Assembly (NCBI GenBank): GCA_002839855.1
Contig: PGYV01000001.1
Location: 124,001 to 188,000 of the forward strand
Source of the DNA: Candidatus Goldiibacteriota bacterium HGW-Goldbacteria-1
Lineage (GTDB): Bacteria; Oederibacteriota; PGYV01
Direction of reading: 5' to 3'
Length of the DNA: 64,000 bases
Shown here: in pieces, positions 1-64,000 of the stretch
Position numbering within the stretch: position 1 is the first letter of the stretch
Layout: every line of letters starts with the position of its first letter
The notes under the pieces: model-generated
Told to the model about the DNA's origin: nothing
What the model saw: only the letters and a program-made list of their open reading frames with translations
Databases searched by the model: none
Position numbers and translations under genes: made by a program

Positions 1-1008
1 CGTAGTACTCATAACAAAAGCTATTCCCGGTATTATGCACGCTTTTTCATTCGGTTTAATATCAAACGCAATACCGCCTGTTATGTCAGTTAAAGCAACT
101 GTGCTGGTCATCGTATCATCTTCGTCCCATGTGCCGTCCTGTGTGTAATCTTCTTTTATCCTGAATTCTGTTGTAATACTTTTAGAAGCAAATTTAGCGC
201 CTACAATTACAGGCCCAACAAGTACACGGCCGGCAGCTTCAAGGCCCAGCCCTGCCGTACTTTTAAAAGTTTCGTCATAACGCACAGCGTCCGTGTCATC
301 TTCTATTTCTTTTCCTTCATTTGCAATTGAAGGAAGGTTTATTTTTATACCCACATCAAAACCTATTGCATCATCCTTTTTTTCCACACTTGCGCCGGCT
401 TCAAAACCCAAATCAAGCGAAGACCCCTTAATATCCATCCTGTCGTCAGTAGTACCGGCATCATCGCCTTTTTCCGTGCTTTTTTCATTAGCTGACGCCA
501 TGGCAAGGTTTATTCCGCCGCCTATTGCAAGCCCGTCAAGATTTACCGAATAGCCGGCTCCAAAATTATACTTTGGAAGGCCTATGTCGCCTGTTGTTAT
601 TGTATTTCCCGTAAAAGGGCTGCCTGAACCCACGTCTATCTGAGAACCTAATTCAGGGCCTGTAACCGCCATTCCAAGAACACCTTTATAATTATCCGCA
701 ATAAGGCTTAATGTCCCCGGTCCAAGGTTTACATTTATCTGCGCAGTAGTTGTGTAAGGAAGATTTATACTTTTTCCAAGCATAACATCAAGCATAATGT
801 CCGTTACATTTAAATCCAGCGCGTTTGAATGAGTGATTAAAAACAGGTTCCCATTAAAAGCTTCCCTGGCAATAAAATCTTTTGAAAGCGAATCGTCAGA
901 TGTTACAGCCCACGAAGGTATTCCAAGCCCTCCAACCCTTGATTCTGTTGCAAATGCCGTGCCGCAAAAAAGTGCAATAACCATAAACCCCAACAACATT
1001 TTTTTCAT
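1..1008 (-). CDS. Probable outer-membrane beta-barrel protein, 3' end outside the window
   Basis: An open frame of 336 codons runs from an ATG at 1008 to the left edge with no stop, so the C-terminus is missing. It starts with a clear signal peptide (MKKMLLGFMVIALFCGTAFA, probable cleavage after AFA). A GGGGAG ribosome site lies just upstream at 1015-1020. The mature part alternates short polar and glycine/hydrophobic stretches (for example NLDGLAIGGGINLAMASA) with acidic loops. That pattern is typical of porin-like or transport-type outer membrane barrels. No specific family was recognised. It could also be a secreted beta-rich protein; the barrel is inferred from composition and pattern only. 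Confidence 0.6.
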   Translation of the reverse strand, partial: MKKMLLGFMVIALFCGTAFATESRVGGLGIPSWAVTSDDSLSKDFIAREAFNGNLFLITHSNALDLNVTDIMLDVMLGKSINLPYTTTAQINVNLGPGTLSLIADNYKGVLGMAVTGPELGSQIDVGSGSPFTGNTITTGDIGLPKYNFGAGYSVNLDGLAIGGGINLAMASANEKSTEKGDDAGTTDDRMDIKGSSLDLGFEAGASVEKKDDAIGFDVGIKINLPSIANEGKEIEDDTDAVRYDETFKSTAGLGLEAAGRVLVGPVIVGAKFASKSITTEFRIKEDYTQDGTWDEDDTMTSTVALTDITGGIAFDIKPNEKACIIPGIAFVMSTT

Positions 1009-1110
1009 TTTTTTCTCCCCTGTTTTTTTGTTTTTATTGCCTAAAAAAAGATATACCTCCTTTCATAAAAAATTAAATGATTATACTTTCCCCTTTTCCA
1101 CATTGAAAAA

Positions 1111-1138
1111 ATTATACCATTTTCCTTATAAATTTCAA
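1111..1138 (-). promoter_or_regulatory. Sigma70-like promoter for the 1-1008 envelope gene
   Basis: On the minus strand TTGAAA (1133-1138) and TATAAT (1111-1116) are separated by 16 bp. They lie about 100 nt upstream of the ATG at 1008 and would give a leader of roughly 95 nt. The rest of 1009-1257 is A/T-rich with no gene seen. Confidence 0.55.
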
Positions 1139-1257
1139 TATCGACAAAGTTTTTTATTATCAACCGCTTGAAGATTTTATCCTTTATTTTTTTATAGATG
1201 GTGTTTCCCGCGTGCTTGCCGGATTAAGAGCTTTTATTTATCTGCTTACAACACTCT

Positions 1258-2262
1258 TTAAAAATAAAACGAAGCCCTTGCAGTTATTATAAACCCGCCA
1301 AAATTGAAAGGCAGCGGTTTGGTGTCTGTCCACCCGGATACCGGATATTCAACAACATCCCCATTTTCATATGGGCTGCCGTCGGGGACTTTTGTGTACT
1401 TCATTTCTGATACAGTGGCTATCCTGTAGCCTATATTAAGCCCTGCTGAAATCATATCGCTTATCTTATACTCCCCAAACGCGCTTAAATCCGCTGTAAA
1501 ACACCCGCCGGAAAACGCCGCGTCGCTTTTGTAATCTGTTTTTGTGGTAATTCCCATTATAGTTATTGTCTGTTCTGTGTTACTGATAAAAGAACCGGAG
1601 GCAAAACCCCATCCGGCGTAAATGCCCGCGCCGGCAGATACCGGTGTATTTGGTATTTTAAATTCGTATGACCCGCCAAGCATAACGGGTATCATTAGAA
1701 CCGAATACTGATTTTCCATTTTACTTGACATACCCGGTATAGAGTATTCATCCGTAAGTTTCGCATTAGCAGGAAGAATAATACCAAGTTTTACCCCCGT
1801 GTATAGCCCCTGCAAAAAAGAATATCCCGCTTCCACGCCCGCGGTAAAGCCGGCGCCGAATTTTGAGGTTTTAGCCGTATCAGACGCCAGATTTTCAAAA
1901 AGAAAATCATTAACCGTTTCCATCCCCACCGTTGTAAACCCGGCAAAAGGCGACACCCTTATTTTTTTCCACTCCAGGGCGCTGCGGGTTACCGCCAGCT
2001 TAGCCGCAAAGTTTATAAACGGCTTTGCTTTTGCCGGCTGCCCCATTTTTTCATAGCAATTCCCTATCATGTGAAAGTATTCAGGATTAGTTTTATCAGC
2101 CTTGGCGGCTTTGGTGAAATAAGAAAGCGCTTTGGAGTAATTACGCGCGTTGTAAAGTTTCATTCCGATATCATAATACCTTTCCGGCGTTTCCGCGAAA
2201 GATACCGATGACAAAGCCATAATAAACATAAATAAAACCGCTGACATCTTAAATAATTTCAT
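1258..2262 (-). CDS. TPR-containing beta-barrel envelope protein
   Basis: The preferred start is the ATG at 2262, which follows a GGGGTGG site and begins a signal peptide (MKLFKMSAVLFMFIMALSSV, cleavage near SFA). An in-frame ATG at 2304 would put 14 extra residues before it. The first ~70 mature residues form about two tetratricopeptide repeats (YYDIGMKLYNARNYSKALSY and the next helix pair). These are followed by a glycine- and aromatic-rich region with alternating strands that ends in ITARASFYF. A terminal phenylalanine is the usual signal for insertion by the outer-membrane assembly machinery. I infer a periplasmic TPR domain joined to an outer-membrane barrel of the OmpW/OmpA size class. 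No precise family or substrate can be given. Confidence 0.6.
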   Translation of the reverse strand: MKLFKMSAVLFMFIMALSSVSFAETPERYYDIGMKLYNARNYSKALSYFTKAAKADKTNPEYFHMIGNCYEKMGQPAKAKPFINFAAKLAVTRSALEWKKIRVSPFAGFTTVGMETVNDFLFENLASDTAKTSKFGAGFTAGVEAGYSFLQGLYTGVKLGIILPANAKLTDEYSIPGMSSKMENQYSVLMIPVMLGGSYEFKIPNTPVSAGAGIYAGWGFASGSFISNTEQTITIMGITTKTDYKSDAAFSGGCFTADLSAFGEYKISDMISAGLNIGYRIATVSEMKYTKVPDGSPYENGDVVEYPVSGWTDTKPLPFNFGGFIITARASFYF

Positions 2263-2346
2263 TTTGCCCACCCCACTTTTAGAATTTAAACTTTCTGCTG
2301 TCATACATTATTTTAACAAAAATACAGCTATCATGAATACTATTAT

Positions 2347-3096
2347 TTAACGCCCTATGTATCTTAATATTCCATTAATAAAAGTCAGCGGATGCGGAGG
2401 GCAGCCCGGTATATAAAGGTCAATCTTATTTTTCTCCAAAAATCCTCTGTTTATTTCCGGGGAACCTTGAAAAATTCCGCCTGATATGGCACAGCTTCCG
2501 CATAATATGACAATTTTAGGGTGCGGCAATGCTTCATAACATATCTCAAGCGGCTCTGCCATGTTTTTTGTAACAGGGCCTGTTATCACAATTCCGTCAG
2601 CATGCCTTGGGGATGCTGTAAATTCCACGCCAAACCTGCCCATGTCAAAGTTAACATTATTCAGCGCGTTAAGTTCCAGTTCACACCCATTACAGCCCCC
2701 GGCAGATACCTGCCTTAGCTTCAGCGATTTTCCAAAATACTTCCTTATTTTTTCAGATGCCATCTGCATATTTACAGACTTTGCTTCTTCATTTATTATC
2801 AGGTTTTCTTTTTTGTCCGAAGCCAGATGATAATTGCCGGTAAAAGTTATCTTATTTTCAGGGCATACCTGCGCGCAAAGGCCGCAGAATACGCATTTCC
2901 CAATATCAATGCTGAACGGTTTTTTTGTAACAGCGCCCGCCGGGCAGATGTCAGCACATAAAACGCAGTTATGACTGCATTCAGCGCCGCTAATGTACGG
3001 AACTCCCCTGTATCTGTCAGGGAATTTGGCATCTCTATAATCATGCACAATAGGGTCTGCCTGCAGAATCCTAAGTTTAACAGCGTCAAATAACAA
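2347..3096 (-). CDS. Ehr/hydrogenase-4-like small subunit fused to a 2[4Fe-4S] ferredoxin domain
   Basis: This is a 249-residue electron-transfer subunit. Residues 35-85 are a two-cluster ferredoxin domain (Cys40/44/47/51 and Cys68/71/74/78), like HycF/HyfH. Residues 120-249 are a NuoB/HycG/HyfI domain with GGCNGCELELNAL (Cys135, Cys138), LCGSC (199-202) and PGCPP (Cys232), the ligands of the cluster nearest the large subunit. HyfH and HyfI are separate genes in Escherichia coli, so this is a fusion. The first ferredoxin motif has C-x3-C instead of the usual C-x2-C. The start codon is TTG, with AAGGAGGAATAAAA before it. It is the last gene of the operon, 19 nt after the large subunit. It should sit on the cytoplasmic face and pass electrons from ferredoxin or a similar donor. 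Confidence 0.88.
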   Translation of the reverse strand: MLFDAVKLRILQADPIVHDYRDAKFPDRYRGVPYISGAECSHNCVLCADICPAGAVTKKPFSIDIGKCVFCGLCAQVCPENKITFTGNYHLASDKKENLIINEEAKSVNMQMASEKIRKYFGKSLKLRQVSAGGCNGCELELNALNNVNFDMGRFGVEFTASPRHADGIVITGPVTKNMAEPLEICYEALPHPKIVILCGSCAISGGIFQGSPEINRGFLEKNKIDLYIPGCPPHPLTFINGILRYIGR

Positions 3097-3115
3097 TTTT
3101 ATTCCTCCTTACTTT

Positions 3116-4600
3116 CTATAAATCATGGCCCGAATATGACAGGTCAAAACTTTTATTGCATATTGGAAAATCATATATATCAGTATTCTGCATGACAAAA
3201 CTTAACGCCTGCCAGTTATTAAACGAAGGGTCCTTAATGTAATACTGCGTTAATTTTGAATCTTCCCCTGTAAAGGCACCGTGAAAAATTTCACCGCGAA
3301 ACCCTTCTGTAACTGATACAACTCCATACCCCGGCTGCAGCGCCGGATAATAGGTTTCTGTCGCGGTTCCGGCTTCAGGCAGGCTGTCAATATAATTATC
3401 AACGAACTTCATGGACTCTTCTATATCAAGAACCCTTAATCTTGTCCTTGAAAAGACATCTCCGCCTTCAATTGATATCATTGATACCGGCATATATCTA
3501 TAGCCGCAGTATGGATAATTCACCCTTGCGTCACACGCAAGCCCGGATGCGCGTGCCGCGTTTCCCGTTAAAGCCATTTCTTCCGCATCCTTTTTTAGCA
3601 CTATGCCTGTTTTTTCAAACCTTAATATCGCCGCTGACGATGTCAACAAACACCGGTTTATCTCTTTTATGTCATTCTTTACGGTTTCTAAATTATTTTT
3701 TATTACCTTTATGACGTCATCATTCATGTCATGACGCAGCCCGCCGTATGCAAACAGCCCGCGCCCAAACCTGGACCCGGACAGTTCGGCAAGGCTGTTA
3801 ATTACAAGAGTCCTTAGCCTGCCGTAGGAAGAAGATACTATTGCAAAACCTATGTCATTTGAAATACCAAGCAGCCCGCTTATGTTCATCGCAATCCGCT
3901 CAAGCTCCGATGCTATTACCCTGACAGCCTGCCGTCTTAAGCATGGATTAATTCCGGCAAGCGCTTCTATCGCAAGGCAGTGCGCGTGCGCGTGGCCCAT
4001 TACCGTATCACCCGCAATTGATTCCGCCAGAATTATCCTCTGCACGGGATTTGAATCAATAAGCATTTTATCAACACCGCGCTTCTGATACCCAAGGCTG
4101 ATTTCAAGATTATAAACAGTCTCCCCGTGGCACTGGAACCTGAAATGCCCGGGTTCAATAATACCGGCGTGTATGGGCCCAACCGCCACTTCATGCGCCG
4201 ACTCGCCTTCAAGCCTGTAGAACCGATACGCTTTGCCGTCTATTTTGGAATTCATGTCCCTTACCGGGCGCAGGCCCGGATGTGACTTTATTTTATACCC
4301 GTATTTTTCGGCAAGTTCGCATTCAAAATATTCCGCGTGCGGGAACTCTTCCGACATGCTTTCAAGTTCAGGCTCGCTGCCGTTTATTATTCCGCCCGCT
4401 ATGACAAATGACGAATTGTCGCGGTCAGAAAGAAGAATAATAAGTTTATTTCTCTCTGTCCGGTTAAGCGGAAACATCCCGGAAATTACAAGCCCGCCGC
4501 GCAGTTTTTCCATGACAGTTTCCTTAAATAACTGCTGCGGTATGAATTCAATTTCAGCTGTTCTAAAAGGCACGCCGTTATACACCCTAAGCAGGCTCAT
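3116..4600 (-). CDS. Ehr-type large subunit (NuoC-NuoD/HyfG-like) without Ni-Fe ligands
   Basis: The 494 residues combine an N-terminal NuoC/30-kDa-like domain (about 1-115) and a NuoD/HyfG-like domain. GPIHAGIIEPGHFRF at 141-155 is the conserved hydrogenase/complex I motif. Real hydrogenases have a CGIC-type motif next, but here residues 193-206 read ESIAGDTVMGHAHA. At the C-terminus DPCxxC is replaced by DFPICNKSFDLSYSGHDL. All four canonical Ni-Fe ligand cysteines are therefore missing. This is what is known for energy-converting hydrogenase-related (Ehr) complexes, and it argues against H2 chemistry. The start codon overlaps the stop of the preceding gene (ATGA, 4597-4600), so translation is coupled. 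The true redox partner is unknown. Confidence 0.85.
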   Translation of the reverse strand: MSLLRVYNGVPFRTAEIEFIPQQLFKETVMEKLRGGLVISGMFPLNRTERNKLIILLSDRDNSSFVIAGGIINGSEPELESMSEEFPHAEYFECELAEKYGYKIKSHPGLRPVRDMNSKIDGKAYRFYRLEGESAHEVAVGPIHAGIIEPGHFRFQCHGETVYNLEISLGYQKRGVDKMLIDSNPVQRIILAESIAGDTVMGHAHAHCLAIEALAGINPCLRRQAVRVIASELERIAMNISGLLGISNDIGFAIVSSSYGRLRTLVINSLAELSGSRFGRGLFAYGGLRHDMNDDVIKVIKNNLETVKNDIKEINRCLLTSSAAILRFEKTGIVLKKDAEEMALTGNAARASGLACDARVNYPYCGYRYMPVSMISIEGGDVFSRTRLRVLDIEESMKFVDNYIDSLPEAGTATETYYPALQPGYGVVSVTEGFRGEIFHGAFTGEDSKLTQYYIKDPSFNNWQALSFVMQNTDIYDFPICNKSFDLSYSGHDL

Positions 4601-6051
4601 GGCGACACCCCAAAATCAAACGCTATGCGCGTTATTATTTCCCTGAAACTCTGCGGCAGCAGCAGCGCCGCGCCGACAGACAGCGCCAGAAGCAGCAAAG
4701 ATACCAGATGAATTATATTGAATTCTTCTTTCTGCGGCGGCAGGATGTTTTTTTCATCAGGCTCATGGTGCAGCATATGAAGTATATGCAGGGACATCTT
4801 TATGAATATAACAAACATAAAAGCCAGTACGGATGCCAAAAGCCATGGTTTTCCCGTTTTAAATATCCCTTCAAATATCATAAGCTCGCTGAAAAATATG
4901 CCAAAAGGCGGAATCGCTGAAATTGCCAGAAACGCGGCAAAAAATATCCAGCCCGTCAGCGGCATTAAATTTATAACCGAATGCACGTTCTTAATCTCCC
5001 TTGATTTAAACTTTTGATGTATCAGCCCGGCGTTAAGAAACAGAATAACTTTTATGATGGAATTATATAAAGCATGGTACATGGCGCCGGTAAAAGCAAG
5101 TCCGCCCGTGCCTATTCCTATCACAATAATACCAAGATGTTCAACGCTGGAATAAGCAAGAAGCCTTTTATAATTTTTTACCTTAAACATCATTATCATA
5201 ACAACAACAAGCGATATTAAACCGCCTGCAATAAGGCTGGTTTTTACAAATCCGGCAATTGAGGAACTGTTTGTAATCTGAACAAACCGCAGAAGGCCCA
5301 ATAACGCTGTTATCCTGAGCGAACCTGACATAAGGGCGGCAATTGGGCTGGGAGAATTGCTTGTGGCGTCAACATCCGCCTGATGCATGGGCGCAATGCC
5401 TATCTTTGTGCTTAAACCCACAAATATAAATACAAATGCCGCCTTTAGCCATACCGGGTTTAAAAGCGCGGCGTTTTTTACAAATTCATCAAAATAAAGC
5501 TGCCGGCCTTCAAGTATTGTGTTATGCGCGGAAATTGCAAGAAAAAGAATTCCAATAAAAGTAAAGGCAATTCCCACAGAGACTAAAAACAGGTATTTCC
5601 ACATGGCTTCAAGCGAATCCCTGTCCCGGTAAAAGAAAATAAGCGGCGCAACGCTTAACGTTGTGGCTTCTGCCGCCACCCAGTATATTATAAAACTTTT
5701 ACTCATTACCGCAGCCCCGTTTGCAAGCAGGAAAAGGTTCAGAAAAAAGTAAAAATACTTTATTCCGCTTGCGCTGCTTTTTAAATGGGTGTTTTTCAGA
5801 AACGAACCCGAAACAAGCATAGTCCAGAAATACACATTTGAGATTATAAGAAGAAAATACCTGCTTAAAGCGTCATATTCACCGGCCTTAATCCCCAGAA
5901 CATCAGATTCAAAAAAGACAGCAACAGAAAAAGCAAGATGAACGGCGGCCACACCTAACGACAGCACAAAACGCGGTTTTTCCCGCCTTATTAAATAGCA
6001 TGCCGCCATTGCAAGAAAAGGCAGAATGTATAAAACAAACACAGCTGCCAT
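4597..6051 (-). CDS. Ehr antiporter-like subunit (HyfF/NuoN-like)
   Basis: A 484-residue polytopic membrane protein of the Mrp antiporter/NuoL-M-N family. The residues thought to carry protons are present: Glu in YWVAAEATTLSVAP, Lys in GLSTKIGIAPMH, and Lys in HALYNSIIKVILFLNAGL. LLAYSSVEHLGI is the typical family motif. The length and the C-terminal Glu/Lys-rich cytoplasmic end fit HyfF. It overlaps the HyfE-like gene by one base (TGATG at 6049-6053) and the large-subunit gene by four. In the complex it should be one of two ion-translocating modules. Whether H+ or Na+ moves cannot be read from the sequence. Confidence 0.87.
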   Translation of the reverse strand: MAAVFVLYILPFLAMAACYLIRREKPRFVLSLGVAAVHLAFSVAVFFESDVLGIKAGEYDALSRYFLLIISNVYFWTMLVSGSFLKNTHLKSSASGIKYFYFFLNLFLLANGAAVMSKSFIIYWVAAEATTLSVAPLIFFYRDRDSLEAMWKYLFLVSVGIAFTFIGILFLAISAHNTILEGRQLYFDEFVKNAALLNPVWLKAAFVFIFVGLSTKIGIAPMHQADVDATSNSPSPIAALMSGSLRITALLGLLRFVQITNSSSIAGFVKTSLIAGGLISLVVVMIMMFKVKNYKRLLAYSSVEHLGIIVIGIGTGGLAFTGAMYHALYNSIIKVILFLNAGLIHQKFKSREIKNVHSVINLMPLTGWIFFAAFLAISAIPPFGIFFSELMIFEGIFKTGKPWLLASVLAFMFVIFIKMSLHILHMLHHEPDEKNILPPQKEEFNIIHLVSLLLLALSVGAALLLPQSFREIITRIAFDFGVSP

Positions 6052-6683
6052 CAGTCACCCAGCCGTGTAAGTTCGGCAGTTTCTGTTTCCGGTGCCGCCG
6101 AGCTTATTTTATTTAATGCCACGCCCATAATAAACACCACAATGAAAATATCCAGAAGCGAAGCTATTTCCACCAGAAACGGCAGTTCAAAATGCACTGC
6201 AGCCCCAAAAAGGAAAATACCGTTTTCCAGAATTAAAAAACCAATGGCATGTACAATAAGTTTTTTTCTGAACATTATTATAAGAAGCCCGCAGATAACA
6301 GAAGAAAAACCGGAGGCAAAAACAATAGTGTCAACAGGCATAGACTCTGAAAGTATCCTGGAAGTTACAAAAACCACCGCCATGGCTGCCAGCATTATCA
6401 GAAGAAAGGTAAAATTTTGTACTGTTGTTTCAATGGTCCGCTTCAAGTCAGACTCCACAATTAACTTATTTAAATACATCGGTATAAAAAACGCCTTCAC
6501 CACAAGCAGAATGGCCGGCAGCAGCAGATAAGACGGCTTAAATTCGCCGAATAACGGCAGTATATTAATGGCGGTAAGCAGCATTCCCTGCAGCGCCAGC
6601 ATCTGCACGTATGATTCCAGCCGCCTTGTAACGGCCAGATATAACAGTGTAAGGCAAAAAACAATACTTAAAACGCTCTCCAT
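6051..6683 (-). CDS. Ehr HyfE/NuoK-like membrane subunit
   Basis: A 210-residue, very hydrophobic protein with six or more predicted membrane segments. Its latter half (ILENGIFLFGAAVHFELPF and the following LLDIFIVVFIMGV) matches the NuoK/MnhC-like core of HyfE, including the Glu in LILENG. Position and size agree with HyfE in the order B-C-E-F-G-H/I. A GAGGTAATGAC stretch precedes the ATG. It is expected to link the NuoH-like and antiporter-like subunits in the membrane arm. The C-terminus is a short acidic tail. Confidence 0.82.
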   Translation of the reverse strand: MESVLSIVFCLTLLYLAVTRRLESYVQMLALQGMLLTAINILPLFGEFKPSYLLLPAILLVVKAFFIPMYLNKLIVESDLKRTIETTVQNFTFLLIMLAAMAVVFVTSRILSESMPVDTIVFASGFSSVICGLLIIMFRKKLIVHAIGFLILENGIFLFGAAVHFELPFLVEIASLLDIFIVVFIMGVALNKISSAAPETETAELTRLGD

Positions 6684-6692
6684 GTCATTACC

Positions 6693-7613
6693 TCATTTGT
6701 TAAGTACAAATATAAGAAGATTTAATATCCCGATTGCAGTTGCAAAAAGCAGGTATTGCGGCACTTCCCGTATCTTTATTCTTCCGGTTATTGTTTCCAC
6801 AACCGCAAGCACAAAGGCAAATATGACAGCGGTCAAAACGACAATTAAAACCGCCCCCATGCCTGATATTTTTAAAAGCGGCAGAAGAAAGGCGGCTTCA
6901 AAAGCCATATAAATAAAAAGTTTTATCTGGGCGGAATACTGGTACATGAAAAGGTCCGCGCCGGAATTATCAAGTATCATAACTTCGTGTATCATTGTCA
7001 GTTCCAGATGCGTGTTAGGGTCATCCACCGGCATACGGGAACATTCAGCAACAGCAAGCACAAAAAATGATATTGAAGATACAATGACAAAAACAAAATA
7101 AACCGCGCCGGACGCGTTGACAGAACTGAAAATTTTATATAAGGACGTATTGCCGCTTATAAAAGCAAGCGCGCCTGCCGTAAAGAAAAATATAGGTTCC
7201 GCAAATATTGAAAAAAACGATTCCCTGGAAGCTCCCATCCCTTCAAAAGAACTTCCTATATCCATAGCCGCGATTATCTGAAAAAACCGCGACAACCCCA
7301 GTACATAAGCAAAAAATATTATATCACCTTCAAAACTTATAAGCGGCTTTGCGGAAGCCAGCGGTACCATCGCGGATGCTATTACCGTACATGCCAGATT
7401 AACCGGCGGCGAAATACGGCTGATAAAGGATGAATGCGACGAGTTAATTGTCTCTTTTTTAATAACCCTGAAGAGTTCATAATAAGGCTGAAGCACAGGC
7501 GCGCCCTGCCTTCCGGTAAAATAAGCTTTTAACTTATTGACAATTCCGCTAAGAAGCGGGGCTAAAACCAGCACCGAAGCAAAAGCCAGACAGGACTTTA
7601 GAAAATCAGTCAT
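6693..7613 (-). CDS. Ehr NuoH/HyfC-like membrane subunit
   Basis: A membrane subunit joining the hydrophilic and membrane arms. Family motifs are plain: YFTGRQGAPVLQPYYEL near residue 35, SFEGMGASRESFF, and ECSRMPVDDPNTHLELTMIH followed by a conserved Glu. I take the ATG at 7613 as the start because it overlaps the stop of the previous gene (ATGA, 7610-7613). A TTG at 7619 would add two residues. It has about eight hydrophobic segments and the usual length for HyfC (about 306 residues). In complex I this subunit forms the quinone chamber. In Ehr and Hyf complexes the equivalent cavity is believed to be part of the proton path. Confidence 0.88.
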   Translation of the reverse strand: MTDFLKSCLAFASVLVLAPLLSGIVNKLKAYFTGRQGAPVLQPYYELFRVIKKETINSSHSSFISRISPPVNLACTVIASAMVPLASAKPLISFEGDIIFFAYVLGLSRFFQIIAAMDIGSSFEGMGASRESFFSIFAEPIFFFTAGALAFISGNTSLYKIFSSVNASGAVYFVFVIVSSISFFVLAVAECSRMPVDDPNTHLELTMIHEVMILDNSGADLFMYQYSAQIKLFIYMAFEAAFLLPLLKISGMGAVLIVVLTAVIFAFVLAVVETITGRIKIREVPQYLLFATAIGILNLLIFVLNK

Positions 7614-9574
7614 TTCCAAAACAACGCCCCCGCCCCGTATATGGATGCCATTATAACTATCATAAGCACATATACCCTGATATCCCTGCTGTCAAAAATT
7701 TTTATTTCCGAAAAGAACTTCTCAACAGAGGCAAAAAACGAAAGTATGATTTTTTTATCCACTAAATCAGATGAATGACTTTCAAAATACACCGCTTTTT
7801 TTCCGGAGTATTTTACTTTTTTAAAGTACTGTAAAGGAACCGAGGAAATTGAATTTACCCCGTCTGCAAAAGATGAAGCGGTATACTGCATTCTTGGGCT
7901 TAAACCTTTATAACCGCACGCCCATGCGCCGGATTTTCTTCTGCCATATCGTCTTTCCAGAAAAACTTTAAGCGCAGAAAATAATATTACCGCCGCAAAT
8001 ATTATAAACGCCGCAAGGCTTATATATCCCGCTTCTATGCCGGGCAGGCCAAAGGAAGGCGCAAAATTAACATTAAAACTGTAAGCCGTTTTGTAAACTG
8101 TTTTTATGAAAGCCGAAGGAAAAACGCCTATTATCAGGCATGCCAAAGCCAGAATTCCAAGCGAACCATATTCCGGCAGGCTTACGCTGAATTTTTCAAC
8201 GGGCTTTCTTTCTTCACCCAGAAATATTATGGAATTGATTTTTGTAAAACACGCGATGGCAAGCCCCCCCACAAAGGCAAGCGCTACAGAACAGATAAGC
8301 ATATAAATGGGATAATACCCGCCAAATTCAGCTGAAGCTTTAAAAAAAGATATAAATATGATAAATTCCGATACAAAACCGTTAAACGGCGGTATCCCGC
8401 TTATGGCCACGGAACCTGCCAGAAAAAGCGCGGCAAAAAACGGCGCCTTATGCACCAGGCCGCCCATTAATTCTATATTTTTTGTCCCAAGATTTCTGTC
8501 CAGCACCCCGCTTCCAAGAAACAGCAGGCTTTTAAAAAGCGCGTGGTTAAGCGTATGCAGAAGAGCTCCGCCAAAACCAAGCAGGACAAGCGCCGGAGCA
8601 TTTTTTGCGGAACCCAGAAAACCTATCGCCAGGCCGATACCTATTATCCCTATATTTTCCACCGAATGATAAGCCAGCAGAGTTTTTATATCGTGCTGCG
8701 CCAGGGCATACCATACCCCGAATACCGCGCTTATAACGGCAACTGCCATCAGAACCCAGCCCATCCATTCCGGTACCGGCTGCAGAATCTGAAAAGTCCT
8801 GAAAATTCCATAAATACCGGTTTTTATTATAACGCCGGAAAGAAACGCGCTTATTGTGGTGGGTGCAATAGGGTGAGCCCTTGGAAGCCAGAAATGTACA
8901 GGCATGAAACCGGCTTTCATTCCAAAAGCCAACAGAGCTGTAATAAATATAATTGGATACCAGGATGAACCGGAAGGTACATTAAACCCGCTGATAAGCC
9001 AGGTTCCGCTTATATTATGCAGAATAAAAAATAGAAAAAACAGCAGGTACATTATAAAGTGGCTCATCGCAAGATAATAGAAACTGCCATCCTGTACTTC
9101 TTTTTGTTCCTTCTTAAAAAGCATGCCAAGATACGCGGACATGCTCATAATCTCCCAGCATATTAAAAACATTACCGCGTGATCTGCCGTTACAAGCGCC
9201 TGGGTAAATACAACCAGCAATATGTAAAACAGCATCAGGTTTTTAACGTTCTTGCCGGCGCTTATGTAATACCCCAAATATGAATAGCTGTATATGGTAA
9301 TGGCAATAGCCGCGCCCTGAACCACACACAGGAAAAAAAGCGCCGCAGAATCAAGCCTGTATGTTAAGTATTCATTATTAAAAAGGGTTCCTGCCGCAGA
9401 AAAAGAAATAACGCCTGAAAGCATCATTACAGAAACCACAAAACCGGTTAACAGTCCCATAAGCAGCAGTAAATGGGCGGCGACGGATGACGCTTTTTTA
9501 TCGCCTATAAAAAGCGCGAATACGGATAAAAGCTGTATGGCAAATGATAAAAAAAGAGTATTTTCCCCGGTCAC
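7610..9574 (-). CDS. Ehr antiporter-like subunit (HyfB/NuoL-like)
   Basis: A 654-residue member of the NuoL/Mrp antiporter family, close in size to HyfB. The functional charged residues are in place: Glu in LICWEIMSMSAYL, Lys in AFGMKAGFMPVHFWLP, Lys in GVIIKTGIYG and Lys in NHALFKSLLF. LLAYHSVENIGIIGIG is the usual helix 8-9 motif. The gene starts with GTG inside the stop of the EIIA-like gene (GTGA, 9571-9574), so the regulator and this pump subunit are translationally coupled. The long C-terminal extension after residue 560 (Arg-rich, then one last membrane helix) is typical of HyfB. Confidence 0.88.
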   Translation of the reverse strand: MTGENTLFLSFAIQLLSVFALFIGDKKASSVAAHLLLLMGLLTGFVVSVMMLSGVISFSAAGTLFNNEYLTYRLDSAALFFLCVVQGAAIAITIYSYSYLGYYISAGKNVKNLMLFYILLVVFTQALVTADHAVMFLICWEIMSMSAYLGMLFKKEQKEVQDGSFYYLAMSHFIMYLLFFLFFILHNISGTWLISGFNVPSGSSWYPIIFITALLAFGMKAGFMPVHFWLPRAHPIAPTTISAFLSGVIIKTGIYGIFRTFQILQPVPEWMGWVLMAVAVISAVFGVWYALAQHDIKTLLAYHSVENIGIIGIGLAIGFLGSAKNAPALVLLGFGGALLHTLNHALFKSLLFLGSGVLDRNLGTKNIELMGGLVHKAPFFAALFLAGSVAISGIPPFNGFVSEFIIFISFFKASAEFGGYYPIYMLICSVALAFVGGLAIACFTKINSIIFLGEERKPVEKFSVSLPEYGSLGILALACLIIGVFPSAFIKTVYKTAYSFNVNFAPSFGLPGIEAGYISLAAFIIFAAVILFSALKVFLERRYGRRKSGAWACGYKGLSPRMQYTASSFADGVNSISSVPLQYFKKVKYSGKKAVYFESHSSDLVDKKIILSFFASVEKFFSEIKIFDSRDIRVYVLMIVIMASIYGAGALFWK

Positions 9575-10239
9575 TTCGCGCGCCTTCCTTCGATTTCATT
9601 AATAACGTTAACTATATCCATAAAAACAGCCCTTTGTTTAAGCGCCACCCTGAAACTTTCATGTGATAACAGAAGGTTTATGTGTGCCAGCATTCCAAGA
9701 TGCTGCTTTATGGTCTGCGACATCATAAGTATTATGGTATGAACGGGCTGATTATCAACCGCTTTAAGTTTAAGATATTTCTCGGGGAAGAAGAACATAA
9801 TTAGCGGCCTGTCTTTTGCAATAATCAGGGGAACCCTGGGATGCGGCAGACTGATGCCGTGCCCGATTGCCGTGCTCATAAGCCCTTCCCTTGCCTTCAA
9901 CAGCTGAACAACAACTTTTTTATCGGTGCCGGCCGGAAATTCGGCAATGTTAACCATTTCATCCAGATAACTCTTTTCGCTTAAGTTCACATCACGGTAA
10001 AATGATTTCTCCGAAAGAAGCGGCACCATTGAACCTATGGAATATTCAGTCATCTTCATGCTGCCGGTCAGGTTTACAGGGACCGAATTTTCTATGGCCC
10101 ATGCTATTATCTGCTGTTTATTGAAACACACTTTATCCCTAATGACGTCAAAAGGTATGTTTTTATTCTTAACAAGCGCAATAATTTCTTTTTCGGGCTT
10201 TAAAAGAAATACAGCAAGATCCTTTACAGACAGCTCCAT
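9571..10239 (-). CDS. Regulatory EIIA (PtsN-like) protein with N-terminal excisionase-type HTH
   Basis: The start at 10239 is chosen because a strong AGGGGGG site precedes it and it avoids overlap with the SulP gene. An upstream in-frame ATG exists at 10305. Residues 1-52 (MELSVKDLAVFLLKPEKEII onward) look like a small helix-turn-helix of the excisionase/MerR type. Residues ~85-220 are a PTS EIIA type 2 domain with the phosphorylated His in GHGISLPHPR. No EIIB or EIIC domain is nearby, so transport of sugar is unlikely. EIIA-Ntr is known in E. coli to control K+ transport and stress responses. Here the gene sits between an anion transporter and the Ehr subunits and overlaps the next gene by 4 nt. 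I infer a phosphorylation-dependent regulator of this operon or of its transporters. Confidence 0.8.
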   Translation of the reverse strand: MELSVKDLAVFLLKPEKEIIALVKNKNIPFDVIRDKVCFNKQQIIAWAIENSVPVNLTGSMKMTEYSIGSMVPLLSEKSFYRDVNLSEKSYLDEMVNIAEFPAGTDKKVVVQLLKAREGLMSTAIGHGISLPHPRVPLIIAKDRPLIMFFFPEKYLKLKAVDNQPVHTIILMMSQTIKQHLGMLAHINLLLSHESFRVALKQRAVFMDIVNVINEIEGRRAK

Positions 10240-10258
10240 AAACCCCCCTGCCTTTTTT

Positions 10259-11935
10259 TCATTTTGTTTCCATAATTTTTCTTGCCCTGTTATATGCCAT
10301 TTCAATATTTCCCAGTATATTGCCTTTTCCTATTTTTTCCGATAAACCCGCTTTTTCAAGGGCATGTGAAGGCTGCTGATGTACGCCGCATAATAGAAGC
10401 TGCGTGCCATTGGATTTCAGCCTGTTAAAAACTTCATCAAGCGCTTTGATGCCGGCTCCGTCTATAGAAATAACTTTTTCCATGTACAGAATGAATACTT
10501 TGGAATTTTTCAGTTCCTGCGTGACTGAATCCTTAAATTTATCAATGACCCCGAAGAAGAATACACCGTCTATTTCAAACACTTCAACCCCGTCAGGTAT
10601 CTTCTTAATTGAATTAATATACTCTTTGTCTTCCTTATTTTCTTCTTCATCCAGTGACCTGTCCACAAAACCCGCGTGCGTCACTTCGGTCACCCTGTTT
10701 ACAAGCAGAAACATCGCAAGAAGAATTCCCACCTCTATCGCGGCGGTAAGGTCCACGATAACCGTAAGAAAGAACGTGATAAGCATAACAGCAACATCAC
10801 TTTTGGGGTACTTGAATACGCCTGCAAAAGTTCTCCACTCGCTCATCTGATAGGCGACAAAAACAAGGATTGCCGCAAGGACAGCAATTGGAATCATACC
10901 CGCCCATTTTCCAAAAAACAGCATTATAAGCAAAATTGTGACAGCGTGTATTATTCCCGCCACGGGAGTCTGCCCGCCGTTTTTTATATTCGTGGCGGTC
11001 CTTGCTATAGCGCCTGTGGCCGGAATCCCGCCAAACATGACAGAACCAATATTTGCAAAACCCTGCGCCATAATTTCCGCGTTGCTTCTGTGCCTGCGCC
11101 CAGTCATACCGTCAGCAACAACCGCCGATAAAAGCGATTCTACAGCGGCAAGAACCGCAATGGTGACAGCCGGGGAAAACATCTTTCTGGCAAGTTCAAA
11201 AGTTATATTTGGAAAATGCGGCGCGGGCAGCGTGTTTGGAACCTGCCCGAATCTTGATTCTATTGTTTCAACAGGAATATTAAATATTTTTACTGCAGCA
11301 GTACATAGTATTATAGCCACAAGCGAAGCCGGTATTTTTCTTATGAATTTAGGCCATATTATAAGAAGCGCCAGTGAAAACAGCGCGATACCCGCCGCCC
11401 ATGGGTTCATATCCCCTATATGCTGCGCATACGCCTGAATTTTTCCCACAAAACCGGCCGGAAGAGAATCCATTTCAAGCCCAAAGAAATCTTTTATCTG
11501 CCCGGTAAAAATAATAAGCGCTATACCTGATGTAAATCCGATTGTAACCGGATACGGGATAAACTTGATATATGCCCCAACTCTTAAAAATGCCATGGTA
11601 AGCAGAATAAAACCCGCGATTAAGGTGGCGGTGGCAAGGCCGTCATATCCATACTTGCCCACTATCCCATAAACAATTACGATAAACGCGCCGGTCGGCC
11701 CGCCTATCTGATAACGGCTGCCCCCAAGTACAGAGATTATAAGCCCCGCGACTATCGCGGTATAAAGCCCCTGTTCCGGTTTCACACCGGAGGCAATAGC
11801 AAACGCTATTGCAAGTGGGATTGCAACCACCCCCACAATAATTCCGGCATTTAAATCCTTTAGAAAAGTACTTACAGTATAGCCTTCCTTAAACACGCTG
11901 ACAATTTTTGGTAAAAGCGAATACCTGTGCTTCAT
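10259..11935 (-). CDS. SulP family anion transporter with C-terminal STAS domain
   Basis: A 558-residue SLC26/SulP transporter. Residues 20-420 are the membrane domain, with the motif AIPLAIAFAIASGVKPEQGL and GGSRYQIGGPTGAF, which marks the anion site. Residues ~445-558 are a STAS domain (ISIDGAGIKALDEVF, LLLCGV). SulP proteins move sulfate, bicarbonate, dicarboxylates or other anions; the substrate cannot be assigned by reading. There are no sulfate assimilation genes in the window. As the first gene of the operon feeding the HTH-EIIA and Ehr genes, it may supply or remove an anion (bicarbonate or formate are possible) linked to the ion gradient made by the complex. A GGAG site lies 8 nt before the ATG. 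Confidence 0.9.
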   Translation of the reverse strand: MKHRYSLLPKIVSVFKEGYTVSTFLKDLNAGIIVGVVAIPLAIAFAIASGVKPEQGLYTAIVAGLIISVLGGSRYQIGGPTGAFIVIVYGIVGKYGYDGLATATLIAGFILLTMAFLRVGAYIKFIPYPVTIGFTSGIALIIFTGQIKDFFGLEMDSLPAGFVGKIQAYAQHIGDMNPWAAGIALFSLALLIIWPKFIRKIPASLVAIILCTAAVKIFNIPVETIESRFGQVPNTLPAPHFPNITFELARKMFSPAVTIAVLAAVESLLSAVVADGMTGRRHRSNAEIMAQGFANIGSVMFGGIPATGAIARTATNIKNGGQTPVAGIIHAVTILLIMLFFGKWAGMIPIAVLAAILVFVAYQMSEWRTFAGVFKYPKSDVAVMLITFFLTVIVDLTAAIEVGILLAMFLLVNRVTEVTHAGFVDRSLDEEENKEDKEYINSIKKIPDGVEVFEIDGVFFFGVIDKFKDSVTQELKNSKVFILYMEKVISIDGAGIKALDEVFNRLKSNGTQLLLCGVHQQPSHALEKAGLSEKIGKGNILGNIEMAYNRARKIMETK

Positions 11936-12009
11936 TGACTTAGCTCCAAAAGGGCAAAAAAATTTTACCTTTTTGATTTGTCGTCCGGTCTGTTAATGGT
12001 GGCCTGGCG

Positions 12010-12025
12010 GCATTTCACGAAATGC
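12010..12025. promoter_or_regulatory. 16-bp palindrome in the leader of the SulP-EIIA-Ehr operon
   Basis: GCATTTC and GAAATGC arms of 7 bp are separated by 2 bp. A second short inverted repeat (GCTAT...ATAGC, 12024-12040) follows. Both lie inside the ~130-nt leader of the operon, about 45-60 nt downstream of the -10 box. The palindrome could be an operator for the HTH-EIIA protein or part of a leader RNA fold. Neither is shown. Confidence 0.4.
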
Positions 12026-12074
12026 TATATTTGAAATAGCTTTTTTAATGTATTGCCCTTTAAATATAAATGAG

Positions 12075-12104
12075 ATTATACACCTTAGAATGTTTTTATG
12101 TCAA
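12075..12104 (-). promoter_or_regulatory. Strong sigma70-like promoter for the SulP-EIIA-Ehr operon
   Basis: TTGACA (12099-12104) and TATAAT (12075-12080) are both perfect consensus boxes with an 18-bp spacer, on the minus strand. Transcription would start near 12068, leaving about 130 nt of leader before the SulP ATG at 11935. No other promoter of this quality was seen within the operon. Confidence 0.65.
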
Positions 12105-12161
12105 TACCTGTGAAATACCGGCAGGGTTCAGGGTAATATTTTCCGAATTCCGAATGATAAT

Positions 12162-15100
12162 TTACTTAATTATTATCAGTTTATCCGTTTTTGAAGCGGC
12201 ACCGGAATCATCCCGTATGACAAAATAATACGTGCCGCAGGCGAAAGTTTTAAGGCGGGATGCGGGTATTTCCGCGGTTTTAACTCCGGCGTAAACTTCA
12301 CCGGAAAGTTTAATCTCTTTTACAAGCCTGAATGAAACGGAATAGACCTTAAGATTAACTTCTTTTGCTTTTTTGGTAAGCGTATATCTTATCCTTAACA
12401 TACTGTCATTTGGATTGTACGGGTGCGGGTAAACCAGCACATCTTTAATCTGCTGCTTGTCAGCATCCGGCGGCAACAAAGTGGATGTCGGGGTGGGTGT
12501 ATGCGTATATGTCTGCGTTGCTGTATATGTATAAGTATTTGTATACGTGGAAGTCGGTGGAACAGGTGTATTTGTAAGCGTATGCGTTCTTGTAGCGGTA
12601 TTTGTATATGTTTTTGTGTAAGTATTTGTGGCTGTTTGGGTGCTTGTGTTTGTCGCAGTATGTGTTGCTGTATATGTGTTTGTATTTGTGCTGTTCGGAA
12701 TATTAGTCGCGGTCTGTGTGGCTGTGTTTGCCGGCACTGTTGCGGTGTACGTACTTGTGTTTGTCGGCACTGTTACGGTGTACGTGCTTGTGTTTGTCGG
12801 CACTATCGCGGTGTACGTGTTTGTGTTTGTCGGCACTATCGCGGTGTACGTGTTTGTGTTTGTCGGCACTATTGCGGTGTACGTGCTTGTGTTTGTCGGC
12901 ACTATTGCGGTGTACGTGCTTGTGTTTGTCGGCACTATTGCAGTGTATGTACTTGTGTTTGTCGCCGAAGGTGTCGCAGTATGCGTACTTGTGTTTGCAG
13001 GCACCGTCGACGTGTGTGTTGCCGTGTGCGTGCTTGTGTTTGTCGCGGTATCAGTCGCGGTGTAAGTTGATGTGTGTGTTGAAGTATGCGTGGCGGTGTT
13101 TGTATTTGTATGGGTTGAAGTAAAGGTATTTGTAGGCTGAATAGTGTTTGTATTAGTACGCGTGTACGTGGCAGTTACAACAGCAGTGTTTGTCGGGGTT
13201 GAGCCGCACCCAGTGTCAATTTTTCCGATTCCGGCGCCGGCAATAACGGACGCCTTAACAGATGAAGCCGGTTCAAGCGCGGCGGAGTAATCGTAAGTTG
13301 GATTAAAAGTACAGGTGGATGACGTGGGCCTGTTGTTGGTGCAGTTTTGATAAATGTTTGAATTGTCCGCGCCGTTAAAACCGCTTCTTAAATCCCAATA
13401 CCCGTCAAGCGTACTGTTTGCGGTCAATATCGGGTCATCGGAATTTTCAAAGTAATTATTTTCCACCCTTAAACACGCTTCCATCCTTGAATTTACCCCT
13501 GACGAAAGCACGTCATAAAAATAGTTATTATAAACATGGCCCGTGCCAAAGCGGTAGCTTGGCATCCTTTCCTTAATATTGTTGTAACGGTTATGATGGA
13601 AAGTAATCTTTCTATCGTAATTATCGCTGTCCGAACTTCCCACAAGGTGGCATTTGTGGTGGTCGTGAAAATAGTTCCACGATAAAGTTATATAATTTGA
13701 ATTATTTTTAACATCCAGAAGCCCGTCATACAAATCCTGGTTAGTCTGCACGTTCGGGTCCTGCTGATAAAATTCGCAGTGGTCAACCCATATATTGGTA
13801 CAGGTGTTCTGAATGCTTACACAGTCTCCGCCGTTTACTATTATCTGCGGCCTGCCTTCATCGCCGTCCGGGTCATATACAGCGGGGTCAGTGGTATTGG
13901 TTATGGACACCAGCGTAAACTTAATATTTCTTATTATAATGTTGCTCTCATTGCTTATCATTAGTCCTATACCGTTAAAAAACGCGCCGCTGCCGCACCC
14001 TATAATGGTTTTGTTGGAACCCACCCTGACCGATTTACCTTTGTCATCGCCGCTGTTAATTTCACCGGTAACCCTTATAACAGCCGGCGTGTCGCCCGCG
14101 GCGTAAGTGATAAGGTCAGCCAGATTTGTGACGTCATAAATAACTCCGCCTTCCCCTCCGGTTGTTCCGCCATTCTGCGTTGCAAAGCCCACCATACCGT
14201 CTGTTAATACTGACTGTGTCTGCACGGGCGTATACGTCGCAGTGGAAGTTGAATTTACGGTGTAAGTGTAAGTAGGTGTTGCCGACGGGGCAGAACAGCT
14301 GCCCGCGGAGATATTTGCTGATACAGCGGATATCCTGTCAATATTCGGGGCGCCTTCAGCTGTAAGCGAAGTAAGCGTTATCAGATTATTCCCCGCGGCA
14401 AGGGCGGCGTTAAAAGTATTTTCCTGCCACACAGTCCACGCGGATGTGGTGTTAAAGTCAAAAGATGATGATACAACAGCGCCGTTAATTTTTATTTCCA
14501 TATTCCTGTTATTGGCGCTGCCGTTGGCATACCTGAAAGTAAGGTTAACATTTGCCGCGGATGACATATTAAGCGCAAAGGTATAAGCCGTTCCCGCGGC
14601 GTTATTAAGGTTTATATACCCTGTTCCGGTATAACCCGCGTTTGTGCTTTCTATTATGCCGTCGTAAGAACAGCCGTCTTCCGCCTGAAATACAAAATAA
14701 TTCTGCGGAGTCGGCGTCAAAGTGGGCGTAAGGGTGGAAGTGTAAGTATGCGAAAAAGTAAATGTCGGCTGCGGCGTATTACCGGGATAAAAAATTTGAA
14801 CTGACGGCTGCGCTGACGGGCCGTCGCCAAGATAAAACGAAACGTGCGGCGGCTGGTTATAAGCCACATTCTGCCACGCCACAGAAACCCTATATTGAAA
14901 ATCGTGCATCAAAGTATAAAACCTATAACTTGTTTCTATAACTGTCGTATATATCATCAGCTGTGTGTCAGAAGAATTTCTGTATATTGCCTCTTCGCGC
15001 CAGTCGCCTAAGATGTCCGCGGTAAGGCCCGGGTTTGCTTTTGTGCCGTTATTTTCTTTTGCGTCATTCACGGCATAAAAAGTGTAAAGCCTTGTTGTGC

Positions 15101-16625
15101 CGTTTCCTGTCCACTTATCAAGTTTGGTGCCGTCCAGCAGTTCATCCTGCAGGTCGCCGTCCCAGTATATTCTGTGGTTAATGGAAGGTTTTGAAGTTGA
15201 AATGCGCGTGCCGTTTACATTATAGACGCCGTCTGTATTGGAAGCCCACATTTCCCAGCCCCGGTAATTGCCGTCAATATCTGCGGCCAAGCCTCTTCCA
15301 ACATCAACAGCCGATGGGTATCCCCACAGCTGGTCTCCTGTTTTAGGGTCTCTGTATTCCGCGCCGTATTGTCCAAAAGCACTTACATCTTCGTGCGGCT
15401 GAAAATATTCAAGCCCTGCCCTGTCAGGATCCATATCGCCAAGATGGCACGCGTCGCCGTGGCCAAGCCCTGTTGAATAAAGCCCTGTTCCATTGTCATC
15501 TATAGAGCACGCGCCGTACACAATTTCATCCCGCCCGTCGCCGTCAACATCGCCTACGCTTAAATTATGATTGCCCTGCCCGTAATATGCGGAATTTCCG
15601 GCTGAATTGGAATCAAAGACCCACCGCTGCGTAAGAGCTGTACCGTTAAAATCATACGCCACAAGCACCGCGCGGGTATAATAGCCGCGGCACATTACAA
15701 GGCTTGGGTTAACGCCGTCAAGATACGCCACACCTGCCAGAAACCTGTCCACACGGTTGCCGTAATCGTCTCCCCACGACGATACTGTTCCCCTTGGAGG
15801 ATTGTAATTTATTGTGGTAATTTCACGCCCTGTCTGCCCGTTAAAAACAGTTAAATACTCCGGCCCTAATAACACATATCCCGAACTGTTTCTGTAATCA
15901 TCACCGTCTTGATCAGAAGCCGCAGGGCCCGTACTTAAAAAACCGCCGCTGCTGTCTTTTGTCCCCGGCGCAGTCTTGCACGCAATTTCCGCCTTTCCGT
16001 CACTGTCAAGGTCGTACACCATAAACTGCGTGTAATGAGCGCCGGCGCGGATATTTTTTCCCAAATCAATACGCCACATTAAAGTCCCGTTAAGTTTGTA
16101 CGCGTCAAGAAAGACGCTTCCGGTATAACCGGACTGTGAGTTATCTTTGGAATTATCAGGGTCCCATTTAAGAATTATTTCGTATTCGCCGTCGCCGTCA
16201 AGGTCGCCTGTAGAACAGTCATTTGCCGTATAATTGCACGTTGTAAAATCAGGCATTGTCTGCGATGCGGGCTTAGTAAGGTTAATTGTTTTATACTGCT
16301 GTGCCCAAACGGGCGCGGACTCTGAATCGCCCTGCTCTGTTCCGCCGATTACAGCACGGACAGTGTAAGTTGAATTTGCGGTTGTATTATCGGTTAAGTT
16401 TGTTGAACCTGTTAACGGGGATGAATTGACTTTCACGCCGCCCCTGTAAACATTAAAGGAGATATCCGCGGGATCTGTGGCAAACATTCGCCATCCCACG
16501 TAAACCGTGTTTGTGCCTGTCCTTACAGCCACCACTCCGCGGTTTAATCTTTCCATATACCTGGCGGAAAATACCGGCTGTAAAAAGACAGTTATCAAAA
16601 TAAGGGTTAAAACTGTTCTTTTCAT
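12162..16625 (-). CDS. Secreted bifunctional pectinase: PL11 rhamnogalacturonan lyase + CBM + PL1 pectate lyase
   Basis: The 1487 residues start with a signal peptide (MKRTVLTLILITVFLQPVFS). Residues ~20-625 match rhamnogalacturonan endolyases of family PL11 (YesW type), with DLDGDGEYEIILKWDPDNSK and NIRAGAHYTQFMVYDLDSDG. Residues ~665-800 are a CBM6/35-like module beginning FQAEDGCSYDG. Residues ~835-1130 are a PL1 pectate lyase with WVDHCEF, DGLLDVKNNSNYITLSWNYF and ERMPSYRFGTGHVYNNYF, which holds the catalytic Arg. A Thr/Asn-rich linker (~1160-1385) leads to the shared C-terminal domain (1387-1487) ending DKLIIIK. The enzyme should cut both the branched rhamnogalacturonan I backbone and homogalacturonan outside the cell. 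Confidence 0.9.
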   Translation of the reverse strand: MKRTVLTLILITVFLQPVFSARYMERLNRGVVAVRTGTNTVYVGWRMFATDPADISFNVYRGGVKVNSSPLTGSTNLTDNTTANSTYTVRAVIGGTEQGDSESAPVWAQQYKTINLTKPASQTMPDFTTCNYTANDCSTGDLDGDGEYEIILKWDPDNSKDNSQSGYTGSVFLDAYKLNGTLMWRIDLGKNIRAGAHYTQFMVYDLDSDGKAEIACKTAPGTKDSSGGFLSTGPAASDQDGDDYRNSSGYVLLGPEYLTVFNGQTGREITTINYNPPRGTVSSWGDDYGNRVDRFLAGVAYLDGVNPSLVMCRGYYTRAVLVAYDFNGTALTQRWVFDSNSAGNSAYYGQGNHNLSVGDVDGDGRDEIVYGACSIDDNGTGLYSTGLGHGDACHLGDMDPDRAGLEYFQPHEDVSAFGQYGAEYRDPKTGDQLWGYPSAVDVGRGLAADIDGNYRGWEMWASNTDGVYNVNGTRISTSKPSINHRIYWDGDLQDELLDGTKLDKWTGNGTTRLYTFYAVNDAKENNGTKANPGLTADILGDWREEAIYRNSSDTQLMIYTTVIETSYRFYTLMHDFQYRVSVAWQNVAYNQPPHVSFYLGDGPSAQPSVQIFYPGNTPQPTFTFSHTYTSTLTPTLTPTPQNYFVFQAEDGCSYDGIIESTNAGYTGTGYINLNNAAGTAYTFALNMSSAANVNLTFRYANGSANNRNMEIKINGAVVSSSFDFNTTSAWTVWQENTFNAALAAGNNLITLTSLTAEGAPNIDRISAVSANISAGSCSAPSATPTYTYTVNSTSTATYTPVQTQSVLTDGMVGFATQNGGTTGGEGGVIYDVTNLADLITYAAGDTPAVIRVTGEINSGDDKGKSVRVGSNKTIIGCGSGAFFNGIGLMISNESNIIIRNIKFTLVSITNTTDPAVYDPDGDEGRPQIIVNGGDCVSIQNTCTNIWVDHCEFYQQDPNVQTNQDLYDGLLDVKNNSNYITLSWNYFHDHHKCHLVGSSDSDNYDRKITFHHNRYNNIKERMPSYRFGTGHVYNNYFYDVLSSGVNSRMEACLRVENNYFENSDDPILTANSTLDGYWDLRSGFNGADNSNIYQNCTNNRPTSSTCTFNPTYDYSAALEPASSVKASVIAGAGIGKIDTGCGSTPTNTAVVTATYTRTNTNTIQPTNTFTSTHTNTNTATHTSTHTSTYTATDTATNTSTHTATHTSTVPANTSTHTATPSATNTSTYTAIVPTNTSTYTAIVPTNTSTYTAIVPTNTNTYTAIVPTNTNTYTAIVPTNTSTYTVTVPTNTSTYTATVPANTATQTATNIPNSTNTNTYTATHTATNTSTQTATNTYTKTYTNTATRTHTLTNTPVPPTSTYTNTYTYTATQTYTHTPTPTSTLLPPDADKQQIKDVLVYPHPYNPNDSMLRIRYTLTKKAKEVNLKVYSVSFRLVKEIKLSGEVYAGVKTAEIPASRLKTFACGTYYFVIRDDSGAASKTDKLIIIK
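12476..13205 (-). repeat. Thr/Asn-rich linker region of the PL11-PL1 gene with a 33-bp tandem repeat
   Basis: This stretch encodes the linker of TNT, TYT and THT units. From about 12723 to 12985 it contains about eight near-identical 33-bp units encoding AIVPTNTSTYT. The coding strand is rich in ACN codons, so the plus strand reads as G/T-rich, mostly alternating pyrimidine-purine DNA. Long antisense open frames here are composition artefacts. Confidence 0.8.
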
Positions 16626-16677
16626 ATTTACCCCATTTTTTCGGTATGCGTCTGAATAGATGTTTTCGGTTATATAT

Positions 16678-16706
16678 AATATACCCTATTTAAACGTTTG
16701 ATTCAA
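16678..16706 (-). promoter_or_regulatory. Promoter of the PL11-PL1 gene with a LacI-type half-matched operator in the spacer
   Basis: TTGAAT (16701-16706) and TATATT (16678-16683) are spaced by 17 bp on the minus strand. TAAACGTTT at 16691-16699 fills the middle of the spacer. It shares the nine central bases of the perfect operator at 26925-26948. It is a plausible second target of the LacI-family protein encoded at 25953-26915. Confidence 0.5.
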
Positions 16707-16718
16707 CGGGATAATCTG

Positions 16719-16778
16719 TGAGGGACGGAAGAACAGAGGGACGGATGCACAGAGGGACAGAGGGACGGAAGGAAAACA
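16719..16778. repeat. G-rich array of 'gagggacgga' units
   Basis: Imperfect short units (gagggacggaa, agagggacgga, gcacagaggga) are strung together. Similar arrays lie at 33979-34022, 44193-44210, 52466-52530, 52808-52846 and 52926-52962, always close to the ~202-bp inverted-repeat element. No coding function is supported. Confidence 0.6.
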
Positions 16779-16823
16779 AATATCGAAAATTCGAAATTCG
16801 AAAATTGGAAAGGCAAAAACAAA

Positions 16824-17025
16824 CAGGGGTTGGGTGTGTTTTTTCAGTGCGTGCCGCGCAAACATACCATGTATACGGCAGGGGCTGTTTAATGCAGCGC
16901 CGGCATATCCGTATGTGCCGCGAATTCACGATTGCCAATGAATTAACACAATACTGATTTCAAACTTAATTGGATACAAACATATCAATTTGCGGCGCGT
17001 GCTGAAAAAATATACCCAACACCTG
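16824..17025. mobile_element. MITE-like inverted-repeat element, copy A
   Basis: A 202-bp element bounded by 34-bp imperfect inverted repeats. The left arm (16824-16857) begins CAGGGGTTGGGTGTGTTTTT. The right arm (16992-17025) is its complement with six differences. There is no transposase inside. An A/T-rich 'cgaaaattcgaaattcg' stretch flanks the left side, as at the other copies. The rest of 16626-17189 is the G-rich array, this element and non-coding sequence in which no gene is seen. Confidence 0.7.
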
Positions 17026-17189
17026 TAAAACAGAGGATTAGAATATTGCCTAACCCATGGACATTTATCCCATATCCCATAAATAGTATCAGAGGCTTAG
17101 ACGCTTTGATGCTTTGACGTTTGGCAGCATGGCAGTAATGTTTTGCCGCAGCGGGCAAGAGTCTTTCCCGGCTATGCCGGTAATTAATA

Positions 17190-18398
17190 CTACTTAACAA
17201 TTTTTTTTATTTCTTTTACCATCTGCGCGGTACCGATACTTTTTACAAAACCGGACAACTGCATTGGCGTATCATTTAAGGTAACGACAGCACCTGATAC
17301 CGCTTCCACTCCCCCTCTTCCTGCAATTAACGCTTCGGCTGTATCTGCCATTTTTCTTTCCGCTTTCATCCCGGCCTTAAATTCAAAAACATGCATTTTC
17401 CCGCCGGTATTTATCAAAAGGTCAGCCTCCGGCCCTTTGTCCTCCCTGTAATAATATACATCAGGCGGGACTCCCATATTCATAAAACATTTCAACGCTT
17501 CACTGACACAATAATTTTCAAAAAGCTCGCCAAACAGCCTGTGGCTGTAAATATCTTCCGCGTTCCTGATTCCGTTTAAGTGGCAAATCAGCCCTGTATC
17601 AGTAAAGTAAATTTTGGGGCTTTTTACAAATCTTTTTTTTACCGACGCGTGCCACGGTTTAAGAATATATATCAAACCGCTTGCTTCAAGTATTGACAGC
17701 CATCTTTTAATCGTTGTAACACTTACACCCGAACCTGCTGCCAGTTTGCTCATATTCAAAATCTGCCCGGGCACACCTGAAAGCATGCGTATCATTATGT
17801 CAAATTCTCTGGTATCCCCCACGTTATAAAGCGACCTGACATCCCTTTCAATATATGTATTAAGGTATCCTGTATACCATCTATGCCTGTCCCTTTTCAT
17901 ATCAGCGGTAAGAGCCGGGTACGTTGTCCTTAGGCAGGCATGTTCAAACAATCTTCTCCCGTTATTTATCCCTGTAAAATCTGATATTTCACCAAGTGAA
18001 AGCTGCGGCATCCGCAGTGCAAAAAGCCTTCCCGCAAGAGTTTCAGAAAAGTCCCTCATCATAAGAAAATATTGTGAACCGGTAAGGACAAACCTTCCGG
18101 CCTTTTTTGGATCCTTATCAATTGCAAGCTTAATTTCCGGAAGCAGTTCAGGCGCATATTGTATTTCGTCTATTATAACCCTTTCAGGCATCCTGTTAAG
18201 AAAAAATGCGGGGTCTTCCTTCGCCTGCCTGCGCTCGTTTTCAGAGTCAAGGGAAACATATCCATAGCGGCTGCCCAGCGCCTTCATCAACATGGTTGAT
18301 TTTCCCGCCTGCCTTGGCCCTGTTAACGCTACAGCCGGAAATTCCATAAGAGAGGCTTTTAGTTCCTGTTCAATTTCCCTTTTAATATATTTTTCCAT
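17190..18398 (-). CDS. AAA ATPase with DUF4143 domain
   Basis: A 402-residue protein of the AAA_14/DUF4143 family. Walker A is LTGPRQAGKSTML (about residue 26). Walker B is RVIIDEIQYAPELLP. The C-terminal DUF4143 region contains a winged-helix-like part (LAAGSGVSVTTIKRWLSILE) and ends with a nuclease-like GPEADLLI...HVFEFKAG pattern. These proteins are common, patchily distributed and often in many copies, and their cellular role is not settled. The gene stands alone between polysaccharidase genes, with its own promoter, a long palindrome and apparently no leader. It lies between a repeat-rich spacer and the GH44 gene, which suggests it arrived as a cassette. Confidence 0.88.
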   Translation of the reverse strand: MEKYIKREIEQELKASLMEFPAVALTGPRQAGKSTMLMKALGSRYGYVSLDSENERRQAKEDPAFFLNRMPERVIIDEIQYAPELLPEIKLAIDKDPKKAGRFVLTGSQYFLMMRDFSETLAGRLFALRMPQLSLGEISDFTGINNGRRLFEHACLRTTYPALTADMKRDRHRWYTGYLNTYIERDVRSLYNVGDTREFDIMIRMLSGVPGQILNMSKLAAGSGVSVTTIKRWLSILEASGLIYILKPWHASVKKRFVKSPKIYFTDTGLICHLNGIRNAEDIYSHRLFGELFENYCVSEALKCFMNMGVPPDVYYYREDKGPEADLLINTGGKMHVFEFKAGMKAERKMADTAEALIAGRGGVEAVSGAVVTLNDTPMQLSGFVKSIGTAQMVKEIKKIVK

Positions 18399-18404
18399 GG
18401 CTTA

Positions 18405-18433
18405 AATATACACAAACCCGGGTAAAATGTCAA
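18405..18433 (-). promoter_or_regulatory. Consensus promoter for the AAA ATPase gene, predicting a leaderless mRNA
   Basis: TTGACA (18428-18433), a 17-bp spacer and TATATT (18405-18410) on the minus strand. The -10 box ends only 7 nt before the ATG at 18398, so transcription should begin at or within a base or two of the start codon. No Shine-Dalgarno sequence is possible. The -35 box overlaps the end of the 41-bp palindrome by three bases. Confidence 0.6.
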
Positions 18434-18471
18434 TTCGCAAATTTAACATGGCATGTTAAATTTGCGAATTG
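18431..18471. promoter_or_regulatory. 41-bp perfect palindrome at the ATPase promoter
   Basis: Two perfectly complementary 20-bp arms (18431-18450 and 18452-18471; left arm CAATTCGCAAATTTAACATG) flank a single G. It lies between the stop of the GH44-GH16 gene (18492) and the ATPase promoter and overlaps the -35 box. It may be an operator, a cruciform-forming site or a recombination site. There is no T-run after it, so a simple terminator is unlikely. Confidence 0.75.
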
Positions 18472-18491
18472 GTTAATTTCAGAGAATAATA

Positions 18492-21400
18492 CTATTTTAA
18501 AATAATTAATTTGTTTACTTTTGACCTGTACTTTTCATTTATAACCTCTGTCTCGGCAACATAATAATACGTGCCGTTTGCAAGGTTTTGAAAAGTTTTT
18601 CCCGCCACGTAATACCTGTTTTCTCCCGCTGTTATTACGCCCAGTTTTTCCTCTTTAACACACCTGAACCCTGATGAATAAACCCTTAAAACAGTATTTT
18701 TACCGGACTTTGCGGCGGTAAATTTAATCCACAACCCGTTTTTTACAGGATTTAAAGGGTTAGGATATGCGATTAAATCTTTTATCTCCATCTTTTCACC
18801 CTCTGTTGCCGTAGGTGTTACTGTAAACACAGGTATTAAAGTTGGTGTATATGTAAATGTTTGCGTGGCAGTATTTGAAGATGTTGCAGTTTCTGTCGGC
18901 GTCTCGGAGTAAGTATGTGTATATGTACTTGTGTTTGCAGGTACAGTATTGGAATTTGTCGGCGTGTATGTATTGGTATTTGTAAAAGTATGCGTGTAGG
19001 TTACGGTAAAGGTCTGTGTGTTTGTATTTGTGTAAGTATAAGTCTGCGTATATGTATTAGTATTTACAACGGTTTGTGTTTCCGTAAAAGTGGGCGTGTC
19101 AGTTGAACCTGCCGGCACCGTATTCGTCTCTGTCGCGGTATGCGTATCTGTATTGGTATATGTATGCGTATAGGTCTGCGTGTGTGTATTTGTATTTACG
19201 GGGACAGTTTCCGTAAAAGTGGGCGTGTCAGTAGAACCTGCCGGCACTGTATGCGTCTCTGTTGCGGTGTGTGTGTCTGTATAAGTATATGTGTTCGTAT
19301 AAGTCTGCGTGTGTGTGTTTGTATTTACAGGGACAGTTTCCGTATCCGTCGGAGTTTCTGTAGCAGTGCGTGTATAAGTCTGCGTATTCGTGGTTGTATT
19401 TGTTGCTGTGGCTGTGTAAGTGTAAGTTGCCGTATTGGTATAGGTTGAAGTGGGCACCGTTGCTGTCGGAGTATAAGTCGGCGCATCGCAGTTATACCAC
19501 CTTACCCAGTCCACGTACATCCTCTGCGGAAATACAGTTGTTCCGTCAGGGCTTCCCGGCCAGTTGCCGCCGACAGCAATATTCAAAATTATAAAATAAT
19601 CCTGATTTAATTCAGAAAGGTCAGCAGGCGTTATGTCTATGACGTGGTACTGAACGCCGTCAAGGTACCACCTTATATAATTACTGTCCCATTCAATCGC
19701 AAAGACGTGATACTGCTCGTAAAAATACTGCGGGTCAGGAAGTTCCGTGTGCCCGCCATAAGAGGCATGCCCGTTATATTCCCAGTGCGCCGTGCCGTAT
19801 ACGGTATCGTCCCTGTCTTCCCCGCCGCCTATCATTTCCATTATATCAATCTCGCCGCACGCGGGCCATCCTACCGTTCCTATATCGTCCCCCAGCATCC
19901 AAAACGCCGGCCATATTCCCTGCCCATAAGGCAGTTTTATCTTTGCTTCCACCCTGCCGTACATTGCGGAAAAACGCCCCTGTGTTTTCATCCTTGCCGA
20001 TGTGTAAGCGCTGCCGCCGTAACTTTCCTGCCGCGCTTCTATCACAAGATTTCCGCCTTCTATCCGCGCGTTATCAGCCCTGTCTGTATAATACTGAAGT
20101 TCGTTGTTGCCCCACCCGCCGGAGCCAGTTTCAAATACCCACTTTGTTCCATCAATTGAAGCGCTTTCAAATTCATCGGAGAATATCAGCGGGCACGGTG
20201 AAGAAGGAGTCTCTGTGGTTGTAAACGTGTATGTTGCGGTCGCTGTATCGGTAAAAGTATTTGTATAAGTCCGCGTAACCGTATCGGTCTGCGTAGAAGT
20301 ATTTGTGTATGTTGCTGTCTGCGTGTATGTTTCCGTATAAGTGTTTGTATTCGCGGGTATTGTGAAAGTTTCAGTCGGGGTATCAGTTGAAGTAAAAGTA
20401 GCCGTGTCAGTATTTGTGTTTGTCGGGATTATCGGAGTATTTGTTGAAGTATACGTGTTGGTATTTGTGGATGTATTTGTATATGTTGCCGTGAAAGTGT
20501 GCGTGGCGGAATTTGTGGCCGTATGCGTGGGCGTTGAAACCGCGGCAGGCAGTAATTTTATATCATCTATCATAATATCAAACGCGCCTTCGCCGTTATT
20601 TGCCCACTGTATCGCTACAATTTCATTCACTGTAAGCGGAACGCTTACAGTGCCGCTTCTTGGAAGCATTTCAGAGAATAAAACTGTCACCTTTGTCCAC
20701 GTTGTTGTTATGTTTATTGCCTTCCCGAAATAATCATAATTGGTAATAGACGGCTGGGTAAACTGCATCCACGTTGATGTGCTGTTTCCTTTTATATAAA
20801 ATTCTATTCCCTGATACGCAGATAAATCAACAGGGACATCAGCGCCGGCGTCAAGATTTGTCCCGAACCCGCCATAATCTCCCGTATTCACGGTTCCGGT
20901 TATATGCGCACAGTATGCAGCAGATAAATTACCCGGCGTTTCAAGGCGGAAATTAAAATTATCGGAAGTGGCGGCGCTGTATTTATACCACGGCCCGCCA
21001 AGATTATTATTTGTGTTGCCGTCCTCAAAATCATCAAGTATCACGCCGGGCTCCGGCGTTACTGTGGGAGTGTATGTAAACGTATGGGTAAAAAGCGGAT
21101 TTATGGTTGCAGTGAACGTCGGTGTTATCATTGAAGAATTAAGCACCATATGCAGTGCGGTGTATGCCGGCACATTGTATGTAAAAGCATTGCCTGTAAT
21201 TGTGCCCACAGCCGCCCTTGCCGTTAAAGTATAGCTTGTGGAATCAAAGCCCCAGACGCTGCCCGAATCAAACATATACGGCCCGTTAATTGAAATATTG
21301 GCGGGCTTGGAGCTGCCGCTTCTGTTTATGACTATAATATGAAGCTTGCCGGGATCGCTGTTAAACTGCGACGCGTACACAGGCATCGACGCCACGTCAT

Positions 21401-22772
21401 CGGTATTTGCTTTTACCTTTGTATCACCGTAAGTTGATTTTGCGCCGTCATAATTTCTGTAAAGTTTTACACCTGCCAGCGTATAAGGCCCGGGTGTTAT
21501 GTCCCAATAATACGCGGCGTAAACACCATACTTTCCAAAAACGCCAAGCGCGTCAGCCTGCGCAATTCCCGCGGAATAATGCGTGCCGCCGCCAAAGTCA
21601 TATTCTGAAATTGATATTTTTGTACCCGGATAATACGTGTTGACTGCCGTTTGTAATTTGCCTATAAGGTTAATTGGGCTTGGTATCCATGAATCTTCGT
21701 TGTACGTGGAGTCCCACAAACACCTTGGCGCCTGCATGCGCGCGTCAGCGTTTATGGAATAATCTGTTTTATTTGGGCAGTCATTGTCATAGTCAGTATA
21801 AACTATCCTGCATAAATTTCCGTTGTCTTCAGGGTACCAGTGCACATCAATTACATCCAATAACCTTCTGCCGTAAGCCGCAGACGCGGCTTCAAATTTA
21901 TCCAGGTAATATTCAGTGAATTTTAAAGCCCCCGTATATGGTGCGCCCTCTGTATTCGCGTCAACCGCGCTGTTTAAATTCACAAAAGCGGACCAGCCAA
22001 AATCCGCGGCGCCGAATATTTCCACGTTGGGGTCCACGTCTTTTATCGCTTTTGCCAGCGCTATGCTCTCATCTTTAAGTTCCGCAAAAGTAACCGGCGT
22101 GGGGTGCACGCGCGGGTGTGTTGTCGCCCATAACGTGGGCTCGTTATCCAGCGATATCATCTTTACGCCGTTTGGCGATAACGCGCCGCCGAATTTATTT
22201 ACCATCCAGTTTACGTATTCATCCATATAAACATATTCATCGTTGATATCAGGCGCGGTAAGAAAAGCCCCGCTTGGTTTTTTGGATATTACGGTTTTCC
22301 ACCGGTCAGTTGTCAGGTTGGCAATTGCGGTCCCGGGGTCGCCGTTATTCCATATTTTATCCGCTGCCGCAAAGCCCGCCATCTGAACTGTTACAAGGCT
22401 GCTTTGCCCGCGGGTTAAGCACTGATTGTGAAATCTGGTAAGCACTTCGCCCGGAATATCGCAGTTTGTCACGCCATACGCCTGACAAAGGTAAGGGTCG
22501 CTGCTGTTTGGACCGTAATCCGCCCCCGCGTTGCTGGCGTTTATTTCCCAGTTATATGCCGTAAACCTGTTGCCGCCCTGCCTGCGCGACGCCCAGTTAA
22601 CAGAATCCGCAAGCTGGTATTGGGTTGGGTCTTCCGGGTCACCGGCAATATTTGCCCCGTAGATGTGTTTGGATATGGGTGCGCGTTCCGCGGTTACGTC
22701 AATTGTGACATTAACGCAGAAAACAGACGCCGCAAAAAGCATAAAAACAGCCACAATAATCAGTTTCTTCAT
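18492..22772 (-). CDS. Secreted bifunctional glucanase: GH44 + CBM + GH16
   Basis: The start is the ATG at 22772, since GGGAG lies 6 nt before it; an ATG at 22778 overlaps that site. A signal peptide (MKKLIIVAVFMLFAASVFC) opens the 1426 residues. Residues ~20-545 are GH44 (endoglucanase/xyloglucanase) with acid/base Glu211 in SLDNEPTLW and nucleophile Glu390 in SISEYDFGG. Residues ~575-742 are a beta-sandwich module (ILDDFEDGNTNNNLGG) like CBM11/CIA30. A Thr-rich linker follows. Residues ~860-1095 are a GH16 beta-1,3(4)-glucanase with catalytic GEIDIMEMIG. A second long linker leads to the shared C-terminal domain (~1325-1426, ending NKLIILK). Together the domains should attack xyloglucan or cellulose and mixed-linkage or beta-1,3-glucans. 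Confidence 0.9.
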   Translation of the reverse strand: MKKLIIVAVFMLFAASVFCVNVTIDVTAERAPISKHIYGANIAGDPEDPTQYQLADSVNWASRRQGGNRFTAYNWEINASNAGADYGPNSSDPYLCQAYGVTNCDIPGEVLTRFHNQCLTRGQSSLVTVQMAGFAAADKIWNNGDPGTAIANLTTDRWKTVISKKPSGAFLTAPDINDEYVYMDEYVNWMVNKFGGALSPNGVKMISLDNEPTLWATTHPRVHPTPVTFAELKDESIALAKAIKDVDPNVEIFGAADFGWSAFVNLNSAVDANTEGAPYTGALKFTEYYLDKFEAASAAYGRRLLDVIDVHWYPEDNGNLCRIVYTDYDNDCPNKTDYSINADARMQAPRCLWDSTYNEDSWIPSPINLIGKLQTAVNTYYPGTKISISEYDFGGGTHYSAGIAQADALGVFGKYGVYAAYYWDITPGPYTLAGVKLYRNYDGAKSTYGDTKVKANTDDVASMPVYASQFNSDPGKLHIIVINRSGSSKPANISINGPYMFDSGSVWGFDSTSYTLTARAAVGTITGNAFTYNVPAYTALHMVLNSSMITPTFTATINPLFTHTFTYTPTVTPEPGVILDDFEDGNTNNNLGGPWYKYSAATSDNFNFRLETPGNLSAAYCAHITGTVNTGDYGGFGTNLDAGADVPVDLSAYQGIEFYIKGNSTSTWMQFTQPSITNYDYFGKAINITTTWTKVTVLFSEMLPRSGTVSVPLTVNEIVAIQWANNGEGAFDIMIDDIKLLPAAVSTPTHTATNSATHTFTATYTNTSTNTNTYTSTNTPIIPTNTNTDTATFTSTDTPTETFTIPANTNTYTETYTQTATYTNTSTQTDTVTRTYTNTFTDTATATYTFTTTETPSSPCPLIFSDEFESASIDGTKWVFETGSGGWGNNELQYYTDRADNARIEGGNLVIEARQESYGGSAYTSARMKTQGRFSAMYGRVEAKIKLPYGQGIWPAFWMLGDDIGTVGWPACGEIDIMEMIGGGEDRDDTVYGTAHWEYNGHASYGGHTELPDPQYFYEQYHVFAIEWDSNYIRWYLDGVQYHVIDITPADLSELNQDYFIILNIAVGGNWPGSPDGTTVFPQRMYVDWVRWYNCDAPTYTPTATVPTSTYTNTATYTYTATATNTTTNTQTYTRTATETPTDTETVPVNTNTHTQTYTNTYTYTDTHTATETHTVPAGSTDTPTFTETVPVNTNTHTQTYTHTYTNTDTHTATETNTVPAGSTDTPTFTETQTVVNTNTYTQTYTYTNTNTQTFTVTYTHTFTNTNTYTPTNSNTVPANTSTYTHTYSETPTETATSSNTATQTFTYTPTLIPVFTVTPTATEGEKMEIKDLIAYPNPLNPVKNGLWIKFTAAKSGKNTVLRVYSSGFRCVKEEKLGVITAGENRYYVAGKTFQNLANGTYYYVAETEVINEKYRSKVNKLIILK
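18800..19485 (-). repeat. Thr-rich linker between GH16 and the C-terminal domain
   Basis: It encodes about 225 residues of TNT, TYT, TQTYT and VPVNTNTHTQT units. Two nearly identical blocks carry PAGSTDTPTFTETVPVNTNT. The plus strand is G/T-rich. A shorter linker of the same kind lies at 20205-20535, between the CBM and GH16. Confidence 0.75.
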
Positions 22773-22827
22773 CAACATCTCCCGATTTAATTAAAACACA
22801 AGCGGTTATAAAATTATTATACTATAT

Positions 22828-22835
22828 TTAGACAA
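22828..22835 (-). promoter_or_regulatory. TTGTCTAA element upstream of the GH44-GH16 gene
   Basis: TTGTCTAA on the minus strand lies 50-57 nt upstream of the gene, and AACCG (22803-22807) lies closer to the start. The same pair occurs ahead of the GH5 gene (29865-29872) and the GH8 gene (33912-33919). A TATAAT-like sequence lies between them. I read this as a shared promoter or activator arrangement. Confidence 0.4.
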
Positions 22836-22871
22836 TATAGAAACGGCAATGTTTCTGTGCGGAAGAATAGA

Positions 22872-23024
22872 GGTTTAAGCTATAGGCAGTTAAGCATAAG
22901 CGGAAAAAAGTTCTTTAAGCTTTCGCTATAGCTTAATTGCTTAAAATGCTAAGGTGCTATCTTTTACACTATAGCTTAATTGCTTAAAACGCTTATACTT
23001 ATGTTTTCACTATAGCTTAATTTG
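22872..23024. repeat. AAGCTATAG repeat block, copy 1
   Basis: On the minus strand, three units of about 42-44 bp beginning AATTAAGCTATAG are followed by an inverted end (GCCTATAGCTTAAACC). The block starts directly at the stop codon of the GH30 gene (23025). A second block of the same design is at 44533-44722. It is non-coding and could be an RNA element at the 3' end or a non-autonomous repeat. Confidence 0.65.
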
Positions 23025-25928
23025 CTATTTTAAAATAATCAGTTTTTCAACCTTTGATACCGCTCCGGAATCATCCTTTATTACAAAATAATACGACCCG
23101 TTGGCAAACAAATTCAACTTTCTTCTGCTTACCTGCGCTGTGTGTTCGCCCGCGTATAAATCCGCGCCTATTATGATATCTTTTATTAACCTGAAAGATG
23201 AAGAGTAAATTTTAAGGTTAATCTCCGATGCCCTTTTTGTAATCTTATACCTTAAGCGCATATCGCCGCCGTCAGAATTATACGGATGCGGGAAAACAAA
23301 AATATCCTCTATCTTCTGCTCATCCGCGTCTGCCGGCTGTGATGTGGCAGTGGGAGTGGGCGTTTGAGAATAAGTCTGCGTTGGTGTATTAGTGTACGTG
23401 TTTGTAAAGGTTAACGTGGGCGGGACAGGTGTATTTGTCCTCGTGTAAGTATGCGTCCTTGTGGCTGTGTTTGTGTACGTCCTTGTATGAGTGTTTGTCG
23501 GCACAGTAGCGGTATGCGTGTACGTGTTTGTGGGTAATGATACTGTATTCGTGCTTGTGTTTGTAGCCGAATATGTCGCAGTGCTCGTGTATGTATTTGT
23601 CGGGGCTATTGCCGTATTAGTGCCGGTGTTTGTCGCCGAAGGAGTTGCGGTGTAAGTATTTGTACTTGTGTGCGTATATGTTGCCGTATAGGTGTTGGTA
23701 TCCGTGCTGCCCGGAATAACAGTATCTGTAACTGTCGCGGTATGCGTGTTTGTGCTTGTGGGCACAGTTGCCGTATCAGTTGCGGTATAAGTATTTGTGT
23801 GCGTATAAGTGTAGGTTGCCGTATTCACAGGCTCTGTTTCCGTGTGTGTTGCCGTATTTGTACTTGCCGGCGAATTTGTAACTGTATGCGTCGCCGTGTT
23901 TGTATTTGTATAAGTGTAAGTATGCGTATATGTAGCAGTGTGCGTACTTGTGTTTACAGGAATAGTGGCAGTGTATGTACTTGTGCTTGCGGGCACAGTT
24001 GCAGTGTAAGTGCTTGTATTTGTATGAGTAGCTGTGTGCGTTGCCGTGTTGGTATGCGTGTGGGTGGACGTTACAACTCCCGCCGCGTATATAAACCTTA
24101 CATCATCAACCATTATGTCATAAGCCCCGTTGGCCGCGTTTGACCACTGAATGGCGCTTATGGCATTCTGCGTAAACGCCGCGGTTTCGCCCCACCTTGT
24201 GGCAAGGCCGTCAAATAAAACAGTGACCTTTGTCCACGTTGAAGACGCCGAAACCTGCTTTCCATAATTATCCCCGCCCGTAATTGACGGCTGCGGGAAC
24301 TGAACAAAACAACTGCCGCTTCCTTTTATATAAAACTCTATTCCCTGATAAGACGTTAAATCAATTGCCTGGTCCTGCACAGCGCTTAAATTTGTTCCAA
24401 ACCCGCCGTAATCAGATACATTGCCTGTAACGTGTATCGCGTAAGAAGAAGAATTATAACCCGGGCTTTCAAGCCTTAGCGCGAAATTATTTGAATTTGT
24501 ACCGCTGTATTTATACCAGTCGCCGGATAAATTATTAACCGTATTATTATCTTCAAAATCATCCAGAAGCACGCTGGCAGGCGTTGCTGTCGCGGTGGCT
24601 GTATATGTGGATGTATATGTGGGGATTAAAGGGTCCCACGTGTTTGTGGGAGTGGGAGTGGGCCCTGAAGGCGATACAAAAGATATAACACTCTGCGCCG
24701 GAAGATTATATGTAAAGGAACCTCCGGAAACCACAACATCAGCAAGTTTGACAAGGTTCTGCGACGAAGACGTAATATACGGGGTAAAAACACCGGCAGT
24801 TATGCCTGAAAGGTTAAACCTTTGGCTTACCTGCGATGTGCCGTTGTTTATCGCCACAATCACGTGCTGTGTGTTAGTGGGGTTTTTATAAGCGGACACG
24901 TTTATATTTGAAGTCGGCGCCTGTGTCGCGTCTATCCTGTAATAACCCGGCCTTATGAATTTGCTGAAATTAGCAAAAGTATAATACCTTTTTGGGATGC
25001 CCAAAGTTTCACTCATCAGCCCTTCGTTGGTCTGGTCCGAACCAAGCCACCAGTAAAAAAATGCGTTGTAACTTGCGGTTACAAGCCCTGTATGAAGCCA
25101 TCTTGCGGTTACAAGCCCGTGCGTCATTGTCCCGTCGTAAGTTTCAAAACTTGACTTTTCCGTCTGCCAGTATTCCTTGCCGTTGGCCGCAAGTTCCGGG
25201 CAGGCGGTAGGCCCGCCGCCATAAAAGTGCGTGGCGCCAACATCAAGGTACGCGCGCGCCGCCGCATCACTTACCGACGGAATAATATAACTGTTATTAT
25301 TATTAAATGATTCGCCTATTACCAGCTTGGTTGTAAGCCCCGCGGCTGCAAAGGTGGGCCCTAAATTGTTTTTTAAAAAATCACGCAGCTGTTCGCCTGA
25401 CCAGGTACAACCGTCATAACTTACTTTATAATCCGGCTCGTTGGCGGGAGAAATAGAAGTAATATTTACCTGCTGAGAATCTCTCATATATATAACGTAA
25501 TCGCGCAGAAATTCCGCGTATTCATCGTAATATTCCGGAAGCAGGTAATCGCCGTTGGCATTATCAGTGGCATTATTACTTTTCCATTCCGCGGGCGGAG
25601 TCCACGCCGTGGCAAATATGTCGGTGACCCCAAGGTCCTGAGCCGCTTTTAAAGGCGCGGCTGTCCCGCCCCACTGGCTGCTTACCGGGTTTATCCTTGC
25701 CCTTATCATGGTCAGCCCAATTCCTGTTGTGTCCGTATAAAAATCATTCGTGTGCGCCACAAGCCACGCGTTGTCAGCGGAATTTCCGCCCCAGTCGCTC
25801 CACGCGGTGGACGCACCAAAGCCCCTTATATACTGCCTTTGCACAGAGGCATCAACCGTGCAGTCGCCCGCAAAAGCGAAAAAGGGCACGGTAATTATAA
25901 ACATTAAAACCGCTAAAAGTTTTTTCAT
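23025..25928 (-). CDS. Secreted GH30 xylanase with CBM
   Basis: A 967-residue enzyme with signal peptide [20 protein letters not shown]. Residues ~22-420 are a GH30 domain. [16 protein letters not shown] opens it, the acid/base is Glu164 in SPANEPDYK, and the nucleophile is Glu257 in WQTEKSS. It most resembles subfamily 8 glucuronoxylanases, although the Arg that reads the glucuronate cannot be confirmed by eye. Residues ~451-612 are a CIA30/CBM11-like module very similar to that of the GH44-GH16 protein. A linker and the shared C-terminal domain (~865-967, EKLIILK) follow. It lies 24 nt behind the LacI-family gene and has its own GGAGG site, so it is probably expressed with the regulator. 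Confidence 0.88.
23335..24070 (-). repeat. Thr-rich linker of the GH30 gene
   Basis: It encodes about 245 residues of TNT, THT and YTAT units. One segment ([20 protein letters not shown] and the next ~20 residues) is identical or nearly so to a segment of the GH5 linker at 27290-28065, pointing to exchange between the two genes. Confidence 0.75.
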
Positions 25929-25952
25929 ATTAATCCTCCTTATACAACGGCT

Positions 25953-26915
25953 TTAAGCCGTTTCCCTTGTTATAAGTTTTGTCACAAATGAAAGGTTTGT
26001 ATTCTCTTTTCCCGCCGCGGCGTCAAAGGCCGCCATTCCCATCTCTTTTACGTATTGTTTCACCGTGGTAAGCCCCATGCCTTCGGACATTACCGCGTCG
26101 TCAAACCCTATTATCCTTATGCCGGATACCCGCTGTTTTCTTGCCTCAAAAAGAAAGCCGTAAGCCGGCACATCGCCGGCAGCGCTGAAAACGCAGTCAA
26201 CGCCTTTTTCAACAAAACTGTTAAAAGCGTTCTTGCCGTCCTGAAAATTATGTTTACGGATTTCAAAGGTCTCATATCCGTTTTTAAGAACCCCTTTTTC
26301 TTTTAACGCTTTTAAAAAACCGGCAAGCCTTTCGGACTGTGAACTTATATACTTTACATCGCCAACAATAATCCCCGGGCGCCTGCATTTCCCCGACAGC
26401 AGCCGCATTCCGGCTTCGTATCCTCCTTTTATGTTATCCGAACTTATACACACGGCATTTTCGCTTTTCCCCTCTATAAGGACAACCCTTATGCCTGCTT
26501 CTTTTAATTTTTTAATCTGCGCTTCTTCGGGGCACTGCGATATCACAATGACAGCGCCGGCTTTTTTTTCCGCGTAAATTGATTCAATTATGTGCTCAAG
26601 CCCTTCGCCTGTGGCGCCGGTCGCGAAAAAATTCATCTCTTTTCCGCTTTTCAAGGAACTTTCCTGCAGCCCTTCAAACAGCAGCTGCGTGAACGCGCTT
26701 GCAAATTCCGGCGATACAACAGCAATGGTTTCTGACTTTCCTGACACAAGCGCCCTTGCCGCCCTGTCCGGCGTGTAGTTTAATTCAGCGCCTATCTTTT
26801 TTATTTTTTCGGCTGTCTTTTCAGAAATTGCCCCCCTGTTATTAAACACCTTGGAAACAGTCACATAAGACACGCCCGCTTTTTTTGCCACATCTTTAAT
26901 TGTTGTCTTTTTCAA
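25953..26915 (-). CDS. LacI/GalR family transcriptional regulator
   Basis: A 320-residue repressor. Residues 1-60 are the LacI HTH and hinge (TIKDVAKKAGVSYVTVSKVF, then NYTPDRAARALVSGKS). Residues 60-320 form a periplasmic-binding-protein-like ligand domain. The start codon is TTG at 26915, with AGGGGC upstream. The gene has its own promoter and a perfect 24-bp operator (26925-26948), so it very likely controls itself and the GH30 gene 24 nt downstream. Its position among polysaccharidases suggests a sugar or oligosaccharide effector from xylan or pectin. The effector cannot be named from sequence. Confidence 0.92.
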   Translation of the reverse strand: MKKTTIKDVAKKAGVSYVTVSKVFNNRGAISEKTAEKIKKIGAELNYTPDRAARALVSGKSETIAVVSPEFASAFTQLLFEGLQESSLKSGKEMNFFATGATGEGLEHIIESIYAEKKAGAVIVISQCPEEAQIKKLKEAGIRVVLIEGKSENAVCISSDNIKGGYEAGMRLLSGKCRRPGIIVGDVKYISSQSERLAGFLKALKEKGVLKNGYETFEIRKHNFQDGKNAFNSFVEKGVDCVFSAAGDVPAYGFLFEARKQRVSGIRIIGFDDAVMSEGMGLTTVKQYVKEMGMAAFDAAAGKENTNLSFVTKLITRETA

Positions 26916-26924
26916 TTATGCCCC

Positions 26925-26948
26925 TTTTAGGTAAACGTTTACCTAAAA
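26925..26948. promoter_or_regulatory. LacI-type operator, perfect 24-bp palindrome
   Basis: TTTTAGGTAAAC and its exact complement are joined at the central CG. This is the classic GTAAACGTTTAC core of LacI-family sites. It begins 10 nt upstream of the regulator's TTG start and touches the -10 box at 26948-26953, an ideal place for repression. Confidence 0.85.
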
Positions 26949-26976
26949 CTATACAATAAATTCAAAAAAAGCGCAA
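26948..26976 (-). promoter_or_regulatory. Promoter of the lacI-like/GH30 operon
   Basis: TTGCGC (26971-26976) and TATAGT (26948-26953) are spaced by 17 bp on the minus strand. The -35 box lies within 6 nt of the stop codon of the upstream GH5 gene. The operator lies immediately downstream and covers the expected start point. Confidence 0.55.
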
Positions 26977-26981
26977 TTATT

Positions 26982-29807
26982 TTATTTCAGGATTATAAGT
27001 TTTTGCAGTTTGGAAGAAGCGGCTGTATCGTCCTTTATCACAAAGTAATACGACCCGTTGGCAAACAGATTCATCTTTCTTCTGCTTACTTCCGCCGTGT
27101 GTTCGCCCGCGTATAAATCCGCGCCTATCTGAATCTCTTTTATTAACCTGAAAGATGCAGAATAGATTTTAAGGTTAATTTCCGAAGCCCTTTTTGTAAT
27201 TTTATACCTTACACGCATATTTCCTTCATCAGAATTATAAGGATGCGGGAAGACAAAAATATCTTCTATCTTCTGTTCATCCGCGTCAGCAGGTAATGAT
27301 GTCGCGGTAGGCGTCGCAGTGTAAGAGTGTGTCTGTGTTGGTGTATGTGTGTATGTATTTGTAAAAGTTAACGTGGGCGGGGCAGGTGTATTTGTCCGCG
27401 TGTAAGTATGCGTCCTTGTGGCTGTGTTTGTATATGTCCTTGTATACGTGTTTGTCGGTAATGATACCGTATTAGTGCTTGTGTTTGTCGCGGAATGTGT
27501 TGCGGTGTGCGTGGACGTGTTTGTAGATGAAGGCGTTGCGGTATAAGTGTTTGTATTTGTGTGCGTATAAGTTGCCGTATAGGTGTTGGTATCCGTGCTT
27601 CCCGGAATTGCCGTATCTGTAACTGTCGCGGTATGCGTGTTTGTGCCTGTGGGAACTGTCGCCGTATCAGTTGCTGTATGCGTATTTGTATTTGTGTAAG
27701 TGTGTGTGGCTGTATTTGTCGCCGTGTGTGTTGCGGTAAAAGTGTTTGTATTTGTGTGCGTATAAGTTGCCGTATAGGTATTTGTATCCGTGCTGCCGGG
27801 AATAACCGTATCTGTAACTGTCGCGGTGTGTGTGTTTGTGCTTGTGGGAACAGTTGCCGTATCAGTTGCGGTATAAGTATTTGTGTGCGTATAAGTATTC
27901 GTCGCCGTATTTGTCGCCGTGTGTGTTGCCGTATAGGTGCTGGTGCTTGCGGGCAAAGTTGCCGTGTTGGTTGCCGTGTGCGTGTTTGTATTTGTATTGG
28001 TATATGTACTTGTGTTTGTAGGGACTATCGGGGTGTTTGTATTTGTGTAAGTAGGCGTGGCTGTTGTACCGCCTGTTGATTCAAGCCTTATATTGTCCAC
28101 AAGTACAGACGCGGCATTATTGCTGTTATTAATAAAAATTATAAAATCAAGCGCTATCTGTCCGGCTTCAATAATATCAGCAAGCGGCACCCTTGCGGTC
28201 CTCCACGTTGTGTCAATGGCCGTACCTGTGGTTAAATACCCCGCGATATTCGGATAAATGCTGCCCCAGTTTACCCTAAGTAAAATATCACCCGGATTTC
28301 CCGAAACAGACTTTATTTCAAAAGTAAGATAAATATTTGCCCCTATTAAAGGATTCACAGACATGTCCCAGCGCGCTTCCTGCCAGTAATCCGCGTCAGC
28401 CGTATATACTATGCTCATCGCGTTTCCGGAAACGCCGCCTGTCTGCTCTGTAATTGTGCTTGTTGTATCATTGTAAATTGTGCCGTTTGAAATCCTTGCG
28501 CCTGTGGTATCACCGTCATATATAATCGTGTACGGCATCGGCGTGGGCGTTACAGTTGAGGTGTGCGTGTTGGTTGCCGTGGAAGTAAATGTGGCAGTGG
28601 GGCCGCCCGGCGTCCACGTGTATGTGGGCGTGCCGCAAACCGGAAGGGCCACAAGCGCGGGTATCATAGTCTGCATCTGCTGCGCCGCAGGGCGCAGTTC
28701 ATTATCAAGGTCGCCAAAATCTCCGGAACCGGCATTATTAGAAGTCCATGGAAAAATTCCCTGCCAGCCGTTATTATATGCGTTTGTATAATCTATTTTA
28801 AGGTATCCGGATATATTATTCGGAACCATAGTGGAACTGTCGCGTGATGAACCGTATTTGTTCGGGCACTCTCCGATAACCGCAGGCCTGTCATTAGGAA
28901 GGCCAAACGCCAATGGCGTATATTCAAACGGCTTCCATCCCCAGGTATCCTGCCATGGATAATAGTGCGGAGACCAGAAATCCATTTTCGCAAGCGGCTT
29001 GTCAGCCGTGGTGGTTATTAAAGCGCCAAGCGCGGAATCGCTTACTATATTACTTCCGCCAAGCGACCTTGTATCGGAATTATATTTTATGTACCCCATT
29101 CCCGTTGTCACAAGCACACCCGTGCCGTTTGCCTGGTTGTATTTATGAATCTTAACCGCGGCCTTTGCAAAATATGTCTGAAGTCGCGCCCAGTCAATGG
29201 CGCCGTACACGGCAGGCTCCCCCGTGTTTTCAGTGGAGCTTGCCCATTCAGGTTCATTACACAAATCAATTGCCCAAAGCGCCGGATTGGACGCGTACCT
29301 TGTTAAAAAAGTGTCAAGGTATGTGTTGATGTAAGTGTCAATATTGGAATCGCTGGCTATCCAGTTTCTCCAGCGCTGATATGTTGTATTGGGTTGTTTA
29401 AAATGGTCAAAAGAAATCAGCGTGGCCATGATATAAATTCCGTTGGCCTGCGCTTTCGCGAACATGTCATCAAGATTTGCCCAGTGCGCGGCGGTGCCGC
29501 CGGTGACCACACCTGTTGTGCTGATATTTATTCCCACTTCGCCGCTGCATGTTATCCATATTCTGCTGGCGTTAACCCCTGCCGCGTGAAGGTCCGCAAA
29601 GTGCTGCCCCCAGAAAGCGCTGTCATAGCTTCCGCCAAAATCATTCCAGTTATCCCACGGCGTATTGCAGCCGCTTAACCATATCCTGTTGCCGCACACT
29701 TCAAACTGAGTGCCGTTTACGGTTACCTGCCCCGGTATTGCTGAAAATAACAAAGCTGCAGGTATTAATAAAAATATTGCGGCAGTTACCATTAACCTTT
29801 TTTTCAT
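26982..29807 (-). CDS. Secreted GH5-type endoglycanase with CBM
   Basis: A 941-residue secreted enzyme with a signal peptide (MKKRLMVTAAIFLLIPAALL). Residues ~25-385 are a GH5 (beta/alpha)8 domain. The acid/base is Glu185 in DLCNEPEW and the nucleophile is Glu313 in VIGECPNKYG. The substrate could be mannan or cellulose; the subfamily cannot be fixed by reading. Residues ~422-575 are a beta-sandwich carbohydrate-binding-like module. A ~260-residue Thr-rich linker leads to the shared C-terminal domain (~840-941, QKLIILK), which is nearly identical to that of the GH30 protein. It has its own promoter region (29830-29875) and no close upstream partner. Confidence 0.85.
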   Translation of the reverse strand: MKKRLMVTAAIFLLIPAALLFSAIPGQVTVNGTQFEVCGNRIWLSGCNTPWDNWNDFGGSYDSAFWGQHFADLHAAGVNASRIWITCSGEVGINISTTGVVTGGTAAHWANLDDMFAKAQANGIYIMATLISFDHFKQPNTTYQRWRNWIASDSNIDTYINTYLDTFLTRYASNPALWAIDLCNEPEWASSTENTGEPAVYGAIDWARLQTYFAKAAVKIHKYNQANGTGVLVTTGMGYIKYNSDTRSLGGSNIVSDSALGALITTTADKPLAKMDFWSPHYYPWQDTWGWKPFEYTPLAFGLPNDRPAVIGECPNKYGSSRDSSTMVPNNISGYLKIDYTNAYNNGWQGIFPWTSNNAGSGDFGDLDNELRPAAQQMQTMIPALVALPVCGTPTYTWTPGGPTATFTSTATNTHTSTVTPTPMPYTIIYDGDTTGARISNGTIYNDTTSTITEQTGGVSGNAMSIVYTADADYWQEARWDMSVNPLIGANIYLTFEIKSVSGNPGDILLRVNWGSIYPNIAGYLTTGTAIDTTWRTARVPLADIIEAGQIALDFIIFINNSNNAASVLVDNIRLESTGGTTATPTYTNTNTPIVPTNTSTYTNTNTNTHTATNTATLPASTSTYTATHTATNTATNTYTHTNTYTATDTATVPTSTNTHTATVTDTVIPGSTDTNTYTATYTHTNTNTFTATHTATNTATHTYTNTNTHTATDTATVPTGTNTHTATVTDTAIPGSTDTNTYTATYTHTNTNTYTATPSSTNTSTHTATHSATNTSTNTVSLPTNTYTRTYTNTATRTHTYTRTNTPAPPTLTFTNTYTHTPTQTHSYTATPTATSLPADADEQKIEDIFVFPHPYNSDEGNMRVRYKITKRASEINLKIYSASFRLIKEIQIGADLYAGEHTAEVSRRKMNLFANGSYYFVIKDDTAASSKLQKLIILK
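27290..28065 (-). repeat. Thr-rich linker of the GH5 gene with an internal duplication
   Basis: It encodes about 260 residues. A block of about 55 residues ([20 protein letters not shown] and its surroundings) is present twice, and once more in the GH30 gene. The copies differ by few residues, so the duplication is recent or is being homogenised. Confidence 0.75.
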
Positions 29808-29864
29808 TCAATCAGCCTCTGCTTAACCGGTTTATCATATTATTTTATCCCAAAAACTGTTTAT

Positions 29865-29872
29865 TTAGACAA
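29865..29872 (-). promoter_or_regulatory. TTGTCTAA element upstream of the GH5 gene
   Basis: It lies 58-65 nt upstream of the ATG. AACCGGTTAA (minus strand, 29822-29831) lies between it and the gene, after an A/T-rich -10-like stretch. This is the arrangement seen at the GH44-GH16 and GH8 genes. Confidence 0.4.
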
Positions 29873-30022
29873 TCTATCACTGTTTTAGTTCTTTCCTTTA
29901 TATATATAGAATATACTGCCTTGAAATACCGTTGTCAACCATAATTTCACGAAAACACTTTCGTAAGCAATTATTAAAGGTTCCTTTTATTTTTGCGCAA
30001 AAACTGATTTTTTATTTATGGT

Positions 30023-33000
30023 TTATTTCAGAATTAAAATTTTATCCACTTTTGCCCGTACTTCTTTACCGGCGGTGTCTCTTGCCGTTATCAGATAATA
30101 ATACGAACCATTGGAAAGGTTTTTAAGATAATTCGGATGAATCTCAATTATATTCTGCCCCGCGTGCCCGCCGGGTGTTTCAAGCATTCTAATCTGCCTG
30201 AAATTCACCGTGTAAATAAATATTCTGGCGGATGTGAAACGTTTTGTGGCGGTAAACCGTATCTTTAAACTCTGACCGCTGTCCGTGTTCCACGGGCAGG
30301 GATAAACAAGCCTGTCTTTTATTTCAAGTTTATCAGTTTCCGTAGGCTGTGATGTGGGTGTATAAGTGCTTGTGGGAACGATAACCGAAGTGGCGGTGTA
30401 AGTGGCTGTTTGGGTAATTACCTGAGTATAAGTGTATGTGAAAGTTGCAGGAACCGCCGTATTCGTATTTGTAAACGTATGGGTGTTGGTAAACGTATTA
30501 GTGACAGTGTGCGTGTATGTATTGGTACTACCCGGCGGAACAGTATTGGTTATCGTGGCTGTATTTGTATTTGTAAACGTATTGGTGCTTGTGGCTGTAT
30601 TGGTATTGGTGGCTGTATATGTGTAAGTGGCTGTGGGAACAGTTGCCGTGTGTGTTGATGTGTTCGTGGCCGTATCAGTATAAGTGTACGTTGCGGTGTT
30701 TGTAGAAGTATTTGTAACAGTAAATGTATGCGTATTGGTGCTGCCCGGCGGCGGAGTGTCTGTAATTGTGGCTGTGTGCGTGTTTGTGCCGGTATTGGTG
30801 TTTGTATAAGTATACGTGGGGGTATTTGTATAAGTTGCGGTATAAGTATTGGTATCTGTGGGTGTATTGGTATAAGTTGCTGTATTGGTAAAAGTATTTG
30901 TCACGGTAAACGTGTGCGTGTCTGTGCTGCCCGGCGGAGGAGTGTCTGTTACTGTGGCCGTGTGCGTGCTGGTGAAAGTGTTTGTATTTGTCGCCGTTGC
31001 AGTTGAAGTATAAGTGTGTGTGTAAGTTGCCGTATCAGTGCCGGTATAAGTGTAGGTGGCAGTATAAGTGGGTATTTCCGGCGTGTTGGTGCTTGTTTCA
31101 GTATAAGTATACGTGGCTGTCGCGGTGTTTGTATTCGTGTAAGTATTTGTAAACGTATAGGTGTAAGTTGAAGTTGACTGCACTGTAGGCGTCTGCGTCG
31201 GCGTGCTCATGCCGGAGAATTCAATATCATCAATGTATATAGGCCCCGGGGTTCCGGCATTAAACTGAATTGCAAAATCATTTATCGCCTGAAGGTCAAG
31301 GGTTTTGTTGCCCCCCTGATTTCCGGAATAAGGGTCAACGCCAAGATCAGCAAGGTTAACTGTTATTAACTGCCACGCGCCTGTGCCTGTCCAGTCACCG
31401 CCCCTGTTTGACCAGTACTCGCCGTCCGCGCCTGCCGCATCAGATTCCTGCAGTTTAATAAAGAACGTATCGCCAAGCTTTGCTTTTATCCAAAACGTCA
31501 TAGTGTCAGCGCCGGTAAAATTTATATAATATTCCGGGTCTGCCGCCTGATTATAAGGCGAACCGATAATTCCCACAGCCCCCCAGTTAGAAGGAGGAGT
31601 GCTGAAAGTTATTTTAAGGGCGCGCGTGCCGCTGTGCTTATCTTCAGTCGTGTTGGCAAGCGTGACAATTGTAGAGCCGTCGGTTTCTGAATTTGGGCTT
31701 TCAAGCATTGTGGATTCAAAGTTATCAAAAACTCCAAAAGGTATCGGCGGCAGCGTGGGTGTCTGCGTGGCTGTATTCGTCACGGTGTAAGTGTTTGTAT
31801 TGGTTGCCGTGTTTGTGTATGTGTTAGTAAAAGTATGCGTCCACATTGGATTAACTGTATTGGTGCTTGTCGCGGTATATGTGAAAGTGTACGTGTTAAC
31901 AAGCGTCCTTGTGGGAGTACTGGTTGCTGTATGCGTGGCTGTCGGGAACGTACCTGTAAACATAATGCGGTCAACGTAAGCCGTAGTTGTTCCGGGATTT
32001 TCAAGCTGCATAACAAATGATTGTATTGCCTGAATATCAAGTGCATTATCTCCATAAGCCGGCGTGTATTGGTCTCTTGTAAGGCTTGAAAGGTTAATTG
32101 TGACCGGCTGCCAAGCCCCGGTAGTGGTCAAAGCATTTCCCCTGTTGCTGAACCTTTCTCCGTCGCCGCCGTTTGCCATTGATTCAGTAAGCTGTATGAA
32201 AAAAGCTTTTCCGGCAGGCGCCTTTATATAAAACGTAAGCGCTGCAGCTCCGGTAAAATCTCTGTATCCATATCCGCCGTCATAAGGCGAATTTATAGAA
32301 ATTAAAGCCCAGCCTGTGCCTGTTGTATCCACTCTCATTGAACGCGCGCCTTCGTATTTATCGGCCGTTGAATTTGTAAGAGTTGCAGTGGAACCGCCGC
32401 CTGATTCCGAAGTATCGGGATTGGAAAGCACGCCTGTTTCAAAGTCATCAAACATTCCCGCGGCAACAGTGGGCGTAGGCGTAAAAGTGGGTATTGCCGG
32501 ATCCCATGTGTATGTGTGCGTGGGTGTCGGGTAATTGCCGTTAGGATTTGGCATATTGCCGGTTAACACAAGCATATACTGCATCTTTAAAAGGTCACAG
32601 AAATAATCCGTGCCCCACATTACACCGGTTTCTGTAAGTTCACCGGGGCCGTTGCCCGCGTCCATTGTCACAAGCCTGTTGTAAAGCGCATTTAACCAGT
32701 TCTGATCCTGCCCTGCCATTGCGGCAACCGCGACAGCACCCACAGGGCCCGGAAGGTTCATTACATCTTCATCGCATAAATCAGGAGTCCTGTCATCGCG
32801 GCAGTAAGAATGTTCTGTTCCGTTAAGCTGATAATGCGATTTAATAAGTGAAGGGGCTCCGCTATACTTGGTTTTAAAATACTGCGAGACCCTGAAAGAG
32901 TTATCCTGTGCAAGCTGATGATTTAACGTTCCATATAATACATAGTCATAACCCTGCCTCCATGCGTGGCGTATAGCATCCCACCACCACGTACCTGATT

Positions 33001-33856
33001 CCATCGCCCAATCGCCGGGACTCCAGGAAGTGCCGTCATAATTACACCAGTTTGGCTGTAATCCTGTATATATTCCAAGTGCGCTGTCATATGTCATTGA
33101 TGAATTGTAATAATATTTAACAATTGTGTTATACGTCCTGCTTGCAACGCTGTACCACCTTGTCACTCCGGTATAATCGCCTATCATTCTGTAAGTATAC
33201 GGCGCAAAGTAAGACGGGTTGCCGCCGTCCCATCCATCTCCCGGCCTTATGTCATTGGCCGCGGTAATTTCATACTGAAGCACTTTTGCAGCAAGCGCAA
33301 TTGCTTCGTTGCGGTAATTAATCGCACCGCCGCTTCCCCACTGTTTGTCCGCCATTATAAGCGCCTGCACCACATCCTGATCAGCGTCAATGGCGGCGCC
33401 GCCGCTGTCACAGTAAGGTATCTGCCAGTTCATAAGCCCGTTTCCGTCAAGATGGTTTTGATAATAATTCCACATCCCGTCAAAATACTGTTTGGTGTTG
33501 TTTGTCGCGGATGACATATAAACGCATACAACCATCCCGTATGCTATGCCTTCAGACACGGTATCATTTTCAGGGCAACCTTTATGAATTGTATTTCCTG
33601 TTTCTGTGCGCTGTACACGCCATTCGCCCACAGCACAATTATTTTGAGTAAGATACTTTGCGCGCCACTTATCAAACCACGCCTGAACATGCTGGTTCAT
33701 CTGAGCCTGAGTGTAATTATTTGGACGGAGCCCGTAAGGGTAATCCTGTCCCTGTGGGAATGGTAAATTGCAGGTATCAGCAAATATGGAGGTGTGTATT
33801 ATAATGAGGAATAGCGTTCCAATAATAATTCGCATTTTTAGCAAGTTTTTAATCAT
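30023..33856 (-). CDS. Secreted GH8 glucanase with two CBM-like modules
   Basis: A 1277-residue protein with an N-terminal signal peptide. Residues ~28-437 are a GH8 inverting glycoside hydrolase with the acid Glu102 in [12 protein letters not shown] and the Asp-rich [13 protein letters not shown] at 155-165. GH8 includes cellulases, xylanases and lichenases. Residues ~467-633 and ~706-883 are two related beta-sandwich modules, each starting FDDFET or FDNFES, separated by a short Thr-rich linker. A linker of ~285 residues precedes the shared C-terminal domain (~1172-1277), which ends DKILILK. It is the most upstream gene of the polysaccharidase cluster. A GAGG site precedes the ATG. Confidence 0.88.
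30345..31200 (-). repeat. Thr-rich linker of the GH8 gene
   Basis: It encodes about 285 residues of TNT, TYT and THT units. The phrase [20 protein letters not shown] recurs with small changes about three times. A short linker of the same type at 31750-31945 joins the two CBM-like modules. Confidence 0.75.
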
Positions 33857-33893
33857 AATAACCTCGTTTATTTAATCGGTTAACCTGTTAATT

Positions 33894-33922
33894 ATACCTA
33901 TACTTAAAAGATTAGACAAGCA
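33894..33922 (-). promoter_or_regulatory. Promoter of the GH8 gene with TTGTCTAA at -35
   Basis: TTGTCT is followed after 17 bp by TATAAT on the minus strand, with the -10 box about 40 nt upstream of the ATG at 33856. TTAACCG follows about 10 nt downstream of the -10 box. The boxes are recurrent across the polysaccharidase genes. Confidence 0.45.
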
Positions 33923-33978
33923 GTTTTTATAGAAGTTCCTGTAAAAAACGGCAGCTCGTAGGAGCGGAAAAGGTCAGA

Positions 33979-34022
33979 AAATGCGAGGGACAGAGGGACG
34001 GATGCACGGAGGGACGGAAGTA
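33979..34022. repeat. G-rich array of 'gagggacgga' units
   Basis: Four imperfect units, including gatgcacggagggacgga, which also occurs near 16740 and 52825. It lies in the 34.0-34.9 kb intergenic region. This region holds only repeats: two composite modules of hairpin, A/T-rich stretch, MITE-like element and a 'ctgcagctgggcag' tail. Confidence 0.6.
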
Positions 34023-34034
34023 AAATAAAAACAA

Positions 34035-34065
34035 ACTGCCGCACCCTAAAGGGATGCGCCTACCA
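34035..34065. repeat. REP-like hairpin
   Basis: ACTGCC and CTACCA flank a stem GCACCC/GGGATGC with loop TAAA. Confidence 0.55.
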
Positions 34066-34165
34066 CTGCATATAACCAAGCCCGGTAAACACGAGGGACG
34101 GAAATAAAAAACAAACATAAAACAAATATTGAAAATTCGAAATTGGATAATTAGAAGAAAACCAC

Positions 34166-34367
34166 AGGGGTTGGGTGTGTTTTTTCAGTGCGTGCCGCGA
34201 TAACCAAGTATGTATGCGGCAATCCGGATGTAATGCCACGCCGGCAGATTCGGATGTACCGCAAGTTCCCGGTTGCCAACGACGTTAACCAACCGGAGAT
34301 TTCAAGTTTGTTTGATTACAAGCACAGCAATTTGCGGCGCGTGCTGAAAAAATACACACAACCCCGG
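34166..34367. mobile_element. MITE-like inverted-repeat element, copy B
   Basis: 202 bp. The left arm is at 34166-34199 and the complementary right arm at 34334-34367. The interior is recognisably the same as in copies A, C and E (for example gccgcaagttcccggttgcc). It is followed at 34373-34404 by a 'gctgcagctgggcagctaag' stretch that also follows copy C. Confidence 0.7.
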
Positions 34368-34430
34368 TTAGGGCTGCAGCTGGGCAGCTAAGCGGCTGGG
34401 CAGCCGGGAAGTAAAAACAAATCTAAATCA

Positions 34431-34460
34431 ACTGCCGCACCTTAAAAGGTGCGCCTACCA
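34431..34460. repeat. REP-like hairpin
   Basis: ACTGCC and CTACCA flank a stem GCACCTT/AAGGTGC. Paired bases differ from the copy at 34035 but pairing is kept. Confidence 0.55.
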
Positions 34461-34526
34461 ATGCACATACCAAATCCGTAAAGACAAATATCGAAAATTC
34501 GAAATTCGAAAATTTGAAGAAAAACA

Positions 34527-34728
34527 CAGGGGTTGGGTGTGTTTTTTCAGTGCGTGCCGCGATAACCAAGTATATATGCAGCAATCCGGATGTAATGCCA
34601 CGCCGGCAAATCCGGTTGTGCCGCGGGTTCCCGATTGCCAATGAATTAACATAGTATAGATTTCAAGGTTGTTTGGATACAAGCATACCAATTTGCGGTG
34701 CGTGCTGAAAAAATACACACAACACCTG
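34527..34728. mobile_element. MITE-like inverted-repeat element, copy C
   Basis: 202 bp, with arms at 34527-34560 and 34695-34728. Copies B and C, with their upstream hairpins and downstream 'ctgcagctgggcag' tails, form a tandem pair of ~370-bp composite modules. The tail of this copy is at about 34734-34764. Confidence 0.7.
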
Positions 34729-34791
34729 GAAGACTGCAGCTGGGCAGCTAAGCGGCTGGGCAGCTAGGAAGTAAGAACAAATCAAAAATCT

Positions 34792-34822
34792 ACTGCCGCG
34801 GGCTGAAGACCCGCGTCTACCA
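34792..34822. repeat. REP-like hairpin
   Basis: ACTGCC and CTACCA flank a stem GCGGG/CCCGC with loop CTGAAGA. The stem sequence is different from the GCACC/GGTGC copies but still pairs. Confidence 0.55.
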
Positions 34823-34845
34823 GTACAAATTCAAATACATAGAAC

Positions 34846-34867
34846 AAGCCGCAATATATTGCGGCTC
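34846..34867. terminator. Hairpin downstream of the malQ-linked gene
   Basis: AGCCGCAATATATTGCGGCT is a perfect palindrome 18 nt past the stop codon at 34885. On the minus strand it is followed by TGTTCT, so it would be a weak terminator at best. The CTCTAC beside it recalls the flank of the REP-like hairpins. Confidence 0.4.
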
Positions 34868-34884
34868 TACGATAAAAAACTTTA

Positions 34885-35319
34885 TCAGCTTAACACCATT
34901 TCCCATTCGCTGACTTTGTTGTCACCAAAAAACAGATACCCTTTGTTCATATAACTTCCATCCTGCCTGAATTCAAATGTTTCAAATCCGGTGTATTTAT
35001 TATCCGTGGAGATGTATGTGGAAACTATATATGTGCCGGCTATTAAAAACTTCCCCTTAAAATTTCCGCTGGTGGGGTTTTTTGATTCCCATTCGGTTTC
35101 GTGTTTCCCTTTTTTTACCGGCTTTACCGTATAACTGTTTTTTAATTCCAGCACTTTATTTAATTTAACCGGAAGCCTCATCGTGCTTTCAATAGTTATC
35201 TTTCCCCTTTTAAACAGCACTTCTGTTTCTCCTGTTGCCTTTATCTTTCTGCCCTTATCGTCAACATACGTGCCTTTCGCGATCCACAGCCTCTGTTCTT
35301 CAAGAAAAATCCCCGCCAT
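34885..35319 (-). CDS. Conserved-looking hypothetical beta-rich protein
   Basis: A 144-residue protein with no signal peptide or membrane segment. It reads as alternating beta strands (GTYVDDKGRKIKATGETEVL, then repeated K/E-rich strands), suggesting a small beta-barrel such as a lipocalin-like fold. No family was recognised. It starts 13 nt after the malQ stop with a good AGGAGGGTAC site, so it is very likely co-transcribed with malQ. That hints at a role in alpha-glucan metabolism, which is inference only. Confidence 0.7.
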   Translation of the reverse strand: MAGIFLEEQRLWIAKGTYVDDKGRKIKATGETEVLFKRGKITIESTMRLPVKLNKVLELKNSYTVKPVKKGKHETEWESKNPTSGNFKGKFLIAGTYIVSTYISTDNKYTGFETFEFRQDGSYMNKGYLFFGDNKVSEWEMVLS

Positions 35320-35332
35320 TGTACCCTCCTTA

Positions 35333-37153
35333 TTATATTCTGTCTGCTTTTTTAACTATCTCTTTAATCTGCCCGTTTATTTCCAAAGACAGCATTTCTT
35401 CCAGCGAAAGCGGCATTACAATTGACCAGTTGCTGTTATCAACGCTGCCCGGTACGTTTATCCTTGTGTCGCGGATGTCCCATTTATCAAAAGCATTACC
35501 CAGCGACAGCCAGTCCACTATAAGCTGTATGGAAAATACGGACACGGTTTCATTGGCTTTGATAAGCGCGGCTTTTACAAGTTCTTTTTCAGTAGAATTA
35601 TCATTACATCCCGTAAAGTACATAAATTTCTTTTTTTCAAACGCGGCTTCATTGAACATATCATAGAACATCCACGCTTTATCGCGCGAAGCATTCAGCG
35701 CCGCAAGCACGTCTTCCGCGCTTTTAAGTTCTGTTTTAAACCTTATCCTGGCGGCGTTCTTTGCGGCCGGCTGAAAAAGCGTTTTTCTGACATAGGCGGT
35801 TTCAAAATTATTCTCTTCGCACAGTTTTTCCACAAGCAGCGCGTCCACCGTGCCGCACTCATCCTTCCACCATAAAAGAAACGGGCTTGTGTCATGGCTG
35901 GAAATTATGGCGGATGCATTTACCCTGTACTGAACGGGATTTTTATAATCATAGGAATTTCCCCAGTCGCGTGTCCAGCGCTGCACATCCATTCCCGGTA
36001 TGCCGTATTCCAGAAGCGTTTCATAGGAACACACCGGCACCACTCCCAGGTCTTCCGCGCACGGCAGCATATCACAGCTGTTTATCATCGCGTCAAGTAT
36101 CTTCTGCCCGGCTTCTTTCCATTTGTCCTCTTCCGGCGGGTCAAAAGCCCCGTTTAAACCGTACGTGTTATCCGGCTCGTCCGTGCTTATGGTCCACAGC
36201 CTGAAAAGCCCCACAAAATGGTCAATGCGGAACATGTCATAAAAATTTTCGGAATATTTTACTTTTTCAATAAGGTAGTCAAAGCCGTGTTTTTCAATGC
36301 GCTCCCAGTTATACGGCGGCATTCCCCATTTTTGCCCCTTTGCAAAGTACATATCAGGCGGCGCGCCGGAGCTTAAATTAAGTTTAAAATAATTCTGGTT
36401 TGCCCACACATCCGCGCTGTCGCGCGACACCAGAAAAGGGATATCGCCCTGTAAGAACACGCCCTTATCATTGCAGTATTTTTTGGCATCGGCAAACTGC
36501 AGGTAAAGTTCATACTGCAGCCACCTGTAAAATTCAAAAGCCGCGCTTTCCTGTTCACAGAAAAGTTTTACCGCGTCCTCTTCCCTTAACCTGTAAACTT
36601 CTTCCCAGTCGGTCCAGCTTTTCTGTTCGTATTTATCCTTAAGCGCTTTGTATGCCGCGTAATCATCCAGCCAAAATTTATTGGCACTTTTAAATTTTTT
36701 ATAACTTTTATTTTCAGTGTCAAAATCCGAAAAAATATTAAAGAGCAGCCTAAGCTTTTCGCCCTTAACCTTATAGTTTACCCTCTTATTGCCCGCCGGG
36801 AACTTTTTCTTAAGTTTTGCAATTTCCGCTTCGTGTTTGCCGCCCCCCTTTATTTCATCTATTCTAAGATACATAGGGTCAAGCGCAAATGTGCTCTGGC
36901 AGTCATAAGGGGTGAAATTAAACCCAGAATCATTCATGGGTAATAACTGTATTACGCTTAAACCCGCCTGCACACACCAGTCAGCCAGCAGTTTTATATC
37001 CGGAATTTCACCAATGCCCATACTGTTTTTGGAGTATAAAGAGAATAAAGGGGCAAGGACGCCCGCCCTTCTTTTGGCGCCGAACCGCTGCCATTTATCG
37101 GCTGTTTTTGATTTTAAGAATAATCCATACGTGTCTTCCGGGTATAAAGGCAT
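35333..37153 (-). CDS. malQ: 4-alpha-glucanotransferase (amylomaltase, GH77)
   Basis: A 606-residue GH77 enzyme that transfers alpha-1,4-glucan segments between maltodextrins and releases glucose. Diagnostic motifs are SMGIGEIPDIKLLADWC, SVIQLLPMNDSGFNFTPYDC, MFRIDHFVGLFRLW (catalytic Asp), PCAEDLGVVP (acid/base Glu) and SSHDTSPFLLWW. The length is typical. It is cytoplasmic. With glgB 3 kb away it points to glycogen storage and use. The ATG at 37153 follows GGAGGT at 37158-37163. A TATAAT at 37187-37192 (minus strand) is a likely -10, with only a weak -35 (TATACA). Confidence 0.93.
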   Translation of the reverse strand: MPLYPEDTYGLFLKSKTADKWQRFGAKRRAGVLAPLFSLYSKNSMGIGEIPDIKLLADWCVQAGLSVIQLLPMNDSGFNFTPYDCQSTFALDPMYLRIDEIKGGGKHEAEIAKLKKKFPAGNKRVNYKVKGEKLRLLFNIFSDFDTENKSYKKFKSANKFWLDDYAAYKALKDKYEQKSWTDWEEVYRLREEDAVKLFCEQESAAFEFYRWLQYELYLQFADAKKYCNDKGVFLQGDIPFLVSRDSADVWANQNYFKLNLSSGAPPDMYFAKGQKWGMPPYNWERIEKHGFDYLIEKVKYSENFYDMFRIDHFVGLFRLWTISTDEPDNTYGLNGAFDPPEEDKWKEAGQKILDAMINSCDMLPCAEDLGVVPVCSYETLLEYGIPGMDVQRWTRDWGNSYDYKNPVQYRVNASAIISSHDTSPFLLWWKDECGTVDALLVEKLCEENNFETAYVRKTLFQPAAKNAARIRFKTELKSAEDVLAALNASRDKAWMFYDMFNEAAFEKKKFMYFTGCNDNSTEKELVKAALIKANETVSVFSIQLIVDWLSLGNAFDKWDIRDTRINVPGSVDNSNWSIVMPLSLEEMLSLEINGQIKEIVKKADRI

Positions 37154-37420
37154 ATAACCTCCAGCAATGATATGTCATACCGTGATATTATACAGAGCAG
37201 GCGTGGATTTGTATATTAATAATTCAGCTGACTTTGCATTCTAACGTAAATAAAACCTGTTGTTTTTAAGAGTATAGGCGTAATAAGTTTTGCCCCTACA
37301 CTATAATATATTTACATTATTTAAAGCTGTAAAATAAAAGAAACCGCGGGCTCATACGAACCTTATGCCGCAGCTCTTTTATCACTCATCGCTATCTTGC
37401 CCGCTCACAGTTTGTCTGTA

Positions 37421-38044
37421 TTACATTACCAGATTTATAAACCCTGTTAACCCGGAAACTATGCGGTTTTCTTTGATGGTATTTCTAAGAAAGCCCTCCT
37501 TATATAACCCTGACACTCCATAAAAAACAAAACCGGCAAAGACGGCAAAAAACGCCGCCCATATTAACCTTCCAAAAAAACTTATAAAAAATACCCATCC
37601 CGAAAGTTTATAATTTTTGCCCGCCGCCGACTTGATTGCACTACCGACAAATTCATCCACCTGTCCAAATAGCCTCCACGACCCTTGGGTTATTTTCCCT
37701 GCCAGCGCGTTGTCTTTTAACAGCACCGCTCCTTTCATAATCGCGTTAATTTCAGCGGAGTTTTCAGGCCGTACAACCGCAAAAAATTCAAGTGCGCTTT
37801 TTACGCTTTCAAAACTGCCGTTTACACCGTCAGGCAACACAGATAAGGATGTCTGGGCGGACACCAATGCGGATATATTCTTTCTTAGCATTACAGCCTC
37901 TGAATATATTTTTTTATCCTGCGATACCATAGCGGTTATATGATTTTGTGCTGCATTTGTTATTAAATTGGAAACCACGGAAAAAATCACCGCCGCTGCC
38001 AGAAGTATCATGGAAATTCTTAAAATTTTCATTGTTTTGCTCAT
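37421..38044 (-). CDS. Membrane-anchored hypothetical protein
   Basis: About 207 residues. I start it at the ATG at 38044 because GGAGGG lies just upstream; the ATG at 38065 precedes that site. A helix at ~5-28 and another at ~140-165 flank a ~110-residue extracytoplasmic stretch (AAQNHITAMVSQDKKIYSEA onward) that looks helical. The layout is that of a chemoreceptor-type sensor or small stress-response membrane protein without an output domain. The C-terminal 40 residues would be cytoplasmic. No family was recognised. The flanking gaps (37154-37420 and 38066-38433) show no gene. Confidence 0.6.
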   Translation of the reverse strand: MSKTMKILRISMILLAAAVIFSVVSNLITNAAQNHITAMVSQDKKIYSEAVMLRKNISALVSAQTSLSVLPDGVNGSFESVKSALEFFAVVRPENSAEINAIMKGAVLLKDNALAGKITQGSWRLFGQVDEFVGSAIKSAAGKNYKLSGWVFFISFFGRLIWAAFFAVFAGFVFYGVSGLYKEGFLRNTIKENRIVSGLTGFINLVM

Positions 38045-38433
38045 TTTAACCCTCCGTATTGTCACTACATATCAATACAGAGCAATAACCGTGCCGTGGT
38101 TATACGCTTTAAACAGGGGCTTTTTGGCACAGTGTATGATTATAACCGTCCTAAATCTGCAACTAATATCAAAAACAGGACATAGTTTTTTTGAATTATG
38201 GGGTATAAAACAAGGGGTTTTATGCGGTTATTCCGCTTACATAAGCCTTATCTGACAAAGCTTAATCAGGTTTAAAGAATCTAAAAGTCTTTCTAATTTT
38301 TGTTTACTTCCCTGTACTGCCAGACATACCAATAAAAATTTCCCGCCACGCATTCGCTGTTTCATGATAAAGCCTCTGTAACATAAATATTATTTTTTAT
38401 TTAGGTTTTTTAGCTGATGCCCTATTTATTTTT

Positions 38434-39537
38434 TCAGGTTATTATCGTCTTTTTAAATGCGGCGGATTCGCCATATTTAGCCTTTGCCTCTTCAAGCATA
38501 AAATCATCTCTTTCCTTCTCTATACCTTCTTTCAGTTCTTTCTCCGGCGGCATTATCTGCTTTAGTTCATCCGGCATCCTGTTAGTCAGCCTGTATTCAG
38601 CCACACCAACAGGATTTTTGGTATTTTTTAAGGCATACTCAACCGTAATCTTACTCTTATCGGCACAAAGTATTATGCCTATTGCCGGATTTTCACCATC
38701 GTATTTTGCCCGGTCATTCAGCAGGTTCAGATAAAAGTCCATCTTTCCCGCGTATTCAGGCTGAAACTTACCTGTTTTAAGTTCTATCGCCACAAGACTT
38801 TTCAGTTTACGGTTGAAAAACAACAAATCTATAAAATACTCTGTCCCGTCAAGCGTCAGCCTGTACTGGTTGCCGATGAAACAAAACCCCGCACCAAGTT
38901 CCAGCATAAAACACTTCACCCTCTCAACCAGCCGTTTTTCAAGCTTTCTTTCAAGTACCGGTTTTGTGATACCTAAAAAACCCAGATTATAAACACTCTT
39001 CATTGATTCGTCAGCCTGCTCGGCCAAATTTGCAGGCAAAGCTTTTGTGTAATTATTCTGTTTCCCTGCCTTTAAAGAATATCTGTAAGCATCGGATTTA
39101 ATCTGATTAAGTAAAACATTGTGTGTCCATCCATTTTCAATACATGTATTTATATAGTATTCCCTCTCTTTTATATCCTTAACCTTCTGCATAATCAGTA
39201 TGTTTTTACCCCATGACAAAAGTAGCACAAGTCGTGCTACTTTTGCGCTATCTTTGTATTCCAGGTAAAATAGTCTCATTCTCCATAAATTATGCGGTGA
39301 AAATCCATGACTGTTGCCAAACTCATTTGTCAGGTCATTAGACAGTCTTTTAACAACAGAATCCCCCCATTTATATTTGGCTTGTTTTTCAACAATTTCT
39401 TTCCCTATATCCCAATACATAGAGATAGATTCCCTGTCTATGGACCTGGCAGCGCTTATTCTGGCAGATACTACCCTGGCCTTTATTTCTTCATAAAACT
39501 TTTTATATCCTGTCATCTTCATTTTAATTTTCCCCAT
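38434..39537 (-). CDS. DUF1016/YhcG family PDDEXK nuclease-domain protein
   Basis: A 367-residue protein. Residues ~10-150 are the YhcG N-terminal region (DRESISMYWDIGKEIVEKQA, SHGFSPHNLWRMRLFYLEY). Residues ~190-340 hold the PD-(D/E)XK nuclease fold with FIDLLFFNRKLKSLVAIELKTGKF, where the Asp and the E-x-K motif are intact. Homologues are scattered in genomes, frequently beside restriction or other mobile genes, and the function is not settled. It stands alone here with a clear GGGGAG ribosome site. An 11-bp-arm palindrome lies inside its coding sequence (39218-39244). Confidence 0.88.
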   Translation of the reverse strand: MGKIKMKMTGYKKFYEEIKARVVSARISAARSIDRESISMYWDIGKEIVEKQAKYKWGDSVVKRLSNDLTNEFGNSHGFSPHNLWRMRLFYLEYKDSAKVARLVLLLSWGKNILIMQKVKDIKEREYYINTCIENGWTHNVLLNQIKSDAYRYSLKAGKQNNYTKALPANLAEQADESMKSVYNLGFLGITKPVLERKLEKRLVERVKCFMLELGAGFCFIGNQYRLTLDGTEYFIDLLFFNRKLKSLVAIELKTGKFQPEYAGKMDFYLNLLNDRAKYDGENPAIGIILCADKSKITVEYALKNTKNPVGVAEYRLTNRMPDELKQIMPPEKELKEGIEKERDDFMLEEAKAKYGESAAFKKTIIT

Positions 39538-39675
39538 ATTTATCTCCCCTGTATTATAAAAAATAATTTTAATTTTATTATGTCAACAAATCAAAATTTC
39601 CGGTCAGATTCCGATCTCCCACGTTGCATCTATCCATTTTTTTGGCGTCAGATAAAACCGTTCAACCCCGCCTTG

Positions 39676-39709
39676 ATTTTAAAGGTAACGGATTCGTTGC
39701 CTTTAAAAT
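39676..39709. repeat. Hairpin-forming inverted repeat in the 39.5-39.9 kb gap
   Basis: Arms ATTTTAAAGGTAACG (39676-39690) and its complement (39695-39709) differ at one position and leave a 4-nt loop. The remaining part of the 39538-39932 gap is A/T-rich with no recognised gene. A 24-codon minus-strand frame (39648-39722) covers the hairpin. Confidence 0.4.
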
Positions 39710-39932
39710 TCACTTTGTACATTTACCCCCTACAGCCCTTTCTTTTATCTTTGTATTGCCCCCTCTATGTTTATTCAAATACACACTACTGAATATTTTA
39801 ACAAAGACGCAGGCACGCTGCAAAACGCGCATAGCGTTCCATAAAATCCGCACTGTTACATTTTAGAAAAACCCGCCCCCATTTGCGTTCATTCAATAAT
39901 AACGCTTCCCAAAAATAAATCAATTTTATTTT

Positions 39933-40439
39933 CTAAACAAATTTCTCCATAATATAATCATCCATTATAAACCCGTGCCCTATATCTTTTATTATTTCAC
40001 GGACTTTCATGTATCCCATTTTTTCGTACGCCTTAATGGAATTTTTATTGTTTTTATGGACGTTTAAAGATATCCTTGTAAGCCCTTCTTCTTTTGTCCT
40101 TTTCTCCGCGAATTCGCTCATAAACTTTCCCAGCCCCTGATTTCTTAACCTGTTTACCACATACAGTTTGCTTAAGTACATCGCGCTGCCCTTATTTTCC
40201 AGCGCCATATAGCCGGCGTCTGTGCCGTTGAGGGAAAGGATATAGTACTCCGCGCCGTCGTGAATTTCTTTTATTATCCGCTCTTCGGATTGATAGGTTT
40301 CAAGCATATACTTAACCTGTGCTTCACCTATGATAGGGGTATAATGCTCCGGCCATATTTCATTGATAAGTGTCAAAAGCCGGCCTGTGTGTTCTTTTCC
40401 CTTCACTTTTATCAGTGAAGGTTTTTTGCCGCCGGGCAT
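39933..40439 (-). CDS. GNAT family N-acetyltransferase
   Basis: A 168-residue acetyltransferase of the GNAT fold. The acetyl-CoA loop is VVNRLRNQGLGKFMSEFA (Q/R-x-x-G-x-G/A type), followed by ISLNVHKNNKNSIKAYEKMG, the usual beta-alpha end. The substrate is unknown; small amines, spermidine-like compounds or protein N-termini are possible. Its start codon overlaps the glgB stop by one base (TAATG at 40437-40441), so it is translated with glgB. A direct metabolic link to glycogen is not evident. Confidence 0.85.
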   Translation of the reverse strand: MPGGKKPSLIKVKGKEHTGRLLTLINEIWPEHYTPIIGEAQVKYMLETYQSEERIIKEIHDGAEYYILSLNGTDAGYMALENKGSAMYLSKLYVVNRLRNQGLGKFMSEFAEKRTKEEGLTRISLNVHKNNKNSIKAYEKMGYMKVREIIKDIGHGFIMDDYIMEKFV

Positions 40440-42361
40440 TACGGCCTGCGCTTAAACGCCACTACGCCCAAAGGCGGCAGTGTAATAGAGATGGATTTTT
40501 CCATTCCGTTCCACGGGGTGTCCTGTGAATGCACTCCGCCCATATTGCCCTGATTGCTTCCCCAGTATTCATGGGAATCAGAATTAAATATCTCTTCCCA
40601 GAAGCCGCCGTCCGGTACGCCAAGCAGGTAATTGGACCTGACAACAGGGGTTAAGTTGCATATTACCACTATGGAATCGTCTATGAAAAGTTCGTTTTTT
40701 CTGACAAAAGAAAGCACAGAGTCTTCGTAATTTCCGCAGTCCAGCCACTGAAAGCCGGTCCAGTCGTGCTCGTGTTTATTAAGCCCGGGTTCGCTAACAT
40801 AAAGTTCATTAAGTTTTTTAACCATTTTCTTTACGCCGTCATGGTTGTAATACCCGGCTGATTCCCAGTTTAAACTTACATTCACGTTCCACTCTTCCCA
40901 CTGTCCGAATTCATCGCCCATAAACAGCATTTTCTTTCCGGGATGAAACCACATGTAAGATAAAAGCGCGCGAAGGTTGGCAAATTTCTGCCAGTCATCA
41001 CCCGGCATCTTTTTTATTAAAGACCCTTTTAAATGCACCACTTCATCATGGGACAATGGCAGCATAAAGTTTTCGGTAAACGCGTACATCATTGAAAAAG
41101 TAAGGTTGTTCTGGTGCCATTTTCTGTAAACTGTGTCCTTGGAAAAATATGAAAGCGTATCATTCATCCAGCCCATGTTCCATTTAAAACCAAACCCAAG
41201 CCCGCCGGCGTAAAGCGGCCTTGTGACCATGGGCCATGACGTGGACTCTTCCGCTATTGTCTGCGTGTCAGGATATTCTTTATAAACCGTCTCGTTGAAT
41301 TTCTTTAAAAAATCAATAGCCTCTAAGTTTTCCCTGCCCCCGAATTTGTTCGGTATCCATTCGCCTTCTTTGCGCGAATAGTCCAGATAAAGCATGGAAG
41401 CCACCGCGTCAACACGCAGGCCGTCTATGTGATATTTATCCAGCCAGAAAAGCGCGTTAGAGATTAAGAAATTTATTACTTCGTGCCTTCCATAATTAAA
41501 TATGGCGGAACCCCAGTCCGGGTGAAATCCCTGACGCGGGTCAGCGTGTTCATATAAATGCGTGCCGTCAAAATACATAAGGCCGTATTCATCAGACGGA
41601 AAATGCGAAGGCACCCAGTCAAGTATTACGCCAATGCCGTTCTTATGCATGTGTTCCACAAAATACATAAAATCCTGCGGCGTGCCGTAGCGCGAAGTGG
41701 GCGCAAAAAAACCTACAACCTGATAACCCCACGAAGCAAAAAACGGGTGTTCCATAACCGGCATTAATTCCACGTGGGTAAAGCCCATATACTTGCAGTA
41801 TTCCGCCAGCTGGAGCGCGGTTTCTTTGTAGCCAAGCGATTCAAGGCCGTCGCCTGTTTTGCGCCAGCTTCCAAGGTGCACTTCATATATGGACATGGGC
41901 GCGTTAAGCGCGTTTTTCTTGTGCCGTTCTTTCATCCATTCATCATCTGACCAGTTGTAATCGGTATCCCATACCACAGACGCCGTTTTTGGCGCGATTT
42001 CCCAGGATAGCCCAAACGGGTCGCCCTTATCAGCGCGGTAATCATTATGATTGCTTACGATGTGATATTTGTATATTTCGCCTTTGCCTATCCCCGGAAT
42101 AAAACCTTCCCAGATTCCGGAATCATCCCAGCGCATTGTAAGGGCGTGCGCGGTGGAATCCCAATTGTTAAAATTACCTATTACAGAAACGTGTTTTGCG
42201 TTTGGCGCCCATACCGCGAAATTCACCCCGGTTTCCCCGTTTACAGTCCTGACATGAGACCCCATCTTGTCATAAAGGCGGAAATGATTGCCTTCTTTAT
42301 AAAGGTACACGTCGTGTTCGGTAAATACTGAAATTCCGTGCACTACTTTTCCGGCTGCCAT
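40439..42361 (-). CDS. glgB: 1,4-alpha-glucan branching enzyme (GH13)
   Basis: A 640-residue glycogen branching enzyme. The N-terminal CBM48 (VNFAVWAPNAKHVSVIGNFN) is followed by a GH13 barrel with GVILDWVPSHFP, nucleophile Asp in IDGLRVDAVASMLYLDY, acid/base Glu in TIAEES and the third Asp in LPLSHDEVVH. The C-terminal all-beta domain ends in VAFKRRP. It makes alpha-1,6 branches in glycogen in the cytoplasm. No glgA or glgC is present in the window. AAGGAG stands 6 nt before the ATG. It is divergent from the lipoprotein gene at 42542. Confidence 0.95.
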   Translation of the reverse strand: MAAGKVVHGISVFTEHDVYLYKEGNHFRLYDKMGSHVRTVNGETGVNFAVWAPNAKHVSVIGNFNNWDSTAHALTMRWDDSGIWEGFIPGIGKGEIYKYHIVSNHNDYRADKGDPFGLSWEIAPKTASVVWDTDYNWSDDEWMKERHKKNALNAPMSIYEVHLGSWRKTGDGLESLGYKETALQLAEYCKYMGFTHVELMPVMEHPFFASWGYQVVGFFAPTSRYGTPQDFMYFVEHMHKNGIGVILDWVPSHFPSDEYGLMYFDGTHLYEHADPRQGFHPDWGSAIFNYGRHEVINFLISNALFWLDKYHIDGLRVDAVASMLYLDYSRKEGEWIPNKFGGRENLEAIDFLKKFNETVYKEYPDTQTIAEESTSWPMVTRPLYAGGLGFGFKWNMGWMNDTLSYFSKDTVYRKWHQNNLTFSMMYAFTENFMLPLSHDEVVHLKGSLIKKMPGDDWQKFANLRALLSYMWFHPGKKMLFMGDEFGQWEEWNVNVSLNWESAGYYNHDGVKKMVKKLNELYVSEPGLNKHEHDWTGFQWLDCGNYEDSVLSFVRKNELFIDDSIVVICNLTPVVRSNYLLGVPDGGFWEEIFNSDSHEYWGSNQGNMGGVHSQDTPWNGMEKSISITLPPLGVVAFKRRP

Positions 42362-42484
42362 ATGAAACTCCTTGAGGTGATATATTTTATATAGATCTCA
42401 TTATACACCAGCAGGACACTAAGTTAAATGGTAAAAATCAATACTGCTATACAGTATTTAAATCGGACAAAAAACAGATTAAAC

Positions 42485-42513
42485 TTGAAAAACAAACCAC
42501 TTTTATATATACT
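42485..42513 (+). promoter_or_regulatory. Promoter of the lipoprotein gene
   Basis: TTGAAA (42485-42490), a 17-bp spacer and TATACT (42508-42513) lie 28 nt upstream of the ATG at 42542. GGGGAGG sits between them and the start codon. Confidence 0.6.
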
Positions 42514-42541
42514 TTCTTTAATAAAAAAAGGGGAGGTTCAT

Positions 42542-43267
42542 ATGAAAAGAAATCTGTTTTTACTGTTTGTTATTGTTCTTTTTTCTGTTTTTTTCGCGGT
42601 AAGCTGTTCCACTGACAGCCCGTCATCATCATCCACACCCGCACCAACACCTGTAGTACTGGATTTCAACACCGGATTTGAAGATTTTGAAGATAACAGT
42701 TCCGCTTTTACGGTAAATGGCATACCCGGCACCATAACAGTGGGAAATGATTCAGCAGACGGCGGCACTTCCGTAATAACCGGAAGTTCTATAGTTTCCG
42801 GACAACTTTCAGGTACGTACAGCCTTGCTTTAACGGCAACGGTTAAAACATCACTGCCTTTCAGCACAACCGAAGGTGATTACACCGTAATGGCGCCCAT
42901 TGCCGACAGTATCGGTTACGTGACCATAAACGTAAACCTTAACAATCCGGTGGATGCTATAACCAATAACGACCACCTTTATTTCACACACAAAATTTCA
43001 AGTACATCCGGAATGACATACAGAATTTACTTCTATTCACAGGACGGTAAATACTGTTATACAGGCAATCAGACACCTTCAACAACATCAAACAGCTACA
43101 ACTTCTACTTTAGCAGCCTTTTGAATCCCACAGGTTATACCGCGGAAGATGTGCTGTCAAACCTGAAGAAAATAGTCTTTGTTATAAGGTACAAAGCTTA
43201 TGGATTATCACAAAAAGACATCAACTTTTACATAGACAATATAGGAATAACACACGACATAATATAA
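42542..43267 (+). CDS. Putative lipoprotein, beta-sandwich
   Basis: The start is the ATG at 42542, after GGGGAGG; the frame is open upstream but carries the promoter. The signal peptide MKRNLFLLFVIVLFSVFFAV leads to a lipobox ending in SC (Cys22), followed by a Ser/Pro/Thr-rich tether. The remaining ~200 residues (FNTGFEDFEDNSSAFTVNG onward, with DINFYIDNIGITHD near the end) look like a jelly-roll module of the CBM/CIA30 type. This is like the binding modules in the secreted glycoside hydrolases of the same window. I infer a surface carbohydrate-binding lipoprotein; the ligand is unknown. Confidence 0.65.
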   Translation: MKRNLFLLFVIVLFSVFFAVSCSTDSPSSSSTPAPTPVVLDFNTGFEDFEDNSSAFTVNGIPGTITVGNDSADGGTSVITGSSIVSGQLSGTYSLALTATVKTSLPFSTTEGDYTVMAPIADSIGYVTINVNLNNPVDAITNNDHLYFTHKISSTSGMTYRIYFYSQDGKYCYTGNQTPSTTSNSYNFYFSSLLNPTGYTAEDVLSNLKKIVFVIRYKAYGLSQKDINFYIDNIGITHDII

Positions 43268-43271
43268 AGAA

Positions 43272-43310
43272 AAAAAGCCGCGGCAGTCTAATCGTCTGCC
43301 GCGGCTTTTT
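43272..43310. terminator. Bidirectional Rho-independent terminator
   Basis: A stem AAAAAGCCGCGGCAG with its exact complement and a 9-nt loop, with A-run and T-run on either side. It ends the lipoprotein gene (plus) and can also stop transcripts arriving from the opposite strand after 43322. Confidence 0.9.
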
Positions 43311-43321
43311 AATTTAAATTC

Positions 43322-44125
43322 TTACTTTATCCCAAGTTCTTTTATCCTTGTTTCACACATCTTTTTTGTCTTCACGTCCTGCCAGTACAATTCCGCGGAA
43401 ACCGGCGCGGCAAGCACCTCTTTAAATAATACCGCCGCTTTTTCTTTCTCGCCGGTGTCATTCATGGCATCCGCAAGAAATAACTTTGCTATATTGGTGT
43501 CTTCCAGCGCTAAAGCTTCCTGTAACAGCTTCTTTGCTTTATTTTTATCCGGCCAGGTAATCACAAAAGGTATATTCGGCGCTTTCCAATGAAGCCTTCC
43601 AAGAACTATAAGCGCGGCCGGTTTATTTGGCCCGTCAAGCGCTATTGTTTTTTCGCTGTATTTTTTAATTTTGTCCGCAATACCGTTTGAAGCGGATTCA
43701 AAAAGGTCTGATATATCGCCTTTCCTTGCCCACATAAGCCCAAGGCAGTAATTATAAACCTCTGACTTTTCCGGATCAAGCCCGCTTTTTTCTATAAGCG
43801 CAATAACATCAGCATACGCCTTTTTCTTTTCATCCACCGTCCCTATATCCATATGATGATATTTATAGTTGGCGCACTTTGCCAGCTGATAATATACATT
43901 TTCCGGCACGCCATCTTTGCCCGCCGGTTCAACCGCTTTTTTGTACAAAGCATCCGCTGAATCAAGCAGTTTCACCGCTTCTTTTACATCTGTCACGGAA
44001 TTAATTTTTGCCAGTATTGCATCCGCCTGCGAAACAGGATTAACAGCCGTATCCTTTGCCTGAACATCAGATACAAACAGTAAAATCATTACCGTCAGGA
44101 CAATAATCGTTCTTGTTTTTTTCAT
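43322..44125 (-). CDS. Secreted helical repeat (TPR-like) protein
   Basis: A 267-residue protein with a signal peptide (MKKTRTIIVLTVMILLFVSD, cleavage near VQA). The rest is helical with TPR-like pairs (VYYQLAKCANYKYHHMDIG, KPAALIVLGRLHWKAPNIPF, NIAKLFLADAMNDTGEKEKA). It resembles periplasmic TPR proteins of the TRAP-associated or tetratricopeptide class, but no exact family can be named. It has an AGGAGG site and ends beside the bidirectional terminator. Confidence 0.65.
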   Translation of the reverse strand: MKKTRTIIVLTVMILLFVSDVQAKDTAVNPVSQADAILAKINSVTDVKEAVKLLDSADALYKKAVEPAGKDGVPENVYYQLAKCANYKYHHMDIGTVDEKKKAYADVIALIEKSGLDPEKSEVYNYCLGLMWARKGDISDLFESASNGIADKIKKYSEKTIALDGPNKPAALIVLGRLHWKAPNIPFVITWPDKNKAKKLLQEALALEDTNIAKLFLADAMNDTGEKEKAAVLFKEVLAAPVSAELYWQDVKTKKMCETRIKELGIK

Positions 44126-44221
44126 AAAACCTCCTGTGTATTTTGCACATTTTACCCCCTTTAACCGTCAAAATCAAGCAGCAGCAATAAAAACCGAGGG
44201 ACGGATGCAAAACAAAAACAA

Positions 44222-44252
44222 ACTGCCGCGCCCTAAAGGGACGCGCCTACCA
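44222..44252. repeat. REP-like hairpin
   Basis: ACTGCC and CTACCA flank a stem GCGCCC/GGGACGC. It begins the 44.2-44.5 kb module that ends with the deleted MITE-like copy. Confidence 0.55.
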
Positions 44253-44369
44253 CTGCGTATGCCCAAGCCCTGTAAAACCTGGGTACAAAGGGACAAATGC
44301 ACGGGGGATCGGAATTAAAAACAAACATGGAAAATTCGAAATTCGAAAATTTTAAGGACAGAGACAAAA

Positions 44370-44475
44370 CAGGGGTTGGGTGTGTTTTTTCAGTGCGTGC
44401 CGCGCAAGGATAGCATTGATACGGCAGGAGCGCTTTAATGCTGAGCGCGCGCTGAAAAAATATACCCAAACCCTG
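44370..44475. mobile_element. MITE-like element, copy D, internally deleted
   Basis: 106 bp. Both arms are preserved (44370-44403 and about 44445-44475) but about 96 bp of the interior is missing. Retention of the ends and loss of the centre is typical of non-autonomous elements. A 'ctgcagc' tail follows at 44482. Confidence 0.65.
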
Positions 44476-44532
44476 TAAGGCTGCAGCCCGACGGTTCAAA
44501 AGCTCAGCAGCTCGGAGGAACGAAAACAAAGC

Positions 44533-44722
44533 GGTTTAAGCTATAGGCAGTTAAGCAGAAGCGTAACTAAAAAATGGTTGGCAAGTTATCGCTATAGCTT
44601 AATGCTTAAAACGCTAAGGTGCCATGTTTTATACTATCGCTATAGCTTAACTGCTTAAAATTCTAAGGCGCTATTTTTACTCAACCGCTTCTTCTTATAT
44701 GCCTATAGCTTAATATGCTATT
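44533..44722. repeat. AAGCTATAG repeat block, copy 2
   Basis: It has the same design as 22872-23024. On the minus strand, units start TTAAGCTATAG and contain CACCTTAGCGTTTTAAGC, then end with GCCTATAGCTTAAACCGC. It begins directly at the stop codon of the Gre/Rnk-like gene (44723). The rest of 44126-44722 holds the REP-like hairpin and the deleted MITE-like copy; no gene is seen. Confidence 0.65.
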
Positions 44723-45112
44723 TTATGGATTTTCAACCTTGTTCAGCCTTATGCGCATTATTCCCAGCGGTACTTTCCACTCTATTACATCATTTTCCCT
44801 GTAACCTATAACCGCGGTTCCAATTGGCGCTAACACAGATACTTTATCATCATCCGGCGAAGCTTCCTGCGGAAGCACCAGTTTAAAAATAGTTTTCTCC
44901 CCGCTTTGTTCGTCAATAATTTCCACCTTAGAATTAATCCTTACAAGGCCGGCAGGCGCCTGCTCTTTTTTTATCACAGTTGCCCTGCTTACCTCTTTTA
45001 TAAGCTGCTCAAAATATTTCCTGTTGCTGCCATAAACACTTCCGTTATCCGAAGTCATCTTTTTTATCAGATTTACGTCATCTTCAACCATAAAAATCTC
45101 TTTGTTTTCCAT
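44723..45112 (-). CDS. GreA/GreB C-terminal domain protein (Rnk-like)
   Basis: About 129 residues from the ATG at 45112, chosen because GGAGGTAATAAC precedes it. The second half (VRINSKVEIIDEQSGEKTIF, then SVLAPIGTAVIGYRENDVIEW) is the Gre factor C-terminal FKBP-like domain. The N-terminal half is a short helical region, too short for the full GreA coiled coil, so it is closer to Rnk, the nucleoside diphosphate kinase regulator. It probably binds RNA polymerase near the secondary channel, but the acidic tip needed for transcript cleavage is not evident. Confidence 0.82.
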   Translation of the reverse strand: MENKEIFMVEDDVNLIKKMTSDNGSVYGSNRKYFEQLIKEVSRATVIKKEQAPAGLVRINSKVEIIDEQSGEKTIFKLVLPQEASPDDDKVSVLAPIGTAVIGYRENDVIEWKVPLGIMRIRLNKVENP

Positions 45113-45161
45113 GTTATTACCTCCATTTTTATTATTGGGCTTATACTTCATTTAACCGGCG

Positions 45162-45212
45162 TCACACCGCAGCCCGGCAGTATGCGCCGCTTTTACATAC
45201 AGGGTTTTTCAT
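45162..45212 (-). CDS. Possible 16-residue leader peptide upstream of the Gre/Rnk-like gene
   Basis: ATG at 45212 follows an almost perfect AAGGAGG site with 6-nt spacing and encodes MKNPVCKSGAYCRAAV before a TGA. It lies 49 nt upstream of the Gre/Rnk-like start and just after the hairpin at 45243-45283. A strong ribosome site with such a short product suggests a leader peptide or small protein. It could also be chance. Confidence 0.35.
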   Translation of the reverse strand: MKNPVCKSGAYCRAAV

Positions 45213-45242
45213 TAAATGCCTCCTTTTACCCTTAAAATACAA

Positions 45243-45283
45243 AATCCGGAATCTATAAACCTTTGGTTTATAAATCCCGGATT
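45243..45283 (-). terminator. Long hairpin, probable terminator of the antiporter operon
   Basis: 19-bp arms (45243-45261 and 45265-45283) with a 3-nt loop. In a minus-strand transcript the two imperfect positions become G-U pairs, and the stem is followed by TTGTATTTT. It lies about 120 nt past the stop codon of the DUF2294 gene. The rest of the gap between that gene and the small leader frame is A/T-rich. Confidence 0.55.
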
Positions 45284-45404
45284 ACTTTTCAATTAGTCCG
45301 CGGCTTACCGCTTACTCTTTGCCCAGTCTTCCTTATGTTAACTGTTTCAGCTTTCGCATCCTATAAACTAATTTTACAACAGTATTAATACAAAGTCAAA
45401 TAAG

Positions 45405-45764
45405 CTAAAAACCCGTATCTATAATTTTATCCATTACCAGCACAAATACCCTGTCGCCGGTATTTCCGCTTATATCCGTATGCACAGACATCACCTTTGC
45501 TTTTAGCGCTTCTTCAATCTCTTTTACAAGCGCGCCGCGGGAAATATCAAGCTGTTTTGCCCTTAGAATTTTTATTTCAAACCTTCCGTCTTTTGTTTCT
45601 GACAGGGTCTTTTCCTGGTGTGTAAGCACGCCTTTCATGCGCACATAAACCGCGTCTTTTATAAAGTACGCTTTTACTTCCGCGGCTCCCAGCCCTGTAT
45701 CGCGTTTTTCATATTTTACAAAAATCTCGCCTATCTTTGCCTCTGCCTGCCCTTTTGTCATCAT
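45405..45764 (-). CDS. DUF2294 (MpsC-like) family protein
   Basis: A 119-residue soluble protein matching the DUF2294 family, named MpsC from a Na+-translocating membrane-potential system. Recognisable parts are KIGEIFVKYEKRDTGLGAAEV and a C-terminal strand VFVLVMDKIIDTGF. Its biochemical role is unclear. The start overlaps the stop of the antiporter gene (ATGA, 45761-45764), so the two are translated together. This suggests a direct functional link to monovalent cation movement. Confidence 0.8.
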   Translation of the reverse strand: MMTKGQAEAKIGEIFVKYEKRDTGLGAAEVKAYFIKDAVYVRMKGVLTHQEKTLSETKDGRFEIKILRAKQLDISRGALVKEIEEALKAKVMSVHTDISGNTGDRVFVLVMDKIIDTGF

Positions 45765-47263
45765 TGTGTATCACCTTCTTCATCTTTTTCAGGCTCCATT
45801 TTTTTCTGCACAAAAACATTCCGTTCTATAGTTTTTAAAGCTGTCTTGTCCGCCATGACAAGCATAACATCCCCGGATTCTAAAACCGTGCCGCCGTCCG
45901 GTATTATAAACTGTTCATCCCTTGATATAAGGGTCACAAGCGCGCCCTTTGGTATGCCTATTTCAAAAAGCCTTTTTCCCACCGCGACCGATCCAAAGGG
46001 TATCATGACTTCGTTTAAATCCGCGTTAACACCGGCAAGCGCATCCATTTCAATCGGGGCTTTCTTTCTGTTTTTAAGCGGTTCTTCAAGCCCAAGCCAC
46101 CGCGAGACAAGAGAAATTGTACTTCCCTGAAGAAGCGCGGATAATAATACGGTAAAGAAAACTATATTAAATATTTTTTCCGCTCCCGGCACACCGGCAG
46201 TAAGTGGAAATATGGCCAATATAACCGGGACAGCGCCCCTTAATCCCACCCAAGATATCATCAATTTTTCTTTATTATTAAGTCTGGAAAAAGAAAGGCA
46301 CGCAAAAACAGCCGCCGGCCTTGCCAGGAAAATAAGCACTATACCCGCTATAATTCCATCCCCCGCCACCGGTATGACTTTAGAAGGAAAAACAAGCAGC
46401 CCCAGCATAAGGAATATTACAATCTGCATAAGCCACGCCACACCGTCATGAAAACGAATAAGGTTATTTTTATGAATAAACGTCCTGTTTCCAAGGACAA
46501 TACCCGCAACATAAACACTTAAGTACCCGTTGCCTTTTATGTGTGTTGTCACCATGTAAAGGATTATTACAAGCGCCATTGTCAGCACCGGATAAAGGCC
46601 GTCATATTCAAGGTTAATACGGTTAATAAATTCAACCATAAGCCTGCCGAATATCACTCCCGCGGCAAGGCCTATTGCCATTTCAACAAAAAATGACGGA
46701 ATTAAAGAAAGCGGCGAAGAATGGCTTCCTGTCATTACGCCAATTATGCCGATTGTTAAAAACACAGCCATAGGGTCGTTACTGCCGGATTCAAGTTCTA
46801 ACAGCGGTTTTAAATTGCCTTTTAAATTAATCCCTTTAGAACGTAATATTGAAAACACAGCCGCCGCGTCAGTTGAAGAGACTATAGCGCCAAGCAGCAT
46901 CGAATCAATAAGCGGCATTTTAAGCAAAAAGTGCAGCAAACCGCCTGTAATACCGGCGGTCATTAAAACTCCCATCGTGGCAAGCAGCACGCCTTCTTTT
47001 AAAACAGGCTTTATCATTGCCCACTTTGTGTCCATACCGCCATAGAAAAGTATCATGGACAAAGCGGCAATACCTATACCCTTGGCGATTTCATTATCAT
47101 CAAAGTGTATTCCAAAAACACCCTCTGAACCGGCCAGCATTCCGATAACTATAAATATAAGAAGCGTGGGAAGGCCTATCTTATCAGACGCTTTGCTTAG
47201 CACCACACTTATAAGCAGCAAAAGCGCGGCTACAAAAATTACTGATTCATACGAATACTGCAT
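45761..47263 (-). CDS. CPA1-type K+/H+ (or Na+/H+) antiporter with TrkA-C domain
   Basis: A 500-residue cation:proton antiporter of the NhaP2/CvrA type. Residues ~1-390 are the twelve-helix domain with GIAALSMILFYGGMDTKW, SSTDAAAVFSILR and LLELESGSNDPMAVFL, the conserved ion-site regions. Residues ~405-480 form a TrkA-C/RCK-C domain (EVMIPFGSVAVGKRLFEIGI, TLISRDEQFIIPDGGTVLES), which usually senses nucleotides. The C-terminus is an acidic tail. It likely moves K+ or Na+ out in exchange for H+ for pH and osmotic balance. It is coupled to the DUF2294 gene. Confidence 0.9.
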   Translation of the reverse strand: MQYSYESVIFVAALLLLISVVLSKASDKIGLPTLLIFIVIGMLAGSEGVFGIHFDDNEIAKGIGIAALSMILFYGGMDTKWAMIKPVLKEGVLLATMGVLMTAGITGGLLHFLLKMPLIDSMLLGAIVSSTDAAAVFSILRSKGINLKGNLKPLLELESGSNDPMAVFLTIGIIGVMTGSHSSPLSLIPSFFVEMAIGLAAGVIFGRLMVEFINRINLEYDGLYPVLTMALVIILYMVTTHIKGNGYLSVYVAGIVLGNRTFIHKNNLIRFHDGVAWLMQIVIFLMLGLLVFPSKVIPVAGDGIIAGIVLIFLARPAAVFACLSFSRLNNKEKLMISWVGLRGAVPVILAIFPLTAGVPGAEKIFNIVFFTVLLSALLQGSTISLVSRWLGLEEPLKNRKKAPIEMDALAGVNADLNEVMIPFGSVAVGKRLFEIGIPKGALVTLISRDEQFIIPDGGTVLESGDVMLVMADKTALKTIERNVFVQKKMEPEKDEEGDTQ

Positions 47264-47439
47264 TAAAGTCTCCCGTTATATTTTTATAATATTATCATTG
47301 TAATCTGCCGTGCCATTTTTGTCAATTAAACGAAACGCCCTAAAGCGGGCAGTATAAAAACGTATATTATTTTACATTTACTTTTGACTTAAAATCACTT
47401 ATATTAATTAAACTTTAATAATATCAGGAGGTTATAATA

Positions 47440-49371
47440 ATGAAAGGTACAATCACAGAAAAAATATTAAAAGCTCATCTGACATCCGGCAGGCTTATAT
47501 CCGGCGAGGAAATAGGGATAAAAATAGACCAGACGCTGACACAGGACGCCACCGGTACAATGGCTTACCTTGAATTTTTAAATTTTAATGTTTCAAAAAT
47601 CGGCACAAAACTCTCCGTCAGCTATGTGGACCACAACACCCTGCAGAGCGGGTTTGAAAACGCGGACGACCACGCTTTTTTACAGTCAGTGGCGGAAAAA
47701 TACGGCCTGTGGTTTTCCAAACCAGGCAACGGCATATGCCATCAGGTACACCTTGAAAGGTTCGGGCGCCCGGGCTGGACACTTGTAGGGTCAGATTCCC
47801 ATACACCCACCGCAGGCGGCCTTGGAATGCTGGCGATTGGCGTGGGCGGCCTTGACGTGGCAGCATCGCTTGCGGGCTACCCTTTTAATTTAAAATGCCC
47901 CGAAGTAATAGGGGTAAAACTTACCGGCAAGTTAAAACCCTGGTCATCAGCAAAAGACGTAATTTTATTATTACTGCAGATGCTGTCCGTAAAAGGCGGC
48001 GTGGGTAAAATATTTGAATACTTCGGCGAAGGGGTAAAAACACTTTCCGTTCCTGAACGCGCGGTTATCACCAATATGGGCGCGGAGCTTGGCGCCACCA
48101 CATCCATCTTTCCTTCGGATAATAATACCAAAGCTTTCCTGGCAGCTTTCGGCAGGGCAAAAGATTTTAAACAGTTATTGCCGGATAAAGACGCGCAGTA
48201 TTCAAAAGTTATAGAAATAGACCTTGCAAAAGTAGAACCCATGATTGCACAGCCGCACATGCCTGACAACGTGAAAAAAGTAAAAGAAATTAAGGATAAA
48301 AAAGTTAATCAGGTAATTCTTGGCAGCTGCACCAACAGTTCTTATAAAGACTTAATGACAGCCGCGGCGATATTAAAAGGTAATAAAGTAAACAAGGATG
48401 TATCTTTTGTAATTGCCCCCGGTTCCAAGACTATCATGGACGCCATGATTAAAAACGGCGCTTTTGCAATATTTCTGGAAGCGGGCGCGCGTATCATTGA
48501 ATCTGCCTGCGGGCCGTGCATTGGAATGGGACAGGCGCCTTCAAGCGGCGCGGTTTCTGTCAGAACTTTCAACCGCAACTTTAAAGGGCGTTCCGGCACC
48601 AATGACGCGGAAATATACCTTGCAAGCGTGGAAACAGCCGTGGCAGCAGCCCTTACGGGTAAAATAACAGACCCCTCAAAACTTGGCAAATACCCGGCAG
48701 TTAAACCGCTTATTAAGTTCCCAATAAATAATTCACTTTTATTAAAACCGCTGTCCCCGGCAAAAAGAAAATCCGTAAAAATTGTCATGGGGCCAAACAT
48801 TAAACCGCTTCCTGAATCATCCCCTCTTGCGCAGTCATTAAAGGCAAAGGTAATCGCCGCGTTCGGCGATAACATTACCACAGACGACATAATGCCGGCG
48901 GGAGCAAAGATACTGCCGTTAAGAAGCAATATTCCGGAAATTTCAAAACACGTCTTTGTTAAGCTTGATTCAAAGTTTTATGAAAAAGCTCTTGCCAATA
49001 AACCCGGTGTGATTGTGGGCGGGGAAAATTACGGCCAGGGAAGCTCGCGCGAACACGCCGCCCTTGCGCCTATGTATCTTGGCATAAAAGCGGTTATCGT
49101 AAAATCATTTGCCCGTATTCACAAAGCAAACCTAATAAACTTTGGTATTCTTCCCCTTACTTTCAAAAATCCCGAAGATTACGCAAAATGTAAAGAAGGC
49201 GTTGCCATAAATTTTGAAAATCTTGCGGCGTCAATAAAAAACGGCAGTGACATAGCATCAGTATTGGAAAACGGCACAAAAATAACACTTACATATTCAC
49301 TGTCAGAACGCGACCGCGAAATTCTTCTTGCCGGCGGGACGATAGATTATATTAAGAGACTTATTAAGTAA
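47440..49371 (+). CDS. Aconitate hydratase (single-chain, ~640-residue type)
   Basis: A 643-residue [4Fe-4S] dehydratase. The N-terminal catalytic part has SYVDHNTLQSGFENADDH, GRPGWTLVGSDSHTPTAGGL and the cluster ligands in ILGSCTNSSY and ESACGPCIGMGQ. The C-terminal swivelling domain has GDNITTDDIMPAG and GENYGQGSSREHAALAP. The length fits the shorter bacterial aconitase group and not the ~900-residue AcnA. It interconverts citrate and isocitrate; a related homoaconitate or isopropylmalate role is less likely but cannot be excluded. TCAGGAGG precedes the ATG. It stands alone, with no other citric acid cycle gene nearby. Confidence 0.9.
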   Translation: MKGTITEKILKAHLTSGRLISGEEIGIKIDQTLTQDATGTMAYLEFLNFNVSKIGTKLSVSYVDHNTLQSGFENADDHAFLQSVAEKYGLWFSKPGNGICHQVHLERFGRPGWTLVGSDSHTPTAGGLGMLAIGVGGLDVAASLAGYPFNLKCPEVIGVKLTGKLKPWSSAKDVILLLLQMLSVKGGVGKIFEYFGEGVKTLSVPERAVITNMGAELGATTSIFPSDNNTKAFLAAFGRAKDFKQLLPDKDAQYSKVIEIDLAKVEPMIAQPHMPDNVKKVKEIKDKKVNQVILGSCTNSSYKDLMTAAAILKGNKVNKDVSFVIAPGSKTIMDAMIKNGAFAIFLEAGARIIESACGPCIGMGQAPSSGAVSVRTFNRNFKGRSGTNDAEIYLASVETAVAAALTGKITDPSKLGKYPAVKPLIKFPINNSLLLKPLSPAKRKSVKIVMGPNIKPLPESSPLAQSLKAKVIAAFGDNITTDDIMPAGAKILPLRSNIPEISKHVFVKLDSKFYEKALANKPGVIVGGENYGQGSSREHAALAPMYLGIKAVIVKSFARIHKANLINFGILPLTFKNPEDYAKCKEGVAINFENLAASIKNGSDIASVLENGTKITLTYSLSERDREILLAGGTIDYIKRLIK

Positions 49372-49495
49372 AGAGGCTTGGAGGTTTAGATGCTTGGAGG
49401 TTTGGTAAAACTAAACCGTGAAAACAAGCAGCTCAAAAGTTTAGCGGCCCGGCGGCTTGGTTAAAGTTAAATCGTGAAAATTTATAGGTTTGGTA

Positions 49496-49515
49496 GCCGC
49501 ACCCTTTAGGGTGCG
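49496..49515. repeat. REP-like hairpin, variant
   Basis: GCCGCACCC...GGGTGCG with loop TTTA, with a GTA flank instead of ACT. Confidence 0.45.
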
Positions 49516-49549
49516 TGTTCTTTTAATTATAATACCAATTACAAAATCA

Positions 49550-49579
49550 ACTGCCGCACCTTAAAAGGTGCGCCTACCA
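49550..49579. repeat. REP-like hairpin
   Basis: ACTGCC and CTACCA flank GCACCTT/AAGGTGC, the same stem as at 34431. Confidence 0.55.
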
Positions 49580-49711
49580 ATACAAAACCTGACTGATTCT
49601 TTTATTTTTAAGATAACGCTTTATGAATTAAGCCTTTACCAAGCATCCAAGCCTCTAAGCATCCAAGCCTCTAAACATCCAAGCCTCTGCTATTATTTAT
49701 GGGATAAGTTT

Positions 49712-50275
49712 TCAGTCTTTATATATCACTTCATACATCGTATAAAGCTTGTGCTTTTTTCTTGAGGTCTCCACGCAGACTTTTATATCCTTCTTTTTTT
49801 TCATCTCAAGAAGCACTTCTATTACTCCGGCAAAATGTTCAGCCGCGGCGCCCTGCGTGCCGTCAAGGCCAAGGATGGAATAAACCCAGTGCCCTTTATC
49901 GTGTTTGATTGTTTTAACGTCAACTATCCTGTAATGGGAATGAAGGTTGGGTATAAGAAATCTATCTGCCAGAAAAGATACCGGCATAATTTTTACAAAA
50001 AGTCCGGTTAACCCCGAAAACCATTTTTTTGTGTCATACTTTGAATACTCCCTGCAGCCCGAAATATCGCCATCATAAAACATTTCGCACATTTTAAGGG
50101 ATGGTTTTACAAAGTAATCGTCGGAATCATACCATTCAGCGGTAAACTTCCGCAGAGAATATAACTTTTCGGCTGTTTTGGGAATTTTCTTCAGCCATGC
50201 CTGAAAATTTTCTTCTCCGAAATTTTTTCTGATAAACTCCGGAAGTAAAACCATCATATTCCTGTTAACTTCCAT
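49712..50275 (-). CDS. Hypothetical soluble protein
   Basis: A 187-residue cytoplasmic protein not assigned to a family. The N-terminal ~90 residues are helical (PEFIRKNFGEENFQAWLKKI, then LKMCEMFYDGDISGCREYSK). The second half is alpha/beta with a C-terminal strand pair (DIKVCVETSRKKHKLYTMYE). The overall plan resembles small sensor domains of the heme-NO-binding/V4R or TIGR02265 type, which share a helical bundle and a beta-rich end. That is only a hint. A GGGCGG stretch precedes the ATG. It runs convergent to the aconitase gene. Confidence 0.6.
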   Translation of the reverse strand: MEVNRNMMVLLPEFIRKNFGEENFQAWLKKIPKTAEKLYSLRKFTAEWYDSDDYFVKPSLKMCEMFYDGDISGCREYSKYDTKKWFSGLTGLFVKIMPVSFLADRFLIPNLHSHYRIVDVKTIKHDKGHWVYSILGLDGTQGAAAEHFAGVIEVLLEMKKKKDIKVCVETSRKKHKLYTMYEVIYKD

Positions 50276-50342
50276 TTACACCGCCCGTTTCTTTCTAATA
50301 TAACAATTATACCCTAAAAAACATTATTTCAAGAGATAATTT

Positions 50343-50672
50343 TTACCACTCCTTAAAAATAACAAAAACAGCCAGTACAATAAGCGCGAATCCTGCCGCA
50401 TGGTTCCATCTCATGGGTTCTTTCAGGTAAAATACAGAAAAAACCGCAAAAACAATAAGTGTTATTACTTCCTGAATGGTCTTTAGTTCTGCCGCAGAAA
50501 ACTGACCGTGCCCTATCCTGTTTGCCGGCACCTGAAAACAGTACTCCACAAACGCTATTATCCAGCTTATAAGTATCACTTTAAAAAGCGGCTGGTCTTT
50601 AAATTTAAGATGGCCATACCAGGCAAAGGTCATGAAAATATTTGAAATTACAAGCAGCAATACGGTTTTCAT
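50343..50672 (-). CDS. DUF486 family small membrane protein
   Basis: A 109-residue, four-helix membrane protein of the DUF486 family, related to small drug/metabolite transporters. Typical motifs are TFAWYGHLK, AFVEYCFQVPANRIGHGQFS and LKTIQEVITLIVFAVFSVFY followed by WNHAAGFALIVLAVFV. No substrate is known for the family. It lies 8 nt after the upstream lipoprotein gene and is probably co-transcribed with it. Confidence 0.9.
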   Translation of the reverse strand: MKTVLLLVISNIFMTFAWYGHLKFKDQPLFKVILISWIIAFVEYCFQVPANRIGHGQFSAAELKTIQEVITLIVFAVFSVFYLKEPMRWNHAAGFALIVLAVFVIFKEW

Positions 50673-50680
50673 TTTTTTAA

Positions 50681-51028
50681 TTATTCCTCTTCTTCAAGTT
50701 CTTTTGGCGCGGTAACAGCGGCAGGGGTGGGCTCTAAAACCATTTTATCAAACCCTTCTTCTGACGCGCCCTGTATGTCGGCCGATTCAATCTCTTTTTG
50801 AGCTTCGGCTGCGTCAATATCTTCCCATGAAACAATTTCATCTTCAGCAGCGGTTGAAGCTGCCGGCTGATATCCGGAATCATCGCCTGTCGGCAGGTTC
50901 TGTGTATCAAGCACAGCTTGTTCTTCGGATGTTTCCTGCCCGGATGTGATTTCAAAAATTGCGCAGGAAGATATAAAAGATAATACAGCCGCCATAAGCA
51001 TTAAAAACACTAAATTTCTATTTTTCAC
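50681..51028 (-). CDS. Small acidic lipoprotein
   Basis: 115 residues beginning at a GTG (51028). The signal peptide MKNRNLVFLMLMAAVLSFIS ends in a lipobox with Cys22 (FISSCAIFE). The rest is a disordered, very acidic chain with Glu/Asp repeats and a Thr-Pro stretch before EELEEEE. No fold or family is evident. A ribosome site is weak, which leaves some doubt about the start. It follows purA by 45 nt. Confidence 0.6.
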   Translation of the reverse strand: MKNRNLVFLMLMAAVLSFISSCAIFEITSGQETSEEQAVLDTQNLPTGDDSGYQPAASTAAEDEIVSWEDIDAAEAQKEIESADIQGASEEGFDKMVLEPTPAAVTAPKELEEEE

Positions 51029-51073
51029 AGACTGAATAACCCGCCATTTAACAGTTTATATTTATTGTCTGCT

Positions 51074-52354
51074 TTATTTTATTATTATCTGCTCGCGTTC
51101 CGGCCCCACTGAAACTATGGACACTTTTACACCGGTGTAATCTTCTATGAATTTAATATATTTTTTCACGGTTGCGGGCATCTGTGCGTATTTTTTTATC
51201 TTTGACAGGTCCGCACCCCACCCTTTTAATGTCTTATATACAGGTTTCGCGGAATACAGTTCTTCGCCGTCGGCCACAAAAGACTTTGTTTTCTTGCCCT
51301 TAACCATATACTCTGTGCAAACCTTAATTTCATCAAATATGGATAAAACATCAATCTTTGTAAGTATTATATCCGTAAGCCCGTTTAATTCGCATACATA
51401 TTTTAATGCCACAAGGTCAAGCCATCCGCAGCGCCTTGGCCTGCCTGTTGTCGCGCCAAACTCGCCGCCTTCTTTTCTTGTTTTTTCGCCTGTCTTTTCA
51501 TCCATCTCTGTAGGCATAGGCCCGTTGCCCACCCTTGTCTGATAAGCTTTTGTTATTCCCCATACTTTATTAATCACTTTGTGTGAAATGCCGGCGCCTG
51601 TCATTACCCCGCCGATTGTGGGGTTGCTGGAAGTAACAAACGGATATGTGCCAAAATCTATGTCTAATAGGGCTCCCTGCGCGCCTTCAAAAAGAATTTT
51701 TTTGCCTTTTTTATGCGCGGCATTAATAACCGATGAGGTGTCCCCCACAAACGGCTTTATTATTTTGCTTAACTTTGCAAGTTCATCCATAACCATTTTT
51801 TTGGAAACAGGTTCAGCCCCGTAAAATTCTTTTAATAAAAAATTCTTTTCATCAAGGTTCTCTGTGACTTTTTCTTCAAGTGTCTTTGTTTTAAATAAAT
51901 CCCTTACCCTGATGCCTGTCCTGGTGTATTTATCCGTATACGCGGGCCCAATTCCGCGGCCTGTCGTGCCTATTTTTTTATCGCCTGTCTTTTTGCCTTC
52001 CCTTGCTTTGTCAATTGCCTTATGGTACGGCAGAACCACATGCGCGTTATCACTGATGATAAGGTTCTTGGATGTGATTTTTATCCCCTGCGCCTTTAAC
52101 CCGTTTATTTCTTCCACCAGCGCGTTTAAGTCCAGTACAACGCTGTTTCCGATTATATTAAGTTTGTTGCCGTGAAGGATACCGGAAGGCAGAAGGTGCA
52201 TTATGTATTTTTTATTTCCTATGATTACCGTATGGCCGGCGTTAGCGCCGCCCTGATAGCGCACTATAACGTCATATTTCTCCGAAAAAAGGTCAACTAT
52301 CTTTCCTTTTCCTTCATCTCCCCACTGCGAACCTATTATAACATCTGCAGGCAT
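51074..52354 (-). CDS. purA: Adenylosuccinate synthetase
   Basis: About 426 residues from the ATG at 52354, which has AAGGAG upstream; an ATG at 52405 would add 17 residues before that site. The P-loop-like IGSQWGDEGKGKIVDLF, ANAGHTV, TTGRGIGPAYTDK and TTGRPRRCGWLDLVALK are diagnostic. It joins IMP and aspartate with GTP to make adenylosuccinate, the first committed step to AMP. The length is normal. It is cytoplasmic. No other purine gene is in the window. Confidence 0.97.
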   Translation of the reverse strand: MPADVIIGSQWGDEGKGKIVDLFSEKYDVIVRYQGGANAGHTVIIGNKKYIMHLLPSGILHGNKLNIIGNSVVLDLNALVEEINGLKAQGIKITSKNLIISDNAHVVLPYHKAIDKAREGKKTGDKKIGTTGRGIGPAYTDKYTRTGIRVRDLFKTKTLEEKVTENLDEKNFLLKEFYGAEPVSKKMVMDELAKLSKIIKPFVGDTSSVINAAHKKGKKILFEGAQGALLDIDFGTYPFVTSSNPTIGGVMTGAGISHKVINKVWGITKAYQTRVGNGPMPTEMDEKTGEKTRKEGGEFGATTGRPRRCGWLDLVALKYVCELNGLTDIILTKIDVLSIFDEIKVCTEYMVKGKKTKSFVADGEELYSAKPVYKTLKGWGADLSKIKKYAQMPATVKKYIKFIEDYTGVKVSIVSVGPEREQIIIK

Positions 52355-52465
52355 ATCAGCACTCCTTGAAATATGTAATCCGCGCCCGTCTAAATCAGCG
52401 CGCACAAACCTTTCCTATTATATATTAATTATCCCCGCATGCAAGAATAATTTAGAGGAGCCGTA

Positions 52466-52530
52466 CTGACGGAGGGACAGAGGGTCGGAGGGTCGGAGGG
52501 TCGGAAGGTCAGAAGAACGGAAGGACGGAA
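52466..52530. repeat. G-rich array of 'gagggtcgga' units
   Basis: Six to seven imperfect units (agagggtcgga, gggtcggaaggtca, gaacggaaggacgga). Related arrays follow at 52808-52846 and 52926-52962. The region 52418-53030 is a repeat-only spacer between purA and serA. Confidence 0.6.
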
Positions 52531-52596
52531 GTAAAAACAAACATAAAACAAATATTGAAAATTCAAAATTTGAAAATTGGAAGGGCAGAAGCAAAA

Positions 52597-52800
52597 CAGG
52601 GGTTGGGTATGTTTTTTCAGTGCGTGCTGCTCTAACTAACTGTGTATGCGGCAGGAGCGGTTTAATGCTGCGCCGGCATATTTGGATGTGCCGGGAGTTC
52701 CCGATTGCCAATGAATTAACATGCCTGTTGATTTCAAATTTGTTTGCCTGCAAGAATACCAATTTTGCGGCGCGCGCTGAAAAAATATACCCAACCCCGG
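52597..52800. mobile_element. MITE-like inverted-repeat element, copy E
   Basis: 204 bp, with arms at 52597-52630 and 52767-52800, the right end reading CCAACCCCGG. An A/T-rich 'gaaaattcaaaatttg' stretch lies immediately left, as at the other copies. Confidence 0.7.
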
Positions 52801-52864
52801 GAAACACGAGGGACGGAGGGACAGATGCACGGAGGGACGGAAGAAAAAACAAAATCCCAAATCA

Positions 52865-52895
52865 ACTGCCGCACCCTAAAGGGATGCGCCTACCA
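52865..52895. repeat. REP-like hairpin
   Basis: ACTGCC and CTACCA flank GCACCC/GGGATGC, the same as at 34035. Confidence 0.55.
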
Positions 52896-52978
52896 CTACC
52901 ACTACCTATACCTAAAACCTGTAAAACGGAGGGTCGGATGCACGGATGGTCAGAGGGTCGGGTGTAAAATAAAACATA

Positions 52979-53009
52979 ACTGCCGCGGGCTAAAGACCCG
53001 CGTCTACCA
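52979..53009. repeat. REP-like hairpin
   Basis: ACTGCC and CTACCA flank GCGGG/CCCGC with loop CTAAAGA, the same stem as at 34792. Confidence 0.55.
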
Positions 53010-53030
53010 AGACATAACAAACAATAACAT

Positions 53031-53067
53031 AAAAAAAAAGCGCGGGTGTATGCCCGCGCTTTTTTTT
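53031..53067. terminator. Rho-independent terminator after serA
   Basis: GCGCGGG (53040-53046) pairs with CCCGCGC (53053-53059) around TGTATG, with an A-run on one side and a T-run on the other. It lies 19 nt past the serA stop and can act in both directions. Confidence 0.9.
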
Positions 53068-53085
53068 GCTACAATATTATTCAGC

Positions 53086-54669
53086 TTATAAAACTACTGA
53101 CTTTATCTCCAGAATGTCTGCCACGTTTTTAATACTGTCAACCACGTCTTTGGGGACGTCGCTGTCAACGGTGATTATACCCATTGCCACTTTGTCTTCC
53201 CTGCAGCGGCCTACGTCAAACGACGCTATGTTTACGCCCTTTTCGCCAAGGATGGTACCAACGCGCCCGATAATACCGGGTTTATCCACGTTCTTATAGA
53301 TTAACATGTTCTTTTCCGGCGTAATTTCCATTTCAAAGTTATCCACTTTTACTATCCTGGCTTCTTTGTTTATGGACAGCACACCGTATACTTTTCTCTT
53401 TTCTTTATCTGTCTCTATTGTCACGCTTATCATGTTTGGGAAGTCGCTCTTTATATCTGTTGTCTTCTGAATTACTTCAATGCCCCTGGCTTTTGCAAGG
53501 ATGTTGGCATTAACGTAATTTACCCCGTCGCTTGAAGCGGGCATAAGAATTCCCTTTATAGCCGCAATGGTAAGTATCTTAAGGTCATAACCGGTCACGC
53601 TTCCGCTGTATTCCACCGTCATGCTCTTTATATTGCCTTCAACAATCTGCGCCACAAAGCTTCCAAGCTTTTCGTTCAGGTTCAGGTAAGGCTGCATTTC
53701 TTTTAACAGTTCCGGGTCTATTGCGGGGATATTAACCGCGTTTCTTACCATGCCGCCTTTTAACGCTTCCACCACCTGATCAATAATACCCGTACCCACT
53801 TTTTCCTGAGCTTCAACAGTTGACGCGCCAAGGTGAGGGGTAAGTATGATATTTTCAAGTTCCAGAAGCGGGCTGTCAAAAGGAGGTTCTTTATCAAAAA
53901 CGTCAAGGGCGGCTTTCTGAATCCTTCCGGATTTTAAAGCTTCATACAGCGCCTGCTCGTTGATAATGCCGCCGCGCGCGCAGTTGATAAGGATTACGCT
54001 TTTTTTCATTGTGTCTATCTGTGCTTTTCCTATCAGGTCCTTTGTGTCTTTTGTCTTTGGGACATGGATGGTGATGATATCCGCCTGTTTATAAAGCTCG
54101 GCCAGTTCCATCACTTCAATCCCCATAGCATCCGCTTTTTCTTTTGTGACAAACGGGTCATAACCTATTATCTTCATTCCAAAAGATTCCATTCTTTTTG
54201 CCACTTCCGCGCCTATCCTGCCAAGGCCCACAACGCCAAGGGTCTTTCCGTATAATTCAATGCCTGTAAGTTTGCTGCGGTCCCATTTTTTTGCCTTAAG
54301 CGACGCGTACGCCTGCGGCGTATTTCTTGCGGTTGCCATGATAAGGGCTATTGTCTGCTCGCAGGTTGAAAGCGTATTTGCGTCCGGCGTGTTCATGACA
54401 ATAATACCCTTCTGGCTTGCGGTCTGAATATCCACATTGTCAACGCCCACTCCGGCGCGGCCGATAATTTTCAGCCTTGTGGTCTTGGAAAGCACTTTGG
54501 CGGTAACCGTAGTGCCGCTTCTTATAATAAGCGCGTCATAGTTTTTCAGTTCTTCCGCAAGTTCATCTTCGGTCAGACCCGGCTTCATTGTGTATTCAAC
54601 ACTCTTTTCATTTTCAAGCAGCTTTAAAGCATCATCGCTTAATTTGTCGCTGATAAATATTTTCTGCAT
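53086..54669 (-). CDS. serA: D-3-phosphoglycerate dehydrogenase
   Basis: A 527-residue type I enzyme of the long form. The NAD-binding motif is TLGVVGLGRIGAEVAKRM. The catalytic residues are Arg in NCARGGIINEQ, Glu in DVFDKEPPFD and His in ILTPHLGAST. Residues ~320-450 form the intervening (ASB) domain, and the C-terminal ~75 residues an ACT domain (KPGIIGRVGTILGEKGVNIA) that often mediates serine inhibition. It catalyses the first step of serine synthesis. It lies 16 nt after the class V aminotransferase gene, so the two form a two-gene operon with a terminator after serA. Confidence 0.96.
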   Translation of the reverse strand: MQKIFISDKLSDDALKLLENEKSVEYTMKPGLTEDELAEELKNYDALIIRSGTTVTAKVLSKTTRLKIIGRAGVGVDNVDIQTASQKGIIVMNTPDANTLSTCEQTIALIMATARNTPQAYASLKAKKWDRSKLTGIELYGKTLGVVGLGRIGAEVAKRMESFGMKIIGYDPFVTKEKADAMGIEVMELAELYKQADIITIHVPKTKDTKDLIGKAQIDTMKKSVILINCARGGIINEQALYEALKSGRIQKAALDVFDKEPPFDSPLLELENIILTPHLGASTVEAQEKVGTGIIDQVVEALKGGMVRNAVNIPAIDPELLKEMQPYLNLNEKLGSFVAQIVEGNIKSMTVEYSGSVTGYDLKILTIAAIKGILMPASSDGVNYVNANILAKARGIEVIQKTTDIKSDFPNMISVTIETDKEKRKVYGVLSINKEARIVKVDNFEMEITPEKNMLIYKNVDKPGIIGRVGTILGEKGVNIASFDVGRCREDKVAMGIITVDSDVPKDVVDSIKNVADILEIKSVVL

Positions 54670-54685
54670 GGTGTATCCTCCGTTT

Positions 54686-55840
54686 TTAGTATTTTTCTTC
54701 CATAAGGACTTCCATTGTCCTTTTAACGCCTTTTCCTATTTCTATCTTTGCGCCCATGTCTTTAAGCGCCATCTCTGCCGCCGCAACGCCCATAACCGCG
54801 TCAAACCTGTCTGTGTATCCAAGCGTGCCTATTCTTAATAACTTGCCTTCCATCTTTCCCTGTCCGCCTGCCATAGAAATTCCGTATTCATCGCGGATTT
54901 TTTTCATAAGCAACTTGCCGTCAATGCCTTCAGGTACAACCACCGAGCAGAGGACAACAGCGGGATTTTCTTTGGCGAACAGTTCAAGGCCAAGCGCCTT
55001 AATGCCTTCGCGCACCGCTTTTGAAAGTTTTTCATGGCGTTCCCATACCTTTTCAATTCCTTCTTCCTTTATAAGTTTAAGCGCGGCAGCCTGCTGGCAT
55101 ACTAAAGACACAGCTGATGTGAAAGGCGTATCAGGCATTTTTTCCTTGGTTGTTGCTTTTTCATATTTTTTCATGTCAAAATAGAATTTAGGTGATTTGC
55201 AGTTTTCAATTACAGCCCATGCTTTTTTGCTTGCAGCTATATAAGCAAGCCCCGGCGGTATCATAAGGCCTTTCTGCGAGCCCACAGCAATTATATCCAC
55301 GTTCCACTTATCCATATAAAAAGGCTGGGCGCCAATTCCGCTTATCCCGTCCACTACAAGAAGTGCCTTGTGGTTTGCTGTCAGTTTTCCAAATGCTTCA
55401 ATGTCATTATAAACGCCTGTTGACGTTTCATTAAGGGTGGTAAATACCGCAACCGCGTCCGGGTTTTCATCAAGCGCTTTTTTAAGCTCTGCCGGTTTTA
55501 CAGCAGTTCCCCATTCCGCGGCAATTTTAACTATATTGGCGCCGTAAACTTTTGCAATTGCATCCCATCTGTCGCCAAAAACGCCGATGGAAGCCACTAT
55601 GATTTTATCCCCGGCATTAACGGTATTGGCAACAGCCATTTCCATTGCGCCTGTTCCGCTTGCGCCGATTACATACACATTATTTTCAGTACCCAATACA
55701 TATTTCATTCCATCCACAACTTCTGTTAAAATCTTGCGATACTGCGGGGTTCTGTGGTGAATTACCGGTTTTGCCGCTTCTACAAGGACTTCTGCGGGTA
55801 CTTCTGTGGGTCCGGGTGCCATGATGTACTTTTTTCTCAT
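54686..55840 (-). CDS. Class V aminotransferase (serine/alanine-glyoxylate type)
   Basis: A 384-residue PLP enzyme of the alanine-glyoxylate/serine-pyruvate group. Characteristic parts are MAPGPTEVPAEVLVEAAKPV, IGASGTGAMEMAVAN and VGSQKGLMIPPGLAYI, where the Lys binds PLP. Similar enzymes paired with serA are thought to supply the aminotransferase step of serine synthesis in lineages without a standard serC. A serine-glyoxylate role is also possible. It is the first gene of the operon with serA, after a strong promoter and between two palindromic sites. The ribosome site is AGGAGGTAAT. Confidence 0.9.
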   Translation of the reverse strand: MRKKYIMAPGPTEVPAEVLVEAAKPVIHHRTPQYRKILTEVVDGMKYVLGTENNVYVIGASGTGAMEMAVANTVNAGDKIIVASIGVFGDRWDAIAKVYGANIVKIAAEWGTAVKPAELKKALDENPDAVAVFTTLNETSTGVYNDIEAFGKLTANHKALLVVDGISGIGAQPFYMDKWNVDIIAVGSQKGLMIPPGLAYIAASKKAWAVIENCKSPKFYFDMKKYEKATTKEKMPDTPFTSAVSLVCQQAAALKLIKEEGIEKVWERHEKLSKAVREGIKALGLELFAKENPAVVLCSVVVPEGIDGKLLMKKIRDEYGISMAGGQGKMEGKLLRIGTLGYTDRFDAVMGVAAAEMALKDMGAKIEIGKGVKRTMEVLMEEKY

Positions 55841-55865
55841 AATTATTACCTCCTATATGGTATTG

Positions 55866-55883
55866 GTGTGATAAATTTCACTA
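55866..55883. promoter_or_regulatory. Rex/CRP-like palindromic site, downstream copy
   Basis: GTGTGATAAATTTCACTA matches the Rex consensus TTGTGAAATATTTCACAA at 14 of 18 positions and the CRP core TGTGA-N6-TCACA at 9 of 10. It lies downstream of the -10 box, about +6 to +23. Confidence 0.5.
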
Positions 55884-55895
55884 ACTTGTGATTAA

Positions 55896-55924
55896 AGTAT
55901 ATAAAACAAGTCTTTTTATGTCAA
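55896..55924 (-). promoter_or_regulatory. Consensus promoter of the aminotransferase-serA operon
   Basis: TTGACA (55919-55924) and TATACT (55896-55901) with a 17-bp spacer. The start point near 55889 leaves a leader of about 50 nt. Confidence 0.75.
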
Positions 55925-55953
55925 GGATTTTTTTGAGGTTTTTTATCCACAAT

Positions 55954-55971
55954 TAGTGAAATATTTCACAA
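55954..55971. promoter_or_regulatory. Rex/CRP-like palindromic site, upstream copy
   Basis: TAGTGAAATATTTCACAA matches the Rex consensus at 17 of 18 positions. The inner GTGAAATATTTCAC is a perfect palindrome. It is centred near -73, where an activator or a loop-forming repressor could act. Confidence 0.55.
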
Positions 55972-56003
55972 TTAAATAGGTCCTATATGCCCTATTGGAC
56001 TTA

Positions 56004-56393
56004 TTATTTTGTTACTATAAGTTCTGCCAGCTTTGTCATAACGGGCTTCCACAATAAAATCACTGATACTGTCAGCGCCGCAAGCGAAGCCACAACCACT
56101 GCGCCGGCGGATATGTCTTTTGCCAGCCCAAGGCCCCTGTTGTATTTTGGGGACAGTACATCAATAACCTTTTCTATCGCCGTATTTAGAACTTCCGCTA
56201 CTATTATGACAAGGCAGGCAAGAAGTATTATTACCGCCCTTATTACATCCACGTCAAAATACCAGATTGTGAAAATATAAATAAACAGGATTACAAACGT
56301 TGTGATTATATTCTTCTTTGTGTAAAACCCGTACCAAAGCCCCTGCAGCCCGTACATTGTACTTTTAATTAATTTGTTTATCAGTTCAAACAT
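56004..56393 (-). CDS. dgkA: Diacylglycerol kinase / undecaprenol kinase family
   Basis: A 129-residue, three-helix membrane kinase. The family signature is present as VIIAEVLNTAIEKVIDVLSP followed by GLAKDISAGAVVVASLAAL, the metal and ATP site. Enzymes of this size phosphorylate diacylglycerol or undecaprenol; the substrate cannot be told by eye. A GGAGGACAGC stretch precedes the ATG. It is downstream of, but separated by a terminator from, the response regulator gene. Confidence 0.92.
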   Translation of the reverse strand: MFELINKLIKSTMYGLQGLWYGFYTKKNIITTFVILFIYIFTIWYFDVDVIRAVIILLACLVIIVAEVLNTAIEKVIDVLSPKYNRGLGLAKDISAGAVVVASLAALTVSVILLWKPVMTKLAELIVTK

Positions 56394-56458
56394 GTGCTGT
56401 CCTCCCCCTGTTTAACAGTCAGTTTTATTAAATGCCAAAAACCCTGTGTTAATCATAC

Positions 56459-56503
56459 AAAAAAAGCCGCGGTATGCTGTACGCACAACCGCGGCTTTTT
56501 TTG
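56459..56503. terminator. Rho-independent terminator after the response regulator
   Basis: AAAAAGCCGCGGT pairs with ACCGCGGCTTTTT around a 14-nt loop, 12 nt beyond the response regulator stop. A-run and T-run flanks make it usable in both directions. Confidence 0.9.
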
Positions 56504-56514
56504 TATTAAATCCC

Positions 56515-56928
56515 CTATGCTTTCTTTTTATCCTCAATTATCTTTTTTCTCATCTGTACTTTTTCAAATATCTCTTCCACTTTTTCCATAAGCCTTGCCG
56601 GCGAAAAAGGCTTAACCACGTAAGCATCAGCGCCGGACTTAAATCCTTTTTCAATGTCCGTTATCTGCCCTTTTGCGGTAAGCAAAATAACCGGCACACT
56701 CTTTGTGGAACTGTCTTTCTTTAATACCTTGCAGGCTTCAAGCCCGTCCATTTCCGGCATCATTACATCAAGAATCGCCAGATCCGGCATTGTCTTTCCC
56801 ACAAGAGCCACAGCTTCTTTACCGTTTGAAGCTGAAAAAACCGTGTAATCATCCGATAAAGTATCCTGAAGCGCGGACAGAATAAATGGTTCGTCATCCG
56901 CAATTACAATTTTCTTTTTCTCTGACAT
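56515..56928 (-). CDS. Single-domain response regulator (CheY-like)
   Basis: A 137-residue receiver domain. The acidic pocket is ADDE (residues 10-13), the phosphorylated Asp is in LAILDVMMPEMDGLEA, and the Thr/Lys pair is in LLTAKGQ and VVKPFSP. There is no output domain; the Lys-rich tail (QMRKKIIEDKKKA) is short. It follows the sensor kinase gene by 51 nt in the same direction and should be its partner, or a phosphate shuttle to a third protein. Confidence 0.93.
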   Translation of the reverse strand: MSEKKKIVIADDEPFILSALQDTLSDDYTVFSASNGKEAVALVGKTMPDLAILDVMMPEMDGLEACKVLKKDSSTKSVPVILLTAKGQITDIEKGFKSGADAYVVKPFSPARLMEKVEEIFEKVQMRKKIIEDKKKA

Positions 56929-56979
56929 ATTGCCCTCCTTGATTTTCCCGCACCGCTTAAACGGCGCCGGAATGCTTTC

Positions 56980-59118
56980 TTATTTTATTTTGGGAATGTA
57001 AAATTTAAATTCGCTGCCTTTTCCTTCTTCGCTTATCACTTCAATATCCCCGTTATGCAGTTCCAGTATATATTTGACTATCGGAAGCCCTATCCCTGTT
57101 CCGCCTATCTTCTTTATTTTTTCATTTTCAACCCTGTAAAATTTCTCAAAGATCTTATCCAGGTCTCCCTTTGCCACCCCAAGCCCCTCGTCCCTTACGC
57201 TTACATACATTTTGTCTTCGGTTTCCGTCATTGTAATGTAAATGTTCCCGCCGTCAGGCGAGTACTTTATGGCATTTGACAGAAGGTTGGACATAACCTG
57301 TATCATTTTGTTTCTATCAGCCTTTATTTTCTCACTTTTATCAGGCATTGTCAAAATAATTTTGTGTTTCACGCTTGCGCTGCGGAAAGTTTCGTGTACG
57401 CCGGACAAAAACGCTTTAAAATCAAATTCTTCTATGGACAGGCTTAACCCTTTTCCTGATTCTATTCTGGACAGGTCTAAAAGGTCGCCGATAAGCGAAC
57501 CCAGCCTCTGTGTTTCCTTGTTTATTATATCAGCGTATTTTTTTACCTTTTCTTCGCTGACATTCCTTACCAGCATAAGTTCGCTGTAAGCCTGAATGGG
57601 GGTCAACGGAGTCCTTAATTCATGCGAAACCATATTTAAGAACTCTGACTTCATTTTATCAAGTTCCTTTATCTCTGTAATATCCCTTAACACCGCCACA
57701 CCGCCGGCGTATTCGCCCCTGTCATCAAGTATAGGCGCGGAGACAGCTGCAAAAATGTGTTCCTTATTTCCCCTTTTTATTTTAACTTCATTTTTTGTGG
57801 TGGATTTAAGCGCGGCCACCACCTTGTAATTATCAACAATTGACCTGTCCTTAATTACATCAGCCACGGGCTTCCCATATGAACTTGCCGCGGTAATTCC
57901 AAAAATATCCTCTGCCACCCTGTTTAACATAACTATTTTGCCGTCCCTGTCGGCAGCCACAACAGCGTCATCCATGGATTTTATCATTGATTCCACGCGC
58001 ATTTTTTCAAAGCCAAGTTTATCCATAGCGTCTTTTAATTCCTTGTTTAACATTTCCGCGCGTTCTTCAAGGTGTTCATACAGATTGGTATTTTCTATGG
58101 CAATGGCAGCCTGCGAGGCAAGGGCTTCCAGAAATTTTATTTCAGACTTGTTAAAAGTACCGCCCCCTATCCTGTTTAATACCTGAACCACGCCTATTAT
58201 CTGATTGCGCACCTTTAAAGGCACGCAAATTACCGACTTTGTTATAAACCTGGTTTTTTCATCCACCCTTTTTGCAAAACGCGGGTCCTGCGACGCGTCC
58301 GGAACAAGCAGTGATTCTCCCGTGTAAGCAACCCATCCCGCAATGCCTTCGCCCATTTTCAGCCTTATCTTTTTTACCTCTTCTTCCTTTGGCCCTGTTG
58401 CAATCTCAAAATACAGTTCATTGCTGCTGCTGTCTATAAGAAAGACAGAAGAAGCCTCTGCCTGCATTACTTTTTCCGCTGACTGCATGATAATCCTTAA
58501 AAGCTGCGCCAGATTTCTTGTGGAATTTATAATCACGCTGGCTTCCATAAGGGCGGCCATCTTTGCTATTTCTTCTTCCTTTGCCTTGTTGGCGCTCTGG
58601 GTGATGTGTTCCTGTACAGACAGTTCCACGACTATATTAAAAAGATCCACAATAAGGTCAGAAAGTTTGGATATTTTTTCTTCCGGTATCACTTCAATGG
58701 CTTCATATGTTTTCAGAAGTTCTTCATATTTTAAACCCGTGGTATCGCTTATCCCTTTAAGAATTTCCTGCGGCTTTTCGCTTTTGCCGGTTACACCGAC
58801 AATAATATTAAATTTTTTTCCGTAAAAATATGTGGAAGAAAAAAGATAAGTAAGGCCGGCATATACCTTTACCTCTTTTTCGGCATCTTTTAATTCTTCG
58901 GGTTTTATTTCCAGCACCCGGCGCCCTTTTTCAGAAGAGTGTAAATACCGGAAGAATTCAGAAAAATTGGTTTCTTCGGTTATAATAGAGCCATCTTCGC
59001 TTATCACCCTTACCGCAATGCCAAGCACGCTGGAAAGTTTGTACTGAATACCTTCCCATACCCTAAGGTTAAAAACCTTGGCTGTATCAAGCTGTGCCGT
59101 TTTGCCGCTTTCTTCCAT
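56980..59118 (-). CDS. Sensor histidine kinase with PocR-like, GAF and PAS domains
   Basis: A 712-residue soluble kinase with no clear membrane helix. Residues ~10-170 resemble a PocR sensor domain, but the cysteines common in that family are absent. Residues ~190-345 form a GAF domain (ASVFLIDSSSNELYFEIATG). A coiled coil leads to a PAS domain (VVAADRDGKIVMLNRVAEDI, ~380-490). The HisKA H-box is MVSHELRTPLTPIQAY, and the HATPase_c domain has NLLSNAIKYSPDGG, DEGLGV and GTGIGLPIV. It should phosphorylate the response regulator encoded downstream. A cytoplasmic redox or metabolite signal is plausible, but the ligand is unknown. Confidence 0.9.
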   Translation of the reverse strand: MEESGKTAQLDTAKVFNLRVWEGIQYKLSSVLGIAVRVISEDGSIITEETNFSEFFRYLHSSEKGRRVLEIKPEELKDAEKEVKVYAGLTYLFSSTYFYGKKFNIIVGVTGKSEKPQEILKGISDTTGLKYEELLKTYEAIEVIPEEKISKLSDLIVDLFNIVVELSVQEHITQSANKAKEEEIAKMAALMEASVIINSTRNLAQLLRIIMQSAEKVMQAEASSVFLIDSSSNELYFEIATGPKEEEVKKIRLKMGEGIAGWVAYTGESLLVPDASQDPRFAKRVDEKTRFITKSVICVPLKVRNQIIGVVQVLNRIGGGTFNKSEIKFLEALASQAAIAIENTNLYEHLEERAEMLNKELKDAMDKLGFEKMRVESMIKSMDDAVVAADRDGKIVMLNRVAEDIFGITAASSYGKPVADVIKDRSIVDNYKVVAALKSTTKNEVKIKRGNKEHIFAAVSAPILDDRGEYAGGVAVLRDITEIKELDKMKSEFLNMVSHELRTPLTPIQAYSELMLVRNVSEEKVKKYADIINKETQRLGSLIGDLLDLSRIESGKGLSLSIEEFDFKAFLSGVHETFRSASVKHKIILTMPDKSEKIKADRNKMIQVMSNLLSNAIKYSPDGGNIYITMTETEDKMYVSVRDEGLGVAKGDLDKIFEKFYRVENEKIKKIGGTGIGLPIVKYILELHNGDIEVISEEGKGSEFKFYIPKIK

Positions 59119-59302
59119 TCCCCGTTTTCCCTTTCGTATTAATGCATTTTTTAAGGCTGCGGCCCGTTATTTACGGGCATATTCTCATTCTACACTTACG
59201 CCCGTCAAACTTCAACATATTAAAGGCTGCAAAGGATAAACGCCCTTTTATACCGGAAAGCATACCGTTTGGGCCAAATATACCCTGCATATTATTGCCT
59301 TA

Positions 59303-60112
59303 TTATTCTGATAATCTCACTATCATTCCGGTTTTTTTCGCCTTCATCAGCGCGGTTTCTATCATAAAAAAAAGAAAAATAATGTATAAAAGCGACAGGC
59401 CGTACCCTTTAAGAAGGGGATGGGCAAAGTTAAGCGCAAAGCCGTAGCCTGTCCTGAAATATTCCAGAAAATAAGTCAGCGGAATAAGTTTGGCGATAAG
59501 TACGATACCGGAAGGCAGCATTGTCACCGGATAATAGATGCCGCAGACAAGCATCATAAGCACGGAAATCATCCACGCCACCACATCTATTCTGGATCCA
59601 AAAATCATAAGGAAATATATGACAGTCATTCCCACTATAAGGCCGCTTAACATCACCCCGCCAAAAGCAAAAATAAAAGTGGCGGGCGGCGGCAGATAAA
59701 ACTTAAACCACCAGAAGGAAAGCAGGCTTAAAAAAATAAAAGCAACAGTTCCCTTTACCATTGAGAAAAGCCACGGCCCTATTACATATTCAAAAGAAGA
59801 CACGGGCGACATAAGCGTCTGTTTTAAGCTTTTGGACCACACGTCATATAAAAAGCCGAATGCCACATCAAGCTGCACAACCTGAAGCACGCCTGCCATT
59901 ATCGCCCCGGTTAAAAGAAACGCAAGCATCTGTTTATCCACTTTAAGAAAAGACCCCATCATGCCTATGCTTACAATACCTATAACCGGCCAGAAAAGCA
60001 CTTCCAGCACGGCGGATATGTTTCTGATGGAAAATACATAGTTACGGTATGCCAGCGCGAATATCCTTCCAAACATCGCGCGGATTCTGTTATTCTTCTG
60101 ATGCAAGCTCAA
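59303..60112 (-). CDS. ABC-2 type transporter permease
   Basis: A 269-residue ABC-2 family permease with six membrane segments (VLFWPVIGIVSIGMMGSFL, LSFWWFKFYLPPPATFIFAF and others). The start is a TTG at 60112, supported by GGAGG 5-7 nt upstream and by the 23-nt overlap with the ATPase gene. An ATG at 60076 would shorten it by 12 residues. It is the membrane half of a two-gene exporter; ABC-2 systems export drugs, polysaccharides or lipids. No substrate clue was found. Confidence 0.88.
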   Translation of the reverse strand: MSLHQKNNRIRAMFGRIFALAYRNYVFSIRNISAVLEVLFWPVIGIVSIGMMGSFLKVDKQMLAFLLTGAIMAGVLQVVQLDVAFGFLYDVWSKSLKQTLMSPVSSFEYVIGPWLFSMVKGTVAFIFLSLLSFWWFKFYLPPPATFIFAFGGVMLSGLIVGMTVIYFLMIFGSRIDVVAWMISVLMMLVCGIYYPVTMLPSGIVLIAKLIPLTYFLEYFRTGYGFALNFAHPLLKGYGLSLLYIIFLFFMIETALMKAKKTGMIVRLSE

Positions 60113-60848
60113 TGAAAGCCTCCTCCATATCTCTGGCGTTTACCAGCGTCTGCAGCTCTTCTTTTGTTCCAAGCGCGCTTATTGCCCCGCCTTTTATAAA
60201 AGCTATTCTTCCGCACAGTTCTTCCGCTTCTTTCATATAATGAGTGGTTAAAAGTATCGTGATACCCCGCTTTTTATTTATATCCTTTACCATGGCGCGT
60301 ATCCTTGCGGAAATATCAGGATCCATACCGGTTGTCGGTTCATCAAGCAGAAGCAGTTCCGGGTCATTTATCAGCGATTTTGCCAGCGCCAGTTTCTGCT
60401 TATTACCCGTTGATAATTCATCAAAACGTTTGTCCCTGTATTTTTCCAGCGATACAAATTCCATCAGCTCATCAGTTTTATCAGCAAGCGCTTTGCCTTT
60501 CATACCATAAAGTTTACCGTAAAAAATAATGTTTTCCCTTACTGTCAGCGACCATGGAAAGTTGGCATTGCCGGAGCTCATATTCATTCTCATTTTAAGC
60601 CTTTCAGGAAAACCATGTTCAATGTTTTCATCAAGAATAGAAAGGGTGCCGCAGTCGCGTGCCAGTATTCCCATAATTATATTAAGAAATGTGGTTTTAC
60701 CGGCGCCGTTAGGCCCAAGAATTCCAAAAAGTTCGCCTTTATGCACTTCTAAATCAATACCTAACAGGGCTTTTGTTTCCCTTTTTTTAAAAATACCGGC
60801 CCTATATGTCTTGCATATACCCTGTGCCTTTACCGCTATTTCATCCAT
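60090..60848 (-). CDS. ABC transporter ATP-binding protein
   Basis: About 252 residues. Walker A is GILGPNGAGKTTFLN, the signature is LSTGNKQKLALAKSLINDPE and Walker B is LLLLDEPTTGMDP, followed by the switch His in LLTTHYMKEAEEL. It belongs to the ABC-2 export class (DrrA/NatA-like). The ATG at 60848 is preferred because GGAG lies 8 nt upstream; a TTG at 60851 adds one residue. The gene overlaps the permease gene by 23 nt. Confidence 0.93.
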   Translation of the reverse strand: MDEIAVKAQGICKTYRAGIFKKRETKALLGIDLEVHKGELFGILGPNGAGKTTFLNIIMGILARDCGTLSILDENIEHGFPERLKMRMNMSSGNANFPWSLTVRENIIFYGKLYGMKGKALADKTDELMEFVSLEKYRDKRFDELSTGNKQKLALAKSLINDPELLLLDEPTTGMDPDISARIRAMVKDINKKRGITILLTTHYMKEAEELCGRIAFIKGGAISALGTKEELQTLVNARDMEEAFIELASEE

Positions 60849-60940
60849 CAAACCATCTCCATTAAATAATTAATTCCGGATATTACATTTTTAAATAAAC
60901 TGCAGCCATAAAGATTAAATGACATATCGCCGGACTTTTT

Positions 60941-61852
60941 TTACTTCAGCGATACCATATGTTTTTCCACCATATGGTGGGGATAATAGGACAATTTAGC
61001 TTTTCTTAAACCTTCAACACCCACATCCTGCTCTCTGTTTATAAACACAAATTCGCCCGGCATTTCATTCACAAATACATTATTTATCACCTGATAAATG
61101 CCTTTATAGCTGGCATTGGCTTTTTCAATGTGCACCAGTACCGTATTTTCATTAAGCCTGCTGGCAACGGTAATCCCCTGTATGGCCCCGTCTATCCTTA
61201 ACGCACCGCCAATACAGGAAAGGCTGTTAAAATTTTTAAGCACTTCCATTACACCGGTGCTTTCTTCATTTAAAGACAAATCATCCGGGCAGTTTCTTAC
61301 TTTACACCAGTGCTCCTGAAAAACAATACACTCTTCTATATTCGCGCTGCTTATCTTTTCAAAACTAAAAGAATTTGCCTCTTTGAATTTCTTTATCAGG
61401 TTCCTTTTGCCGTCATACTTTCTGCCTTCAAGCCGCGCAAGGTCTTCCCTTAAATACACGTAATCAAACTGATCCCTTAACGGCTCCCTGATAAATTCAG
61501 GTGAATCCACGCCAAACTTTTCAAATTCTTCCGGTACAAGGGCGTATAAACCGCATTTAATCCCTTTGTCCCTGAAATAACCAAGCGCTTTTTTAATCGC
61601 CGATGGCACGCCTTCATTACCCAGGGGCAGGTGCATAAAGTGCATATCCGGCGCTTTTCCTGAAATTATCAGGCAGTTATCCAGCATTGAAAGGGTTAAT
61701 GCCCTGCTGTCCTTCCACATGAAAATTTCCGTAAAATTATGCTCTGACACCACGGGCTGCCTTTTTTCAAGGGCTTTTTCAACAATTTCCCTGTGTTCAA
61801 GCGCTAAAGGGACAGAATCAGGAAAAACCGGTATTGTACTGTTTGAAATCAT
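60941..61852 (-). CDS. DUF2156 family protein (GNAT-like, LPG synthase C-terminal type)
   Basis: A 303-residue protein matching DUF2156, the catalytic fold of aminoacyl-phosphatidylglycerol synthases, here without the membrane half. Recognisable parts are [12 protein letters not shown] near the N-terminus, [20 protein letters not shown] followed by [12 protein letters not shown], and the C-terminal [15 protein letters not shown]. Soluble members may move an acyl or aminoacyl group, but the substrate is unknown. It is divergent from aroQ with a shared ~150-nt intergenic region. Confidence 0.85.
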
Positions 61853-61915
61853 TTTTTATTTTCGCCTTTCCTTATTATATGCATTAAAGACAAACAATTA
61901 TATCAAATTTTGATA

Positions 61916-61943
61916 TTGAATTCACGGAAACTTTTGATATACT
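61916..61943 (+). promoter_or_regulatory. Promoter of aroQ
   Basis: TTGAAT (61916-61921), a 16-bp spacer and TATACT (61938-61943), about 60 nt upstream of the ATG at 62003. Confidence 0.6.
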
Positions 61944-62002
61944 GTAAAAAATCCCGTATATGTGTTTTATTGATAAAACGGCGGGTAAAAAAGGGAGCAT
62001 TA

Positions 62003-62437
62003 ATGAAAAAAATTCTTGTTATACACGGGCCAAACCTTAACCTGCTGGGACAGAGGGAGCCTGATGTTTACGGAAACGTAAAACTGTCTGACATAAATGA
62101 CAAACTGACTCAGATGGCATCAACCGCAGGTATAGAACTTAAAATAGTCCAAAGCAATCACGAAGGAGAGCTGGTTGATGCCATTCATCAGGCAATTAAC
62201 TGGGCGCAGTGCATAATAATAAACCCTGCCGCCTACACCCACACATCCGTTGCCATAAGGGATGCCTTATCCGCGGTGGCAATACCTACAATTGAAGTAC
62301 ACCTTTCAAACATCTACAAAAGAGAGGACTTCAGGCAAAAATCTTTTGTGGCACAGGTGGCAGAAGGCCAGATTTCCGGTTTCGGCGCTGAAAGCTATTA
62401 CCTTGCCCTTGAAGCGGCCTCTAAACTGATACAATGA
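62003..62437 (+). CDS. aroQ: 3-dehydroquinate dehydratase, type II
   Basis: A 144-residue type II enzyme of the shikimate pathway. The start at 62003 follows AAGGGAGC; the frame is open upstream over the promoter. Signature residues are [20 protein letters not shown] (catalytic Tyr), [25 protein letters not shown] and [17 protein letters not shown] (catalytic His). It removes water from 3-dehydroquinate to give 3-dehydroshikimate. Its stop overlaps the start of the next gene (ATGA, 62434-62437). Confidence 0.96.
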
Positions 62438-64000
62438 ACGAAAGGATAATTCGCTATACCGATACGGCAATTCTTTCATTAATAACGGCAGTGCTTGTTT
62501 TATCCGTTATATTTCCTTCGTACCTTTTTCCTGAAGCCGCAATTTTTTACAAAACAGGGCTGATATTGTGCTCCTTTATGTACATAATGGCTTCAAAATT
62601 TTTCAGGATATCCCAGGAAACGCTTGAAACGCCTGTAGACGGGCCGCTGTTTTTACTTTTTGCCTGGGTATGGATATCAGTTCCGCTGTCCGGCAACCAC
62701 GCCATGTCATTGAACACAGCTGTTTCTTTCTGCGTTTTTCTTCTGTTTTATTATCTTATGTATGTTTATTCCCGCAGATACTTTAAATATATAGCTTTCT
62801 TTTTAATTGCCATAGCTGTAATCGCCTGTTTTAAAGGGCTGCACCAGTATTTTTTCAGTTTCACCGAGGACCTAAAAAACCTGTCTGCTGCAACCCCGGG
62901 ATTTTCGGACATAAAAGCCAGGCTTGAAAGCAGAAGAATTTTTTCATTTTTCATATATCCTAATACCTTTGCCGGATATTTAATACTTCTTATCCCCCCC
63001 GTCTTTGGTTTTATTCGGACAGAAAAAAAGTACCGTTTTGTATTGACCGGTGTTGTTGTGCTTATGCTTGGCTGCCTTGTGCTGACAAAATCGGCAGGCG
63101 CTTTTGCATCGCTTTTTGTTGCCGTGCTTTTATCTTTCCTTTTCAGGGACGTCCACCTTAAAAAATACAGGATGCTAATGGGTGCTTTTCTTGGGCTGTG
63201 CGCCGTCGCGCTTGCTTTTACCGTTTATATACGCGGGATGGAAAGCCTTTCTTCAAGCCTTTCAGGAAAAATAGATAGTTTCTTTTACATGCTTACGCTC
63301 ATCAAAAACAGCCTTATTACCGGCTACGGCCCCGGGCTGTTTGAAACCGTCTATAATAATTTAAGGCCGGAAAATGTTTCTTACCTTAAATTTGCGCATA
63401 ACGCCCCGATGCAGGCAATGATAGAAATAGGCCTTATAGGGCTTATTCTTTTTGCCTACTTAATTTTTCGGGGATACCGTTCAATAATTAAAAACTTTTA
63501 TTTTCTGCGCACTCCAAAAACCAAGACTCATGTACTTGCGTTTCTTACAGGCATCACCGCTTCGCTTTTACATAACCTTTCAGACTTTGACATTTACAAC
63601 CTTGAAATCACTTTACTTTTTACCGCGTTAAGCGCCGCTTTGATGAGCCAGATTAAGATCGGCCACCTTGAACTGCGTAAATTCAAACTGTCTTACCTGC
63701 TTGGCATTAATCCGGGGCTGCGGCGCGACATTATATTTGCTTTCATTATCACCATACTTATTCTAAGCGCCGTGACCGGCCTTAAACATCCTTATGCTTA
63801 TTCCGCCGCCGGAATCCTTGTGGCGGGAGGTTTTGGTTTATGGGCAATAAGTAAAGAGGATTTTAAAATTACAGGCCTGGAAATTCCGGCGGGTGTACTT
63901 ATAATACTCTCTATTTTTTCAATACTTTATACTCCGGACATAAATTCAGGCATAAATTCCCTTAAGATAATACTCTCCGCAGTCACTATTTTTTATCTCT
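62434..64000 (+). CDS. O-antigen ligase-like polytopic membrane protein, 3' end outside the window
   Basis: A frame open from the ATG at 62434 to the right edge, 522 codons without a stop. It has many membrane segments ([15 protein letters not shown]-like, [14 protein letters not shown]-like) and the Wzy_C/O-antigen ligase region: [18 protein letters not shown] followed by [20 protein letters not shown]. Such proteins ligate or polymerise surface glycans at the periplasmic face of the inner membrane. A TPR tail is common in this type but would lie beyond the window. It overlaps aroQ by 4 nt, so expression is coupled. Confidence 0.8.

Follow-up and report, generated by a model that had tools for sequence, protein, structure and literature searches.

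What is a gene for a SulP anion transporter doing in front of a PTS-type protein and the genes of an Ehr complex, and do the three parts belong together? The question is raised by positions 2347-11935 of the window, by which we mean the whole stretch of 64,000 nucleotides analysed here. Eight open reading frames, all on the minus strand, encode a SulP-STAS protein, a protein of the HTH-EIIA kind and all subunits of an Ehr (energy-converting hydrogenase-related) complex. The preliminary description had reported such an eight-gene, one-strand array, and the family names it gave agree with the Pfam and NCBIfam results. The features are:

1258..2304, minus strand: TPR protein, downstream and co-directional (TPR Pfam matches)
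2347..3096, minus strand: EhrS, a ferredoxin domain with two 4Fe-4S motifs fused to a complex I 20-kDa/hydrogenase small-subunit domain (PF01058, E 1.6e-29; PF00037)
3116..4600, minus strand: EhrL, hydrogenase large-subunit/NuoD-like, without NiFe ligands (PF00346)
4597..6051, minus strand: HyfF-like antiporter subunit (PF00361; NCBIfam hydrogenase 4 subunit F, 261.8 bits, cut-off of 610 not reached)
6051..6683, minus strand: HyfE-like membrane subunit (NCBIfam PRK11492, E 2.5e-11, below cut-off; without Pfam match)
6693..7613, minus strand: NuoH/HyfC-like membrane subunit (PF00146, E 2.4e-29; from ATG 7613, longest reading frame from TTG 7619)
7610..9574, minus strand: HyfB-like antiporter subunit (PF00361; NCBIfam hydrogenase 4 subunit B, 450 bits, cut-off of 667 not reached)
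9571..10239, minus strand: HTH-EIIA protein, N-terminal winged-HTH-like domain and EIIA domain (PF00359, E 2.6e-15; reading frame extends to TTG 10305)
10259..11935, minus strand: SulP (SLC26-type) anion transporter with STAS domain (PF00916, E 3.4e-88; PF01740, E 8.6e-17)
12075..12104, minus strand: sigma70-type promoter-like site (TTGACA-18-TATAAT, 18-bp spacer)

The genes are tightly packed. Overlaps had been claimed at 4597-4600 (4 bp), 6051 (1 bp) and 9571-9574 (4 bp), which is correct, and the one at 7610-7613 also amounts to 4 bp, provided that the NuoH/HyfC-like gene starts at ATG 7613 and not at TTG 7619. About 19 bp separate EhrL from the small-subunit gene. The EIIA start is most likely the ATG at 10239, the start position of the homologues, and this leaves a gap of approximately 19 bp after the SulP stop in place of a 47-bp overlap. 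The strong promoter proposed at 12075-12104 was borne out: it matches the consensus in 12 of 12 positions. No other site in the 64 kb is perfect, and 60 simulations of the window with a first-order Markov model produced none. The totals of promoter-like sites (52 vs 32.7 expected) and terminator-like sites (24 vs 17.7 expected) in the window are not telling. The TPR gene is possibly a ninth member of the unit, and a homologue of it also occurs 3' of the Ehr genes, downstream of EhrS, in a congener locus (L047). An Rfam scan of the window gave no RNA family, and a search of a plasmid collection with the HyfB protein at E 1e-60 gave no match.

The six genes after EIIA represent an Ehr complex, as antiporter-like subunits, a NuoH-like arm and an iron-sulfur small subunit stand in one operon with a large subunit that has no CxxC. 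EhrL has its best solved relative in subunit 5 of formate hydrogenlyase (FHL; 7z0s_E, E 3.6e-73) and possesses none of the four NiFe-ligand cysteines, for which reason an identity as [NiFe] hydrogenase or FHL was rejected. The first NiFe-ligand CxxC occurs in 0 of 160 aligned EhrL rows, and the second pair is replaced by S and G in all 158 rows with letters at these positions. The four cluster cysteines of EhrS (C135, C138, C202, C232) are each conserved in at least 94% of 138 aligned rows; in the HyfB-like subunit E141, K220, K348 and E403 are conserved. Ehr complexes are widespread: at least 568 candidate stretches were confirmed as Ehr relatives in one scan.

The SulP protein belongs to the SulP/SLC26 family (TIGR00815, 390.4 bits, cut-off 380.45). 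It stays below the equivalog cut-offs of both DauA (502.8 bits, cut-off 614) and BicA (273.1 bits, cut-off 880), so that its substrate is not readable from the sequence. The EIIA domain shows the PTS EIIA fold and an active-site His, which we take to be the phospho-acceptor and which all 139 aligned homologues share. A structure model (pLDDT 90.5) superimposes on EIIA-Ntr 2a0j with Z 16.3 over 142 residues. The comparison of this model yielded EIIA and SLC4 cytosolic domains, with the N-terminal domain barely covered. Genes of a phosphorelay are present in the host genome, namely those for EI, HPr, HPr kinase and EIIA-Ntr.

Of 60 assessable Ehr loci, 36, spread over many phyla, have the HTH-EIIA gene directly upstream of the Ehr genes (HyfB). 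EIIA together with Ehr is the common state and no peculiarity of the window genome; the addition of SulP alone is the unusual part. SulP adjoining EIIA is rarer and was found in nine genomes of four phylum-level groups, eight times co-directional, plus one partial case. The gene order of the window, beginning with SulP, is repeated in seven further loci (L070, L072, L152, L153, L155, L159, L110) and is adjacent but divergent in L071. Within the phylum of the window genome SulP adjoins Ehr in this genome only; the recurrence in other phyla argues that the arrangement is more than chance and excludes one private to the window genome. Conserved synteny, which the preliminary description had proposed to look for, thus exists, and of its reading as a phosphorylation-controlled ion or anion transport system the part that stands is the grouping of SulP, EIIA and Ehr in one conserved unit, with the trio in nine genomes and the EIIA-Ehr adjacency widespread. 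The outcome that it had named as a refutation, SulP and EIIA never lying next to Ehr genes in related genomes, was not observed.

For these comparisons SulP loci were taken for the best 30 of 109 SulP matches, Spirochaetota EIIA matches as 24 loci out of 56 places (chiefly those with the N-terminal part), and Verrucomicrobiota as 56 regions covering 59 places; L079/L172 and L093/L186 are apparently the same loci twice, having identical match coordinates. Clustering of 907 neighbouring ORFs revealed no other specific recurrent partner of the Ehr loci. The largest cluster, labelled by eye from the sequence, is a mixed histidine-kinase-like one found on both strands. A beta-carbonic anhydrase gene stands beside two Ehr loci only (upstream in L044, downstream in L132), neither with SulP.

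The SulP genes do not share one history. Ehr-linked SulPs as a single clade, and hence SulP, EIIA and Ehr as one inherited block, are rejected for SulP (p-AU 2.9e-51 with nine rows, 1.1e-33 without L110; L253, L256 and L259 were omitted from the tree as copies of included rows), and SulP therefore probably joined repeatedly. The SulP of the window groups with Bacteroidota SulPs not adjoining Ehr, and among the ORFs called within approximately 1.5 kb of 27 further Bacteroidota SulP loci none matched a trio gene. In the EhrL tree (156 rows, short and identical ones left out) eight loci of the same Ehr clade have no SulP (L037, L073, L156, L158, L161, L174, L239, L241), and in L154 about 100 bp of a SulP start remain, SulP being seemingly lost; SulP is hence dispensable for Ehr. 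A whole-genome search at E 1e-10 in five genomes with the trio found the linked SulP to be the sole one in four (G000, G045, G046, G047); in G049 it is accompanied by a second SulP.

We tentatively propose, as a reading that may well turn out otherwise, that the locus represents a variant Ehr operon that has been conserved, in which SulP transports an anion connected with the Ehr reaction and EIIA, phosphorylated by the PTS, acts by contact. On this view Ehr is built like complex I: it is a membrane enzyme that has iron-sulfur clusters and subunits of the proton-pumping type, lacks a NiFe site, and would couple a cytoplasmic redox reaction to the movement of H+ or Na+. HTH-EIIA, its usual partner, could receive phosphate from the EI-HPr relay of the cell. 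In the Ehr clade of the window its HTH seems to have lost the residues that contact DNA, so that it would most likely touch a membrane partner. The cargo of the recruited SulP may be a small anion linked to what Ehr does; bicarbonate and formate are the most likely candidates and a C4-dicarboxylate the next, and the direction of transport would use or relieve the gradient made by Ehr. The carbonic anhydrase genes at L044 and L132 and published juxtapositions of carbonic anhydrase and FHL, for which Desulfocapsa is named (PMC10880623), speak for such an anion, although neither of the two loci has SulP.

That EIIA instead simply regulates transcription of the operon in response to PTS phosphorylation, with SulP as a co-regulated uptake protein in no direct contact, appears rather doubtful. 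HTH_17 is matched by 28 of 30 aligned EIIA homologues, the N-terminal part is predicted as helix-helix-two strands-helix (viewed within the whole model, not alone), and Ehr operons commonly begin with EIIA. The window protein, however, has no Pfam HTH match at E 0.01, so that its N-terminal part resembles a DNA-binding HTH of the MerR/excisionase type in the fold elements of the model only, and none of the nine SulP loci has the YR motif in the recognition helix, compared to 68 occurrences in 102 other Ehr loci. As the motif is equally missing in the 10 EIIAs grouped in the same clade without SulP, the change tracks the clade and not SulP alone.

An accident, either gene inserting beside the other in a functionless adjacency, is unlikely, even though pairs of occupied and empty sites exist: L268 and L254 show SulP next to an MFS gene without EIIA-Ehr, which counts against the link, and L152 reads SulP-EIIA-Ehr-MFS. 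Moreover, 32 of 36 EIIA-bearing loci of the genome-contig sample have no adjacent full-length SulP, and among the EIIA-Ehr sets none of 33 from Verrucomicrobiota and none of 19 from Spirochaetota has an adjacent SulP. Against this stand indications of several separate joinings, each adjoining EIIA and none directly at EhrS, and a rough chance expectation of fewer than 0.01 adjacencies in the genome-contig sample, assuming about 3,500 genes and one SulP per genome. It is quite improbable that Ehr has as its partner a formate dehydrogenase from another place in the genome, which SulP would feed as a formate/bicarbonate exchanger. Excerpts of the literature propose a formate dehydrogenase-Ehr complex for Margulisbacteria and relatives (PMC6349859), report Geobacter Ehr proteins to increase on formate (PMC7894505), and suggest a formate:bicarbonate antiporter beside clusters of carbonic anhydrase and FHL (PMC10880623); yet the eight genes contain no formate dehydrogenase, and a specific recurrent neighbour is lacking.

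The proposed variant with EIIA contact matters as Ehr function is termed unknown or never investigated in the consulted parts of the literature. EIIA in many phyla and a recurrent anion carrier offer testable handles, namely an input from a phosphorelay and a class of candidate substrates, and would connect the PTS with a complex I-like enzyme. In open-access full text we found nothing describing SulP or EIIA with Ehr.

Excerpts on the Ehr complexes of Geobacter (GSU0739-45), Nitrospira and Riflemargulisbacteria describe the same large subunit without NiFe cysteines, a HyfB/HyfE/HyfF/NuoH-like arm and a small subunit. They mention neither EIIA nor SulP; the window operon adds SulP, and its EhrS carries a fused ferredoxin domain unlike these systems. 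With E. coli Hyc/Hyf (FHL, hydrogenase 4) the window shares the closest relative of EhrL and membrane subunits matching the Hyf models, but it has neither the NiFe ligands nor a formate dehydrogenase gene. DabAB includes a Proton_antipo_M membrane subunit; this and a suspected link to dissolved inorganic carbon (DIC) are common to the DIC-accumulating DAC/DabAB complexes and the window, whereas Pfam reports no DabA-type subunit among the eight genes. DauA, BicA and other SLC26-SulP carriers have the same PF00916 and STAS domains, and the window SulP differs in its scores and its genetic linkage to Ehr and EIIA. EIIA-Ntr (PtsN) shares fold and phospho-His, while the window protein has an extra N-terminal HTH-like domain and scores 34.6 bits with TIGR01419, below the curated cut-off of 138.7.

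SulP and SLC4 carriers both have the UraA-type fold, and the cytosolic domain of SLC4 (band 3, AE2) resembles the EIIA model with Z 11-12 over approximately 148 residues. The EIIA fold of this domain was noted previously, according to an excerpt (PMC4664831). SLC4 is one polypeptide, whereas the window has separate genes for EIIA and for a SulP carrier with STAS, and is for this reason not an SLC4 transporter. The locus could still be a split counterpart, although we regard this as very unlikely: EIIA would be a detachable cytosolic gating domain of SulP, its grip set by PTS phosphorylation, and Ehr would supply an electron-driven gradient, which would make the whole a module for bicarbonate or formate that is powered by redox chemistry and gated by PEP.

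The combination of a SulP anion carrier (SLC26-type, with STAS domain), an HTH-EIIA protein and subunits of the energy-converting hydrogenase-related (Ehr) complex is real and conserved. It represents an Ehr operon variant in which SulP is a recurrent addition to the general EIIA-Ehr pairing. A search of open-access full text found no description of the SulP-EIIA-Ehr combination. The genes in the window are the following:

2347-11935, minus strand: eight genes, in transcription order SulP-STAS, HTH-EIIA, HyfB-, NuoH-, HyfE-, HyfF-, EhrL- (large subunit) and EhrS-like (small subunit)
1258-2304, minus strand: TPR gene, the next gene downstream, co-directional with the operon

The overlaps of 1 or 4 bp claimed at four junctions in the preliminary description were confirmed. 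The start of EIIA is probably the ATG at 10239, approximately 19 bp past the SulP stop, since its homologues start at the matching position. The strong promoter proposed upstream of SulP was also found, as a perfect -35/-10 pair approximately 140 bp upstream, which occurs once in the window compared to zero times in 60 simulated windows. The gene upstream of the operon (12162-16625) specifies a protein of 1487 aa in which rhamnogalacturonan lyase, CBM35-like and pectate lyase domains are accompanied by long linkers rich in Thr and Asn.

To judge the distribution, named genomes were scanned with an EhrL alignment, which yielded 568 confirmed relatives, and the best 80 of these were examined. 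Among them, 36 of the 60 EhrL sets that were judgeable have EIIA upstream of HyfB and co-directional with it, a count slightly biased towards EIIA because sets with EIIA found were regarded as judgeable even with little flank. In the window's phylum, Oederibacteriota, HTH-EIIA occurs at E 1e-16 in 8 of 45 genomes at nine places, all nine adjoining HyfB. That EIIA adjoins Ehr also without SulP speaks for Ehr as the first partner of EIIA. In Verrucomicrobiota some HTH-EIIA genes are situated near further EIIA genes and transporter-like reading frames (the transporter labels assigned by eye) and not near Ehr (loci L197, L206, L214).

Full-length SulP adjoins EIIA in four loci from the best 80 of 568 relatives (L070, L071, L072, L110) and in four of 12 further Ehr loci of a Bacteroidota sample (L152 of genome G131, L153 of G438, L155 of G410, L159 of G084), giving nine genomes with the combination, window included; our own chance estimate for this repeated adjacency is rough. 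SulP is co-directional with EIIA in 8 of the 9 loci and divergent in L071, and the gap from SulP stop to EIIA ranges from approximately 18 to 395 bp in the co-directional loci with a start found (none for L153). A partial case is L076 (Planctomycetales), where a distant SulP (PF00916, 112 bits) stands divergent beside EIIA and extends beyond the fetched locus. No SulP was found beside EIIA in the 19 Spirochaetota and 33 Verrucomicrobiota Ehr sets sampled. Within the window's phylum SulP is present in 7 of 41 genomes. Only the window's SulP lies in the vicinity of an EhrL-like match; the remaining six are found on different contigs from the EhrL-like matches listed, or at least about 100 kb away from them. 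Two separate observations concern a Planctomycetaceae MAG, in which a fusion of SulP carrier and P-II domain (L083, 10323-12368) lies approximately 7 kb downstream of an Ehr locus, and a Verrucomicrobia contig (L113, 4339-19886), on which another, highly divergent Ehr-like set directly follows an Ehr set.

In the EhrL tree 8 of the 9 SulP loci fall inside one 17-row clade (SH-aLRT 100), nine rows of which are without SulP, and L110 is placed far from it. A single clade of all Ehr-linked SulPs was rejected by the SulP tree test. The label "Ehr-linked" requires six changes in this tree; well-supported branches force five of the six. The changes may also be losses from Ehr-linked ancestors. As the SulPs of the window, L071, L110 and the Bacteroidota/Ignavibacteria group occupy separate positions, we infer that SulP joined Ehr about four times. 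Loss of SulP does occur. Just upstream of EIIA, L154 (a locus without SulP) retains approximately 100 bp (4353-4452) that match the beginning of SulP and are likely a deletion remnant. L268 and L254 carry a SulP-MFS pair without EIIA-Ehr, and L152 has the whole 8-kb EIIA-Ehr segment between the same flanks (MFS labels assigned by eye); this is a natural empty site, and either an insertion or a deletion may have produced it.

The congener G001 has the same TPR gene as the window downstream of its Ehr genes. G001 and G002 carry the other paralogue of the Ehr genes, on contigs that end close to them and before the upstream genes. G007 holds two complete EIIA-Ehr operons in tandem, one per paralogue (L037 5581-13813; L037 14182 to L038 2429). 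Because G007 has both paralogues, the window's genome one and G001 and G002 the other, an ancient tandem pair is suggested, from which different copies were lost within the window's genus.

The EIIA domain adopts the EIIA fold: its AlphaFold model (pLDDT 90.5) matches EIIA-Ntr 2a0j with Z 16.3 over 142 residues. All 139 aligned homologues carry the His which we take to be the phospho-acceptor. Judging from its genes, the window's genome has a phosphate donor for EIIA, since one cluster (L275, G000:C13:1-16000, 3355-12869) encodes EI, HPr, HPr kinase, EIIA-Ntr, a mannose-type EII (EIIABCD), sigma-54 (rpoN) and a CofD-like gene. For the N-terminal HTH-like part, HTH_17 matched 28 of 30 aligned homologues, and no HTH family matched the window's EIIA protein. 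The recognition helix carries the YR pair in 0 of 9 SulP loci and in 0 of 10 EIIAs labelled as clade without SulP; among these ten, the second G007 copy is a member of the other paralogue. The pair is kept in 68 of 102 other Ehr-linked EIIAs and in 13 of 18 counted as not Ehr-linked. Its loss is lineage-correlated and does not prove a role of SulP, and it argues against ordinary DNA binding by EIIA in the window's clade.

The closest solved relative of EhrL is FHL subunit 5 (7z0s_E, E 3.6e-73), but EhrL lacks the NiFe-ligand CxxC: the first CxxC occurs at the aligned sites in 0 of 160 homologous rows, and the 158 rows with letters all show S and G at the second site. EhrS retains the four proximal-cluster cysteines, and HyfB and HyfF retain nearly invariant Glu and Lys residues, which presumably correspond to the proton-channel residues of complex I. 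With these kept and the CxxC absent, electrons can probably enter and ions move, and H2 chemistry is not expected.

In the most economical model EIIA would act on Ehr or SulP through contact, and SulP would move an anion linked to the Ehr reaction. A role for bicarbonate or formate is favoured because passages in PMC6349859 and PMC7894505 propose a tie of Ehr to formate, because beta-carbonic anhydrase genes lie on the strand of the Ehr operon at two loci (L132, a Desulfocapsa MAG, 6940-7530, 233 bp downstream; L044, 14435-15094, approximately 1.2 kb upstream of EIIA), and because a passage in PMC10880623 reports the juxtaposition of carbonic anhydrase and formate hydrogenlyase, naming Desulfocapsa. 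C4-dicarboxylates are favoured by the better score of SulP to the DauA model.

A structural parallel emerges from the structure comparison of the EIIA model, in which SLC4 cytosolic domains ranked below the EIIA proteins (AE2 8jnj_A, Z 11.8, 148 residues; band 3 1hyn_P, Z 11.1). The membrane domains of SLC4 transporters share the UraA fold. This fold is described for SLC26 carriers in a passage of PMC5703999, and passages of PMC4664831 report the EIIA fold of SLC4 N-terminal domains and the control of TrkA by EIIA. Given the EIIA fold of the SLC4 cytosolic domain and the UraA fold of both carriers, EIIA beside SulP would, by analogy, resemble an SLC4 transporter split in two.

Follow-up and report, generated by a model that had tools for sequence, protein, structure and literature searches.

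The eight-gene operon at positions 2347-11935 (minus strand) of the window, by which we mean the whole stretch of 64,000 nucleotides analysed here, is supported by its sequence features as an Ehr complex, not a hydrogenase. Its first two genes, encoding a SulP transporter and an HTH-EIIA regulator, had gone unremarked in an earlier note on this DNA. The most likely function seems to be that of a ferredoxin-fed, redox-driven ion pump with an acceptor other than protons (probability roughly 0.55). The gene order is SulP, HTH-EIIA, HyfB, HyfC, HyfE, HyfF, EhrL and a ferredoxin-HyfI fusion, and neighbouring genes overlap or are separated by no more than 20 nt:

12075..12104 (-), candidate promoter TTGACA-18-TATAAT, about 140 nt upstream of the SulP start codon
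10259..11935 (-), SulP/SLC26-type anion transporter with a STAS domain (PF00916, E=3e-88; PF01740)
9571..10305 (-), HTH and PTS EIIA_2 regulator (PF00359); likely start at codon 23, about 10239, giving 222 aa
7610..9574 (-), HyfB-like antiporter-type subunit (PF00361; best NCBIfam match hydrogenase 4 subunit B)
6693..7619 (-), HyfC/NuoH-like membrane anchor subunit (PF00146)
6051..6683 (-), HyfE-like membrane subunit (weak NCBIfam match to hydrogenase 4 membrane subunit; position conserved in homologous operons)
4597..6051 (-), HyfF-like antiporter-type subunit (PF00361; best match hydrogenase 4 subunit F)
3116..4600 (-), EhrL, large subunit with 30 kDa and 49 kDa domains and without Ni-Fe ligands
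2347..3096 (-), EhrS, small subunit; N-terminal 2x[4Fe-4S] ferredoxin domain fused to a NuoB/HyfI-like domain

The EhrL ORF codes for 494 aa on the minus strand; translation of 3116-4600 on the plus strand is full of stops. The motifs quoted in the earlier note, GPIHAGIIEPGHFRF (residues 141-155), ESIAGDTVMGHAHA (193-206) and DFPICNKSFDLSYSGHDL (477-494), are all present where it had placed them. We aligned EhrL with 99 homologues drawn from many phyla, with NuoD of the genome itself and with HycE, HyfG and NuoCD of E. coli. The columns of the HycE ligands C241, C244, C531 and C534 hold A196, T199, S488 and G491, and the claim that all four Ni-Fe ligands are lost is thus borne out against HycE, HyfG and NuoCD. 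In the homologues the C241 column holds Ala (75), Cys (11), Ser (10), Thr (2) or Val (1) and that of C244 Thr (79), Ser (16), Ala (3) or Val (1), while those of C531 and C534 are Ser and Gly in 98 sequences each, with one gap in either column. None of the 99 carries both Cys of either pair. Cysteine ligands displaced but present, which would have spoken against the earlier reading, were also sought in this alignment, and it contains no shifted Cys pair. At position 490, one before the last ligand column, Cys is common in relatives and the window protein has Ser; C481, where HycE has Ile, is near-invariant. Because the ligand loss is conserved across phyla, chance or assembly error can be ruled out. 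EhrL stops three residues past the last ligand column, and HycE and HyfG run more than 30 residues further; its C-terminus falls where hydrogenases carry the tail removed by a protease, that is, at the end of a mature hydrogenase. By phmmer it matches HycE of the FHL complex at E=1e-40, and its best family matches are PF00346 and NCBIfam NuoD/FpoD.

The rest of the genome, which is 100% complete, agrees with this. Searches with PF00374, HypD and HycI, each of which found its targets in control genomes, gave no [NiFe] large subunit by PF00374, no HypD and no HycI-type maturation protease in the whole genome. The check for hypA-F and a protease proposed in the earlier note was thereby carried out for the protease and, among the hyp genes, for HypD. 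A second large subunit with both CxxC motifs, which would have weakened its case, was rejected as well: the sole other EhrL homologue in the genome is a NuoD-like gene on a different contig (L132, G000:C15:56000-75999), in what reads as a complex I set of nuoA-D and nuoH-N, without nuoEFG nearby and preceded by a polyprenyl-synthase-like ORF. The ligand loss, together with the lack of PF00374, HypD and maturation protease matches in the genome, argues that the EhrL complex is not a hydrogenase. Four [FeFe] hydrogenase matches were found in the genome; therefore the H2 metabolism of the organism, if any, need not involve Ehr.

The large subunit is homologous to those of group 4 [NiFe] hydrogenases and to NuoD and lacks the Ni-Fe-coordinating residues, as Ehr complexes are defined (PMC6349859), and it is accompanied by an FeS small subunit and NuoH-like and antiporter-like membrane subunits. 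In a phylogenetic tree, from which a fragment of 10% length that had disturbed the first tree was left out, 37 sampled EhrL sequences form one clade (support 100/100) separate from hydrogenases and complex I, which further upholds the identification as Ehr-type; the window protein falls into a six-member subclade with sequences from Bacteroidota, Spirochaetes and Ignavibacteriales. At least 575 relatives were confirmed. As modelled by AlphaFold (mean pLDDT 89; below 50 in the loop 139-152), EhrL has its best PDB fold match in HycE of FHL (7z0s_E, TM 0.87).

Residues were taken as clade-specific when conserved in at least 93% of the Ehr clade and absent at that column from a reference set of HyfG, HycE, MbhL, a true group 4 hydrogenase of the phylum, NuoCD and the genome's own NuoD. 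In EhrL they include D198, inside the former CGIC motif, N482, K483 and S488, in the former DPCxxC region, and D457. H204 and H211 of HyfC are likewise clade-specific (88 homologues), and the stretch that holds them is taken to be the TM5-6 loop, which faces the active-site chamber in relatives. Judged by this conservation, the former metal pocket is not decayed but re-lined with an invariant polar set. H144 and D249 align with a conserved His and Asp of NuoD and are invariant in the 99 homologues. Of the quinone-site His and Tyr of complex I NuoD, EhrL thus keeps the former (H144), and the column of the Tyr that follows in NuoD is occupied by G197 and by Gly in 99/99 homologues.

The small subunit retains ligands for three [4Fe-4S] clusters. 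Those of the proximal cluster (C135, C138, C202 and C232) are all kept and of hydrogenase type, within a full-length GGCNGCE motif with CxxC in place of the tandem Cys that bind cluster N2 in NuoB of complex I, and both ferredoxin-type clusters keep theirs. Among homologues, about 94-97% have the proximal ligands and about 93% most of those for the second ferredoxin cluster; roughly a quarter have lost ligands of the first. Small subunits of Gastranaerophilales (L099, L078, L083, L111, L114) are without several Cys of this first cluster. The intact ligands of the window protein favour a redox over a conformational reaction, the two drives that the earlier note had considered.

In the membrane arm, the channel residues E141, K220, K251, H340, K348 and E403 of HyfB and E128, K216, K295 and K334 of HyfF are conserved, and HyfC keeps the acidic chain E141, E192, E206 and E212. 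The proposal of an ion pump is consistent with these Glu, Lys and His residues; pumping itself we infer from them. Several ehr operons (L058, L069, L073, L074, L095, L142 and others) carry two successive HyfB-like subunits, possibly an extra pump unit.

The HTH-EIIA regulator is the one non-ehr gene that recurs in more than four of 80 ehr neighbourhoods. Its phospho-histidines H155 and H202 are invariant in the family and M23 is near-invariant, so that it belongs by sequence to the EIIA_2 proteins with active His; its best fold match is PtsN/EIIA-Ntr. Pfam detects PTS_EIIA_2 in 37/37 and HTH_17 in 35/37 family members. The window's own HTH has diverged to below the Pfam threshold, which makes DNA binding by this copy uncertain. 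Its model also gave weak fold matches to the cytoplasmic domains of the anion exchangers AE2, AE3 and NDCBE (E about 1e-3 to 5e-3), which is curious beside the adjacent SulP gene.

An EIIA-type gene lies directly before hyfB, on the same strand, in 37 of the 66 loci whose sequence extends far enough upstream of hyfB to show it, and loci headed in this way occur in Planctomycetes, Verrucomicrobia, Bacteroidota, Spirochaetes, Deltaproteobacteria, Omnitrophota and others. Among 44 genomes of the window's phylum we found nine full-length HTH-EIIA genes, eight of which abut ehr genes; the ninth is at a contig end and points outwards. In 20/20 genomes tested from other groups the ehr-linked copy matched over its full length and nearly always scored highest, in a comparison that somewhat favours ehr-linked copies because the search model was built from them. 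In the genome of L093 a shorter EIIA-only gene slightly outscores the ehr-linked copy, and a few genomes have weaker full-length paralogues elsewhere. Ten genomes whose ehr locus is without the gene have no full-length HTH-EIIA at E<=1e-15. One contig (G044:C31) carries two complete tandem ehr operons (L032, L033), and both start with an HTH-EIIA gene of their own. A cultured bacterium with ehr and the HTH-EIIA gene is Geomonas limicola (L125). On this genomic distribution, HTH-EIIA is a dedicated partner of ehr operons across many unrelated bacteria. Since an EIIA gene heads the operon in many loci and the ehr-linked copies are dedicated, the operon seems to be wired to PTS signalling. The genome codes for an EI domain, preceded by an HPr-like ORF. 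From this context and the conserved histidines we infer that the PTS state may control the complex through HTH-EIIA.

The association with SulP is narrower. The window gene, whose best PDB sequence match is 6ki1, is the only SulP gene of the genome. SulP adjoins ehr on the same strand in L052, L054 and L093 and divergently in L053, and SulP of a different type lies divergently beside L058; most other ehr loci, including those of two of the six closest relatives, are without it. Because the window, L052, L053 and L054 are closely related, independent SulP-ehr events are few (two to three). Downstream of the ehr operon of L053, at 12305-14528, another EIIA-like ORF and an ArsB/NhaD-like transporter ORF can be read. 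Our literature search, which was incomplete and lay outside the original Ehr papers, found no publication tying EIIA or SulP to Ehr or Hyf, and as far as searched both the link to HTH-EIIA and the variant with SulP are new.

ORF clustering of 80 ehr neighbourhoods gave no non-ehr family besides EIIA in more than four. An enzyme partner such as formate dehydrogenase, NuoEF or carbonic anhydrase was therefore not recurrent; the pairing with formate dehydrogenase proposed for other Ehr complexes (PMC6349859) is not seen beside these loci, as the clustering gave no such family. The candidate promoter matches the consensus at 12/12 positions, by consensus match alone, and is unique in 12.5 kb. No RNA element was found upstream of the operon at Rfam gathering scores, and several imperfect inverted repeats at 11930-12165 include no convincing operator. 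Positions 12162-42361 of the window hold a series of large genes, most of them on the minus strand. Their products include one protein of GH44+GH16 and one of GH8 type, a GH77 4-alpha-glucanotransferase and a member of the alpha-amylase family, and in the ORF at 12162-16625 the domains are separated by Thr/Asn-rich repeats.

In the mechanism that we favour, reduced ferredoxin or another donor would feed the two ferredoxin-domain clusters, and these would pass the electrons on to the proximal cluster. An acceptor other than H+ would then be reduced in the remodelled chamber that lies between EhrL, EhrS and HyfC, while H+ or Na+ would be pumped by the HyfC/HyfF/HyfB arm. HTH-EIIA, presumably phosphorylated via the genome's EI and HPr, may make the operon's expression or activity follow the energy (PEP/pyruvate) state. 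SulP, co-transcribed with these genes, would move an anion, for which HCO3- or a dicarboxylate is plausible, and use the same gradient or serve the same pH/anion balance. No donor or acceptor gene travelling with the operon recurs in more than four of the 80 neighbourhoods, and strict conservation of the electron path is contradicted by the loss of first-cluster ligands in about a quarter of homologues.

A specific form of this explanation, possible though rather doubtful, is a ferredoxin:quinone oxidoreductase whose chamber reduces quinone as in complex I, Fpo and NDH-1. The invariance of the NuoD-conserved H144 and D249, the NuoD/FpoD and PF00346 matches at the top of the EhrL family list and the complex I set beside a polyprenyl-synthase-like ORF, which suggests quinones, are all in its favour, but the Gly at the NuoD Tyr column, the hydrogenase-type CxxC of the proximal cluster, the new charged or polar residues D198, N482 and K483 in the pocket and the existence of a complex I in the same genome speak against it. 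It is unlikely that the complex serves mainly the homeostasis of inorganic carbon or of pH. The pump would power HCO3- uptake by SulP or, in the manner of NDH-1MS and DAB, a vectorial hydration of CO2, as the position of the genome's only SulP at the head of the operon and its recurrence at the loci named above would allow; the hyf cluster of Acidithiobacillus caldus adjoins a beta-carbonic anhydrase gene (PMC3826726), and a function in pH homeostasis is suggested for Ehr of Methylacidiphilum (PMC6688271). Against this, most loci, two of the six closest relatives included, are without SulP, no beta-carbonic anhydrase was found in the genome, and SulP substrates are diverse and not predictable from sequence here.

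Other bacteria have ion transporters that are regulated by EIIA-type proteins. The redox module could accordingly be a non-catalytic scaffold or gate in a regulated cation/proton antiporter, to which the loss of one ferredoxin-domain cluster in some homologues would also fit; we hold this to be improbable in view of the invariant pocket residues and the retention of proximal and second-cluster ligands in the great majority of homologues (about 94-97% and mostly about 93%). Polysulfide reduction at an under-ligated proximal cluster, as in MBS of Pyrococcus furiosus, is very improbable. MBS is related and also has an incomplete set of Ni-Fe ligands, but it keeps two of the four Cys and its shortened proximal motif leaves an open iron (PMC7684303), whereas all four Cys are gone from EhrL and the GGCNGCE motif of the window is of full length with four ligands; sulfane reduction is unlikely for this reason.

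The ferredoxin-fed pump thus remains our preferred reading. A wider picture, offered tentatively, is that of a phylum-spanning branch of Ehr complexes under a dedicated PTS-linked HTH-EIIA regulator, with a reaction new among relatives of complex I in a pocket re-lined with invariant Asp, Asn, Lys and Ser, and with a sub-branch that would energise anion uptake by SulP. Hundreds of species carry Ehr complexes, and since these are prone to be taken for hydrogenases or NADH dehydrogenases in annotation, predictions of H2 metabolism are inflated. Their reaction bears on how complex I-type pumps changed substrates. D198, N482, K483 and S488 of EhrL, with H204 and H211 of HyfC, tell Ehr from hydrogenases and are direct targets for mutation, and HTH-EIIA gives genetics a point of entry: it hints at the state of PTS and energy in which the complex is used, and offers a way to expression conditions and a phenotype.

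Ehr complexes without Ni-Fe motifs have been described as widespread and of unknown function (PMC10432482, PMC6349859, PMC10284858, PMC4378227), for example in Riflemargulisbacteria, Nitrospira, Sulfobacillus and Methylacidiphilum (PMC6349859, PMC10284858, PMC4378227, PMC6688271). As this loss defines them, the earlier note had correctly recognized a known kind. Our literature search found no experiments on any Ehr of the window's clade. The window likewise combines subunits of group 4 hydrogenases and complex I without the Ni-Fe motifs, and its operon has both HTH-EIIA and SulP, neither mentioned in the portions of the Ehr publications seen. With E. coli Hyf/Hyc it shares homologues of HyfB, C, E, F, G and I in the same order, the hydrogenase-type proximal cluster and an EhrL model resembling HycE; it differs in having no Ni-Fe ligands, no cleaved tail and no maturation genes found, in missing HyfD, HyfA and HyfJ from the operon and in the fusion of HyfH with HyfI. 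Complex I (NuoB/CD/H/L/M/N) has also lost all four Ni-Fe Cys, and the window keeps His144 and Asp249 where NuoD has its conserved His and Asp, but it has Gly for Tyr, no tandem Cys, no NuoEFG and the new invariant D198, N482 and K483. The 2x[4Fe-4S] ferredoxin-type entry and the antiporter-like arm are common to MBS and MBH of P. furiosus; MBS has a three-Cys proximal cluster and two of the four Ni-Fe Cys, and MBH all four (PMC7684303), unlike the window with its full-length CNGC motif. The window regulator, finally, has the EIIA_2 fold and both phospho-histidines in common with PtsN/EIIA-Ntr, and is set apart by its N-terminal HTH fusion and the position of its gene directly before hyfB.
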